Shown here piece by piece: positions 1-46,853 of a stretch of DNA of 46,853 nt. Both the position numbers and the translations under genes were made by a program. The notes below the pieces were generated by a model. The model did no database searches. It was not told the DNA's origin and was given only the letters and a program-made list of their open reading frames with translations. How positions within the stretch are numbered: position 1 is the first letter of the stretch; each line of letters opens with the position of its first letter. The stretch covers positions 1 to 46,853 of the forward strand of contig JACCQZ010000337.1 of assembly GCA_013813875.1 (NCBI GenBank). Direction: 5' to 3'. The DNA comes from Gemmatimonadales bacterium (GTDB taxonomy: Bacteria > Gemmatimonadota > Gemmatimonadetes > Gemmatimonadales > GWC2-71-9).

Positions 1-90
1 GACGAGGACATCCGATTCCGGAATGGGTTCGCGACGCCGGTGAGTGAAGGGGATGAGGTGACCGTCGTCGCGGCGATTGCAGGGGGCTGA
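1..90 (+). CDS. moaD: MoaD/ThiS-family sulfur carrier (C-terminal end only)
   Basis: The window opens inside a reading frame whose last 29 residues end in VVAAIAGG before a TGA. A C-terminal Gly-Gly preceded by a short beta-strand and an EGDEV-type turn is the hallmark of ubiquitin-like sulfur carriers. In MoaD the terminal glycine is adenylated and thiocarboxylated to donate sulfur for molybdopterin synthesis. ThiS ends similarly, so MoaD is preferred but not proven. The start lies outside the window. Its stop is 9 bases from the stop of the convergent phospholipase gene. Confidence 0.7.
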   Translation, partial: DEDIRFRNGFATPVSEGDEVTVVAAIAGG

Positions 91-98
91 GCGGAGCG

Positions 99-1394
99 TC
101 AGAACTGCTCGATCAACGACTTGGCCAACGCCTCGAGGCCGCGCTGCCACACCGGCCGTTTGCGCCACTCCTCGAGCTTGATCTCTTGCGACCGCTGCAG
201 GTCGGCCTCGACGCCCTCGACGATGGAGGCGGCGAAGGCCGGATCGGAAATGCCGAGGATGTTCTCCTCGTTGATCTCCATGCTGCGCTCGTCGAGGTTG
301 GCGGAGCCGACGATTGACCAGACGTCGTCCACCACGACGGTCTTGGCGTGCATCATCGCCGGGCTGTACTCGAAGATCCGAACCCCGGCCCGCAACAGCT
401 CGTCGTAGAAGCTGCGGCCGGCGAGCTGTACCGGGACCGCGTCGTTTTGGTTGCCCGGCACCAGCACCCGAACGTCCACGCCGGCTCGGGCCCGCTCGAT
501 GACGGCGCTTCTCAGGTGAGCGTCGGGTATGAAGTACGAGTTGCAGATCCACAGCCGCCGCCGGGCGTTGCTGAAGCTGAGCCAGAAGAGCAGCCGGATA
601 GGCTGCTGGGCATCCGAGGGTGAGCTGACGACCGAGACCCCACAGATTCCCGCAGCCGGCGCCAGCGCCCGATAAAACCTTGGGCCCGCGATCACCTCCC
701 CCGTGGTGTAGACCCAGGAGTTGGCGAAAGCCGATTGGATGCCGTTCACCAGCGGCCCGGTTACCCGGGTCATGCTGTCGCGCCACTCGTGCGGGTTGCT
801 GACATTGCCTTTCCACTTCTTGGAGATCGCCGCCCCCCCGGTAAACCCAACCTGACCATCTATTACCAGGGCTCGGCGGTGGGTGCGCCGGTAGATCCGC
901 ACCAGATTCAGCAGCTTGAAGGGCCGAAACTTCTCTACCCGCACTCCCGCCTCACGCAGCTCCCGGCAATGACTCCGCTTGAGATTGAGCGAGCCGAAGG
1001 CATCCACCAGGAGCCGCACCTCGACGCCGGCGCGCGCCCGCTCCATGAACGCGTCCATGAACTGGCGGCCGATCTCATCCGGCTCGAAAATGTAGATGTC
1101 AAAGTTGACGGTGTCGCGCGCGCCCCGGATCGCCTTCAGCATCGCCGGGTAGAAGCCGTCCCCGTTCTGGAGCAGAGTGGCTTCGCCGCCGCGCAGCAAG
1201 GGGACGTTCACGAACGCCGCCGCCGAGGCCATGAATTCTTCCGAGCCCACCGGAGCATCAAAACCGCCGGAGTACTGCTTCTCGCGCCAGTCCGGGAAGA
1301 AAAGGGCGACGATCACCGAGACCAGTGAGATCGCTCCAATCAGGAGCAGGATCCACCCCCACCAGGGAAGGTCGAAACCGAGTGCATCACTCAC
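99..1394 (-). CDS. Cardiolipin synthase-like phospholipase D family protein
   Basis: A 431-residue protein with one N-terminal membrane segment (about 12-35) and two phospholipase D domains. The second HKD motif is canonical: H349-A-K, then D, then GSANLDERSM. The first reads H173-R-R175 with D180 and FTGG, so the usual lysine is arginine. This architecture fits membrane-bound cardiolipin synthases, which transfer phosphatidyl groups between phospholipids; another PLD-type lipid hydrolase is possible. The GTG start at 1394 overlaps the upstream gene's stop as GTGA, implying translational coupling. The frame stays open far upstream, but that part is a shadow of the upstream gene. Confidence 0.85.
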   Translation of the reverse strand: MSDALGFDLPWWGWILLLIGAISLVSVIVALFFPDWREKQYSGGFDAPVGSEEFMASAAAFVNVPLLRGGEATLLQNGDGFYPAMLKAIRGARDTVNFDIYIFEPDEIGRQFMDAFMERARAGVEVRLLVDAFGSLNLKRSHCRELREAGVRVEKFRPFKLLNLVRIYRRTHRRALVIDGQVGFTGGAAISKKWKGNVSNPHEWRDSMTRVTGPLVNGIQSAFANSWVYTTGEVIAGPRFYRALAPAAGICGVSVVSSPSDAQQPIRLLFWLSFSNARRRLWICNSYFIPDAHLRSAVIERARAGVDVRVLVPGNQNDAVPVQLAGRSFYDELLRAGVRIFEYSPAMMHAKTVVVDDVWSIVGSANLDERSMEINEENILGISDPAFAASIVEGVEADLQRSQEIKLEEWRKRPVWQRGLEALAKSLIEQF

Positions 1395-2383
1395 GACGTC
1401 GCTGCCGGTAGGGGATGGAAGTCTATGCGCGCCAGGAGGGGGTGGTGATCGGAGCCGAAGACGTTCGGGCCTCGGTCGAGTGGATTCTCGTCCAGGCGCT
1501 GGACCTTCGCGGCGGCGACCGCACCGTTGCGATCTCGTACCAGGAGGTAGTCGAGAACCAGCCGCGGCAGCGAGTGGAAGGTGTGCCGCCAGGATGGAAG
1601 GCCGGGAGGGACACCAAAGGTAAAGCCGGCGTCGGCGAGCAGCCGCCAAGCCCGCTCCCGACGGCCACGACCCAGGTTGAGATCGGCACCCAGCACCACC
1701 AGGTCGTCCTCCAGGGCGGCGAGAAGATGCTCCGTCTGATGGGCCCGTCCCGAGGCACCCAGCCACCGGTGACCCGGGGGACCTCGAGGGTCGAGGTGGG
1801 CGCTGACCAGGCGCAGCCGGCGCCCGGACACGGTTACCGTCGCGCTGACCGCGACACGGCGTTGGAGTACCAGGGGGAGCTCCAGCGCCTGCGGGTCTTC
1901 CAGCGGGAGGTTGGAGAGAATCGCGTTGCCACGGTCGGTCCGCGCGCCGCCGTTCCGCATCGAGGGCGCATAGCGGAGGTTGAGTCCCAGCTCGCGGGCA
2001 ACCTCGGCCACGTCCTCCCTGGTGCGCTCCCGCCTGCCCAGCTCCCTCGGTACCGATCCATTGGAGCGCTCGGGCACCGAGTCGTCCGAACGATACGCCT
2101 CCTGCAGTAGAATCACGAGCGGGAGATCTCGACCCGCGCTGAGCGGTGCGAACACGCCGGCACGCAGGCTCTCCATCACCCGCAGCACCTCCCCACGGCC
2201 AACCCACACATTCCAACTGAGGACCAGCAGGCTTCCCGACGCAGCCCGAGCGGCCGCGGAAGGGTCACCTGTCGGGACCGCGTCCAGCACCAATGGCGCG
2301 CCGACGTTGGCCCGCCAGCTCTGCAGGCGAACCTCGCTCGGCGCGCCGCCATGTACCAGGGTGAACTCGGCTGCTCGGCTCAC
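1391..2383 (-). CDS. Endonuclease/exonuclease/phosphatase family protein
   Basis: A 330-residue protein whose residues 50-325 carry the ordered motifs of the EEP (DNase I-like) fold: LSWNVW with Asn58, LLQE with Glu95, RGNAILS, SAHLD, LGADLN, LDYLL and GSDHHPL near 310-316. These contain the metal and phosphate ligands of Mg-dependent phosphodiesterases. Family members cleave DNA, sphingomyelin, inositol phosphates or other phosphodiesters, and sequence alone does not decide the substrate. There is no clear signal peptide; the first 45 residues are poorly typed. It sits between a BON-domain gene (12 bases upstream) and the PLD-family gene (4-base overlap), so a role in lipid or envelope metabolism is reasonable. 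The start is GTG. Confidence 0.85.
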   Translation of the reverse strand: MSRAAEFTLVHGGAPSEVRLQSWRANVGAPLVLDAVPTGDPSAAARAASGSLLVLSWNVWVGRGEVLRVMESLRAGVFAPLSAGRDLPLVILLQEAYRSDDSVPERSNGSVPRELGRRERTREDVAEVARELGLNLRYAPSMRNGGARTDRGNAILSNLPLEDPQALELPLVLQRRVAVSATVTVSGRRLRLVSAHLDPRGPPGHRWLGASGRAHQTEHLLAALEDDLVVLGADLNLGRGRRERAWRLLADAGFTFGVPPGLPSWRHTFHSLPRLVLDYLLVRDRNGAVAAAKVQRLDENPLDRGPNVFGSDHHPLLARIDFHPLPAATS

Positions 2384-2395
2384 CCCCGGCCGGGG

Positions 2396-2788
2396 CTAGC
2401 GATCGCTTAGTCGGAGGTGATTGTGCACCAGACTCACTCCCGGGATTGCCTCCAGGAGATCCTCGGCCAGCCACCTCGCGTCCCGCTCGGCCACCGTACC
2501 CGCCAGGGTCACCTCGCCGCCTTCCACCTGCACCTCGATGTCGCTGGCGTCGAGGTCCGGACGCTCGGCGAGCCGCCGGCGGATCACCTCGCGAATCCGG
2601 GCGTCGTCGCTTGCTCCGGCGGATTGCGGATCGGTGCCGGGCAGTCGTCCGGTGGTCTGTTCCTGCTCCTTGGCCCGCTGACTCTCACCCCAGGTTTGCT
2701 CCCCCGGGTAGGAATAGCCTTCCTGCCCCCGAGCGCCCGAGTCGGCGCCGGTCGGGTGGCGTGCCCAGTCACCGTACGTGTTCGCCAT
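2396..2788 (-). CDS. BON domain-containing protein
   Basis: A 130-residue protein. The first 65 residues are hydrophilic and rich in Gly, Glu and Gln, without a signal peptide. Residues about 70-128 form a BON domain, seen in DIEVQVEGGEVTLAGTV followed by a helix and PGVSLVHNHL. BON domains bind membranes or phospholipids and occur in osmotic-shock proteins such as OsmY. The start at 2788 is chosen because a purine-rich GGTGAGGGGG precedes this ATG; an ATG 14 codons upstream lacks such a site. It is probably the first gene of an operon with the EEP and PLD-family genes. Confidence 0.8.
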   Translation of the reverse strand: MANTYGDWARHPTGADSGARGQEGYSYPGEQTWGESQRAKEQEQTTGRLPGTDPQSAGASDDARIREVIRRRLAERPDLDASDIEVQVEGGEVTLAGTVAERDARWLAEDLLEAIPGVSLVHNHLRLSDR

Positions 2789-2973
2789 GACTACCCCCTC
2801 ACCTTCAGTGCGTGGTTCCGTCCGTTGCACAAGATCTCGATTGCCGCGGGCAGGCTTCCGGGCGTGGGAGCGGGCCCTTGGCGGCGAAGGTAGAGGGGCA
2901 CCTCAGGAGCGGATGTGATTGCGGTCACCCATAAGTGTACTTTTCACCGTCCACCACCGGGAGATTTCCAGCA

Positions 2974-3531
2974 ATGAAGGCAAGTGACATCCGCCGCGGC
3001 CACGTGATCATGGTGGAAGGACAGCCGTGCCGGGTCATGGACTTCCAACATCGCACGCCGGGCAACCTGCGGGCGTTCGTGCAGGTCCGACTGCGCAATC
3101 TGACCAGCGGCAACACCTTCGATACCCGTCTCAGCGCCACTGAATTCGTGGAGGAGGCCCGGCTCGACACCAAGGACCTGCAGGTCCTCTACCGCGACGG
3201 CAACGGCGTTCATGTGATGGATGTCGAGAATTACGAGCAGTACAGCCTCGACGACGAGACGGTGGGCGACCACGGCCAGTGGCTGGCCGCCGGCACGTCG
3301 TTCCAGGCCGAGTACCTCGACGGCCGGCCCATCGCGATCCAGCTCCCGGCGGTAGCCGAGCTCGAGGTGGTGGAGACCTCGCCGGTCATGAAGACCGCCA
3401 CCAAGACCGCCAGCAGCAAGCCGGCCAAGCTGAGCAACGGAGTGACCATCCAGGTTCCCGAGTTCATCAGCGAGGGCGAGCGGGTACGGGTAAACCCGCG
3501 CGAAGGCGTGTATCTGGAACGGGCCAAGTAG
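2974..3531 (+). CDS. efp: Elongation factor P (EF-P family)
   Basis: A 185-residue protein, the normal EF-P length, with the three-domain pattern: KOW-like domain I (1-65), an OB domain containing VMDVENYEQYSLDDE, and a C-terminal OB domain ending VRVNPREGVYLERAK. EF-P binds between the ribosomal P and E sites and relieves stalling at consecutive prolines. The domain I loop, where E. coli has PGKGQAF with modified Lys34, reads HRTPGNLRAF here, so the tip residue is Asn31. No modification-enzyme gene is nearby. The ATG at 2974 follows a GGGAG; an upstream in-frame ATG would add 13 residues not expected in the family. A YeiP-like or separate EF-P subfamily remains possible. Confidence 0.92.
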   Translation: MKASDIRRGHVIMVEGQPCRVMDFQHRTPGNLRAFVQVRLRNLTSGNTFDTRLSATEFVEEARLDTKDLQVLYRDGNGVHVMDVENYEQYSLDDETVGDHGQWLAAGTSFQAEYLDGRPIAIQLPAVAELEVVETSPVMKTATKTASSKPAKLSNGVTIQVPEFISEGERVRVNPREGVYLERAK

Positions 3532-3594
3532 GTTGCTCTCGCTTCCTTCCCCGCGATCTGATTTGCACCTAGCCGCAGGAGATGGCATATAAAC

Positions 3595-3759
3595 GTGATC
3601 GAAACCCATGCCCCTGGCACCTTCTGTTGGGCCGATCTGGGCACCACCGACGCGGCCGCAGCAAAGCGATTCTACACTGGGCTGTTCGGCTGGAGCTTTG
3701 AGGACATGCCGATGGGGCCGGATGCGGCCTTTGCCATCATCAAGCTGGTTCGCGGTTGA
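3595..3759 (+). pseudogene. Truncated VOC/glyoxalase-family gene fragment
   Basis: A 54-codon frame starting with GTG encodes [15 protein letters not shown] followed by [15 protein letters not shown]. This is the N-terminal beta-alpha unit of VOC (glyoxalase/bleomycin-resistance) proteins of the GTFCW type, normally about 120-260 residues. The frame ends in TGA right after [10 protein letters not shown], where the family would continue. The region beyond is the nitroreductase in another frame, so the rest of the VOC protein is gone. An AGGAG lies about 13 bases upstream of the GTG. It may be the relic of a deletion that joined two loci; whether a short peptide is still made is unknown. Confidence 0.65.
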
Positions 3760-3761
3760 GC

Positions 3762-4331
3762 GTGGACGCCATTGACGCCATCCAGCGGCGGACCTCGGTC
3801 CGCCGTTTCAGCCGGGACCCTGTTCCCCGAGAGACCATCGAGCGCCTGTTGGACGCCGCCGTGCGGGCCCCCAATCACAAGCTGACCCAACCCTGGCGCT
3901 TTGCCGTCCTCACCGGTGGGGCAACGGCTCGCTTGGCGGACATCAGGGCCCGGCACCGGCTCAAGCGGTTCAGCGATCCCGGGTCGGCCGAGGCGTCGAG
4001 CGGGGCTGAGAAGGTCCGGAGGGAAGCGCTGGAGACCCCGGCGTTCGTAATCGTCATCTGCGCCGTCAGCCCCGATGAGATCACCCGGGAGGAGGACTAC
4101 GGATCGGCGATGATGGCGATCGAGAACCTGATCATCGCCGCCGAGTCCCTGGGGTTGGGGACTTACCTGAGAACAGGGGGTATCATGCGGGACCCTGCCC
4201 TGGCCGACCTGGTGGGGCTGAGCGAGGGCTTCCGGGTCATCGGGGTGGTGTCACTGGGATACCCTGCCGAGGCCGAGGTCCCGCGCCGGCGCAAAGCCGC
4301 CGGAGAGTTGACGCGATGGATTGAAGACTAA
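3762..4331 (+). CDS. Nitroreductase family protein
   Basis: A 189-residue FMN-dependent nitroreductase-fold protein. It opens with the typical AIQRRTSVRRF FMN phosphate-binding segment, followed by AAVRAPNHKLTQPWRF (residues about 33-48) and a central helix AMMAIENLIIAAESLGLGTYL. These enzymes reduce nitro groups, quinones or other acceptors with NAD(P)H as homodimers; the physiological substrate is unknown. A GTG start at 3762 is used. A TTG at 3756 overlapping the preceding stop as TTGA would add two residues. It lies directly after the VOC fragment and may use that gene's transcription signals. Confidence 0.88.
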   Translation: MDAIDAIQRRTSVRRFSRDPVPRETIERLLDAAVRAPNHKLTQPWRFAVLTGGATARLADIRARHRLKRFSDPGSAEASSGAEKVRREALETPAFVIVICAVSPDEITREEDYGSAMMAIENLIIAAESLGLGTYLRTGGIMRDPALADLVGLSEGFRVIGVVSLGYPAEAEVPRRRKAAGELTRWIED

Positions 4332-4418
4332 CCCGGGCGTTACGGACTCATGGTTTCGGGCTTAGACTTCACCGACGGGTGTATTCGCGCCCGGTCCACC
4401 TACGCAAGGGAGCCCAAC

Positions 4419-5198
4419 GTGCAACCCAGTCGCGCTATCCCACTGTTGATCGGCGCTCTGCTACTCGGGCGGCTCGGCGTATCAGGTGCTCAGGAGCCCG
4501 CACCACCCCCGGTCGCGCCCCCCAGCGGAGAGTCGGGCCAGGTAGTGCCGGCCGAGCCGGCTCCCGCCGCGCAGCGACGCGAAGCCGCCCCTCCGGGCAG
4601 CTCGATCGGAGCGGCGCTCGGCTTCATTGACGTCCTGCCGCTCCGCGGCCGCGATCGCATCCAGCCTGAGCTGGAGGCGGCCAGGTACGCCATCCGAGAG
4701 GCCCAGGCCGACGAGAGGCAAGCCACCGAGCTTCGGGGACAGACTAAGGCGATGATCGAGGTGAGGAAGCGGGAGATCTCGACCATTGACGCGCGAAAGA
4801 AGCTGGCCGAAAAGAACAAGCAGGAGGCGGAGCAGGTGGCCTTCGAGGCGGAGAAGAAGGTGGTCGAGACTCAGAAGACGTTTCTGGAGCGTCGCGAGGC
4901 GCTCCACCGCGCCGAGCTCGACGCGGCCAAGGCCGGCAAGAAGCTGGCTGAGTCCACCGTGCGCGCATTGGAGCTGGAGATGGAGCTCTCCAACCGGCGC
5001 TCGGTGCGGAGCAGGGCGCCCGGCAATGCCTCAGTCACCTTGCGCCAGGACAACGTCATCCGCGAAATGGAGCGCCGGGTTCTCGAGGCCCAGCGCTCGC
5101 AGGCCGATGCCGCCAAGGATCTCGCGGGCAAAGACCAGGACATCGCTCGACGCCGGATGGAGCTTTTCCGGGCGCAGCTTGCGGCCTCGGGCCGCTAG
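4419..5198 (+). CDS. Secreted coiled-coil protein of unknown function
   Basis: A 259-residue protein I do not recognise. The start is the GTG at 4419, preceded by AAGGGAG at good spacing; an upstream in-frame ATG lacks a site. Residues 1-24 form a signal peptide ending in VSGAQ. A Pro/Ala/Gln-rich linker follows to about residue 65, then a long charged helical region (about 80-255) dominated by Ala, Glu, Lys, Arg and Gln, which should form a coiled coil. It is probably periplasmic or outer-membrane associated. A periplasmic scaffold or adaptor is possible, but nothing in the sequence shows a specific activity. Confidence 0.7.
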   Translation: MQPSRAIPLLIGALLLGRLGVSGAQEPAPPPVAPPSGESGQVVPAEPAPAAQRREAAPPGSSIGAALGFIDVLPLRGRDRIQPELEAARYAIREAQADERQATELRGQTKAMIEVRKREISTIDARKKLAEKNKQEAEQVAFEAEKKVVETQKTFLERREALHRAELDAAKAGKKLAESTVRALELEMELSNRRSVRSRAPGNASVTLRQDNVIREMERRVLEAQRSQADAAKDLAGKDQDIARRRMELFRAQLAASGR

Positions 5199-5227
5199 GC
5201 CAGGGCAGTCGCCACGCTCGGACGCCG

Positions 5228-5956
5228 CTATCGTTGCACGCCCAGCAGCTCGCGAAAGCTCCGAGCGTCGCGCACGGCATGGCCGTGCATGTCATTGTTG
5301 AAGTAGACGTATACCGTTTTGCCGGCCCGCTCGAGCCCGCGGACCCGGCCGGACCAGGTGTGGAGCTGGTTGGGGCTGAACCCGCCACCCGGGAGCTCAC
5401 CGGTGTGCATCCGCAGGTAGGCGAATTCCCCGGTGGTGACGAGATCCGGCTGCACCGCGCCACCCACCGGGATGCACAGCGCCACGCCGCGCCGTCCCAA
5501 TCGGTCGTACACCGTAGAGGTGTGCCAGCTGGGGTGGCGGAACTCGATCACCCAGCTCTGCTGGGCTGGCAGGATGGAGAGAAACTCCTCCAGCCGGGGA
5601 AGATCCGCCTGAAAGGTGGGGGGAAGCTGAAAGAGCAGCGGGCCGAGCTTGGCCCCGAGTCCGGCCGCGTGCTCGAGGAGCAGGGCGAGGGGCTCGGCGC
5701 AGTCGCGAAGCCGCCTCACGTGGGTGATGTAGCGGCTACCTTTGACGGCAAAGCGGAAATCCGCGGGGGTAGCCTCCTGCCAGCGAATGAAGGCAGCTTT
5801 TTCGGGAAGACGGTAAAACGGATTGTTGATCTCGACGGTACGGTACCGGCCGGCATACCACGCCAGCTCGTCGGCTTGGCGCAGGCCTGGAGGATAGAAC
5901 CCGCCCTTCCGCCAGTGCGGGTAGACGTACCCCGACGTGCCGATCCAGGTAGACAC
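5228..5956 (-). CDS. DUF72 family protein (YecE-like)
   Basis: A 242-residue protein with DUF72 hallmarks: an N-terminal WIGTSGYVYPHWRKG, then FYPPGL, VEINNPFYRLP at about 42-52, FRFAVKGSRYITH, a WVIEFRHPSW segment, and VYVYFNNDMHGHAVRDA near the C-terminus. The family adopts a TIM-barrel-like fold and its function is not established. The start is GTG at 5956 with no obvious ribosome binding site. It is convergent with the coiled-coil gene. Confidence 0.88.
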   Translation of the reverse strand: MSTWIGTSGYVYPHWRKGGFYPPGLRQADELAWYAGRYRTVEINNPFYRLPEKAAFIRWQEATPADFRFAVKGSRYITHVRRLRDCAEPLALLLEHAAGLGAKLGPLLFQLPPTFQADLPRLEEFLSILPAQQSWVIEFRHPSWHTSTVYDRLGRRGVALCIPVGGAVQPDLVTTGEFAYLRMHTGELPGGGFSPNQLHTWSGRVRGLERAGKTVYVYFNNDMHGHAVRDARSFRELLGVQR

Positions 5957-6105
5957 GATCTACGCAGGTTGCGTCATACCCGGTTCTGTGGTGTGGGTCA
6001 CTGCACCATAGACCGGGATGTGCAAGTGTGTGGGCTCCATGCCGACGACCTCTCCTCCCTGGAGGGGATGCGGTCGCCATGACCAGTATTTTGGAGGGAC
6101 ATCCA

Positions 6106-6348
6106 ATGAGAAGCATACTTGCAGCCGCCGTTCTTCTGGCAGGTGTCAGCGCGTGTGAAACCCGCGCCGGCGATGAAAACGAATCAGCCACGGTTGACGC
6201 GGCAGATACGATCGTCACCCCGCGGACCACTCAGGATACGACCATCGTTACCCGCGACACCAGCGTTGAAGTAGACACGATCCGCAAGGAAGGCGAAGTT
6301 CGCAGGGGCAGCGACACGGCGGCCGACCGCGACACCACCAGTCGTTGA
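6106..6348 (+). CDS. Small Thr/Asp-rich lipoprotein
   Basis: An 80-residue protein with a 17-residue signal sequence ending in a lipobox-like VSAC (Cys18). The rest is low-complexity, with many Thr, Asp and Arg and no predicted fold. A strong GGAGG lies 8 bases before the ATG. The annotated start excludes 26 upstream in-frame codons with no signal of their own. The stop overlaps the next gene's possible TTG start. Function unknown; similar small acidic lipoproteins occur at 18382-18633. Confidence 0.7.
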   Translation: MRSILAAAVLLAGVSACETRAGDENESATVDAADTIVTPRTTQDTTIVTRDTSVEVDTIRKEGEVRRGSDTAADRDTTSR

Positions 6349-6362
6349 TCCCGCCATCGCTC

Positions 6363-7016
6363 GTGCCTGACCTGAAGCATCCAACGCGGTCGGAACAGCT
6401 CCTGCTTTTCGGCCGCAACTTCCTTAAACACCCGAAGATGCTGGGCTCGCTCATCCCGAGCTCACGCTTTCTGGTCAACCGCCTCCTCGGCCAGGTGGAC
6501 TGGAGCCGTGCCGGTGTGGTGGTGGAGTATGGACCCGGAGTTGGAACGTTTACCGCCGAGATCTTGCGGCGTTTGCGGCCCGATGCGACGCTCGTAGTCA
6601 TCGAAACCAACGGCGACTTTGTCCGTCACCTGCGGCATACCGTGCGCGACGACCGGCTGCACGTGGTCCATGGCTCCGCCGCCGGCACCAGCGAGGTACT
6701 GGCCGACAAAGGCCTGGCCCACGCGGACTACATAATCTCCGGTATCCCGTTCACGACTATTCCCTCGCCTATCCGCGAGGAGATTCTCCGGGCCACCCAC
6801 GCGGCGCTCCATCCCACCGGAGCGTTCCTGGTCTATCAGTTCACCCGCGCGGTGCTTCCCTATCTGCACCAGGTATTCACCCTGGTACACCAGGAGTTCG
6901 AGCCCCGGAACATCATGCCGGCCCGGCTGTTCTACTGCCGCCGGCATGGGGACCGGCGACGAGTGCCTCGGCCGCGCGCGCCGCAGAACGGCCACCGCGC
7001 GCGACCCAAGCGCTGA
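6363..7016 (+). CDS. SAM-dependent methyltransferase (phospholipid N-methyltransferase-like)
   Basis: A 217-residue class I methyltransferase. Motif I is VVEYGPGVGTFT (about residues 52-63), followed by VVIETN and a YIISGIPFTTIP motif IV region. The beginning (FGRNFLKHPKMLGSLIPSSRFL) and the C-terminal NIMPARLFYCRR are typical of PmtA-like phospholipid and rRNA-dimethyladenosine-like methyltransferases. The likely role is methylation of phosphatidylethanolamine or a related lipid, inferred from family resemblance. The last 20 residues are Arg/Pro-rich and probably disordered. The start is the GTG at 6363; a TTG at 6345 overlapping the lipoprotein stop is an alternative. Confidence 0.78.
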   Translation: MPDLKHPTRSEQLLLFGRNFLKHPKMLGSLIPSSRFLVNRLLGQVDWSRAGVVVEYGPGVGTFTAEILRRLRPDATLVVIETNGDFVRHLRHTVRDDRLHVVHGSAAGTSEVLADKGLAHADYIISGIPFTTIPSPIREEILRATHAALHPTGAFLVYQFTRAVLPYLHQVFTLVHQEFEPRNIMPARLFYCRRHGDRRRVPRPRAPQNGHRARPKR

Positions 7017-7025
7017 CAGCTAAGC

Positions 7026-7634
7026 TCACAGATTCTTGGCCGCCGAGGTTTCGGTGGCCCGAGGCTCGTTCTGGGCTTGCGAGCTCCACGCCTCTTCGAT
7101 CGTCCGCTCCACCTGGGGAAGTACGTCTTCCCGAACCGGCAGGCCGTCCTCCCTGAGATAGCGTATCACAGCCGCGGGGATGACGTTGTGCAGCCGCATT
7201 ACCGCCCGGGCGTAATCGGTGAAGTGCTGCTGCGCCAGGTCGGCCACCTCGGCATCGTCGAGCGTGAGGGCCGTGGTGTGAAGCATCACGTACCCGATGC
7301 TGGCCAGGCTGAACGCGGTGTAGTCGTCCCGCAAGTTCTTGGGCAGCCCCTCGGTGCGAACGAGGTCAATGATCCCGGCTGCCACTCCCGCCACCACCGA
7401 GCCCGCCCGCTTGACAGACTCCGCCACGCCGCCGGCGTGCCGCCGGTCGCTGAGGCCGCGGAGATCGGCGATATGGTGCTCGACCGTGCGATGGAGTGGT
7501 CGCAACTCGGCGAGCACATCGGGGTAGTCGCTGAGGTCGCTCAATTGACCGCGGATGGCGTTCTCGATGTGATCCTCCAGCGCCAGCATGTCGCTGATGT
7601 AGCTGTTGATCGCTTCGTTTTTGTCACGTCCCAC
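7026..7634 (-). CDS. Ferritin-like helical bundle protein (DUF892-like)
   Basis: A 202-residue, mostly helical protein. Helix 1 contains ISDMLALEDHIENAI and helix 2 LHRTVEHHIADLRGL, where acidic and His residues fall at ferritin-like spacing. A Gly/Ala-rich segment AGSVVAGVAAGI precedes two further helices with DDYTAFSLASIGYVMLHT and HFTDYARAVMRLHN. This resembles the four-helix arrangement of DUF892/YciE-type stress proteins; metal binding is not shown. The GTG start at 7634 follows an excellent GGAGG spaced 5-6 bases. The open frame upstream of it overlaps the divergent nfo control region and is rejected. Confidence 0.65.
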   Translation of the reverse strand: MGRDKNEAINSYISDMLALEDHIENAIRGQLSDLSDYPDVLAELRPLHRTVEHHIADLRGLSDRRHAGGVAESVKRAGSVVAGVAAGIIDLVRTEGLPKNLRDDYTAFSLASIGYVMLHTTALTLDDAEVADLAQQHFTDYARAVMRLHNVIPAAVIRYLREDGLPVREDVLPQVERTIEEAWSSQAQNEPRATETSAAKNL

Positions 7635-7771
7635 GATTTCCTCCGGTATATGACGGTTGATGACGAACTTCCCCGGTACCCCGGTCGGGCGCCAAGGCTC
7701 GAGTGCACTAGAATGCCGGACGCCGAGAGCCGCGTCTGTGGGCACCATCACCAGTGGGAAAGGGACAGCTC

Positions 7772-8659
7772 GTGACCCGCTTCATCGGCGCTCACACCAT
7801 TGACGCCGGCGGCATTCACATGGCCGCCATCCGCGCGGGCAAGTCAGGGATGACGGCGCTGCAGATCTTCACCGCGATCCCCAAGTACTACGGCGACAAG
7901 TCCACCATCCGTCCGGAGCGCGTCGCCCGCTTCAGGGCTGCATTGGATGAGGCGGGCATCGCGCCGGCGCGGGTGGTGGTGCACGCGGCTTACGTGCTCA
8001 ATACCGCTACTACCGATGAGATCAAGTGGGGGCGGGCGGCCGCGGGCCTGCGCAAGGAGCTGGAGCGCTCCACTGCCCTCGGGGTGGGGGCTTTGTGCTT
8101 CCATCCCGGTGCCGCCACCGGAGGCGATCGCTCGGCGGCATTTCAGCGCGTCGCTCGCGCCATCGTCCAGGCACTCGAGGCGGTGGAAGGACGCACGCGC
8201 GTTCTGGTGGAGAACACGGCAGGAGCGGGACTGACGGTGGGACGAACGGCGGAGGAAGTGGGTGCCATACTCAGCCAGATACCGCCGGCCCTCCGCTCGC
8301 GTACCGGGTACGGACTCGACACCTGCCACCTCTTTGCCGCCGGGCATCCTATCGGCCTATCGGCCGCGGCTCTGCGGGGAGTGCTCGACCAGTTCGAAAA
8401 TGCAGCCGGCTCCCCGCCCGCCTTCTTCCACCTCAACGACAGCGAGGGCGCCCTCGGCTCCAACAAAGACCGACACATGCTGATCGGTGAAGGGCAGATC
8501 GGTCAGGAGCCCTTTCGCTGGTTGCTTGCCGACCCGCGAAGTGCGGAGGTTCCGCTCATTCTGGAGACTCCGCAGCAGAATTACGAGGTCGCGGACGACG
8601 ACCCTTCACCGGATCCGTTCGACCTCCGGATGGTGAAGCTGTTGCGCTCGTGGACGTGA
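7772..8659 (+). CDS. nfo: Endonuclease IV (AP endonuclease)
   Basis: A 295-residue TIM-barrel enzyme with every metal ligand of the family at the expected order: H71, H111, E147, D183, H186, H220, D233, H235 and E265. These bind the three zinc ions that cleave the phosphodiester 5' to abasic sites in base-excision repair. Conserved segments include LVENTAG, GLDTCHLFAAG and HLNDSEGALGSNKDRH. The GTG at 7772 follows AAGGGA; a GTG six codons upstream is an alternative. The 137-base gap to the divergent ferritin-like gene should hold both promoters. Confidence 0.95.
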   Translation: MTRFIGAHTIDAGGIHMAAIRAGKSGMTALQIFTAIPKYYGDKSTIRPERVARFRAALDEAGIAPARVVVHAAYVLNTATTDEIKWGRAAAGLRKELERSTALGVGALCFHPGAATGGDRSAAFQRVARAIVQALEAVEGRTRVLVENTAGAGLTVGRTAEEVGAILSQIPPALRSRTGYGLDTCHLFAAGHPIGLSAAALRGVLDQFENAAGSPPAFFHLNDSEGALGSNKDRHMLIGEGQIGQEPFRWLLADPRSAEVPLILETPQQNYEVADDDPSPDPFDLRMVKLLRSWT

Positions 8660-8866
8660 GCACGTGCATCGTCGAACTTCTTGACAGCCGATGAGCCGTG
8701 TGCCCGGAACTTGCTGTAGTCCCCTCCGGCCGGTCCCAGTCAGATCAATCACTGTCTGCCGCGACGTCGGGAGGGATGCATTCAGCCGAATCCTCTGCAG
8801 TCCGCCCAAGTCCCGGCGATCGCCGGCCCGCGCCGGCCCTTTCTCGTCGCCCTGGCGCTGACCGCG

Positions 8867-9481
8867 TTGATGGGCGCGGTGGAGCTCACGCCGGCGGACC
8901 GGCTGGACACTCCGCCTTTCGCAGGTATGGTTCCGGCGCCGCCGGTCATCCTGTCGGCGCCGACCACGGACGTCTCGACCGCTCCACCGGACAGCGCCGC
9001 GCTGGAGCGCGACATCGTGGCGCGCTACGCGCACCAGCCTCTGGCGCAGCTGCTCGGCAGCAAGACGCGGGAGCCGGGAATGGCCAACCGCATCGCCCGC
9101 GCGCTGGTGAAGGAGGCCAAGCGGCTCCAGGTGGAACCGAGCCTGCTGACGGGAGTGCTCCTGACCGAGAATACCCGACTCGAGGTGGACGCGGTGAGCA
9201 GCCAGGGGGCCATCGGGCTGATGCAGGTGATGCAGTTTCACGCTGGAGAATTCGACTGCGAGTCGGACGACTTGCGCGATGTCGAGGCCAATATCTGCCA
9301 CGGCGCGCACGTCTTCGGACGCTACCTCAAGCGCACCGGCAACGTGAAGCGGGCTCTGCTGCGGTACAACGGCTGCGTGAGAGGCGCCAACACGCCGAAC
9401 TGCGGTCGCTATCCCGCCAAGGTGCTCCGTGCCGCGCACCAGGTCCGGCACGAGCTGCTGAAGTATTCCACAACTCAGTAA
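8867..9481 (+). CDS. Lytic transglycosylase (SLT domain), start uncertain
   Basis: The catalytic domain (about residues 75-200) carries LLTENTRLEVDAVSSQGAIG with the catalytic Glu, then LMQVMQF and a LLRYNGCVRG motif, as in family 1 lytic transglycosylases. These cleave murein to 1,6-anhydro products. The only standard start in frame is the TTG at 8867, but the frame is open back to 8720. The codons just upstream of 8867 encode a hydrophobic RRPFLVALALTALMGAV core after basic residues, clearly an export signal. Translation therefore probably begins upstream, perhaps at a non-standard codon near 8780 after GGGAGGG, or there is a one-base error. It is convergent with the penicillin-binding protein. 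Confidence 0.85.
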   Translation: MMGAVELTPADRLDTPPFAGMVPAPPVILSAPTTDVSTAPPDSAALERDIVARYAHQPLAQLLGSKTREPGMANRIARALVKEAKRLQVEPSLLTGVLLTENTRLEVDAVSSQGAIGLMQVMQFHAGEFDCESDDLRDVEANICHGAHVFGRYLKRTGNVKRALLRYNGCVRGANTPNCGRYPAKVLRAAHQVRHELLKYSTTQ

Positions 9482-9509
9482 GTGCGCAGGTGAACTCGAC
9501 GCTGGTGTG

Positions 9510-9538
9510 TCGAGGGTGACTGACGGCAACACCCTCGA
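9510..9538. terminator. Hairpin between convergent genes
   Basis: A perfect 9-base inverted repeat, TCGAGGGTG (9510-9518) and CACCCTCGA (9530-9538), with an 11-base loop. It lies in the 64-base gap between the stops of the transglycosylase and the penicillin-binding protein. There is no strong T-run, so it may be a bidirectional pause/termination or RNA-stabilising hairpin. Confidence 0.45.
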
Positions 9539-9545
9539 GGTGGGA

Positions 9546-11648
9546 TTAGAGTCCCAGCAGCTCCTTCAGCGCCTGACCAACCTTGCGGCCGAACTCCTCC
9601 AGCCGGTCCCCCAGCGGAGCGTTGTGCTGCCGGCACTCGCGCTCCGGTTCGGTGCCCTTCTTGAACCACTCGCGCTGGGTGACCGGGCACCATTCGTTGG
9701 CAAGATCTCCGTTGAGCGCGTCTATGGTTCGCCTCAGCACGTTGGCGGGCGGGCTCCAATCTCGTGCCGATGCCGTCTCCCGCCACCCGGCGGTGTAAAA
9801 GGCGGCCCAGGCCGGAGCAGCCAGGCGGCCCCCGGAGGCGTTGGCGGCGATGGCCCGGGGCGAGTCATAGCCAAACCACACGCCGGCCACGAGTGACGGC
9901 GTGTAGCCGATGAACCAGACGTCGGTGCCGTTGTTGGTCGTCCCCGTCTTTCCTGCCAGCAGTCCTTTGACCCCCAGATTGCGCACCACGCGGCCGGTTC
10001 CGCCGTCCACCACCGACTGCAGCATCGAGGTGAGCTGGAATGCCTCGGCCTCGCCCAGCACGCGCTCTCGTTTTCCCTCCGGCGCGCGCCAGAGCACCGT
10101 GCCGTCAATGGCCTCGATCCGGCGCACCAGCGTGGGACGTACCCGGTAGCCGCCGTTCCCGAACGGGGCGTAGGCCGCCACCAGCTCGAGCGGGGTGACC
10201 TCGAGGGCTCCCAGAGCCATGGCGGGCACCGGCTCGAGCGGACTGCGGATGCCGGCCCGGCGGGCCATGGCGGCTACCTTCCGCTCGCCGACGGCGCGGC
10301 TCAGCCGGACGGTGGCGGCGTTGGCGGAGCGCATGAGGGCGCGTCGCAAGGTGAGTGGCCCGCCGTACTCGCCGCCGAAGTTGACCGGTTGCCAGGCCCG
10401 CTCTCCTTCCATGACCGTGACCGGTGAATCGTCCACGATGGCGGCGGGGGTAAAATTTCCGTCGAGCGCCGCGGCGAACACGAACGGCTTGAAGGCGGAG
10501 CCGGGCTGGCGCCGTGCGACCAGCGCCCGGTTGAACCCGCGACGCACGAAGCGGCGGCCTCCAATAAGGGCGCGGATGTCGCCGGTTTCCGGATCCAGCG
10601 CGACGAGAGCGCCTTCCAGCTCCTGACCTTTCCGCCGATAGGACGCGCCGGCGGCGCGCTCGATGGCCGCGGCCTGGGTCCGTACCGCGCGCTCGGCTGC
10701 CCGCTGGGCTCGGGCATCGAGGGTGCTATGCACCACGATGTCGCCGAAGCGAGCGGCATCGTCTCCCAACACCGAGTCTACCACTGCCCGCACTGGATCG
10801 AGCGCGTACGAGCGATCCTGCGGCGGGCGCCATTCCGCGGCAGATAACCTCAGCGGCTGAGTGCTGGTACGCGCCGCCTGGTCGGCCGAGATGTAACCTT
10901 CTCGGGCCATGAGCCGGAGCACGAGGTCACGGCGGGCTCGAGCCCGCTCTGGATGACGCCGGGGCGCGTAAAGGGATGGCCCGGGCACCACGCCGGCGAG
11001 CGTTGCGGCTTCGGCCAGGCTCAGCCGGGCGACACTCTTGCCGAAGAGATCGCGGCTGGCCGCCTCGATTCCATAGGCGCCGTTTCCCATGTAGATGACG
11101 TTGAGATACAGCTCGAGAATCCTCTGCTTGGGCAGCGCCCGCTCCATTCGCCGGGCGAGCTCGAGCTCGATGAGCTTGCGGCGAAGCGAACGCTCCTGCG
11201 AGAGGTGCGGTAGGAACGCGTTCCGCACCACCTGCATGGTGATGGTGCTGAACCCCTCACGCACGCCCAGACTCCTGAGGTTCCGCAGAGCGGCTCTCCC
11301 GGCGCTGCGCCAGTCAATGCCGTTGTGATAGTAGAACCGGCGATCCTCGGCGGCGATGAACGCTGCCCGCACGTGCTGGGGCACTTCCCCCAGTGGCACG
11401 TTGACGCGCCGCACGTAGGCCAGCCGGCCCAACACCGTGCCGTTGCGGTCCAACACGCGGCTTCCTTCGGTGGCCTGAAACGTCTGGAGCTCGGCCGTGG
11501 AAGGACAGCCCACGAAGCCGCAGGTCGTCATGAAGCCGATCGAGATCAGGATGACGAGCAGCAGCAGCCCCGCCAGCACCGCGCCGATGCGGCGCGGGCG
11601 GTGACCCTTCGCCATGACCCACGCGATCCATTGCCTCCACCGACTCAT
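9546..11648 (-). CDS. Bifunctional penicillin-binding protein (class A, PBP1-like)
   Basis: A 700-residue inner-membrane protein with one TM segment (about 22-42). The GT51 glycosyltransferase domain (about 60-240) has catalytic E101 in AAEDRRFYYHNG, then GFSTITMQ, RKLIELELARRME and LNVIYMGNGAYGIE. The transpeptidase domain (about 345-640) has S384-AF-K387, S441-A-N443 and K567-T-G. It polymerises lipid II glycan strands and cross-links peptides. The C-terminal tail has Cys residues in EWCPVTQREW and ECRQHN. The start is ATG with GGGAG nearby. The convergent lytic transglycosylase is a fitting murein-remodelling neighbour. Confidence 0.95.
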   Translation of the reverse strand: MSRWRQWIAWVMAKGHRPRRIGAVLAGLLLLVILISIGFMTTCGFVGCPSTAELQTFQATEGSRVLDRNGTVLGRLAYVRRVNVPLGEVPQHVRAAFIAAEDRRFYYHNGIDWRSAGRAALRNLRSLGVREGFSTITMQVVRNAFLPHLSQERSLRRKLIELELARRMERALPKQRILELYLNVIYMGNGAYGIEAASRDLFGKSVARLSLAEAATLAGVVPGPSLYAPRRHPERARARRDLVLRLMAREGYISADQAARTSTQPLRLSAAEWRPPQDRSYALDPVRAVVDSVLGDDAARFGDIVVHSTLDARAQRAAERAVRTQAAAIERAAGASYRRKGQELEGALVALDPETGDIRALIGGRRFVRRGFNRALVARRQPGSAFKPFVFAAALDGNFTPAAIVDDSPVTVMEGERAWQPVNFGGEYGGPLTLRRALMRSANAATVRLSRAVGERKVAAMARRAGIRSPLEPVPAMALGALEVTPLELVAAYAPFGNGGYRVRPTLVRRIEAIDGTVLWRAPEGKRERVLGEAEAFQLTSMLQSVVDGGTGRVVRNLGVKGLLAGKTGTTNNGTDVWFIGYTPSLVAGVWFGYDSPRAIAANASGGRLAAPAWAAFYTAGWRETASARDWSPPANVLRRTIDALNGDLANEWCPVTQREWFKKGTEPERECRQHNAPLGDRLEEFGRKVGQALKELLGL

Positions 11649-11668
11649 GCGCTCCCTACCTCATCAAA

Positions 11669-11697
11669 GGAAAAACGGCCCCGCTGGCGGGGCCGTT
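11669..11697 (-). terminator. Rho-independent terminator
   Basis: A perfect 11-base inverted repeat, AACGGCCCCGC (11674-11684) and GCGGGGCCGTT (11687-11697). Read on the minus strand, the GC-rich stem is followed by TTTTTCC. It lies 24 bases beyond the stop of the YtxH-like gene and 25 bases before the penicillin-binding protein start, so it should terminate the former and separate the two units. Confidence 0.9.
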
Positions 11698-11720
11698 CTG
11701 CTGCCGTGGCTGAACGCCGG

Positions 11721-12338
11721 TCAGCTTGCCTCGGGGGGCTCATCGGACGAGGCGGATCCGCGCCTGGGTTCCGAGCGACCTTCGCCGGCGGACGCTGGGT
11801 CGGTGTGCCCGTCGGCGCCTTTGCGGTGCTGGAAGCGACCCCACCGGTCCTCGGCCTGCTGCCTGACCGTGGCGGCCGTCTCCAGCACCTTGGAGCGAGC
11901 GGGCTCGGCCCGCTCGCTGGTGAGCAGGTAGGTAGCGGCGACACCCACCGCGACAGCGAGAATGGCCCCGAGCGGCCCGGAGTGTTCCGACTCCTCCTCC
12001 TCGTCCTCGTCGTCCTCCTCGAGGCGACGTTCCAGCTCCTCAGCCGCCTCCTGCCGGCGTTTGCGAAGCCGAGCCACCCGGTCGCGCACTCGCTCCCGGG
12101 CACGGCCGCCGAACTCCTGAACGTCCTCGAATCCCTCTTCCAGGTCCGCCCCCAGAGAGGCGAGCCGCTTCCGCAGCCGCTTGCGGGTCTTGATCCCGGG
12201 CTCAGGCGCGGCGAGCAGGCCCAGACCCAGACCGATGGCGGTGGCAAAGAACAGTGTTCCGACCGACGCTCCCTCGCGCCGTCCGGACCCCCTCAGCTCC
12301 AACTCATCATCCTCGAACCTGCGCTGCTGTTTCGTCAT
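11721..12338 (-). CDS. YtxH-like membrane protein
   Basis: A 205-residue protein. Residues about 24-50 form a TM segment running into GLLAAPEPGIKTRKRLRKRL, the pattern of YtxH-domain proteins (hydrophobic helix, LLAP, G, then basic residues). A highly charged helical region with a run of Glu and Asp follows, then a second hydrophobic stretch GPLGAILAVAVGVAATYLL (about 120-140) and an acidic, Ser-rich tail. YtxH proteins are poorly understood, with some links to general stress. The ATG at 12338 is chosen because GGAGG precedes it; upstream in-frame codons lack a site. A strong terminator follows the stop. Confidence 0.65.
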   Translation of the reverse strand: MTKQQRRFEDDELELRGSGRREGASVGTLFFATAIGLGLGLLAAPEPGIKTRKRLRKRLASLGADLEEGFEDVQEFGGRARERVRDRVARLRKRRQEAAEELERRLEEDDEDEEEESEHSGPLGAILAVAVGVAATYLLTSERAEPARSKVLETAATVRQQAEDRWGRFQHRKGADGHTDPASAGEGRSEPRRGSASSDEPPEAS

Positions 12339-12727
12339 GCAGCCTCCGATCTCGCCGGCTGGTCGGCGCGACCTCTCTGATTGGGAATCCGGGCTCGGCC
12401 CGGGGCGGGAACGATCTGCACGATAATCTATCACCGGCGGAAGGAAACATCTTGCATTCCACCAAGGCTAGCCGAAAAACGCACCGCCCGGGCTACCGCG
12501 GCTGGGACCGACTTTGCCAGGATCGGTGCCGAGACCGGGTGCGGGTGGGCCGCAGATCAGAGGCTAACGTGTTATGATGACAAAGCTTGCTGAACGGGCC
12601 GGGCCCGGGCAGCAGGCCGGCGGCGGGCGGCACGCCGCTGGAGCACGGAACTGGCACTTTCGGCGCAGGTACCACCCGAGCGCCCCTCACGCCAGACTCC
12701 CGTTTCACCCAAGACCGAGCGTGCGTC
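12339..12727. other. Intergenic region with no gene seen
   Basis: This 389-base gap separates the divergent YtxH-like gene and the plus-strand membrane-protein gene. Only shadow frames are present. A TATGAT at 12573-12578 resembles a -10 element for the plus strand but has no convincing -35 partner at 16-18 bases, so I do not call a promoter. The AT content is locally higher around 12415-12460. Confidence 0.5.
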
Positions 12728-13984
12728 ATGTATCTCGTCGAGCTTAGGCCGGGCAAAGAAGAGTTGTATCGCAACGGTGACGAGCTCGCCGCGGCGATCC
12801 GCAGCGGTGACGTGGACGGGCATTCGCGAATTTATCACCGGGCCACCTCCAAGTGGATCTCGATCACCTTGCATCCGCAGTTCAAGGCGATCCTCGCGGA
12901 CAAGACCACGCCCGCCTCCGCGCCCGCCGATTTTAGCACCTGGACCTATCTCACCGCGCAGAGCGATGCCCTGGGCGAGCCCGACCCGGCGCCATCCCAC
13001 TCCGATCCGCAAGCGCCGGCCGAACCCGCAACCGGAGAAGGGCACCATCCGTGGCGCCGGCCGTTGGCGCTGAGCATCACCGGCCTCTTTCTGGTGCTCG
13101 GTGTGCAGCTCGCCTCCTCCGGCCCGCGGCCGCCCTGGTCGTCGCGCACTGACGCCGTAACCGGATCTCGCCCCGGGCAGAGTCAGCCTGCCGCTGCCCC
13201 AACGGCGGCGACACCGAACATGGTCTCGCTCGCCAGCTCCACGTCATGGGGCGGGGAGGACGAGGCCTGGAGGGATGACGAGTACGATAACGACTCGGCT
13301 GCCACCCCGCCGAAGACCGTGGCTCTGCCCAAGGCTCCGAGTCTCAAGCTGGCTGCCCTGGAGTCGGCGCTGCCGGGAGCGGCCGGGGCACCCGCGGAGA
13401 GTGACGCACTCACGGTCGAAGGCCTGCTGAGCCGCCAGGCGGCTGCGTTCGAGGCGGCCCGGGAGCGTATGATCACCGGCCTGAGGGTAGCACGTCTGAG
13501 CCAGCTCTTCGCGGCCACCCGGCTGACCCCCGACGGCGGAGTCACCGAGGCGCGGCTCGGTCTGGCAGGCGCCTCTAATTTCATCCGGGTGTACCGGCAG
13601 CAGGAGACGCTCATCGAGAAGCAGTTCCAGGACTCCTTCACGGTGATGTCGAAACAGAACGGCTGGCCCGCGAAGGCAGTCCGGCGCTGGAACTCCAAGG
13701 ATGGGCTGAAGGAGTCGCCCACTCTCGCGTCGCTCACGGGGGTGCTCGTCAACCGGATTGACAGCGTCCTGGGCGTACTGAGCGCGCAGGCCGGCGCGTA
13801 TGCGATCACCGGCGGCAAGATCACTTTCGAGGACCCTGCCGCCGCACGGACCTATGGTGTGCTCCGGCAGCAGATCGCCTCCACCATGGACGCAGCGATC
13901 GCGGCGGGTGGCACAGAGTCTTCCGGCCCCATGGGCCAACTGCTGCAGGCGATCGGGACTACGCGTCTGCCCCGGGAGTCCTGA
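12728..13984 (+). CDS. Single-pass membrane protein with unrecognised N-terminal domain
   Basis: A 418-residue protein I cannot assign to a named family. Residues 1-60 (MYLVELRPGKEELYRNGDEL onward) form a compact cytoplasmic domain that continues AAAIRSGDVDGHSRIYHRATSKWISI. A Pro/Ala-rich linker follows, then one TM segment at about 115-133 (RRPLALSITGLFLVLGVQLA), a low-complexity Ser/Thr/Pro region, and a helical C-terminal domain (about 235-415). The layout suggests a cytoplasmic sensor or anchor coupled to a periplasmic helical domain. The start is ATG, giving a sensible first domain; upstream in-frame codons are GC-rich noise. It ends 26 bases inside the convergent PHP gene. Confidence 0.6.
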   Translation: MYLVELRPGKEELYRNGDELAAAIRSGDVDGHSRIYHRATSKWISITLHPQFKAILADKTTPASAPADFSTWTYLTAQSDALGEPDPAPSHSDPQAPAEPATGEGHHPWRRPLALSITGLFLVLGVQLASSGPRPPWSSRTDAVTGSRPGQSQPAAAPTAATPNMVSLASSTSWGGEDEAWRDDEYDNDSAATPPKTVALPKAPSLKLAALESALPGAAGAPAESDALTVEGLLSRQAAAFEAARERMITGLRVARLSQLFAATRLTPDGGVTEARLGLAGASNFIRVYRQQETLIEKQFQDSFTVMSKQNGWPAKAVRRWNSKDGLKESPTLASLTGVLVNRIDSVLGVLSAQAGAYAITGGKITFEDPAAARTYGVLRQQIASTMDAAIAAGGTESSGPMGQLLQAIGTTRLPRES

Positions 13985-14783
13985 CCTCGGGCCGCCGGCC
14001 CAAACTCACCAGCTCGCCCCGGGCCACCGCGCCCGGGGTTTCCACCAGCGCCCGTTCCGCCAGCGCCTGCTCGCCCCGGCTCACCAGCAGATCGTACGCC
14101 TCGAGCGCCGATACCCCGTCACGCCGGCTGCCATGGTGATCGGTGCCGATCAGATCCACCAATCCTTCCTGCACCATCTCCCAAGCGAGGCTCTCCGACT
14201 CGGGGCGGTGCGCCCGATAGTGGCCCGCGAAGCTGCCGGCGTTCACCTGGAGCAGCGCCCCGAGGTCCCGCCAGCGTCGCATCTGGTCCAGCGGTCCGGT
14301 GCGAAGGGGGTAGCGGTATCGCTCGGGATGGGCAATGACGATCCCACGCCCGGCTCTCATCACCTCGCGCACGACGTCCTCGTGGGTGCCGAGCAAGTCG
14401 AAACCGAACTCCACTAACAGGAAGCGGGTGCCGTCCAGCCCGACATCGCTCCGCCGGAGCACGCGCCGAATGGTGGTTGCATCGGGAGCCCAGATCTCCT
14501 GGCCCAATCCGATCGCCGGCAACCCTGGACGACCCTGACAGGCGGCGGCCAGTTGGTGGAAGGCCAGGCGGTGGAATGCCAGCTCGCGGCCGACCTCGGC
14601 GTCGGAGCCAAGTCGAGGAAGGAGCAGATGTGGGGTGGTGATTACCGTACGGAGTCCCTCGTCGTACAGCCCGGCGAGACACTCGAGCGATTCCTCCACC
14701 GATTCGGAGCCGTCGTCAACGCCGGGGACGAGGTGGCTATGCAGATCAACGAAGGGGGGGAGCTCGTGGCGGGTGGCGGTCAT
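13959..14783 (-). CDS. PHP-domain phosphatase (CpsB/CapC/YwqE-like)
   Basis: A 274-residue PHP-fold protein with metal motifs DLHSHLVPGVDDGS (about 13-26), TTPH, GQEIW, VEFG, IAHPERY, QVNAGSFAG and GTDHHG. These match the Mn-dependent tyrosine-protein phosphatases CpsB and YwqE, which dephosphorylate bacterial tyrosine kinases controlling capsule export. No kinase or Wzx/Wzy gene lies in the window, so the partner is unknown. A histidinol-phosphatase-like role is less likely given the HSHLVPGVDDG signature. The start is ATG. It is divergent from the aminotransferase gene (107-base gap). Confidence 0.85.
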   Translation of the reverse strand: MTATRHELPPFVDLHSHLVPGVDDGSESVEESLECLAGLYDEGLRTVITTPHLLLPRLGSDAEVGRELAFHRLAFHQLAAACQGRPGLPAIGLGQEIWAPDATTIRRVLRRSDVGLDGTRFLLVEFGFDLLGTHEDVVREVMRAGRGIVIAHPERYRYPLRTGPLDQMRRWRDLGALLQVNAGSFAGHYRAHRPESESLAWEMVQEGLVDLIGTDHHGSRRDGVSALEAYDLLVSRGEQALAERALVETPGAVARGELVSLGRRPEVRTPGADA

Positions 14784-14890
14784 CGGCTCAACCCTAAGGC
14801 AACGATCGGGCCAGTGGCAACCGCCGGCCTCGATTGGCTCGCGGGCGGCGCGGCGGTAGAGTTCAGCATCCCTCTCCCCGCGGAGCCGTC

Positions 14891-16093
14891 TTGAACACCG
14901 CCCGCCGCACGCATGGATTCCGCGAGTCGGTCATCCGCGGGATGACCCGCCTTGCCCGCGAGCACAACTCGATCAACCTGGCCCAGGGCTTTCCCAACTT
15001 TCCCGCGCCCGACCTGCTCAAGGAAGCCGCGATAAAGGCGATTGGGGACGACATCAATCAGTACGCGATCACCTGGGGTGCCCTCCGTCTGCGCGAGGCC
15101 CTCGCCCGCAAGTACCAGCGATGGTATGCCATCTCCGCCGATCCCGAGCGGGAGATCACGGTCACCTGCGGCGCGACCGAGGCGATGATCGCGACGCTGC
15201 TCGCGGTAGTCAACCCGGGGGACGAAGTGATCGTGTTCGAGCCGTTCTACGAGAACTACGGCCCCGACACGATTCTGGCGGACGCCCGGCCGGTCTACGT
15301 TCCGCTGCAGCCGGGTCGAGCGCTCGATCTCGACCGACTGGCGGCGGCGTTCTCCTCCCGCACCCGGGCCATCATCGTCAACACGCCGAGCAATCCGGCC
15401 GGCCGGGTGCTCGGCCGCGCCGAGCTGGAGGCGATCGGCGATCTCTGCGTGCGTCATGACGCGCTGGCGATCACCGATGAGATCTACGAGCACATCCGGT
15501 TCGACGGCGAGCACCTGCCGATGGCCACTTTGCCGGGGATGCGGGAGCGGACCGTCACCATCAGCGGCGGATCCAAGACATTCAGCGTGACCGGGTGGCG
15601 AGTCGGATGGATCATCGCGCCGCCGGCGCTCACCGGGGCTATTCGCAAGGTGCACGACTTTCTCACCGTCGGCGCCCCGGCGCCACTGCAGGAGGCGATC
15701 GCCGCCGCGCTCGACGGATTGGACGAGGCCTTCTATCGGCAACTGGCGGAGACGTACAGGGGCCGGCGCGACCTGCTCTACTCGGCGCTGGTGGACGCCG
15801 GATTTCGCTGCACCGCGCCCGAGGGCGCCTATTACATCCTGGCCGATTTCTCGGCGCTGGCTTCGATGGACGACACCGAGTTCTCGGTCTGGCTCTCCCG
15901 CGAAGTGGGGGTGACGCCGGTTCCGGGCTCGAGCTTCTTCCGGGAGGGTGGAGCAGGCAGGCCACTGGTGCGGTTTGTGTTCTGTAAGACCGAGGCTGTC
16001 CTCACCGAGGCGGCGGCCCGGCTCCGCTCCATCGGCGGCGCACGGCAGACTCGTCCGATCGAGGTCGCGTTGAGGAGCGGGCTGCAGCGCTGA
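14891..16093 (+). CDS. PLP-dependent class I/II aminotransferase
   Basis: A 400-residue fold-type I aminotransferase. It has INLAQGFPNFPAPD near residue 32, TCGATEAM, NTPSNPAGRVL, DEIYEH, the Schiff-base lysine in SGGSKTFSVTGWRVGW, and a C-terminal LVRFVFCKTE arginine segment. The LAQGFPNFPAPD start and SKTFSVTGWR are typical of kynurenine/glutamine transaminase or methionine (YbdL-like) aminotransferases. The substrate is not decided by sequence. The TTG at 14891 follows CGGAG at good spacing and gives a normal N-terminus; a TTG at 14834 would add an unlikely Arg/Gly-rich extension. Confidence 0.9.
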   Translation: MNTARRTHGFRESVIRGMTRLAREHNSINLAQGFPNFPAPDLLKEAAIKAIGDDINQYAITWGALRLREALARKYQRWYAISADPEREITVTCGATEAMIATLLAVVNPGDEVIVFEPFYENYGPDTILADARPVYVPLQPGRALDLDRLAAAFSSRTRAIIVNTPSNPAGRVLGRAELEAIGDLCVRHDALAITDEIYEHIRFDGEHLPMATLPGMRERTVTISGGSKTFSVTGWRVGWIIAPPALTGAIRKVHDFLTVGAPAPLQEAIAAALDGLDEAFYRQLAETYRGRRDLLYSALVDAGFRCTAPEGAYYILADFSALASMDDTEFSVWLSREVGVTPVPGSSFFREGGAGRPLVRFVFCKTEAVLTEAAARLRSIGGARQTRPIEVALRSGLQR

Positions 16094-16372
16094 CGGATGT
16101 GACGGATGGAGGCGGCGACGACGATGACGACGACGTGAAGGTGACGACGATTAGACCCGAAGAAAACCCAATCGGGGTGGCGGCTCCGCTACTCCACCAG
16201 GTATACTGCAGCCTCGCTCCCTGATTCCGATCTACATGTGCCCTTGAAGTTTGGCTCCCCTGGCCGGCACGACCGCTTACGGCGCAGACCTTGGTCGCGT
16301 TCTTGCGGTCCGGACTGGGCGCGCAGGTGTCTCTGGCACTGATCCACACTCACGAAGACCGGGGAGGAACGC

Positions 16373-17284
16373 ATGAGGTATGCTTGGGTGCTCGCGATCG
16401 CTGTCGTGGCAACGACCGGCTGCAACCAGGGTGAGCTGAAGCAGGCCCTCGCCGAGGCCAAGTCGGCGGAGGCGCAGAAGGACAGTCTGCTGACCGAAGT
16501 GCTGGAAACAACCCAGTTCGTCAGTGACATCAACAGCGAGCTGGCCAAGGCCAAGACCGTCGCCGCCAAGCCGGCAAGCACCGATCGGGGAGTGCCGGGC
16601 GCGAGGCAGGATCGGGAAGAGCGCAAGCTGGCGCTCACCCGAATTCAGCAGGTTATCACCAAGCTGAACGAGAGCGAAGCCAAGCTGGCGCAGACCGAGA
16701 CCAGAGCCAAGACCTCGAGGCAGCGGAACGCCAGGCTCCTGGCCCAGATCGAGACCTTCAAGCGGACGATCGAGGATCTGAAGACCACCGCGGAGCAGCA
16801 GAGGACCGAGTACGAGGCGGCGCTGGCACAGAAGGAGGTCCAGATCGCGACCCTGGCCGGTCGGGTGGACACCCTCACCACCAGCAACACTCTCCTCAGC
16901 ACCGACAAGGCCGCACTCGCCGATACCGTGGCCAACCTCACGTCGTACAAGAACACGGTTTATTATGCGGTCGGCACCAAGGACGAGCTGGTGAAGAAGG
17001 GCGTGGTCACCAAGGAAGGCTCCAAGTTTCTGGTCTTCGGCGGCACCCGGCTGGAGCCGGCCCGCAACCTGGACCCCGAGGCCTTCACCTCGATTGACAA
17101 GACCCAGCAGACGTCAATTCCGCTTCCCCGCAGCGACAAGAAGTACAAGATCATCTCGCGGCAGAGTCCGACGTATCTGTCCCAGAACACGACCAAGGAC
17201 GGAAAGGTCACCGGGACCGTCGAGATCATCCAGCCCGAGGAGTTCTGGTCGGCTTCGAAGTATCTGATCCTGGTTCAGGACTGA
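16373..17284 (+). CDS. Coiled-coil lipoprotein
   Basis: A 303-residue protein with a short signal peptide and lipobox-like TTGC (Cys17). A long helical coiled-coil region follows (about 20-200, rich in Ala, Lys, Glu, Gln and Thr, heptad-like). A compact C-terminal domain (about 200-303) begins YYAVGTKDELVKKGVV and ends WSASKYLILVQD. GTKDELxxKG domains after coiled coils occur in envelope proteins of Bacteroidetes-like and Gemmatimonadota bacteria, but I know of no assigned function. The ATG is preceded by GGGGAGG. A large nested hairpin directly follows the stop. It is probably anchored to a periplasmic membrane face. Confidence 0.7.
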   Translation: MRYAWVLAIAVVATTGCNQGELKQALAEAKSAEAQKDSLLTEVLETTQFVSDINSELAKAKTVAAKPASTDRGVPGARQDREERKLALTRIQQVITKLNESEAKLAQTETRAKTSRQRNARLLAQIETFKRTIEDLKTTAEQQRTEYEAALAQKEVQIATLAGRVDTLTTSNTLLSTDKAALADTVANLTSYKNTVYYAVGTKDELVKKGVVTKEGSKFLVFGGTRLEPARNLDPEAFTSIDKTQQTSIPLPRSDKKYKIISRQSPTYLSQNTTKDGKVTGTVEIIQPEEFWSASKYLILVQD

Positions 17285-17293
17285 GCGCCGGGC

Positions 17294-17373
17294 TGTCACC
17301 CTGAACGGAGTGAAGGGGGCATGACTCAGGTCATGCCCCCTTCCCCCTCGCGGCGCTCGGGGTCAGGGTGACA
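17294..17373. repeat. Nested palindromic intergenic repeat
   Basis: The outer arms TGTCACCCTGA (17294-17304) and TCAGGGTGACA (17363-17373) are perfectly complementary. Inside sits a perfect 13-base stem, AAGGGGGCATGAC (17313-17325) and GTCATGCCCCCTT (17330-17342), with a TCAG loop. It lies between the convergent coiled-coil lipoprotein and OmpA genes, so it could stop transcription from both sides. The TGTCACCCTGA-CG-GAG-GAAGG layout resembles the repeats at 31052-31118 and 37264-37330. Confidence 0.7.
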
Positions 17374-17387
17374 ACGGTGCCCCCCAG

Positions 17388-18053
17388 CTAGCTCGCCTTC
17401 TCGCGCGCCTGCTGCTGCAGCTCCTCGCTGGCGTAGATCGCAACCTCGACCCGACGGTTGCTGCGCCGACCCGCGTCGGTGGCATTAGGCTGCTTGGGCT
17501 CGTCCTCGCCCAGGCCGCCGGTGGCTATGCGGGACCGGTCAACCCCCTGTGACACGAGATACTCCGCTGCGGCGTCCGCTCGCCTGACCGAGAGCCGCTT
17601 GTTGTACTCGTTGGTTCCGACGCTATCGGTGTGTCCCAGTATGAGAAGCTCGGAACCCGGATACTTCTCCAGGCTTTGCGCCAGCTCGGTCAGGTTGGCT
17701 TGGGCGGTGGGCTTTACCGCGTCGGAATCGAAGTCATAGAGGAGCCCGGACTCGAAGGTCACCTGGATCCCCTCTCCTACCCGCTCCACGGTGGCGCCGG
17801 GAATGTTCTGCCTCAGCTCCTGCGCCTGACGGTCCATCTGGTCACCGATGATAGCGCCGGCCGCGCCCCCCACGGCCGCCCCGATGATGGCCCCCTTGGC
17901 CGTCGAACCCGACACCTTGCCGATGACACCGCCGACCACCGCGCCTCCGGCCGCGCCGATGACCAGGCCGCGCTGGGCGTTTCGAGCGCAGCCGCCGATG
18001 CCGCTTGCGCCGATGGTAGCCAGGCTCAAAAGGAGTACAGTACGAGGAACCAC
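17388..18053 (-). CDS. OmpA-family outer-membrane lipoprotein
   Basis: A 221-residue protein. A signal sequence ends in a lipobox-like IGGC. A glycine-zipper segment (about 28-75, repeated GxxxG in VIGAAGGAVVGGVIGK and IIGAAVGGAAGAIIG) precedes an OmpA C-terminal domain (about 95-210). That domain has LGHTDSVGTNEYNKRLSVRRA and a GRRSNRRVEV end, which bind the diaminopimelate of peptidoglycan. It should anchor the outer membrane to the wall. The GTG at 18053 with GAGG six bases upstream is preferred over an upstream GTG at 18089. Family members include YiaD-like proteins. Confidence 0.9.
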   Translation of the reverse strand: MVPRTVLLLSLATIGASGIGGCARNAQRGLVIGAAGGAVVGGVIGKVSGSTAKGAIIGAAVGGAAGAIIGDQMDRQAQELRQNIPGATVERVGEGIQVTFESGLLYDFDSDAVKPTAQANLTELAQSLEKYPGSELLILGHTDSVGTNEYNKRLSVRRADAAAEYLVSQGVDRSRIATGGLGEDEPKQPNATDAGRRSNRRVEVAIYASEELQQQAREKAS

Positions 18054-18381
18054 GAGACACCTCGGTGTAAGGGTAGAGAATTCGACCAATCGGGAGGTTA
18101 ACAGCCGGGGTCCAGAGGGTCGGTGAGCCGGGTCGCAGCAGGACTGCCGTAGGAGGGGCAGGCCAGCGGGCCAATTGTATTAAGATGTTAGACAGCAACA
18201 TCTTGCGCCACACGCTGCGAGCTCAATCATCAGCAGGGTGCGACCGATGGGCTGGGTGGCCGGTGATCCGGAACACGGGCGAGGCGCTGCGAATTAGACA
18301 GATTATAGCCGTCCTGTATCGGTCCGTAGGAAAATTCGTCCGGTCTCCTTGTCGGTCGGCCCCATCATTCGGAGGTAACTC
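18054..18381. other. Divergent intergenic region with an inverted repeat
   Basis: This 328-base gap separates the OmpA-family gene (minus) from a small lipoprotein gene (plus) and contains no gene I can support. It holds an 8-base perfect inverted repeat, AAGATGTT (18182-18189) and AACATCTT (18197-18204), with a 7-base spacer. This is a possible operator. Promoters for both genes should lie here, but no clear -35/-10 pair is visible. Confidence 0.45.
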
Positions 18382-18633
18382 GTGCGCAAGCCCATGATCG
18401 CCGCTGCGGTCGCGGTACTCTTCTCGATTGGCGCATGTGAGAAGACGGGAGAAGGTGAGTACGAAGTGCAGAAGCCGGTCGTTGGCACCGAGACGGAAAA
18501 GGTGGAGACACCCAGCATCGAGACCGGCACCAACACGGACACCATCAGTGTCCCTGATGTGGATGTGAACACCGAGAAGAAGGAAGTGAAGACTCCCGAC
18601 ATTGACATCAAGACGCCCGAGGAGCGGAACTAG
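18382..18633 (+). CDS. Small acidic lipoprotein
   Basis: An 83-residue protein starting with GTG after an excellent GGAGGTAACTC. The signal sequence ends in a lipobox-like SIGAC (Cys19). The mature part is low-complexity, rich in Glu, Thr, Val and Asp, with loosely repeated V/I-E-T-P and D-I/V-D elements. No fold or function is recognised. It resembles the small lipoprotein at 6106-6348 in size and composition. Its 3' end overlaps the convergent NmrA-type gene by 26 bases. Confidence 0.7.
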   Translation: MRKPMIAAAVAVLFSIGACEKTGEGEYEVQKPVVGTETEKVETPSIETGTNTDTISVPDVDVNTEKKEVKTPDIDIKTPEERN

Positions 18634-19477
18634 TAAGCTCGGCGGCAAAGGCCTCGAACTGCCGCGGGTCGTGCCCCACGATCTCGCGGCAGCGGGCCCT
18701 GTCTTCTGACGTGGCCATCAGCCCCTCAGTCTGGAAGTGGCGGTACATGATGACGAGGTCATGAACCATCCACTCAGGCATCATCGCTCGGGCCTGTGTG
18801 GCCCACGCATCCAGGTCATCTCCCCCATACCGTACCGGCCGGTCGAGCAGTCGTGAATAGACTTGGGCCACGGCCTCACCGGTGAGCGCCTCAGGCCCCA
18901 CCAGCGGCCACACCGCGCTGGCCGTCCCCACCTGATCCAACGCATTCACTACGGCGTCGGCGATGTCGCGGACATCCACCCGGTCTATTCCCCTGCCGCC
19001 GATGGGCTGCGGGTACACCCCGTAGCGGGTGATCACCTCCGCGAACCAGTAGTCCACCTGGTAGAAATTGTTCGGCTGGACGAGCGCGTAAGGGATGCCT
19101 GATTCCCGGATGGCACGCTCGATCGGGATCTTGCTGGCGAAGTGCGGAATGTGCTGCGCCTGTTCCAGATTGTGCACCGACATGTAGACCAGCCGCGAGA
19201 CCTTGGCGGCCCGAGCCGCGGTCACGGCGGCGAGTCCATTCCGGGTTTCCTCAGGATCGAGCGCCGTAACCAGGAATACCGCGTCTATATCCCGAAAGGG
19301 CCCGGTGAGGCTGGCGGGGTCGCCAAGATCTCCGACCGCGCCTTCGACTTCGGGCGGAAGAGCGCTGGCCTTGGCAGCTGATCGGGAAAGTACTCGGACC
19401 GGACGTCCTCTCCGCACCAGACCCCGCACCACCTCACTACCTACCGTGCCGGTACCACCGATTGCCAGGATCGTCAT
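18608..19477 (-). CDS. NmrA-family NAD(P)-binding protein
   Basis: A 289-residue atypical short-chain dehydrogenase. The N-terminal ILAIGGTGTVGSEVVRGL carries the GxxGxxG dinucleotide motif. It is followed by VRVLSRS, VEGAVGDLGDP, VFLVTAL and YMSVHNL. This is the NmrA/HSCARG layout, whose members sense NADP(H) or reduce quinones and isoflavones. The ATG at 19477 follows GCGGAGG; the 47 upstream in-frame codons are non-coding. Substrate unknown. It diverges from the amidohydrolase gene across 158 bases. Confidence 0.85.
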   Translation of the reverse strand: MTILAIGGTGTVGSEVVRGLVRRGRPVRVLSRSAAKASALPPEVEGAVGDLGDPASLTGPFRDIDAVFLVTALDPEETRNGLAAVTAARAAKVSRLVYMSVHNLEQAQHIPHFASKIPIERAIRESGIPYALVQPNNFYQVDYWFAEVITRYGVYPQPIGGRGIDRVDVRDIADAVVNALDQVGTASAVWPLVGPEALTGEAVAQVYSRLLDRPVRYGGDDLDAWATQARAMMPEWMVHDLVIMYRHFQTEGLMATSEDRARCREIVGHDPRQFEAFAAELTSSAPRAS

Positions 19478-19635
19478 ATGCCTCCGCCGCGTCGTCCATA
19501 TGGTCCACCGGATAGAGCATCTTGCGGTCCAGCCGGCGGTTCGCGCAAGGCCGCGCTCGCCCCTCCCCTCTCCGCCGGATATATTGGGCCGACCCTGCGG
19601 CTGCGTGGGAGACTCCATTCATATCGGGAGCTTGC

Positions 19636-20934
19636 ATGGCTAGGCTGACATCAGCGCTGGTGGTGCTCGCCATAGGGTGGGCCGCGGTCGCCGCCGATGC
19701 CGGCGCTCAGACAGTGACGGCGATCCGTGCCGGACGCCTGGTAGACGTGGAGCGGGGGCAGGTACTCCGGGACCAGGTGATTCTGCTGCGGGGTGAGCGG
19801 ATCGAAGCGGTGCACGGCGGCGCGGCGCGGATACCGGCCGGCGCCAGGGTCATAGACCTCTCCCGTCACACGGTGCTTCCGGGCCTCATTGATTGCCATA
19901 GCCATCTGGTCGGGGAGGTGCTGGCAGCTTCGGTGCTCCAGCCGCTGGAGCGCAGCGAGGCGCAGGAGGCGTTCAGCGGAGTAAGGAATGCCCGGGCGAC
20001 GCTCCTTGCCGGGTTCACCACCGTGCGCGACATCGGCACCTACCGTGCCTTCGTGGACGCGGCGTTGCGCGACGCCATCAACGATGGCACCGTGGCCGGT
20101 CCCCGAATGGCGGTGGCCGGCGCGTACGTGACGGTGTCCACCGGTGGTGGAGAGTTGGTCGGTACCGCTTCGGACGTGGTCCTTCCGCCGGCGTTCCGCT
20201 ACGGCGTCGCCAACTCGGCCGACGAAGTGCGGGAGCGGGTGCGCGCGCTGCTCAACGGCGGCGCCGACTTCATCAAGCTGATCGCCACCGGGGCCGTGCT
20301 CACCCGCGGCACCCAGCCGGGCGTATCGGAGTACACCGAGGCGCAGATGCGCGCCGCGGTGGAACAGGCAGCGGAGTATGGCGCCTTCGTCGCGGCGCAC
20401 GCGCACGGATCCGAGGGGATCAAGCGGGCGGCGCGTGCCGGGGTGCGCTCGGTGGAGCACGGCTCGCTGATGGACGACGAGGCGATCGCCCTGATGAAAG
20501 AGCGCGGGGTGTGGCTGGTCGCCGACATCTACAACGGCGATTACATCGCGAGAGTGGGCCGCCAGCAGCAGTGGCCCGCCGACGTGCTGCGGAAGAACGA
20601 CGAGACCACCCAGGCGCAGCGGGTGGGATTCCGGAAGGCGGTAGGGGCGGGCGTCAAGATCGCGTACGGCACCGACAGCGGAGTCTACCCCCACGGGATG
20701 AACGCGATGCAGCTTTCTTACATGGTGAAGTACGGGATGACTCCGATCCAGGCAATCCAGTCCGCCACCATCTCCGCGGCACAGCTCATGGGTTGGGAGG
20801 ATCGGGTGGGCTCACTCTCCCCTGGAAAGCTCGCCGACGTGATCGCGATCGAGGGTGATGCGCTGGCGGATCTGCGAAGCTTTATGAAGGTCGGGTTCGT
20901 CATGAAGGGTGGGGCGGTGTTCAAGGGTCCATAG
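19636..20934 (+). CDS. Secreted metal-dependent amidohydrolase
   Basis: A 432-residue protein with a signal peptide (about 1-24, ending ADAGAQ) and an amidohydrolase TIM barrel. Metal ligands are visible in LIDCHSHL, DFIKLIATG (likely the bridging Lys), VAAHAHG, SVEHG and YGTDSGVYPHG. A small composite beta domain flanks both ends (IRAGRLVDV, LADVIAIEGD). Close relatives include secreted Xaa-Pro or Xaa-Arg/Lys dipeptidases of the prolidase-like amidohydrolase group, so periplasmic dipeptide hydrolysis is likely but not proven. The start is ATG after GGGAG. The next gene is a secreted S9 peptidase. Confidence 0.9.
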   Translation: MARLTSALVVLAIGWAAVAADAGAQTVTAIRAGRLVDVERGQVLRDQVILLRGERIEAVHGGAARIPAGARVIDLSRHTVLPGLIDCHSHLVGEVLAASVLQPLERSEAQEAFSGVRNARATLLAGFTTVRDIGTYRAFVDAALRDAINDGTVAGPRMAVAGAYVTVSTGGGELVGTASDVVLPPAFRYGVANSADEVRERVRALLNGGADFIKLIATGAVLTRGTQPGVSEYTEAQMRAAVEQAAEYGAFVAAHAHGSEGIKRAARAGVRSVEHGSLMDDEAIALMKERGVWLVADIYNGDYIARVGRQQQWPADVLRKNDETTQAQRVGFRKAVGAGVKIAYGTDSGVYPHGMNAMQLSYMVKYGMTPIQAIQSATISAAQLMGWEDRVGSLSPGKLADVIAIEGDALADLRSFMKVGFVMKGGAVFKGP

Positions 20935-20975
20935 CGACAGAGACTCGATGATTTACCCACGGTGCTGGCTCTTTC

Positions 20976-21004
20976 ACCACAGAGGCACAGAGTACACAGA
21001 GACA
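20976..21004. repeat. CACAGAG-type intergenic repeat
   Basis: The gap before the S9 peptidase contains CACCACAGAGGCACAGAG then ACACAGAGACAG, a run of CACAGAG-like units. In the opposite strand it would read CLCVLCASVV. It is repetitive and non-coding in character, lies 30-60 bases upstream of the peptidase start, and does not match the local GC content. Confidence 0.6.
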
Positions 21005-21034
21005 GCGCGCGAAAAAACGCTTGGGAGATTTCTC

Positions 21035-23077
21035 ATGATGATCTGGCGTTCGGGGATGATTGTCGCGCTGCTGCTGAGCCTGGGCCTGCCTGCCGAGGCG
21101 CAGCGGAAGGTGGAGCTCGACGATTTGAAGCGGCTGCGGGAGGTCAGTGACCCCCAGGTGACGCCGGAGGGGAAGTGGGTCGCCTATACCGTTACCGTCA
21201 CCGATACGATGGAGGACAGGGCTGCCAGCGACCTCTGGATGACGAGCTGGGATGGGGCGCACAACCGGCGACTCACCTGGACCAAAGAAAGTGAGCACGC
21301 GCCGAGGTGGAGTCCTGACGGCCGCTACCTGGCATTTCTCTCGGCGCGCGAGGACCAACGCGAGATGGAGCAGGTGTGGCTGCTCGACCGGGCCGGCGGC
21401 GAGGCGCAGCGGGTCACCGATCTCCCCGGCGGCGTCTCCGACCTGGCCTGGGCCCCCGACAGCCGCCGCCTCGCCCTCATCGCCGGCGACCCCGACCCCA
21501 GCCTGCCCGCGAAAGGTGAGGACAGCACCGAGAAGAAGCCCCGGCCGATCGTGGTGGACCGCTTCCAGTTCAAGGAGGACGAAACCGGGTACTTCGACCA
21601 GCGGCGCGACCACCTCTATCTCTTCGATCTGCGTACCCGCAAGGCGGAGATCGTCACCCCGGGTCCGTATGACGAGGCCGCACCGGCGTGGTCGCCCGAC
21701 GGGCGCTCGATCGCCTTCGTGAGCCGGCGCCGTCCTCAGTTCGACCGCACCGACAACTACGATCTCTACGTGGTGGAGCTGACGGCGGGCGCCACGCCCC
21801 GGCAGCTCACCACCTTCGAGGGCCCGGACATGAGCCCCGACTGGGGAAGCCGCGCCCCCGCCTGGAGTCCGGATGGAAAGCTGATCGCGTACGTGCAGGG
21901 CGGGAAGCCGGAGCGGATCTACTACGCCGGTCAGAAGCTGGCCGTCGTTCCCGCCGCCGGCGGAGCAGCGCGAGTGCTCACCGCGAGTCTCGACCGAAAC
22001 GTCCTGTCCCCCACCTGGGCCGCTGACGGCTCCTCGGTGCTCTTCCTGCTCGAGGACGAACGGGTATACCATCTCGCGCGGGTACCGTTGGAGGGTGGGG
22101 CCGTCGAGCGGCTGATCGAGGGCCGCCGGGCCATCAGTGATATCTCGGGTAGCGCCGGTGGCAAGCTGGCAGTGGCCGTGAGCACGCCGGCACATCCGAC
22201 CGAAATATTCGCGGTGGAGGGAAGGGAGCTGCGCAAGCTCTCGGCGCAGAACGACGCCTGGCTGGCCCGGGTTCGGCTGGCGCCGGTCGAAGAGATATCG
22301 TTCAAGAGCCGGGACGGAACCGAGATCCACGGCCTCATGGTGAAGCCGCCGGATTACCGGCCGGGGCAGCGCTACCCCACCATTCTCCGGATTCACGGCG
22401 GCCCGGTCTGGCAGTACTACAACGACTTCGGCAACTTCGATTGGCAGGTGCTCGCGGCCCACGGCTACGTGGTGGTGGGCGCCAACCCGCGCGGCAGCTC
22501 GGGGCGGGGCGAGAAGTTCTCCGGCGCCATCTGGGCTGCCTGGGGTCAGAAAGATGGAGAAGACGTGCTGGCGGCGGTGGATCATCTGGTGGCCCGAGGC
22601 ATCGCCGACCCCAACCGACTGGGCGTGGGGGGCTGGAGCTACGGCGGCATTCTCACCAATCAGGTGATCGCCCGCGACAAGAGATTCAAGGCCGCGGTGA
22701 GCGGGGCGGGGCAGAGCAACGCTTTCACCGGCTACGGGACCGATCAGTACGTCAAGGAATACGAGGCCGAGCTGGGCCAGCCGTGGGCGGCGCCGGAGGT
22801 GTATATGCGGGTGTCCTACCCCTTCTTCAACGCCCATCGGATCGTGACGCCGACTCTCTTTCTCTGTGGAGACCAGGACTGGAACGTGCCGCTGATCAAC
22901 TCGGAGCAGATGTATCAGGCGCTGCGGAGTCTGGGGCGAGAGACGCAGCTGGTCATCTATCCCGGCGAGGCGCACGACATCAAGCGGCCGAGCTTCGTGC
23001 GGGATCGGCTGGAGCGGTACCTGGCCTGGTATGGAAAGTATCTGTCTCCCCAACAAGGCGCGGCGGCGACGCAGTAG
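21035..23077 (+). CDS. Secreted S9-family prolyl oligopeptidase-like peptidase
   Basis: A 680-residue protein with a signal peptide (about 1-22) and a beta-propeller made of repeated WSPDG blades (about 40-420). An alpha/beta-hydrolase domain follows with S535 in GGWSYGG, D615 in GDQDWNVP and H647 in GEAHD, the Ser-Asp-His triad. Such enzymes cleave short peptides, often after proline or at acylated N-termini. The double ATG at 21035/21038 has GGGAG upstream; longer frames run through the CACAGAG repeat and are rejected. A small lipoprotein gene follows after 26 bases. Confidence 0.93.
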   Translation: MMIWRSGMIVALLLSLGLPAEAQRKVELDDLKRLREVSDPQVTPEGKWVAYTVTVTDTMEDRAASDLWMTSWDGAHNRRLTWTKESEHAPRWSPDGRYLAFLSAREDQREMEQVWLLDRAGGEAQRVTDLPGGVSDLAWAPDSRRLALIAGDPDPSLPAKGEDSTEKKPRPIVVDRFQFKEDETGYFDQRRDHLYLFDLRTRKAEIVTPGPYDEAAPAWSPDGRSIAFVSRRRPQFDRTDNYDLYVVELTAGATPRQLTTFEGPDMSPDWGSRAPAWSPDGKLIAYVQGGKPERIYYAGQKLAVVPAAGGAARVLTASLDRNVLSPTWAADGSSVLFLLEDERVYHLARVPLEGGAVERLIEGRRAISDISGSAGGKLAVAVSTPAHPTEIFAVEGRELRKLSAQNDAWLARVRLAPVEEISFKSRDGTEIHGLMVKPPDYRPGQRYPTILRIHGGPVWQYYNDFGNFDWQVLAAHGYVVVGANPRGSSGRGEKFSGAIWAAWGQKDGEDVLAAVDHLVARGIADPNRLGVGGWSYGGILTNQVIARDKRFKAAVSGAGQSNAFTGYGTDQYVKEYEAELGQPWAAPEVYMRVSYPFFNAHRIVTPTLFLCGDQDWNVPLINSEQMYQALRSLGRETQLVIYPGEAHDIKRPSFVRDRLERYLAWYGKYLSPQQGAAATQ

Positions 23078-23103
23078 CGAGCGGGGAGAGGCAGGAGACG
23101 ATC

Positions 23104-23490
23104 ATGTGGCATGCACGCGCGGCATCCGGCTGGGTTGCGGTTTATCTCCTCCTGGGGTGCGCCTCACGCGGCTCCGAGAAGTCCGACCCTCCCACCTACA
23201 ACAATGTTCAGGTCGGCCTGGAGGTGGAGAATCACAACTGGAGCGACATCGTCGTCTACCTGATGCGGGGCAACTCCTCCCATCGGCTGGGCATGGTGAC
23301 CGCGCTCAGCACCAGCCGCTTCTCCTTTCCCTTCCGCCATATCGGCACCACCGGCAACGCCCGCCTCCGCGCCCACCCGATCGGCGGCACCAACGGCTTC
23401 ACCAGCGAGGATCTGCTGGTGCAGCCGGGGCAGTCCATCAAGTGGACGCTGGAGAGCGATTTGACGAGGTCGTTTTTGGGGGTGTATTAG
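23104..23490 (+). CDS. Small lipoprotein, function unknown
   Basis: A 128-residue protein starting at ATG after a good AGGAG. The signal sequence ends in a lipobox-like LLLGC (Cys19). The mature part is a beta-rich small domain with VQVGLEVENHNWSDIVVYL, SHRLGMV and FPFRHI, ending in a Gly/Leu-rich stretch. I do not recognise the family. It is very likely co-transcribed with the S9 peptidase. Its own frame extends upstream inside the peptidase gene, which is a shadow. Confidence 0.7.
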   Translation: MWHARAASGWVAVYLLLGCASRGSEKSDPPTYNNVQVGLEVENHNWSDIVVYLMRGNSSHRLGMVTALSTSRFSFPFRHIGTTGNARLRAHPIGGTNGFTSEDLLVQPGQSIKWTLESDLTRSFLGVY

Positions 23491-23492
23491 GG

Positions 23493-23542
23493 GGTCGAAG
23501 GTCGAAGGTCGAAGGTCAGACGTTCGACCTTGGACCTTCGAC
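23493..23542. repeat. GGTCGAA tandem repeat with inverted partner
   Basis: Three 7-base GGTCGAA units run from 23493 to 23513, followed by GGTC. After a short spacer come TTCGACCTT and GGACCTTCGAC, complementary to the units, giving for example GTCGAAGGTC (23508-23517) with GACCTTCGAC (23533-23542). It fills the 58-base gap between convergent stops and could form a bidirectional terminator-like hairpin. Confidence 0.65.
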
Positions 23543-23548
23543 TCTCCC

Positions 23549-24904
23549 CTATGCGCTCCTATCCAAACACTCCCCCCCATTCGGATTATTGCCCTCCCGC
23601 CGCGGAATCGGCAGGTTGACCGCGCTGCCGTAGGTGAGGCCGCCCTTGTAGTAGTCGCCGGTGGGGAAGACGGTCTCGGCGTCGCGGCCGTACTGGCGGA
23701 TCAACCTGCGGAGGTCGCCCAGGCGGTGGCCGGTGGCGAAGAGCCAGAAGGCGCGCTCGCGGAACAGTAGATCGGTGGCCTCCACGAGGTCGCCGGGCTG
23801 GGCCAGGTCGTCGAGCCCCGCAGCCGCGCGAAGGTCGTTCAACCGCTGGGTCATCGCGGCGAACCCGCCGGTCTGCAGCTCGCTCTCGGCGATGATGAGC
23901 TGGGCTTCGAGGTAGTCCGCCGTCGGGATGGAGGACTCGAAGCTCGGGTACTTGCTGGGGAACCATGATTCCGTATTGTTGTCGGCCCCCAGCCCGGAGT
24001 CGCCTTCGACGCGCAGATCTGCCGCCGAGACGTAATCGAGCCCGTTGACTCCTTCCTGATCGAAGACCCCGAAGTTGCCGTTGGAAAAGGCCTCGAAGAC
24101 GCCATTGTGCAGCGCGGCCGGCGTGGTAGCGTGCTCCGTCTCGTACACGAAATCGACAGGAACCGCGGCCACCGCGGCTGCCGCCTCGGGAAAGAGCCCC
24201 TGGTTGAGCAGGGCCCGGCCGAGTCCGACCGAGACCAGCGAGTGGATCGGGTCGCCGGGCGCGATGCTCGGGTGGGTGAGGGCCAGATTGAACCGCACGA
24301 TAGCGGTGTCGAAGATCTGCGCCGTGGTGAGAGGCTGTCCATAGGCGATCGTATCGTTCACGATTCGGCTCACCGGCACGCCGGAGCAGAAATCCTCTCC
24401 CAGGAAAATGTAGGAGAAGCCCGCCAGGGCCAGCATCTCGGGGATGCCGGTGTCGGTGGCGGGCTCGGCGCCGAATTGCTGGAGCGATACGGCGGCGTCC
24501 TCCGCCGCGCTCCGGGCGCGGTGGAGTGATTGGAACAGTGCCGCCAGCCCGGCGGTGTTTTCCTGGGCCAGGCGGAGATCCACCTCGGTGCGGCTGGGAA
24601 TGAACCCCGGATTGACGAACTCGTCCGCCAAGGTTCCGCTCAGCAGGATGTGGCCGTCCGAGTTGTCGTTAAAGGTGTCGTCGCTGCCGGGAATGGCGAC
24701 CGGATTGAAGTCGCCGTCCTTGGCCAGGGTAAAGGTGCTGATGGCGCCGAGCCGTTTGGTGGCGGCGCCGGCCGGCGTGTCGAGCTCACCGGCGTCCACG
24801 ATGTTGGGCTGCTGGGTGTCGAGGATCCCGCAGGCGGCCGCCCCGACCATGAGGAGAGTGGCCGTGACCGCGGATCCGCGGCGAGTAGAGTGCGAGCGAC
24901 GCAT
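23549..24904 (-). CDS. SusD/RagB-family outer-membrane lipoprotein
   Basis: A 451-residue protein. An Arg-rich signal sequence ends in a GAAAC lipobox-like site. Helical repeats typical of SusD-type nutrient-binding lipoproteins follow, with FRERAFWLFATGHRLGDLRRL (about 400-420) as the recognisable C-terminal SusD signature and IPRREGNNPN at the end. SusD proteins cap the SusC channel and bind substrate. The ATG at 24904 is used because GGGAG precedes it; a TTG at 24925 that overlaps the SusC stop is an alternative. It follows susC-like by 17 bases and is surely in its operon. Confidence 0.87.
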   Translation of the reverse strand: MRRSHSTRRGSAVTATLLMVGAAACGILDTQQPNIVDAGELDTPAGAATKRLGAISTFTLAKDGDFNPVAIPGSDDTFNDNSDGHILLSGTLADEFVNPGFIPSRTEVDLRLAQENTAGLAALFQSLHRARSAAEDAAVSLQQFGAEPATDTGIPEMLALAGFSYIFLGEDFCSGVPVSRIVNDTIAYGQPLTTAQIFDTAIVRFNLALTHPSIAPGDPIHSLVSVGLGRALLNQGLFPEAAAAVAAVPVDFVYETEHATTPAALHNGVFEAFSNGNFGVFDQEGVNGLDYVSAADLRVEGDSGLGADNNTESWFPSKYPSFESSIPTADYLEAQLIIAESELQTGGFAAMTQRLNDLRAAAGLDDLAQPGDLVEATDLLFRERAFWLFATGHRLGDLRRLIRQYGRDAETVFPTGDYYKGGLTYGSAVNLPIPRREGNNPNGGECLDRSA

Positions 24905-24921
24905 CGTTGTCGTCTCCCGGG

Positions 24922-27900
24922 TCAAAAGCCGAAGTTGAGGCGCGCGACCCAGTGACGCACCTGGGGCTGCGAAAAGAAATCGGTGGCGGCGAAGTTGCTT
25001 CCGCCTTCTCGTCCCTGCCCGAAGCCGTTGACCTCGGGGTCTATCCCGCTGTAGTCGTCAACCGTCCAGAGGTTCCGGCCGCTCAGAGTGAGGCTGGCCC
25101 GGCTGGCGCCGACGGCCCGGGCGAGTCGGTCCGGTGCATTGAAGGTGAGCGAGAGCTCCCGCAGCTTGATGAACCATCCCGGCTCGAAGAACCCCCACTC
25201 GGTTACGCCGGCATCGTCGCCGTAGGTCGCGGCGGCGGCGTTGGCCTGCAGGTCGAGCGGAGCGGTGGGGTCCACCAGGCCGCGGCAGTAGATGACGCCG
25301 CCGTTGCAGCGGAACGAGTCGGTGCTGTTCTCCACCCAGTGCCCGCCGCGGTAGTCGAACAGCGCCACCAGGCCGAGCAGGTTGCGGAAGAACGAGAACC
25401 CGGTCCTCACGCCCAATTCGCGCGTCGGAAGTGCCGACCCTCGGAATACCGCGGTATCACCCACCAAGTACTCACCCGGCTCGATGATGCTGTTGCCGTT
25501 GGCATCGTCGAAGGAGAGGATCGGCCGGTCCCAGATGCCACCGAGCGGGTAATTTTCGACGTGCCGCTGGATGAATCCGAGGGTGATGGGTTCAACTCCC
25601 TCTCCCAGCTCGTTCAGCCGGTTGCGGCTGAGCGAGCCGCTCACGGTGAGGTCCCAGGCGAAATCGGGGAGGTCAATGATGCGGCTGTCCAGACGCAACT
25701 CGATGCCCTGGTTGGAAACCTGGCCGAGGTTGAAGAACTGGTTGCCGGTGGCGCCCAGTGACGGCACGATCTCCCGCTCGATCAGGGCGTCTCTGGTCTG
25801 TTTGTAGAAGAAGGTCGCCTCCAGGGTGACCCGATTCTGGAAGAGCCCGGCGTCGAAGCCGGTCTCGATCTCCTGAGACAGCTCGGGCTTGAGGTCCACG
25901 TTGCCCAGGTTGGCAAAGCTCACCCCGCTGGCCGAAGCGGCGTCCTTCCTGACCGCGGCCTGAGCGTAGAAGCGGAGGGCGTCAATGCTCCCGGGCTGCT
26001 GGGTGGACTGTCCGTACGCGGCGCGGAGCCGGAAGGTGTTGAGGACGCCGGCGGCCGGCTGGTCGCGCGCCACCCAGGAGGCGCTGAGCTTGGGCAGCGG
26101 CCGGGTGTTGAAGTTTTGCCCAAACGCGCTGTTGTCGTCCAACCGCAGTCCCACCGTCAGGAACAGACGGTTCTGCCAGCTCATCTGCTGGTCCACGAAA
26201 CCGCCGGCCGACCGGCTCTCGATGTAGTCGTCCGACGCGTCGGTGGTGGCCGCGCCGAAGATGGACTCCGACCCGCGGGAGAGCCCGCGCCCCTGGGCGA
26301 AGCTGTTGGTGGTGAGGTTGCGGAAGAACTGCCCCCCTACCGCGGTGCGGCCGCTCCAAGCCGAGGAGACCTTGTACGACGCCGCGGTGAACAGGTCGAG
26401 TGAGAGCTGGGAGGTCTGCGCCCGGGTGATGTTGATCTCGCCCAGGTTCTGGAGCGGATAGGCCACGGCACTCACCTCACCGGTGGGCCAGAACTGGGTA
26501 TCCTGCCGGTTGGTCACGTCGTAGCCGAAGGTGGCCCTGGTGCTGAGCCAGCCCATCGGGCGCCAGTTGGCCGTGAGGCCGCCGGTGAAGCGCCCGATGC
26601 CCTGCCGGTTGCGCTCGGCGTAGATCTCCGCCGGGATCAGGAACCACCCGCGGTTGTTGTCCTGGGGCACCCCGGCGCCGTCACCGCTCCCGATGACCGA
26701 GTTGAGGGTGTTGTCGTTCTCCGGAAGGTGGAGCTGGCTGGTGAGGTAGCCCAGCGACAACTGCAGGTCGGCGTTGGAGGAGAGCCTGGCGTTCCCGTTG
26801 GCCCGGAGGGTGAGCTTGTCGAGCTCGTTGGGCCGCAGCTGCTCCGCCGGGATGTTGCCGAAGGTGGCGTCCCGCACCGAGTCGAGGTCGAACCCTCGAA
26901 GCCGATACACGCCGACCTCGCCCTCGTACTCGGCCGACACGTAGTACGTCGCGGCATCGCCGCCGCCGGCGACGTTGACGCCGTACTGGTGCCGGTGCCC
27001 AGCCTGCAGGGGACGCTGAGCCGGGTCGTTGAGTGGGTTGTAGGCGTCCACCCGGCTCTGCACGCAATCGCCCTCGGCGACGTTCAGGAGGGTGCAGGTG
27101 GGATCGAAGTCGAGGTCGTCCGAGCGCCCGAAGTAGTTGGTGCGGTAGGTGTTGTTGTCCTCTACCGCGCCCTGCTCGACGAAGACGTTCCAGCGGGACC
27201 TGCCGGCGGCTCCGCGCTTGGTGGTAATGAGCACCACGCCGTTGGCCGCCTGAATGCCGTAGAGCGTAGCGGCCGAGGGCCCCTTGACGATCTCGATATT
27301 CTCGATGTCGTCGGGGTTGAGGTCGTTGATGCGGGAGGTGGACTGGCCGCCGATGTTGTAGGCGTAGCCGTCGGCGGTGGCGTCAATGCGCACCCCGTCC
27401 ACGTAGTACAGCGGTTCGTTGGACAGCGACACGCTGTTGGAGCCGCGGATCCGGATCTTGCTTCCGGTGCCTGTCGCGCCGCTGCTCTTGAGCACCTGAA
27501 CCCCGGCGGCCCGCCCGGTAAGCAGGTTGCCGAACTCGGTGATGGGCGCCTCTTCCGCCACTCGGGCGGCATCAATGGTGGACACCGAGTTGCCGATTTC
27601 GAGCCGGCTCTGCTGCCCGGTGGCGGTGGTGACGATCTCGTCCAGTTGGACGGGAGAGGGTGCCAGCGCAAAGTCCAACGCGACCGTCTCTCCCGGCGCG
27701 ACGGCGGCGCTATCCGTTTCCGGGTTGTATCCCAGCCGCAGCGCGCGAACCTGGTAGTTGCCGGGCCCGACGTTGCGGAAGTTGTAGCGGCCTTCCCGGG
27801 TGGTGGCTTCGATCCGATTGGATCCCACGAGGACTACGCGCGCGGCCTCCAGGGGATCGCCGGTGGCCTCGTCGGTAACCACGCCGGTGATCGAGCCCTG

Positions 27901-27987
27901 CTGGGCGAGGGCTGCTTCAGGGGCGGCGATGAGACCAAGCCACAGCAGAGCCGCGCCCAGCAAACTCTGACGCATGCCAGCTTTCAT
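24922..27987 (-). CDS. SusC/RagA-family TonB-linked outer-membrane receptor
   Basis: A 1021-residue protein. Signal peptide about 1-29; CarboxypepD_reg domain about 31-110 (GSITGVVTDEATGDPLEAARV). A plug domain follows with the SusC signature LTGRAAGVQVLKSSG and LYYVDGVRID. Then come NIEIVKGPSAATLYG and a beta-barrel ending in a terminal Phe (VARLNFGF), as outer-membrane proteins do. It imports bulky nutrients with TonB energy, paired with the SusD-like gene downstream. Substrate unknown: no glycosidase is adjacent, and nearby peptidases suggest peptides, which is inference. The ATG follows AGGAGAAGG. Confidence 0.93.
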   Translation of the reverse strand: MKAGMRQSLLGAALLWLGLIAAPEAALAQQGSITGVVTDEATGDPLEAARVVLVGSNRIEATTREGRYNFRNVGPGNYQVRALRLGYNPETDSAAVAPGETVALDFALAPSPVQLDEIVTTATGQQSRLEIGNSVSTIDAARVAEEAPITEFGNLLTGRAAGVQVLKSSGATGTGSKIRIRGSNSVSLSNEPLYYVDGVRIDATADGYAYNIGGQSTSRINDLNPDDIENIEIVKGPSAATLYGIQAANGVVLITTKRGAAGRSRWNVFVEQGAVEDNNTYRTNYFGRSDDLDFDPTCTLLNVAEGDCVQSRVDAYNPLNDPAQRPLQAGHRHQYGVNVAGGGDAATYYVSAEYEGEVGVYRLRGFDLDSVRDATFGNIPAEQLRPNELDKLTLRANGNARLSSNADLQLSLGYLTSQLHLPENDNTLNSVIGSGDGAGVPQDNNRGWFLIPAEIYAERNRQGIGRFTGGLTANWRPMGWLSTRATFGYDVTNRQDTQFWPTGEVSAVAYPLQNLGEINITRAQTSQLSLDLFTAASYKVSSAWSGRTAVGGQFFRNLTTNSFAQGRGLSRGSESIFGAATTDASDDYIESRSAGGFVDQQMSWQNRLFLTVGLRLDDNSAFGQNFNTRPLPKLSASWVARDQPAAGVLNTFRLRAAYGQSTQQPGSIDALRFYAQAAVRKDAASASGVSFANLGNVDLKPELSQEIETGFDAGLFQNRVTLEATFFYKQTRDALIEREIVPSLGATGNQFFNLGQVSNQGIELRLDSRIIDLPDFAWDLTVSGSLSRNRLNELGEGVEPITLGFIQRHVENYPLGGIWDRPILSFDDANGNSIIEPGEYLVGDTAVFRGSALPTRELGVRTGFSFFRNLLGLVALFDYRGGHWVENSTDSFRCNGGVIYCRGLVDPTAPLDLQANAAAATYGDDAGVTEWGFFEPGWFIKLRELSLTFNAPDRLARAVGASRASLTLSGRNLWTVDDYSGIDPEVNGFGQGREGGSNFAATDFFSQPQVRHWVARLNFGF

Positions 27988-28135
27988 AGGACCTTCTCCT
28001 GTCGAGCGGGGGCTGACCGGTGGATGCCCGAGGTGGTAATCCGGTCGAGTGGATTGCGGGCAGTGCCGAGTAGAGGAGACGCCCCGCCAATGTGCAGAGT
28101 CACAGGCGGGTTGTCAAAACCTTCCCCCTCCCGGC

Positions 28136-28164
28136 TTGACGGTCCGAACGGGGAACCGTATCTA
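28136..28164 (+). promoter_or_regulatory. Possible sigma-70-type promoter of the TonB receptor gene
   Basis: TTGACG (28136-28141) and TATCTA (28159-28164) are separated by exactly 17 bases. This places a transcription start about 27 bases upstream of the receptor ATG. The -35 matches 5 of 6 consensus bases and the -10 only 3 of 6, so this is suggestive. The 210-base divergent gap also has to serve the susC-like gene. Confidence 0.4.
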
Positions 28165-28197
28165 AGATGCCATCTCTTCCATCTACGCGGAGGTCCC

Positions 28198-31002
28198 ATG
28201 GTGCGACCCCTGGTACGCATGTTGGCCGGGTTGGTGCTGACTCTCGCCGCGGCGCCGCTGGCCGCTCAGTCGGGTACGATTCGCGGCAGCGTGGTTGACA
28301 GCGGGGGCACCGCACTCTCCAACGCCGCGATAACCGTCGAGGGGACCGGTCTGAGGACCACGACGGGTGCCGACGGCGGCTACGAAGTCCGGGGGGTGCC
28401 GGCGGGCGCCTACACCGTGCGGGTCCGTTCCATCGGGCACCAGGCCGGGGCCGCCCAGGTCACCGTGGCCGGCGGCGACGTGGTGGAGCAGGACTTCAAC
28501 CTGGGCCGGAGCAGCGTGCAACTCGCGCCCATTGATGTGGTGGTGGGCTCGCGGGCCCGGCACACCGCTGAGGAGGAGCTGGCGGTGCCGGTGGACGTAT
28601 ACCCGGCGGAGGAGCTCCAGCGCCAGGGCAGCACCGAAACCAGCGTCATCCTCCAGGCGGTGTCGCCCTCGATCAACTTTCCCCGGCAAAGCGTTACCGA
28701 CGCGGGCGACGTGGTGCGCCCCTTCACTCTCCGAGGTCTGAGCCCCGACCACACCCTGGTGCTGGTCAACGGCTGGCGCCGCCATCAGACGGCGCTGGTG
28801 AACAATTTCACCTATGGCATGGGGGCGGGTTCCAGCGGGGTGGACCTCAACACCATCCCCTCGAGCGCGCTCGACCGCATCGAGGTGCTGCGCGACGGCG
28901 CGTCGGCCCAGTACGGGTCCGATGCGATCGCGGGGGTGGTGAACCTGGTGCTCAAGGACGGCACCTTTACCCCGTTCATTACCGGCGACGCGGGACGATA
29001 CACCAGCGACGACTATCCGGACGACGGCACCACGGTCAACGTCAACGGCGGCTGGGGGGTGCCGCTGGGCCGGGGCTCCATCGGGCTCTTCGGCGAGTAC
29101 CGGGACCGGCAGCCGACCAATCGGGCGTGGGCCGACCCCTTTGAAGATGCCGGCACGGGGGTGACCGACTCGATCAATGATATCGGCCAGGTGGTTGACA
29201 AGCGGAACCCGGTGGCCCAGCCCAACCACCATTGGGGCGACGGCTTGGAAAGGGATCTGTTGACCTTTGCCAACTTCCGGATGCCGATCAACCAGGCCGG
29301 GAGCAGCGAGGTCTACAGCTTCGGAGGCTACAGCCATCGGGATGGCGCCGGCAACGGTTACCGGCGGACCGCCGGCAACAACCGCAACTGGCGGGAGATT
29401 TATCCCCTCGGCTTCCTGCCCAATGTCGAGGGCGACGTGACCGACTATTCGGCCGCCGGCGGGGTCCGCGGTCTGGTGGCGGACTGGAACTACGATCTGG
29501 GTATCGAGTTCGGCCACAACGACTTCGATTACAACATCAGCAACACCCTCAACGCGTCGCTGGGACCTTGTCTCGGCGTGGCCTGCGCTCCGGGACAGGA
29601 CCGCGTCCTGGGCACCGCGGACGATCCGGGAATTCCGAATCAGACCGCGTTCTTTGCCGGCCAGGTGATCCGTGAGGAGCTGGTGGCGGCCGTCAACGTG
29701 GCCCGGCCGCTAAGCCTCGGGTTGCCCGCGCCGGTGAACTTTGCCTTCGGCGCTGCGTTCCGCCGGGAGCGATACGCCATCCGTGAGGGCGAGCTGGCGT
29801 CGTACGTCAACGGATTCCATCTGGACCAGGACAGCGCCGACGTCGCCCCCGCCGGCTCATCGGTGTTCCCCGGCTTCGCGCCGAGCGACGCCACCGACCG
29901 GAACCGAACCAACTTCGGGCTCTACACCGACGTGGAAACCGACCTGACGCCGCAGGTGCTGGTGAACGTGGCGGGGCGGTTCGAGAGCTACAACGATTTC
30001 GGAGAACGGATCACCGGAAAGGCGGCGGCCCGCTATCAGCCTTCCCGGCGACTGACTCTGCGCGCGGCGGTGGGCACCGGCTTCCGGGCGCCGGGTCTGA
30101 GCCAGATCGCCTTCGGCAAGATCACCACGAACGTGATCGCCGGAGAGTTCATAGACGTGGGAATCCTGCCGGTGGACAACCCGGCGGCCCTGGCGCTCGG
30201 CTCGGTGCCGCTGCGGGATGAGACGTCGTTCAACTTCAGCGGCGGACTGGCGATAAGCCCGGCCGACAACGTCACCATCACCGCCGACTACTTCCACATC
30301 CAGATTGACGACCGGATCCTGCTCGGCGCCACTTTCGACGACGACGCTACCCTGGAAATCCTGAGCGGGGCGGGGTTCCCCACCCTGGCGGGGGTGCAGT
30401 ACTTCACCAACGGACTGGATACGCGCACTCAGGGCGTAGATGTCACCGGCAACGTCCGGGTGGCGGCCGGCACCACGGGAATTCTCGACCTCACCGCATC
30501 GGTCAACTACACCAAGAACCGGATCATCCGGGTTGACCCGCTGCCCCAGGTGCTGCAGGACGCGGGCTCCACCGAGCCGGGATTGTTGGACTCGGTCACC
30601 GCCATCGGCATCGAAGACGAGCGGCCGGATTGGAGAGGTACGGTGCAGGCCAATTACAGCGTCGGCCGGTTCACTGGCCTGGGCCGGTTCTCTTACTACG
30701 GCGGGTTCGAATCGGCGCAGCCGGGCTTCTGCGATCTCTGCCGGGAGACGTACGGCGGCAAGGGGTTGGTGGACGCGGAGCTGGGCTACCAATTCAACCT
30801 GGTGAGGCTCTCGCTGGGCGCCCGCAACCTGTTCGACACCTATCCCGACCGGCCCAGCTCGCCGGTGGTGGTGGCCGAAGATGGGAGCACCTCCAAGGAC
30901 TTCAACGACAACTTCGGGATCTTCCCCTGGGCCGCGGCGTCGCCATTCGGGTATAACGGGCGGTTTGTGTACGCGAGGACGGAGATACAGCTGGCGTGGT
31001 AG
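28198..31002 (+). CDS. TonB-dependent receptor with carboxypeptidase-regulatory domain
   Basis: A 934-residue outer-membrane receptor. Signal peptide about 1-24; CarboxypepD_reg domain (GTIRGSVVDSGGTALSNAAI, about 26-105). A plug with VRPFTLRGLSPDHTLVLVNG, DRIEVLRDGASAQYGSDAIAG and VVNLVLK follows, then a beta-barrel with GFRAPGLSQ and a terminal Trp (ARTEIQLAW). This plug is of the vitamin B12/siderophore/peptide receptor type rather than SusC. The ligand is not predictable. The ATG at 28198 follows GCGGAGG. The frame stays open 490 codons upstream, but that part is opposite the susC gene and is a shadow. A palindromic repeat follows the gene. Confidence 0.93.
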   Translation: MVRPLVRMLAGLVLTLAAAPLAAQSGTIRGSVVDSGGTALSNAAITVEGTGLRTTTGADGGYEVRGVPAGAYTVRVRSIGHQAGAAQVTVAGGDVVEQDFNLGRSSVQLAPIDVVVGSRARHTAEEELAVPVDVYPAEELQRQGSTETSVILQAVSPSINFPRQSVTDAGDVVRPFTLRGLSPDHTLVLVNGWRRHQTALVNNFTYGMGAGSSGVDLNTIPSSALDRIEVLRDGASAQYGSDAIAGVVNLVLKDGTFTPFITGDAGRYTSDDYPDDGTTVNVNGGWGVPLGRGSIGLFGEYRDRQPTNRAWADPFEDAGTGVTDSINDIGQVVDKRNPVAQPNHHWGDGLERDLLTFANFRMPINQAGSSEVYSFGGYSHRDGAGNGYRRTAGNNRNWREIYPLGFLPNVEGDVTDYSAAGGVRGLVADWNYDLGIEFGHNDFDYNISNTLNASLGPCLGVACAPGQDRVLGTADDPGIPNQTAFFAGQVIREELVAAVNVARPLSLGLPAPVNFAFGAAFRRERYAIREGELASYVNGFHLDQDSADVAPAGSSVFPGFAPSDATDRNRTNFGLYTDVETDLTPQVLVNVAGRFESYNDFGERITGKAAARYQPSRRLTLRAAVGTGFRAPGLSQIAFGKITTNVIAGEFIDVGILPVDNPAALALGSVPLRDETSFNFSGGLAISPADNVTITADYFHIQIDDRILLGATFDDDATLEILSGAGFPTLAGVQYFTNGLDTRTQGVDVTGNVRVAAGTTGILDLTASVNYTKNRIIRVDPLPQVLQDAGSTEPGLLDSVTAIGIEDERPDWRGTVQANYSVGRFTGLGRFSYYGGFESAQPGFCDLCRETYGGKGLVDAELGYQFNLVRLSLGARNLFDTYPDRPSSPVVVAEDGSTSKDFNDNFGIFPWAAASPFGYNGRFVYARTEIQLAW

Positions 31003-31051
31003 GCGGGGGTCGGCGAGGCGAGCGCTAGGCGGGTCATAGAAGCAGACACTC

Positions 31052-31118
31052 TGTCATCCCGAGCGCAGCGAGGGATCTTCTCACCTGGGGTTCGATGCCA
31101 GTGGAGAAGATCCCTCGC
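31052..31118. repeat. Palindromic repeat after the TonB receptor gene
   Basis: TGTCATCCCGAGCG is followed by CAGCGAGGGATCTTCTC. The 15-base arm GCGAGGGATCTTCTC (31068-31082) has a perfect inverted partner GAGAAGATCCCTCGC (31104-31118) across a 21-base spacer. The same motif, inverted, occurs at 37304-37330. Confidence 0.75.
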
Positions 31119-31207
31119 ATGCCGCCTCCTGCGTCTCTGCGGCCCCCTACGTCTCTGGCGCCCCCCTCCACCTCGGACTAGCTTTCCCCACCTTTTCCCG
31201 ACCTTCC

Positions 31208-32800
31208 ATGCCCGCATCCTACGATCTCGTCATCATCGGCGGAGGCCATAACGGCCTCGTCACCGCCGCGTACCTGGCCCGGGCCGGCGTGAAAGTGCTG
31301 GTGCTCGAGCGGCGCGAGATGTTGGGCGGCGCGTGCGTCACCGAGGCGCTCTGGCCCGGGTACAAGGTTTCGACGGCGGCGTACGTCAACAGCCTGCTGC
31401 GTCCCGAGATCATCCGCGATCTCGAGCTCAAGCGGCACGGCTTCGAGATGCTGCCGCGCAATCCCTCCTCCTTCACGCCCTTTCCCGATGGGCGCTCGCT
31501 GCTGCTGGGCCCGGACAAGGCAATGACCCGTCGGGAGATCTCCAAGTTCTCCCAGCGGGACGCGGAGGCACTGCCGAAGTATGAGGCGATGCTGGAACGG
31601 GTGGCGGATTTCCTGGAGCCCACGCTCACGATGACGCCGCCCAACCCCTGGTCGTTCCGCCCCGGCAATCTGATGCAGCTGGCCAAGCTGGGGCTCGCCT
31701 TCACCAGGCTGGGCACCGACGGCCAGAAGGCGATCGAGATCCTCACCGGGGCGGCGACGCCCATTCTGGACCGCTGGTTCGAGTCGGAGCAGCTCAAGGT
31801 GACGCTGGCGACCGACGCCATCATCGGCGCCATGGCCTCACCGTCAATGCCGGGAACGGCGTACGTGCTGTTCCATCACGTGATGGGCGAGTGCAACGGC
31901 GTCCGCGGCGTCTGGGGCTACGTCCGCGGCGGCATGGGCGGGATCAGCAACGCCATCGCCTCGGCGGCGCGGGAGAAGGGCGCCGAGATCCGCACCAACT
32001 CGGAAGTGATGCGGATACTGGTGCGGAATGGGGCGGTGGAGGGTGTGGCGCTGGCCGACGGCAGCGAGATCCGCGCGCCGCGGGTGGCCTCGGGCGCGGA
32101 CGCCCAGGTGACGTTTCTCAAGCTCATGGACAACGGTGACCTGCCGGCGGCATTCGTGGAGGCGGTGCGTAACATTGACTACAGCAGCGCGAGCTGCAAG
32201 ATCAACATCGCGCTGGGCGAGCTGCCCGACTTTACCGCCCTGCCCGGGACGACGGCGGGGCCGCAGCATCGGGGGACCATCCATATCTCGCCCACGATGG
32301 AGTACATCGAGCGCGCCTATGACGAGGCCAAGTACGGCTGCCCCTCGGAGCACCCGATCATCGAGGCGACGATCCCCTCGGCCCTCGACGACACCATAGC
32401 GCCTCCGGGGAAGTACGTGATGTCAATGTTCACCCAATACTTCCCCTATAAGCTGGCGGCGGGGCTGTCGCTGGAGCAGGAAAAGGAGAAGTACGCCGAC
32501 CGGTGCTTCGATCTGATGGACGAGTATGCGCCCAACTTCAAGCGGTCGGTGATCGCGCGCCAGGTGCTGGCGCCGGCCGATCTGGAACAGCGCTTCGGGC
32601 TCACCGGCGGCAACATCATGCAGGGAGTGATGTCGCTGAGCAGTCTCTCGTTCATGCGTCCGGTGCCGGGCTACGCGGATTACCGGACGCCGGTGCGCGG
32701 GCTCTATCTCTGCGGGGCCGCGACGCATCCGGGCGGCGGGGTGATGGGGGCGTGCGGCTACAACGCGGCGCGGGAGATTCTGCGGGACGTGAAGAAGTAG
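31208..32800 (+). CDS. Phytoene desaturase-like FAD-dependent oxidoreductase
   Basis: A 530-residue flavoprotein with the Rossmann motif VIIGGGHNGLVTAAYLARAG at residues 8-27, LERREMLGGACVTE, and a C-terminal FAD-binding LYLCGAATHPGGGVMGACGYNAA. The HPGGGVMG end is typical of the CrtI-like/PYROXD2 group. No other carotenoid gene lies nearby, so carotenoid desaturation is not supported; the substrate is unknown. It starts a run of six same-strand genes with gaps of 25 bases or less. The ATG has no strong Shine-Dalgarno. The 205 bases upstream contain a palindromic repeat. Confidence 0.88.
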   Translation: MPASYDLVIIGGGHNGLVTAAYLARAGVKVLVLERREMLGGACVTEALWPGYKVSTAAYVNSLLRPEIIRDLELKRHGFEMLPRNPSSFTPFPDGRSLLLGPDKAMTRREISKFSQRDAEALPKYEAMLERVADFLEPTLTMTPPNPWSFRPGNLMQLAKLGLAFTRLGTDGQKAIEILTGAATPILDRWFESEQLKVTLATDAIIGAMASPSMPGTAYVLFHHVMGECNGVRGVWGYVRGGMGGISNAIASAAREKGAEIRTNSEVMRILVRNGAVEGVALADGSEIRAPRVASGADAQVTFLKLMDNGDLPAAFVEAVRNIDYSSASCKINIALGELPDFTALPGTTAGPQHRGTIHISPTMEYIERAYDEAKYGCPSEHPIIEATIPSALDDTIAPPGKYVMSMFTQYFPYKLAAGLSLEQEKEKYADRCFDLMDEYAPNFKRSVIARQVLAPADLEQRFGLTGGNIMQGVMSLSSLSFMRPVPGYADYRTPVRGLYLCGAATHPGGGVMGACGYNAAREILRDVKK

Positions 32801-32825
32801 GACCAGGAGCACCACGACCACCCCG

Positions 32826-33185
32826 ATGCTTACCCCACGCCTGACCGTCGCCGACGGCCTCGCCCATCTCCCCGGCAAGAACGGCGAGCGCTTCGTCGAG
32901 CTCTTTCAGCACGGCACGCTGAGCGTCGAGTTGTACGCTCCCCGCGGCGACGACCCCCAGACGCCCCACACCCGAGACGAAGTGTACGTCGTCGTCCGTG
33001 GCAGCGGAGAGTTCTTCGCCGGCGGCGAGCGACGCCCTTTCGGCCCGGGTGACGTGCTCTTCGTTCCGGCGGCGGTCGTTCACCGGTTCGAGAGCTTCAC
33101 CGACGATCTCGTGGTCTGGGTGTTCTTCTACGGGCCCGAAGGCGGGGAGATGGCGCGATCCACCGGAGAACCGGCCCCCGGGTGA
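32826..33185 (+). CDS. Cupin-domain protein
   Basis: A 119-residue single-domain cupin. Motif 1 (PHTRDEVYVVVRGSGEF, about 47-63) and motif 2 (GDVLFVPAAVVHRFESF, about 77-93) carry the His, Glu and His metal ligands. Such proteins are small metal-binding enzymes or ligand-binding modules; the activity is not predictable. The stop overlaps the next start by 4 bases (GTGA). An AGGAG lies 16 bases upstream, a little far for efficient initiation. Confidence 0.88.
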   Translation: MLTPRLTVADGLAHLPGKNGERFVELFQHGTLSVELYAPRGDDPQTPHTRDEVYVVVRGSGEFFAGGERRPFGPGDVLFVPAAVVHRFESFTDDLVVWVFFYGPEGGEMARSTGEPAPG

Positions 33186-33466
33186 GCCTCCACCCGACGC
33201 GACTGGAAGCACTGGCCGCCGCCCGGTGGCGCATCGCGCTCCGGCTCACCGGCGCCATGGTGCTGCTCTACTTCGGATTCATCTCCCTGGTGGCCTTCGG
33301 GCGCCGGCTCCTGGCCATGCTGGTGATGCCGGGCCTCACCCTCGGCATTCTGCTGGGTGCCCTGGTCATCGTAGCGTCATGGCTGCTCACCTGGGTCTAC
33401 GTACGCTGGGCCAATGCCCACTACGACCGCCAGGTCGAGGCCATCGGCGTCGAGGAGAGGCGATGA
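33182..33466 (+). CDS. DUF485 small membrane protein (YjcH-like)
   Basis: A 94-residue protein with two membrane helices (about 22-43 and 50-73) and a C-terminal LTWVYVRWANAHYD. This is the DUF485/YjcH pattern, which accompanies ActP-type solute symporters and may help assemble or regulate them. The GTG start overlaps the cupin stop, and its own stop overlaps the symporter start as ATGA, so translation is coupled. Confidence 0.88.
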   Translation: MSLHPTRLEALAAARWRIALRLTGAMVLLYFGFISLVAFGRRLLAMLVMPGLTLGILLGALVIVASWLLTWVYVRWANAHYDRQVEAIGVEERR

Positions 33467-35016
33467 GCCAGGAACCGGCAGCCACCGCCATCGGCCAGCC
33501 TAACGCGGTGGCGATGATCTTCTTCTTCGGGTTCATCTCCGTCACCCTGGGGATTACCTGGTGGGCCGCGCGGCGGACGCGAACCACCGAGCAATTCTAT
33601 GCTGCCGGCCGCACGATCAGCGCCGGCCAGAATGGGTTCGCGCTGGCCGGCGACTACATGAGCGCCGCCTCGTTTCTGGGAATCGCCGGCCTGGTTTCCA
33701 CCACCGGGTTCGATGGACTCATCTACTCGACCGGTTGGCTGGTGGGTTGGCCGGTGGTGCTCTTTCTCATCGCGGAGCCGCTCCGAAACCTGGGCCGCTA
33801 CACCTTCGCCGACGTGGTGGCCACGCGGCTGCGGCAGACGCCGGTTCGGATCGCGGCCGCGGCGGGAACGCTGGCCACCGTCACGCTCTATCTCATCGCC
33901 CAGATGGTGGGTGCGGGCGGACTGATCCGATTGATGTTCGGTCTCTCCTACGAGCGCGCCCTGCTGCTGGTCGGCATCGTCATGATCGGCTACGTGCTGT
34001 TCGGTGGAATGATCGCCACCACCTGGGTGCAGATCGTCAAGGCGGTGTTGCTGATGACCGGTGCCTTGCTGCTGGCGGGGATGGTGCTGCTGCGCTTCGG
34101 CATGAATCCGGCCGCTCTCTTTGCCGCGGCCGCGGCGCGCTATGGTGAAGGCGTTCTGGCCCCTGGCAAGCTGGTCTCCAATCCGTTCGATGCCTTCTCG
34201 CTCGGCATGGCGCTCATGTTCGGAACCGCGGGGCTCCCCCACATCCTGATGCGATTTTATACCGTGCCCGACGCCCGGGCCGCGCGAACGTCCGTCTTCG
34301 TGGCCACCGGGCTCATCGGCCTGTTCTATCTGCTCACCTTCATCCTGGGCTTCGGCGCGATGGTCCTGGTCGGGCCGGAAGCGATCCGGGCAGTGGACCA
34401 GGGAGGCAACATGGCCGCGCCGCTCCTGGCCGAGCTGCTGGGGGGCACCGCCTTTCTCGGGTTCATCGCGGCGGTGGCATTCGCGACCATCCTGGCCGTC
34501 GTAGCCGGGCTCACGCTCTCCGGGGCGGCGGCTCTGTCGCACGACCTCTGGGTCAGTGTGGTCCGCAAGGGAAACGCCGACGTGCGCGAGCAGCTTCTGG
34601 TGGCGCGTATCGCGACGCTGACACTCGGAGTGGTCGCGGTCGCGCTCGGTATCACGTTCAAGGGGCAGAACGTGGCCTATATGGTCTCGCTGGCGTTCGC
34701 CATCGCGGCGAGCGCCAACTTTCCGGCGCTCGTGCTCTCGATCTTCTGGCGGGGGTATACTACCGCGGGGGCGGTGTCCAGCATGGTGGCGGGTACCCTG
34801 GTGACGCTGGGGTTGATCTTGCTGTCTCCGACCATCCAGGTGGAGATACTGGGGCGCCAGGACGCCTGGTTCCCCCTCAGGAACCCCGCGCTGGTGACGA
34901 TTCCACTGTCGTTCCTGGTCGGCATCGTGGTATCGCTGCTCTGGCCGGAAGCCCGGGCGGTCGAGGGCTACGCACGAGTCCAGCGACAGATGCATCTCGG
35001 ATCGGCGGGAGACTAG
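33463..35016 (+). CDS. ActP-like sodium/solute symporter (SSS family)
   Basis: A 517-residue polytopic membrane protein with about 13 hydrophobic segments. The SSS core is seen in TTEQFYAAGRTISAGQNG, FALAGDYMSAASFLGIAG, WLVGWPVVLFLIAEPLRNLGRYTFADVV and the repeated Gly/Ala-rich helices. With DUF485 directly upstream it matches the YjcH-ActP arrangement, which takes up acetate and other short carboxylates with sodium or protons. In this operon the real substrate may differ. The ATG at 33463 replaces a much longer open frame that is a shadow of the cupin and DUF485 genes. Confidence 0.9.
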   Translation: MSQEPAATAIGQPNAVAMIFFFGFISVTLGITWWAARRTRTTEQFYAAGRTISAGQNGFALAGDYMSAASFLGIAGLVSTTGFDGLIYSTGWLVGWPVVLFLIAEPLRNLGRYTFADVVATRLRQTPVRIAAAAGTLATVTLYLIAQMVGAGGLIRLMFGLSYERALLLVGIVMIGYVLFGGMIATTWVQIVKAVLLMTGALLLAGMVLLRFGMNPAALFAAAAARYGEGVLAPGKLVSNPFDAFSLGMALMFGTAGLPHILMRFYTVPDARAARTSVFVATGLIGLFYLLTFILGFGAMVLVGPEAIRAVDQGGNMAAPLLAELLGGTAFLGFIAAVAFATILAVVAGLTLSGAAALSHDLWVSVVRKGNADVREQLLVARIATLTLGVVAVALGITFKGQNVAYMVSLAFAIAASANFPALVLSIFWRGYTTAGAVSSMVAGTLVTLGLILLSPTIQVEILGRQDAWFPLRNPALVTIPLSFLVGIVVSLLWPEARAVEGYARVQRQMHLGSAGD

Positions 35017-35023
35017 AACCCTC

Positions 35024-35833
35024 ATGGCCGCAGAGATCACCCTCCTCGGAGTCTGCTACGACGGCAGCTCGTCCTTTTTCCGGGGGGCGGCGTCGGCTCC
35101 GCCGGTGATTCGGGAGGCGCTCTGGTCGGAGGCGGGGAATCCATGGACCGAGACCGGGATCAACCTGAGCGCGGTGGGTATCGAGGACGAGGGGGACCTG
35201 GTTTTCGGCGAAGGCGAGGAGGGTGAGGACGTGCGGCGGACGATCGAAGCCGCCGCGGAGCGGGTGGTGGATTCGGGCAGCCGCCTGCTCGTCCTCGGCG
35301 GAGACCACTCCATCACCTACCCGGTGCTCCGTGGATTCCGTCCCCATCATCCGCGACTCTCGGTGCTCCATCTCGACGCCCATCCCGACCTCTACGACGA
35401 TTTCGAGGGCGACCGATACTCCCACGCCTGCCCCTTTGCCCGGGCGATGGAAGAGGGCCTGGTGGACCGTCTGGTGCAGGTGGGGATTCGCACGATGACC
35501 GGCCACCAGCGCGAGCAGGCGCGGCGATTCGGGGTCGAGGTGATGGAGATGAAGGACTGGCGCGATGGCACCGAGCTCGGGCTCGACGGGCCGGTCTATC
35601 TCTCGTTCGATCTCGACGTAATAGACCCCGGCCTCGCGCCCGGCGTGTCTCACCGCGAGCCGGGCGGACTCTCGGTCCGGCAGGCGCTCTCCGTGGTGCA
35701 GTCGTTCCGCGGCCGCCTGATAGGCGCGGACTTCGTCGAGTTCAATCCCGTCAGCGACCCGACGGGTCTCACCGGGTCGGTCAGCGCCAAGGTGGTAAAG
35801 GAGCTGGCCGGCCGCTTGCTCGTGGAGCCCTGA
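35024..35833 (+). CDS. Arginase/agmatinase-family ureohydrolase
   Basis: A 269-residue protein with all binuclear Mn ligands: H95 in GGDHS, D118, H120 and D122 in LDAHPDLYDD, and D196 and D198 in SFDLDVIDP. Then comes APGVSHREPGGLS, typical of agmatinases. It should hydrolyse a guanidino or formimidoyl compound to urea or formamide. Agmatinase, guanidinobutyrase and formimidoylglutamase are all possible. It is shorter than E. coli SpeB (about 300). The symporter ends 7 bases upstream and the M20 peptidase start overlaps its stop by one base. Confidence 0.87.
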   Translation: MAAEITLLGVCYDGSSSFFRGAASAPPVIREALWSEAGNPWTETGINLSAVGIEDEGDLVFGEGEEGEDVRRTIEAAAERVVDSGSRLLVLGGDHSITYPVLRGFRPHHPRLSVLHLDAHPDLYDDFEGDRYSHACPFARAMEEGLVDRLVQVGIRTMTGHQREQARRFGVEVMEMKDWRDGTELGLDGPVYLSFDLDVIDPGLAPGVSHREPGGLSVRQALSVVQSFRGRLIGADFVEFNPVSDPTGLTGSVSAKVVKELAGRLLVEP

Positions 35834-37260
35834 TGCCGAAAGCTTTTCCCCGCGCTGTCCTGGTGGCGGCGGTGCTGCTCTGCGCCCCGGCCTCCTCCGT
35901 TTTCGCTCAGACGCGGCCTGCCCCACCGGCAACCGACTTTGCCCGGCTGCGCGAGGAGACCGCCAAGCGCCTGGCCGAGTATCTCCGGATCAATACCAGC
36001 AACCCGCCCGGCAACGAGCTGGCCACCGCCCGCTGGCTCAAGGACGTTCTCGCGCGCGAGGGAATCGAGGGCCGGATCCTCGATACCGCCGAGCTGGGGC
36101 CGGGACGAGCCAACTTCTACGCCCGGCTCCCCGGCACCGGTGGCGGGAAGGCGATCGCGCTGGTGCATCACATGGACGTGGTGCCCGCTACCCGCGCCCA
36201 GTGGTCGGAGGACCCCTTCGGTGGGGTGCTGAAGGATGGGCACGTGTGGGGTCGGGGCGCGCTGGACATGAAGGGGCATGGGATCATTCAGTTGATGGCC
36301 TTTATCGCGCTCAAGCGGGCCGGAGTCCAGCTGAGCCGCGATCTGGTCTTCATCGCCAACGCCGACGAAGAGATCGGCGGCCTGGGCTCCCGCACCTTCA
36401 TCCAGCGGCACCCCGACCTGGTGGGCGGGATCGAGTACGTCCTGACCGAAGGGGCCGACACCCGGGTGCAGGGTGGGAAGGTGCGCTGGTTCGGCATAGA
36501 CGTGGGGGAGAAGCGGGTCTTCTGGAAAAAACTGATCGCCCGCGGCACGACTTCGCACGGGTCGGTTCCGCTGGGCGACAACCCGGTGGACCGGCTGGTC
36601 ACCGCGCTCGCCCGCCTGGTGGCCTGGGAGACGCCGGTCCGGCTCACGCCGGCGGTGGACCGCTTTTTCAAGGCCCAGGCCCGCTACGAGACCGGAGAGC
36701 GCCGCGGCTGGCTCGCCGATGCGGAGGCTGCGCTCGGCACCCCGCGCGGCCGCACCTGGCTGCTGAGCGAGCCGGAGCGGAACGCGCTGCTTCGCAACAC
36801 CATCACCCCCACCGTTCTCACCGGCTCCAACAAGACCAACACCATCCCGCAGGAAGCCTCGGCGGAGCTCGACATCCGCCTGCTGCCGGACGTGGACACC
36901 ACGGCCTTCCGGCAGGAGCTGCTCAGAATGATCAACGACCCCAAGCTCGCCCTCGAGTCACTGGGCGATGTGGCACCCCGGTACGACGCACCGCTCGACA
37001 CCGAGCTCTTCCGCGCCATCGAGCGCGCCGCCGGCCGACTGCTCCCCGGCGTTCCGATCGCTACGCCGATCAGTGCCGGTGCGTCCGATCGGCCGTACTA
37101 CGCAGCGGCGGGCTTGATCTGCTACGGAATTGATCCCTGGCTGGTGGAGTTGGAGGAGGGGCGTCTCAGCGTACACGGCAACAACGAGCGGCTGTCGGTG
37201 CGGAACATCGAGTTCGGGCTGCGGCTGTATGTGGAGACCCTGCTCGGGATGCGGCGCTGA
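35833..37260 (+). CDS. Secreted M20-family metallopeptidase
   Basis: A 475-residue protein with a signal peptide (about 1-26). The M20 catalytic domain has LVHHMDVVP (about 110-118), GRGALDMKG (about 138-146), DEEIGG and an EGAD segment. The dimerisation domain lies at about 230-350, and a C-terminal VHGNNERLSV supplies the last zinc ligand. It would remove an N-acyl or amino-acid group from peptides, as carboxypeptidase G2-like or dipeptidase members do. Export implies periplasmic action, so its link to the cytoplasmic ureohydrolase is indirect. The ATG overlaps the previous stop (TGATG). Confidence 0.92.
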   Translation: MPKAFPRAVLVAAVLLCAPASSVFAQTRPAPPATDFARLREETAKRLAEYLRINTSNPPGNELATARWLKDVLAREGIEGRILDTAELGPGRANFYARLPGTGGGKAIALVHHMDVVPATRAQWSEDPFGGVLKDGHVWGRGALDMKGHGIIQLMAFIALKRAGVQLSRDLVFIANADEEIGGLGSRTFIQRHPDLVGGIEYVLTEGADTRVQGGKVRWFGIDVGEKRVFWKKLIARGTTSHGSVPLGDNPVDRLVTALARLVAWETPVRLTPAVDRFFKAQARYETGERRGWLADAEAALGTPRGRTWLLSEPERNALLRNTITPTVLTGSNKTNTIPQEASAELDIRLLPDVDTTAFRQELLRMINDPKLALESLGDVAPRYDAPLDTELFRAIERAAGRLLPGVPIATPISAGASDRPYYAAAGLICYGIDPWLVELEEGRLSVHGNNERLSVRNIEFGLRLYVETLLGMRR

Positions 37261-37263
37261 GGC

Positions 37264-37453
37264 GGAGGATCTTCTCCGCCACGCTCGAACCATTCCCAGG
37301 CGAGATCCCTCGCTTCGCTCGGGATGACAGCCGAGACGTGGCTGGTCTCCGATGGCATGGTCAATGGCGAGCTTGAGCGGCCATGGCGCGGCGAGCGCCC
37401 TACTGTACCGATCTTCCATGCTCGCTTAGCAGGTCCCTCGCTGCTCGGGATGA
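37264..37453. repeat. Copies of the GATCCCTCGC-type palindromic repeat
   Basis: The gap between the convergent M20 peptidase and Rieske genes holds GAGGATCTTCTC (37265-37276), then GATCCCTCGCTTCGCTCGGG followed by ATGACAG (37304-37330). The latter is the reverse complement of the element at 31052-31076 with one mismatch. A shorter degenerate copy lies at 37432-37453. No gene is seen in 37261-37479. Confidence 0.7.
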
Positions 37454-37479
37454 AGTAACGCACCAACTCGGAGTAGTCG

Positions 37480-38607
37480 CTACCGCACCGGATGGCCCAG
37501 CGACCGCAGCACCTCGCGGTCGAACTGCACCGACAGGCTCTCCCGTGTGGAGTATGGTCCCGGCACGTACGCCCGCGACTCCACCCCGAGCTGACTCTGC
37601 TCGCAGATGTGCCAGTCCTGCCGGTTGGTCATGTCCCAGAACCCCACCCCGTCGTCGGGATTGAAGGTGGAATCGCTGAGCGTGGCGGGGTGGAAGAGCC
37701 AGGAGCAGAAGATCTGGGTCCGATCAGTCCCCTTGGGCCAGAGGGTGTGGAACATCACGTAGTCGGGGTGCAGGCTCAGGAGCAGATTGGGGAAGATCGC
37801 GTAGTAGTACACGCGGTTCATGTCTTCCTCCGGCAGATCACCCACCACCACGCCGCAGGCCTGGCCGCTCATGGTGAGGCTCTCGTGCCCCCGGTTGATG
37901 ACCATGAACCCGCCGGTGAAGGCGCCCTCGGTCAGATCGTTCTCGCCGCTGGTGGGTGGGGTGAGCTTGGTCAGGGCGGGATGCACCGGCCCACAGTGAT
38001 AGCACTCCGAGTAGTTCTGAAAGAGCAGCTTCCAGTTGGCCCGCACGTCGTATTCGATGGTGCGGGCCACCGCCAGATTCGGCAGGTTGAAGCGGCTGAA
38101 CCGGCCGATCAGCGCCTGGCTCGCCTGGTCGAACCTCTCCGGCTTCTCCGAGAGATTGATGAAGAGGAATCCCTCCCAGATCTCGACGCCGACGGGGAAG
38201 AGCGGGTAGTCGGACTTGTTGAAGCCTTCGAGATCCCCGGTGGACGGCGCGCCGATGAGCCGGCCGTCGAGCGCGTAGGTCCAGGCGTGGTAGGGACACT
38301 GGATCGTCTCGGAGAAGCGTCCGGTGTGCTCCTCGCACAACCGGGTACCGCGATGGCGGCAGACGTTGTAGTACGCCCGAAATCCGCCCGACCGGTCCCG
38401 GAAGACGATGATGCTCTCTTTGCCCACTTGCTGGAGGAAATAGTCGCCCGGACTGGGTATCCGGTCGGCTCGGCCCACACAGAGCCAGCGCCGGGCAAAG
38501 ATCCGCTCCATCTCGTCGGCCAGAATGTCGGGCGAGTTGTAGTACTCGCGCGGAAGAGTCCGGGCATTGTCAATGGGGATTTCGGTGCTCTTGAGAAACG
38601 TAGCCAC
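37480..38607 (-). CDS. Rieske-type aromatic ring-hydroxylating oxygenase, alpha subunit
   Basis: A 375-residue protein. The Rieske [2Fe-2S] site is C83-R-H85 and C104-P-Y-H107, with the usual 18-residue spacing. The catalytic domain has NWKLLFQNYSECYHCGPVHP with H204 and H209 as non-heme iron ligands. It should use electrons from a separate reductase to hydroxylate or demethylate a small aromatic or quaternary-amine substrate. No reductase, ferredoxin or beta subunit gene is adjacent. It lies 75 bases downstream of fumarylacetoacetase on the same strand, consistent with aromatic catabolism. A GbcA-like demethylase role is an alternative. Confidence 0.88.
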   Translation of the reverse strand: MATFLKSTEIPIDNARTLPREYYNSPDILADEMERIFARRWLCVGRADRIPSPGDYFLQQVGKESIIVFRDRSGGFRAYYNVCRHRGTRLCEEHTGRFSETIQCPYHAWTYALDGRLIGAPSTGDLEGFNKSDYPLFPVGVEIWEGFLFINLSEKPERFDQASQALIGRFSRFNLPNLAVARTIEYDVRANWKLLFQNYSECYHCGPVHPALTKLTPPTSGENDLTEGAFTGGFMVINRGHESLTMSGQACGVVVGDLPEEDMNRVYYYAIFPNLLLSLHPDYVMFHTLWPKGTDRTQIFCSWLFHPATLSDSTFNPDDGVGFWDMTNRQDWHICEQSQLGVESRAYVPGPYSTRESLSVQFDREVLRSLGHPVR

Positions 38608-38682
38608 GCGGGCTCTCCGGGAGGGTTGCCTTGAATATGCCGCCCGCCCGCCTCGGGAGGAAGGCGGAGTGCCGGAGGCTTT

Positions 38683-40002
38683 TCAGGCCGAAAGTACCAC
38701 TCCCCGGCACTCACCGAAGCCGATAGGCGCGGCGCCGCCACGTTCGCAGAGGCCCGCCATGATCACCTCGTCGCCGTCCTCCAGGAACTTGCGCGACTCA
38801 CCCGTCGGCAGGACGATGGGCTCGGCGCCCCGCCAGGTAAGCTCGAGCATGCATCCCCGCGCCTCCTTGCCCATTCCGGAAATCGTCCCGGTGGCGAACA
38901 GATCGCCCGGCCGGAGGTTGCACCCGTTGCTCGCGTGATGGGTGAACATCTGCGCCAGGGTCCAATAGAGATCGGCGGCGCGGCTGCGGCTCAGGAGCTG
39001 CGGCGGTATTCCCTGCAGCCGCATCTGCGCGGAGGCGAGGTACACCTCTACCGTCACGTCCACTCCGCCGCGGGCGGCATTCCTCTCCGAGCTCAGATAG
39101 GGCAGGGGAGCGGGATCGCCGGGAGGGCGGGCCAACGCCGCGGTGCGGAACGGCTCCAGCGCCTCGAACGTGACCACCCACGGCGAGACGGTGGTGGCGA
39201 AGCTCTTGGCCAGAAAGGGGCCGAGCGGCTGATACTCCCAGCTCTGCACGTCGCGCGCGGACCAGTCGTTTACCAGACACAATCCGAAGAGGTGGTCTTC
39301 GGCCTGATCCAGCGGGACCGCCTCCCCCAGCGAGTTTCCCGGTCCCACGAAGCAACCCAGCTCCATCTCGTAGTCCAGCGACCGGCTGGGCCCGAACCCT
39401 GGCGCCTCCGCCGGTGCGTCCTTGACCTGCCCCCGGGGCCGGCGCACCGCGCTGCCGCTGGGCACGATTGACGAGGCCCGCCCGTGGTAGCCGATAGGCA
39501 CCCACTTGTAATTGGGCAGCAGCGGATTGTCGGGGCGGAACATGCTGCCCACGTTGGTGGCGTGGTGCACCGAGGCGTAGAAATCGGTGTAGTCGCCGAT
39601 AACCGCCGGCAGCAGAAGCTCGGCCTCGGTCATCGGCACCAGGATCCGGTCGCCGAGGCGACGGTTGGCTCGGTACGCGGGGGAGTCGGCGGTCAGGAGG
39701 GCGCTCACCTGGCGGCGGAGCTCGATCCAGTGTGGCCGGCCCAGCGCCATGAGGCGATTGAGCGAAGGCGCGGCGCAGGCCCCCGCCGCCCGATCGGCCA
39801 GCCCTTCGAACCGCCCTTCGTCATGGCCGGCGGCGACGTCGAGGATCTGCCTTCCAATAGCGATGCCCACGGTGCCCGGCGTCTCATCGCCGTCCTCCTT
39901 TCGGCGAAACACGCCAAAGGGCAGGTTCTGGATCGGGAAATCGGTGGCACCCTGAGCCGACTCGACCCACGAGGCGCGGCTAGGCTCGTGCGTCTCGTCC
40001 AC
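38683..40002 (-). CDS. fahA: Fumarylacetoacetase
   Basis: A 439-residue protein, the normal length, starting near SWVESAQGATDFPIQNLPFGVF. The active-site segment GDYTDFYASVHHATNVG holds the catalytic His. YEMELGCF, NDWSARDVQSWEYQPLG and LAKSF hold the metal and substrate residues. It splits fumarylacetoacetate into fumarate and acetoacetate, the last step of tyrosine/phenylalanine (homogentisate) degradation. Homogentisate dioxygenase and maleylacetoacetate isomerase are not in the window. The GTG at 40002, after CGGAG, overlaps the upstream gene by 23 bases; a far-upstream start is a shadow. Confidence 0.93.
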   Translation of the reverse strand: MDETHEPSRASWVESAQGATDFPIQNLPFGVFRRKEDGDETPGTVGIAIGRQILDVAAGHDEGRFEGLADRAAGACAAPSLNRLMALGRPHWIELRRQVSALLTADSPAYRANRRLGDRILVPMTEAELLLPAVIGDYTDFYASVHHATNVGSMFRPDNPLLPNYKWVPIGYHGRASSIVPSGSAVRRPRGQVKDAPAEAPGFGPSRSLDYEMELGCFVGPGNSLGEAVPLDQAEDHLFGLCLVNDWSARDVQSWEYQPLGPFLAKSFATTVSPWVVTFEALEPFRTAALARPPGDPAPLPYLSSERNAARGGVDVTVEVYLASAQMRLQGIPPQLLSRSRAADLYWTLAQMFTHHASNGCNLRPGDLFATGTISGMGKEARGCMLELTWRGAEPIVLPTGESRKFLEDGDEVIMAGLCERGGAAPIGFGECRGVVLSA

Positions 40003-40918
40003 GCAGTGGATTCTCCGGCAGAAGAAGTCCGAGGAACTCGAGGTCGCCGAGCGGCTCGGTAAAGGAACAGGAACCAAAGGAGACGATCGTCTCGCGGCGC
40101 GCCAGCTCCAGCTCTGGCCTCCCCAGGCGGTGTTGCCGCCAGCCGATCTCGTCCGGGCCGATGTCGAAGGCCGAAGGCGATCGCTCCTCCAGCAGCAGCG
40201 CCGCATCCCTCTCAGCCATCCCCGCGCGCAGGAACGCCGCGGCTAGGAAGAGGTTGAGAAAGCCGTACATGGGGCCGGTGGGGGCATTGTCGGCATAGGT
40301 CAGTCGGTATTCGGCACGAAGCGGATGATGCAGTCCGGCGGTGGCCTTGAACCCGATGCCCGCCCCGATGCAGGCGCGGAGGAATCGCACGAGCTGCGGG
40401 GTGGTGGGGAATGCGTCCGGGGTGACGCCGCCGGTGCGTACCTTGGCCCGCATACCCCGCCGGGAGATGGCGGCCACCAGATCGTCGAGGTTGTCTCCCA
40501 GGGGGATTTCAACGTAGGCCTGCAGATAGCCGGGCAGCGCATCGGCGATGCGGCCGATGCCCTCCACCGAATCGCACTTGAGCTCGACCACGTCGGCTGT
40601 CACGGCTGCCGATCCCTCCGCCGCGTGGCGACAGTTGAACTCACCCAGCGCCGGGAGCTCACCTGCGGGATCGGGGCCGGCCAGCACCGCGAGCCGCCAG
40701 CCGTCCGGCGTCGGTGCCCGGGGGAGCAGGCCGGCAGCCGCGGGCTCGAACTCGGCGAGCCGGCCCACCGGCAGTACGAAGCGGCCCAGCGCCCAGGCCG
40801 CTTCGCCGCTCCGATAGGCGCCGTAGTTTCGGACCGCCGACGCCATGGCGAGACCAGCGGGCGGAAAGAGCCCGGCGTAGTCAATGCTACCCTCGAGAAG
40901 AACCCGGATCGCCAGCAT
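39980..40918 (-). CDS. Conserved-looking protein of unknown function, leads the fumarylacetoacetase operon
   Basis: A 312-residue soluble protein I cannot name. It begins RVLLEGSIDYAGLFPPAGL and contains AYVEIPLGDNLDDLVAAI, then RAKVRTGGVTPDAFPTTPQL (about 157-176) and GIGFKATAGLHHPLR (about 188-202). The alternation of strands and helices, with the lysine of GFKATAG, resembles a TIM-barrel aldolase or lyase, but that is inference. Its 3' end overlaps fumarylacetoacetase by 23 bases, so the two are translationally coupled. It probably acts in the same aromatic pathway. The first visible start (ATG at 40918) gives a normal length. The divergent aldehyde dehydrogenase is 36 bases away. Confidence 0.75.
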   Translation of the reverse strand: MLAIRVLLEGSIDYAGLFPPAGLAMASAVRNYGAYRSGEAAWALGRFVLPVGRLAEFEPAAAGLLPRAPTPDGWRLAVLAGPDPAGELPALGEFNCRHAAEGSAAVTADVVELKCDSVEGIGRIADALPGYLQAYVEIPLGDNLDDLVAAISRRGMRAKVRTGGVTPDAFPTTPQLVRFLRACIGAGIGFKATAGLHHPLRAEYRLTYADNAPTGPMYGFLNLFLAAAFLRAGMAERDAALLLEERSPSAFDIGPDEIGWRQHRLGRPELELARRETIVSFGSCSFTEPLGDLEFLGLLLPENPLRGRDARA

Positions 40919-40954
40919 GGTGGGAAGAATCTAACGCCGCTACCATTCCCTGCC

Positions 40955-42358
40955 ATGAGCATCGCGACCATCAACCCGGCAACCGGCGAGACACTTCAGA
41001 CGTTCGCCCCGCTGACGCCGGCGGAGCTGGAGACGCGGCTGCAGCGCGCCGCCGACGCCTATCAGCGGCACCGCCGCCGCTCGCTCGCCGACCGGTCCAC
41101 GATGATGCTGCGCGCCGCCGAGATTCTGGAGGCGGAGAAGGAGCAGTTCGGGCGCATCATGGTCACCGAGATGGGCAAGCCCCTCAAAGCCGCGATCGAA
41201 GAGGCCGCCAAGAGCGCCTCGGGCTGCCGCTACTACGCCGAGAACGCGGCGCGCTTTCTGGCGGACGAGACGGTTGAGACCGGCGCCTCGCGCAGCTTCG
41301 TCAGCTACCAGCCGATCGGGCCGGTGCTGGCGATCATGCCGTGGAACTTCCCCTTCTGGCAGGTTTTCCGCTTCGCGGCACCCGCGCTCATGGCGGGGAA
41401 CGTCGGCCTCCTCAAGCACGCCTCGAACGTGCCCCAATGCGCACTTGCCATCGAAGATATCTTCCGGCGCGCGGGGTTCGGTGAGGGCGTGTTCCAGACG
41501 CTCCTGATCGAGACCGACCGGGTCCGCCAAGTGATCGAAGATCCCCGGATCGCGGCGGTCACGCTCACGGGGAGCATGGCCGCCGGCGCACAGGTGGCCG
41601 GTACCGCCGGAAAGGCGATCAAGAAGACGGTGCTCGAGCTCGGCGGCAGCGATCCTTTCATCGTCATGGCCAGCGCCGACCTCGACACGGCGGTCGGGAC
41701 CGCGGTCAAAGCGCGGGTCATCAACAACGGCCAGTCGTGCATCGCGGCAAAGCGGTTCATCGTGGCCGAGCCGGTGGCGGATGAGTTCGAGCGCCGATTC
41801 GTGGCCGGGTTCACCGCGCTCACCGTGGGCGATCCCATGGATCCCGCCACCGAGGTGGGACCGCTGGCCAACGAGGCGCAGGTGAAGACCATCGCCGATC
41901 AGGTCGAGCGCACACTGGCGGCCGGGGCGCGGCTGCTGGCAGGCGGCAAACGGCTCGACCGCCGAGGGTGCTACTACGAGCCGACTGTGCTGAGCGGGGT
42001 CACCCGAGAGTCGCCGGCCTATCACGATGAGGTATTCGGCCCGGTGGCGCTGCTCTTTCGGGTCGAGAACATTGACGAGGCCATCGCCCTGGCCAACGAC
42101 GTCCCCTTCGGGCTCGGCGCGAGCGCCTGGACCAGTGACCCGGCGGAACGGGCCCGGTTCATCGCTGATCTGGAGGCGGGAATGGTGTTCATCAACGCGA
42201 TGGTAGCGTCCGACCCCCGGCTTCCGTTCGGGGGGGTCAAGCGGTCGGGCTATGGGCGGGAGCTGGGCCCCTTTGGGTTGCGGGAGTTCGTGAACGTGAA
42301 GACGGTGTGGATCGCGGACGGCGAGAAAGGCGGCCAACGGCTGAGCGAATCGGAGTAG
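40955..42358 (+). CDS. Succinate-semialdehyde dehydrogenase-type aldehyde dehydrogenase (Sad/GabD-like)
   Basis: A 467-residue ALDH. The cofactor-binding region contains IMPWNFPFWQVFRFAAPALMAG. The catalytic Glu is in LELGGSDPF and the nucleophilic Cys in NNGQSCIAAKRF. The end, LPFGGVKRSGYGRELGPFG, closely resembles YneI/Sad-type NAD(P)-dependent succinate-semialdehyde dehydrogenases. It oxidises a short aldehyde to the acid. It diverges by 36 bases from the operon led by the unknown protein, so both likely share control. The ATG at 40955 is chosen; the long upstream frame is a shadow of the opposite gene. Confidence 0.9.
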   Translation: MSIATINPATGETLQTFAPLTPAELETRLQRAADAYQRHRRRSLADRSTMMLRAAEILEAEKEQFGRIMVTEMGKPLKAAIEEAAKSASGCRYYAENAARFLADETVETGASRSFVSYQPIGPVLAIMPWNFPFWQVFRFAAPALMAGNVGLLKHASNVPQCALAIEDIFRRAGFGEGVFQTLLIETDRVRQVIEDPRIAAVTLTGSMAAGAQVAGTAGKAIKKTVLELGGSDPFIVMASADLDTAVGTAVKARVINNGQSCIAAKRFIVAEPVADEFERRFVAGFTALTVGDPMDPATEVGPLANEAQVKTIADQVERTLAAGARLLAGGKRLDRRGCYYEPTVLSGVTRESPAYHDEVFGPVALLFRVENIDEAIALANDVPFGLGASAWTSDPAERARFIADLEAGMVFINAMVASDPRLPFGGVKRSGYGRELGPFGLREFVNVKTVWIADGEKGGQRLSESE

Positions 42359-42476
42359 CTCCCCCCTTGTAGTCTGGATCACGCCCTGCCATAGCGTACC
42401 TGATTACCTTATATCTCGTGACGACCTTGTTACGTCGCCGTCGTCCTCCCGCAACACCCACACGGAGCTCCGGTCC

Positions 42477-42632
42477 ATGTACATTGACCCTACCACCGGG
42501 AGCCTCGTGCTCCAGCTAGTTGCCGCCGGCGTCATGTCCGGGCTCGCCATGATGTCCCGAGTACGCGAATCAGTGAAGTCCCTCTTCCGGTCCCTCGATC
42601 CGCGCGGCGGCCGGTGGACTCAGAAGTTGTAG
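42477..42632 (+). CDS. Small membrane-associated protein (MYIDPTTGS type)
   Basis: A 51-residue protein, MYIDPTTGSLVLQLVAAGVM then SGLAMMSRVRESVKSLFRSL. The invariant-looking MYIDP-TGS start followed by one amphipathic/hydrophobic helix and a basic end recurs as a small gene beside glycan- or envelope-related genes. I recognise the pattern but know no function. The ATG has GGAG nine bases upstream. Its 3' end overlaps the next gene's GTG by 19 bases, indicating coupled translation. Confidence 0.75.
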   Translation: MYIDPTTGSLVLQLVAAGVMSGLAMMSRVRESVKSLFRSLDPRGGRWTQKL

Positions 42633-44008
42633 GTGGGTCGTTCCGTGACCCCAGCGGGTTCCTCTATACCCGCAACGGCACCCTCTATCGCCAGGTAAAT
42701 CGCGTCTTCCAAGACCGGCTCGCCGCCTTTGTCGGCTCCGGTCTGTATGACGAGCTTGCCCGTGACAGGCTCCTCATTCCGCACCGCCCGGTGGGCTTGG
42801 AGCTCGCGGCCACGGCTGAGGCGTGCGCGGTGTTGCAGCCCGAGCGGGTCGGATTCATCTCCTATCCCTATGAGTGGCCCTTCGGCTGGCTGCGGGACGC
42901 GGCGCTGCTGACGCTGGAGCTGCAGGAGCGGGCGCTCACCCGTGATTTCACTCTCCGGGACGCCAGCGCCTATAACGTGCAGTTGCACGAGGGGCGCCTC
43001 ATTTTCATTGACACCCTCTCGTTCGAGCCTCGGGTGGAAGGGGCGCCGTGGGCGGCCTACGGCCAATTCTGCGAGCACTTCCTGGTGCCGCTCGCGCTCA
43101 TGAGTATGCGCGACATCCGCTGCGGGAGCCTCCTCCGCTCGCACATAGACGGGATACCCCTCGACCTCGGCAGCCGCCTTCTCCCCGCCAGCACCTGGAT
43201 CCGGCCCGGCACCGCGCTGCACGTCCACCTGCATGCCTGGGCCCAGAGCCGCTACGCCCAGGGCGATTCACGCCGGGCCAGCCGCAAACGCGCCGTGAGC
43301 CGGCAGGCGGCGCTGGGCCTGGTCAAGAATCTTCGGAGCATCATCGAGCGGTTGACCTGGACCCCGGCGGGCACCGAATGGGCCGACTACACTCTGGACA
43401 ACAACTATTCTCAGGCCGCCTCCGCTTCGAAGCGGGAGATCGTCACCGGTCTGCTGGGCGGAGCGGGGCCGCAGGTGGTCTGGGACCTGGGCGCCAACAC
43501 CGGTGAGTACAGCCGAGCGGCCCGGGAGCTGGCACTGCGCGTCATCTCCTTCGACGTTGACCCCGCGGCGGTGGAGCGGAACTACCGGCGGGTGCGCGCC
43601 GAGGGTGAAAGCGGCATCGTGCCGCTGCTGCTCGACCTGGCCAACCCCTCCCCCGCCCAGGGCTGGGCCCATGACGAGCGCCTCTCGCTGGAATCGCGTG
43701 GCCCCGCCGACGCGCTGCTCGCGCTGGCGCTGGTGCACCATCTGGCGATCGGCCACAACCTGCCGCTGGAGCGCATCGCGTCGTTCCTGTCGCGGTTGGG
43801 CAGGAGCCTGCTGATCGAGTTCGTGCCCAAGAGCGACTCCCAGGTGCAGCGTCTCCTGCAGAGCCGCCCCGACATTTTTCCCGGCTACAGCCGTGAGGGC
43901 TTCGAAGCCGCCTTCCGCCGCCACTTCCGTATCGAGGCCGCGCGGCCGGTGGCCGAGTCGGAGCGCACGCTTTACCTGATGACGTCCTGCGCCGCCGGGC
44001 GCGCATGA
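42614..44008 (+). CDS. Kinase-like plus SAM-dependent methyltransferase protein
   Basis: A 464-residue two-domain protein. Residues about 1-240 have SYPYEWPFGWLRDAALLTL and LRDASAYN with D116 and N121 five apart, then FIDTLSFE (D133). This mimics the D(x4)N and metal-Asp of aminoglycoside/protein kinase-like active sites. Residues about 275-464 are a class I methyltransferase with DLGANTGEYS (about 291-300), FDVDP and LALALVHHLAIG. Relatives are annotated only as methyltransferases. The start is GTG at 42614, inside the preceding small gene. The stop overlaps the membrane sulfatase-fold gene (ATGA). Substrate unknown; surface glycans are a plausible target. Confidence 0.78.
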   Translation: MDSEVVGGSFRDPSGFLYTRNGTLYRQVNRVFQDRLAAFVGSGLYDELARDRLLIPHRPVGLELAATAEACAVLQPERVGFISYPYEWPFGWLRDAALLTLELQERALTRDFTLRDASAYNVQLHEGRLIFIDTLSFEPRVEGAPWAAYGQFCEHFLVPLALMSMRDIRCGSLLRSHIDGIPLDLGSRLLPASTWIRPGTALHVHLHAWAQSRYAQGDSRRASRKRAVSRQAALGLVKNLRSIIERLTWTPAGTEWADYTLDNNYSQAASASKREIVTGLLGGAGPQVVWDLGANTGEYSRAARELALRVISFDVDPAAVERNYRRVRAEGESGIVPLLLDLANPSPAQGWAHDERLSLESRGPADALLALALVHHLAIGHNLPLERIASFLSRLGRSLLIEFVPKSDSQVQRLLQSRPDIFPGYSREGFEAAFRRHFRIEAARPVAESERTLYLMTSCAAGRA

Positions 44009-45543
44009 GACCTCGGCTCACCCATCTCTATCCGTTTCTGCTCGCCCTGCCCAGAATCCTCAACATCGTAGTGGACAACCCGGGGGAGTGGAGCGCCGGC
44101 GACCTGGCGGCGGTGCTGGCCGCGGTGCTGGCGGCCTGCGCGGTGGTGTACGGAGTCACTGTGTTTTTGGTGCGCGGCCGGCGGCTGGACCAGCTGCCGC
44201 CTCTGGTGACATTCGCCGCTGTTCTCTGGTTCTACGGCTATTCAGCGACGTTCAATCAGATCGGCCCGTTGCTGGGCCCGGCCCCTCACCTCGTTCTCGT
44301 CGCGGCGGGTATGCTGGTGACCGCCGGCGCGATCCGCTGGCTGAGCAGGCGCCCAGGAGCGAGCGAGCGGCTGGGGGCATTTCTCACCATCGTCGGGGCG
44401 GTGATCGTCGTGTGGCAGATCGTGGGGACGCTGCGGACTATAGTCCGCTCGCGAGCGGATCTGGGGCAGAGCCAGGTGATCCGTCGGCTGAGCCGCCCCA
44501 TCGGCCCTGCGCCCACCTCTACCGGTTCACGGCCGGACATCTACCTGATCGTGCTCGACGAGTACGCCAACTCCGGCGAGCTCCGCGAACGGTTCGGGTA
44601 CGATAACACCGCCTTCGAGGACAGCCTGGGCCGACTCGGTTTCGTGATCCCCCGCTCGGTGCGGAGTAACTACGCTCACACCCTGCTCTCGATCCCGTCT
44701 CTCCTGAACGCTTCGCACCTGACCGACCTCACGGGCGAGCTGGGCGCTGCCGCCACCGATCCGACGGTGCCGAACCATCTGGCGGAGTACAACCGCAGCA
44801 TGCGGTTCCTCAACGCCAGAGGCTACAGCATCCGGTTCTTTCCGTCGCTCTGGTGGGGGGCCACCCGCCGGAGCGAGCTCGCCGACGTCGAATACCAGCC
44901 GTGGCGGGGGTTTTCTCTTACCCGCGCGCTGAGTCGGTCGGAGCTGCGCCGGACGGTGCGCCGCCTTACGGCCCTCAGTCTGTTGCCGGGGCACAGCGCC
45001 GCCGATGCCGAGTACGTGCGGCAAACCTTCGCGGGGCTCGCCGGAGTGCCTTCGGTAGAGGCGCCGACGTTCACGTTTGCACACGTACTGAGTCCGCACG
45101 CGCCCTATGTGCTCGACGGAGATTGCCAGGCCACGGAGCTCACCCGCCGCCGCGGCGCCGCCCAGGCGGGGGCCTACCTCGACCAGCTTCGGTGTGTAAA
45201 CCGGCTGGTTCTGAACCTGGTCACTACGCTGCTGACCAGGTCGAAGGAACCACCGGTGATCCTGTTGCAGGGGGATCACGGCACCAGTACCCTTCGCTAC
45301 TTCTCGGCTCCGAGCGCGGAACTGATCCCGCCGGACGCCGCCCGTGAGCGGCTGGGCGCCTTCGGTGCCTACTATCTGCCGGGCGCGGGCGCCACGCTCC
45401 CCGATACCGTCACGGTGGTGAATGTCATGGGCCATGTGCTCCGCGGCTACTTCGGGGCCGAGCTCCCCTCGGAGCCGAACGACAGCTATCTCTCCCTGGA
45501 ACAGTCGCCCTATGATCTTCACCGCGTGACCCGGCTTCACTGA
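44005..45543 (+). CDS. Membrane-anchored sulfatase-fold protein
   Basis: A 512-residue protein with four or five hydrophobic segments in residues 1-150 (at about 33-57, 66-90, 94-112 and 124-143). An alkaline phosphatase/sulfatase-fold domain follows (about 175-480). Motifs: DIYLIVLDEYAN (D178, D185), SNYAHTLLSIPSLLN (likely nucleophile T226), HVLSPHAPY and LLQGDHGTS. The layout resembles LtaS or phosphoethanolamine transferases, which move head groups between lipids and glycans. The presence of Thr rather than Cys in the nucleophile segment argues for a transferase rather than a formylglycine sulfatase. The ATG overlaps the previous stop. Confidence 0.78.
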   Translation: MRPRLTHLYPFLLALPRILNIVVDNPGEWSAGDLAAVLAAVLAACAVVYGVTVFLVRGRRLDQLPPLVTFAAVLWFYGYSATFNQIGPLLGPAPHLVLVAAGMLVTAGAIRWLSRRPGASERLGAFLTIVGAVIVVWQIVGTLRTIVRSRADLGQSQVIRRLSRPIGPAPTSTGSRPDIYLIVLDEYANSGELRERFGYDNTAFEDSLGRLGFVIPRSVRSNYAHTLLSIPSLLNASHLTDLTGELGAAATDPTVPNHLAEYNRSMRFLNARGYSIRFFPSLWWGATRRSELADVEYQPWRGFSLTRALSRSELRRTVRRLTALSLLPGHSAADAEYVRQTFAGLAGVPSVEAPTFTFAHVLSPHAPYVLDGDCQATELTRRRGAAQAGAYLDQLRCVNRLVLNLVTTLLTRSKEPPVILLQGDHGTSTLRYFSAPSAELIPPDAARERLGAFGAYYLPGAGATLPDTVTVVNVMGHVLRGYFGAELPSEPNDSYLSLEQSPYDLHRVTRLH

Positions 45544-45551
45544 GCACACTC

Positions 45552-46610
45552 ATGCAACGCACGAACGCGCTGTCGCTGATCGCCGTTCTTCTCGCGCTGG
45601 CGGGCCTCTCGTGCGGGCGGGCGCCGGGTGCCGGTCCTCCGCTTCCTGATACCGTGCCGGCCGATCCTCGGGCGCTGCTCTCGGCCCTGGCTGCCGACTC
45701 CATGGAAGGGCGGGCCACCGCCACGGCGGGGTCGGCGAGGGCGGCACGCCTGATTGCGGGGCGAATGCGGGCCCTCGGACTCGAGCCGGCGGGCGACAGC
45801 GGCTACTTCCAGCGGGTGCCGCTCACCCTGACGCGCGGGGCCGATGGCGCCAGAGGGCTCCAGCTTCTGGGGCCCGGGCATGCGGACAGCGCGCCGGCGG
45901 GACAACCGGTGATGGACGTCAACGTCATCGGCCTCCTCCGCGGCGTCGACTCCGCGCTGGGGGATGAGGCGGTCGTGGTCGGCGCCCACTTCGACCATCT
46001 CGGCATCGGCGCGCCGGTAGCGGGCGACTCGATCTACAACGGGGCGGACGACGACGCGTCGGGCGTCGTCGCCGTGCTCGGTGCCGCTCAGGCGCTGGCC
46101 GGCGGGCCGCCGCCGCGGCGCACCGTGGTGTTCCTGATCACCACCGGCGAGGAGCAGGGGCTGCTCGGCACCCGCTGGTACATTGATCATCCGGCCGTGC
46201 CGCTGGAGCGGACGGTCGCCGATCTTCAGGTCGAGATGATCGGCCGGCCCGACTCGCTTGCGGGCGGCCCTGGCCGCGCGTGGCTCACCGGCTACGAACG
46301 CTCGACCATGGGCCGGCAGCTCGCCGCGGCGGGCATCCCCGTCGTGGATGACCCCCGGCCCGCGTTCGACTTCTTTCTGCGGAGCGACAACATCGCATTC
46401 GCCCGCCGCGGGATCCCGGCCCACACCCTCTCCTCCTACAATCTCCACACCGATTATCACCAGCCCTCCGACGAGGTCGAGCGGGTGGACTTCGATCATC
46501 TCGCGCGGCTGCTGGACGCCACGGCGCGGGCGGTGCGCGTGCTGGCCGACGGAGACGCTCCCCGGTGGAACCCAGGCGGCCGGCCCGAACCGTCCGGCGC
46601 CGGGTCATGA
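45552..46610 (+). CDS. M28-family metallopeptidase lipoprotein
   Basis: A 352-residue protein with a signal sequence ending in a lipobox (AGLSC, Cys21). The M28 catalytic domain binds two zinc ions through GAHFDHLG (His), NGADDDASGVV (Asp), TTGEEQGLLG (Glu pair), a VEMIGRPD segment and YHQPSDEVER (His). These are aminopeptidases or carboxypeptidases; membrane anchoring puts it in the periplasm. The ATG is 8 bases after the preceding stop, so it may be co-transcribed with the trio upstream. Its stop overlaps the next start. Confidence 0.9.
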   Translation: MQRTNALSLIAVLLALAGLSCGRAPGAGPPLPDTVPADPRALLSALAADSMEGRATATAGSARAARLIAGRMRALGLEPAGDSGYFQRVPLTLTRGADGARGLQLLGPGHADSAPAGQPVMDVNVIGLLRGVDSALGDEAVVVGAHFDHLGIGAPVAGDSIYNGADDDASGVVAVLGAAQALAGGPPPRRTVVFLITTGEEQGLLGTRWYIDHPAVPLERTVADLQVEMIGRPDSLAGGPGRAWLTGYERSTMGRQLAAAGIPVVDDPRPAFDFFLRSDNIAFARRGIPAHTLSSYNLHTDYHQPSDEVERVDFDHLARLLDATARAVRVLADGDAPRWNPGGRPEPSGAGS

Positions 46611-46853
46611 CGCTGGCCTCTCTGTGGCAGGTCCTCAAGCGCGCCTTTGCCGGCTGGTGGAACGACAACGTGCCCCGGCTCGGCGCCTCGCTCTCGTTTT
46701 ACACGCTGTTCGCGCTCGCCCCCATTCTCATCGTCGCCATCGCGATCGCCGGGTTCTTTTTCGGCCCCGAGGCGGTGCGGGGCGAGATCGTGGGACAGGT
46801 GCGCGGGTTGGTGGGTACCGAGGGTGCGCGCGCGGTGCAGGCCATGCTGGAGG
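46607..46853 (+). CDS. YihY/BrkB-family membrane protein (5' part only)
   Basis: The first 82 codons are present and the gene runs off the window. The sequence WQVLKRAFAGWWNDNVPRLGASLSFYTLFALAPILIVAIAIAGFFFG has the invariant GASLSFYTLFALAP of the YihY/UPF0761 (formerly ribonuclease BN/BrkB) family of polytopic inner-membrane proteins. Function is unsettled; transport is suggested. The ATG overlaps the M28 stop by four bases (ATGA). Confidence 0.88.
   Translation, partial: MTLASLWQVLKRAFAGWWNDNVPRLGASLSFYTLFALAPILIVAIAIAGFFFGPEAVRGEIVGQVRGLVGTEGARAVQAMLE

Follow-up and report, generated by a model that had tools for sequence, protein, structure and literature searches.

The genes noeA and noeB of S. 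meliloti act in nodulation as host-range genes (Ardourel et al. 1995, as cited in PMC9758233, PMC9048898 and PMC4053727). They affect host range toward particular Medicago species, modification of the Nod factor has been hypothesised as their role, and a strain with a truncated noeA failed to nodulate many M. truncatula lines. In 2022, NoeA and the Legionella protein Lani_1194 were described as a kinase-plus-methyltransferase family: about two thousand homologues of the kinase domain were collected, 94% of them with both domains, and the structure model of a NoeA homologue shows a kinase fold (PMC9758233). According to the same paper, 65% of 816 neighbourhoods contain Lani_1193 and 38% contain Lani_1195, and NoeB, which is related to Lani_1195, has an alkaline phosphatase (AP) fold (PMC9758233). 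The literature that we searched yielded no biochemical activity or role for NoeA, NoeB or any enzyme of the family. Kinase and methyltransferase activities are also combined in WbdD of E. coli O9a, which caps the O antigen with methyl phosphate (PMC3482155); the D351A mutant of WbdD is kinase-dead, and H132A/H133A abolishes methylation of the sugar phosphate.

We analysed a stretch of 46,853 nucleotides (the window; contig JACCQZ010000337.1, assembly GCA_013813875.1) from a Gemmatimonadales bacterium, a soil Gemmatimonadota organism. On its forward strand lie three consecutive open reading frames of 51, 464 and 512 codons: a gene for a small membrane protein (42477..42632, ATG start), a NoeA-family kinase-methyltransferase fusion (42614..44008, GTG start) and a NoeB-type integral membrane enzyme of the AP superfamily (44005..45543, ATG start). 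An independent check of the reading frames returned the same coordinates and the overlaps of 19 and 4 bases (ATGA) that had been described before, with GTG 42614 as the earliest possible start in the NoeA-like frame. A gene for an M28 peptidase starts at 45552, 8 bases 3' of the trio. Because it trails the trio in only two of the eight near relatives checked, we rejected it as a fourth member of the conserved module.

The S. meliloti locus was first met in a plasmid search, in which some of the records were annotated as noeA. On pSymA the order is nodL, a hypothetical protein of 71 amino acids (the small ORF), noeA and noeB. With all S. meliloti rows left out, the profiles still recovered the small ORF (1.1e-18), NoeA (6e-128) and NoeB (1e-30) side by side. 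An iterated search found NoeB at 1e-67, and the middle protein of the window is 37% identical to S. meliloti NoeA over its full length (470 columns, E=1e-81). Based on the pSymA order, the NoeA identity and the recovery by profile, the window trio is the Gemmatimonadota form of small ORF-noeA-noeB: three homologous proteins, encoded in matching gene order, and a small ORF that overlaps noeA in both. It differs from the S. meliloti operon in lacking nodL and the symbiosis context, and the third protein is only distantly similar to NoeB (27% over the best segment). In the Legionella loci examined, NoeA is 52-53% identical to the window protein, and both the kinase-then-methyltransferase architecture and the neighbours are shared with the window trio, but the order is NoeB-like, NoeA, small, with the small gene downstream. 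Given this order, Lani_1193 is probably the small protein. The earlier note had taken the trio for a conserved module without a described function; conserved it is, but it corresponds to the NoeA/NoeB module, for which host-range genetics are known and whose kinase-methyltransferase architecture and gene neighbours a 2022 paper set out (PMC9758233).

A scan with the middle protein retrieved more than 300 relatives from many phyla. By its full-length similarity, with a kinase-like half first and a class I methyltransferase half second, the protein belongs to the NoeA (Lani_1194) family. The kinase-like half (residues ~9-240; 42638..43333, forward strand) carries the catalytic-loop residues D116 (42959-42961) and N121 (42974-42976) and the metal-binding D133 (43010-43012), which together span 42959..43012 and show the order and spacing of a kinase catalytic-loop Asp and Asn followed by a DFG-like Asp. 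The class I SAM-dependent methyltransferase half (residues ~286-456; 43469..43981, forward strand) contains the D291xGxxxG motif, D314 and H375-H376. In an alignment of 63 homologues, which included S. meliloti and reached down to 27% identity, R11, D12, G15, R26, E87, D116, N121, D133 and S136 were invariant in the first half, and D291, G293, G297, D314, H375, H376, E402 and D408 in the second. The kinase-like pattern previously read from this one sequence is thus at the positions given for it and invariant across the family, and homology together with the invariant catalytic residues supports the proposed fusion with a methyltransferase. An AlphaFold model, for which three alignment rows from plasmid records were left out, was of very high confidence (pLDDT 93.9, pTM 0.93). 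The succession of its elements (two strands, a helix, two strands, a linker, a long helix, the catalytic loop, a strand pair and the Asp) agrees with a small kinase fold that precedes a Rossmann methyltransferase. Foldseek matches of the model were methyltransferases, with about 220 aligned columns, the size of one domain, and WbdD ranked third by E-value; this search of the whole model, dominated by the methyltransferase half, gave no structural match to a kinase fold. The comparison with kinase folds that the earlier note had suggested is here an indirect one, by catalytic residues, secondary-structure order and profile matches to kinases, beside the published model of a homologue.

Among PDB sequences, the NoeA profile matched WbdD best, though weakly (E=0.002), and a PDB search with the single middle-protein sequence gave no match. 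A second stretch of WbdD, GFWHDDVRPWNVMVDA...LIDFGS, aligned below significance with the D116/N121/D133 loop. The profile of the kinase half alone had a single PDB match, the RIO3 kinase, weak at E=0.66 and located at this loop. By alignment numbering, WbdD D351 corresponds to D116 and H132/H133 to H375/H376, so that the catalytic residues of a protein with both activities match invariant residues of the NoeA family. Such an HH pair occurs also in some methyltransferases that do not act on phosphate. In WbdD, which also has a coiled coil, the methyltransferase comes first and the kinase second, and the reverse domain order of the NoeA family rules out that the middle protein is a member of the WbdD family. 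WbdD also differs in having an ABC exporter as partner and no NoeB-like enzyme, and its sequence similarity to the NoeA family is weak. By analogy, the middle protein may nevertheless work like WbdD.

The third protein consists of an N-terminal region with five predicted membrane helices (44005..44499, forward strand; residues 9-24, 31-55, 64-89, 94-114 and 117-155) and an extracytoplasmic AP-fold domain (44527..45540, forward strand), as seen in a structure model with a pLDDT of 93.2. Its closest folds were EptC, PbgA, MCR-1, EptA and LtaS, among sulfatases. The metal/nucleophile set comprises D185 (44557), T226 (44680), H360 (45082) and D424-H425 (45274-45279); D185, H360, D424 and H425 are invariant in the family. 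Its nucleophile position is occupied by Thr, and in the window protein Thr226 probably serves as the nucleophile. By profile similarity across both the AP domain and the membrane N-terminus, the protein belongs to the NoeB family. With its helices, T226, D185, D424 and H425, it has the features expected of an AP-superfamily head-group transferase of the EptA/LtaS type. It shares with EptA/EptC/MCR and LtaS the membrane-anchored AP fold, the Thr nucleophile and the Asp/His metal site, and with EptA-like proteins the five N-terminal membrane helices, but is only 12-15% identical to them. Against the Pfam Sulfatase family it scored 24.4, just below the cut-off of 25. The formylglycine motif Cys/Ser-x-Pro-x-Arg is absent from the nucleophile position, where Thr is found (HTLLS in the window), which rules out a type I (formylglycine) sulfatase: the protein has a sulfatase fold but is no sulfatase. 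Both earlier descriptions, as a membrane protein resembling head-group transferases and as sulfatase-fold, therefore hold, the latter as a statement about the fold. The NoeB-like gene is present in a single copy in the host genome.

The small protein begins with M-Y-I-D-P-T-T-G-S-L-V-L-Q, followed by one predicted membrane helix (residues 10-26) and a basic C-terminal tail. Alignment of 45 members defined a conserved YxDPxxGS-x3-Q motif (42477..42515, forward strand), in which D, S and Q are invariant; rare variants occur in other loci, including YLDM, YIGA and YIDPGNAS, which were recovered by looser patterns or by profile. The family core consists of [Y/H]-x-D-P-x-x-G-S-x3-Q, the membrane helix and a basic segment, in this order. 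Many members carry the motif straight after a signal-peptide-like stretch ending in AxA, and in the window copy it starts from Met1. By the positive-inside rule, this bitopic protein should have its motif outside and its basic tail inside. It matched no Pfam or NCBIfam family, and a literature search on the DPGTGS/DPGSGS motif returned unrelated papers only. Relative to same-order relatives, dN/dS was ~0.15-0.43, indicating purifying selection, and a protein profile that included the window copy found a single copy in the host genome (E=8e-16). Hence, the reading frame that the earlier note had flagged as easily missed is a real gene, as judged by its conserved position in relatives, its dN/dS and its profile match.

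The small gene is tightly associated with noeA. In 874 kb of six-frame sequence, the motif occurred 75 times beside noeA and not once elsewhere, and the small gene adjoined noeA in 97 of the 102 loci with enough room, mostly upstream of it; in five loci, those of Legionella and Desulfatitalea among them, it lay downstream. NoeA was present in 23 of 298 Gemmatimonadota genomes, and all 19 strong matches to the small protein (E<1e-10) fell among these. This amounts to 19/22 assessable NoeA genomes against 0/275 without NoeA, although Fisher tests treat genomes as independent and so overstate the significance of this and the following comparisons. In the four NoeA genomes without a strong match, the contig was cut in one and NoeA was divergent in three. 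Five further genomes had weak matches only (E 0.01 to 2e-6), of which the strongest (G103) adjoins a NoeB-like gene. The NoeB family was found in 20 of the 23 NoeA genomes and strongly in 2 of 22 without NoeA (45 genomes searched); the three NoeA genomes that lack it are those with divergent NoeA.

In 81 Chloroflexota genomes, a strong small match was present in 41/41 with NoeA and 0/40 without, and the NoeB family in 34/41 versus 3/40; seven NoeA genomes thus lacked the NoeB family, and at least two of these have another PF00884 protein beside NoeA. In 237 Myxococcota genomes, NoeA lay within 1.5 kb of 24 of the 27 small genes, and a NoeB-like gene accompanied two more. Gene orders were permuted and the tree mixes phyla, which argues against mere shared ancestry as the cause of co-occurrence. 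Adjacency and co-occurrence across genomes, which had been suggested as a check, thus bear out the trio as a conserved unit. We also looked for a fixed glycan-gene neighbourhood around the trio, and the signal was weak: glycosyltransferases were the commonest neighbour family, yet accounted for only about 6 of 91 neighbours, and most neighbourhoods outside the trio had no fixed glycan cluster. A divergent NoeA relative sits within a NeuB/RmlD/glycosyltransferase/capsule cluster.

The reading we slightly favour, at little better than even chances, is that the trio works in a WbdD-like way, as a NoeA/NoeB-type module for the decoration of a glycan or glycolipid anchored in the membrane. The earlier note had likewise proposed phosphorylation, methylation and group transfer as putative activities. 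Against this reading stand the weakness of the WbdD similarity, the reversed domain order, the Foldseek search that gave no kinase match and the rarity of glycan clusters around the trio. We infer this class of substrate from the divergent NoeA relative in the capsule cluster, and the methyl-phosphate chemistry by analogy with WbdD. The kinase half of the NoeA-like protein would phosphorylate a sugar hydroxyl at the inner face of the membrane, and its methyltransferase half would then methylate the phosphate, as WbdD does on the O9a antigen, leaving a methyl-phosphate mark. The small bitopic protein would tether or couple the enzymes at the membrane. The active site of the NoeB-like protein, which has a Thr nucleophile, would lie outside and act on that molecule after its export, transferring or trimming a phospho-group. 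For S. meliloti, the target would be the Nod factor or a surface glycan recognised by Medicago. To our knowledge, Chloroflexota are generally without LPS, and we rejected LPS as the general substrate since the module occurs in this phylum.

The main alternative, possible yet doubtful to us, concerns the small protein, which could serve AP-superfamily enzymes in general as an adaptor; NoeA would be a later addition and would act in a different reaction from NoeB. Indeed, small genes are paired with NoeB-like genes in the absence of NoeA in G008, G080 and two Myxococcota loci, and a distant subfamily (YIDPxTGG) precedes a PF01663 type I phosphodiesterase in ten Chloroflexota loci, in several of which genes for a sulfotransferase and/or a PF00884 sulfatase come next. 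Against a general adaptor, strong small homologues in Chloroflexota were found in exactly the NoeA genomes, and there the small gene stays beside NoeA even when the NoeB-like gene lies elsewhere. The phosphate and a sugar O-methyl group could also be two separate decorations of one glycan, with a third contributed by the NoeB-like enzyme, which would take phosphoethanolamine or phosphoglycerol from a phospholipid donor. We regard this as unlikely: phosphoethanolamine transferases are top folds of the third protein, and the Foldseek matches of the methyltransferase half extend to sugar O- and N-methyltransferases, NodS among them, but the kinase and methyltransferase are always fused and the phosphate-binding His pair of WbdD is conserved, which favours sequential action on one phosphate, and the NoeB-like enzyme is unlinked to NoeA in several genomes.

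Less probable again is a regulatory role, with the NoeA-like protein as a small-molecule or protein kinase plus an independent methyltransferase and with membrane partners that sense or signal. The closest sequence match of the kinase half, RIO3, is a Ser/Thr kinase, one of the best-ranked folds for the third protein, PbgA/YejM, is a signalling AP-fold member, and a Legionella NoeA homologue is listed as a predicted effector (PMC9758233). However, the third family has lost none of its metal/nucleophile residues, as a degenerate sensor would have, the catalytic residues of both the kinase and methyltransferase halves are all invariant, the module extends across many free-living phyla, and the divergent relative lies in a capsule cluster. 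At the speculative end, and least probable of the readings considered here, the small YxDPxxGS-x3-Q protein would be the defining subunit of a trans-membrane relay that holds the kinase-methyltransferase and an AP-superfamily enzyme, such that the methyl-phosphodiester made inside would be the substrate of the Thr-enzyme outside, for transfer or removal; in a parallel version, the type I phosphodiesterase would replace NoeA/NoeB.

The trio is a further instance of a widespread, known module without biochemical characterisation, whose noeA/noeB genetics date back to 1995. New here are the connection made between the window genes and noeA/noeB, the residue correspondence with WbdD and the small protein, which is an unnamed family and a near-universal NoeA partner also found with other AP-superfamily enzymes. 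The WbdD residue link leads to a concrete prediction, namely a methyl-phosphate on a glycan. For S. meliloti, we predict that the module also requires a third component, namely the so far overlooked small ORF that lies between nodL and noeA and is part of a small-protein family that crosses phyla.

Divergent NoeA relatives (27% identity) in genus g31 were encoded without small or NoeB-like genes (loci L144-L146), and at L146, the only one of these loci examined, the gene lay within a cluster comprising NeuB, RmlD, glycosyltransferase and capsule genes. In many Anaerolineales (L018, L012, L044, and L006), the small-noeA pair was followed by a conserved membrane protein of ~345 aa, which differs from NoeB. 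A NoeB-like gene was paired with the small gene in the absence of NoeA at L138-L141 (genomes G008 and G080); G008 carried three such loci, and its NoeA gene was located away from all of them.

At Chloroflexota loci L147-L156, a distant paralogue of the small protein (MYIDPNTGGMLFQ...) was encoded immediately upstream of a type I phosphodiesterase (PF01663, ~608 aa) that lacks a signal peptide; in several cases, genes for a sulfotransferase and/or a PF00884 sulfatase came next. Neither a NoeA nor a NoeB-like gene was found within 1.5 kb of the small-protein gene of a Myxococcota locus (L187).

Downstream of the window trio, an M28 peptidase gene (45552-46610) starts 8 bases past its end, an arrangement present in only two of eight near relatives; the next gene, from 46565 to the window end, presumably encodes a YihY-type membrane protein.

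The small-protein family also includes an ORF of 71 aa between nodL and noeA in the S. meliloti pSymA region (L112:7754-7969). Annotated only as hypothetical, this ORF probably represents a third member of the noeA/noeB gene set that had been overlooked.
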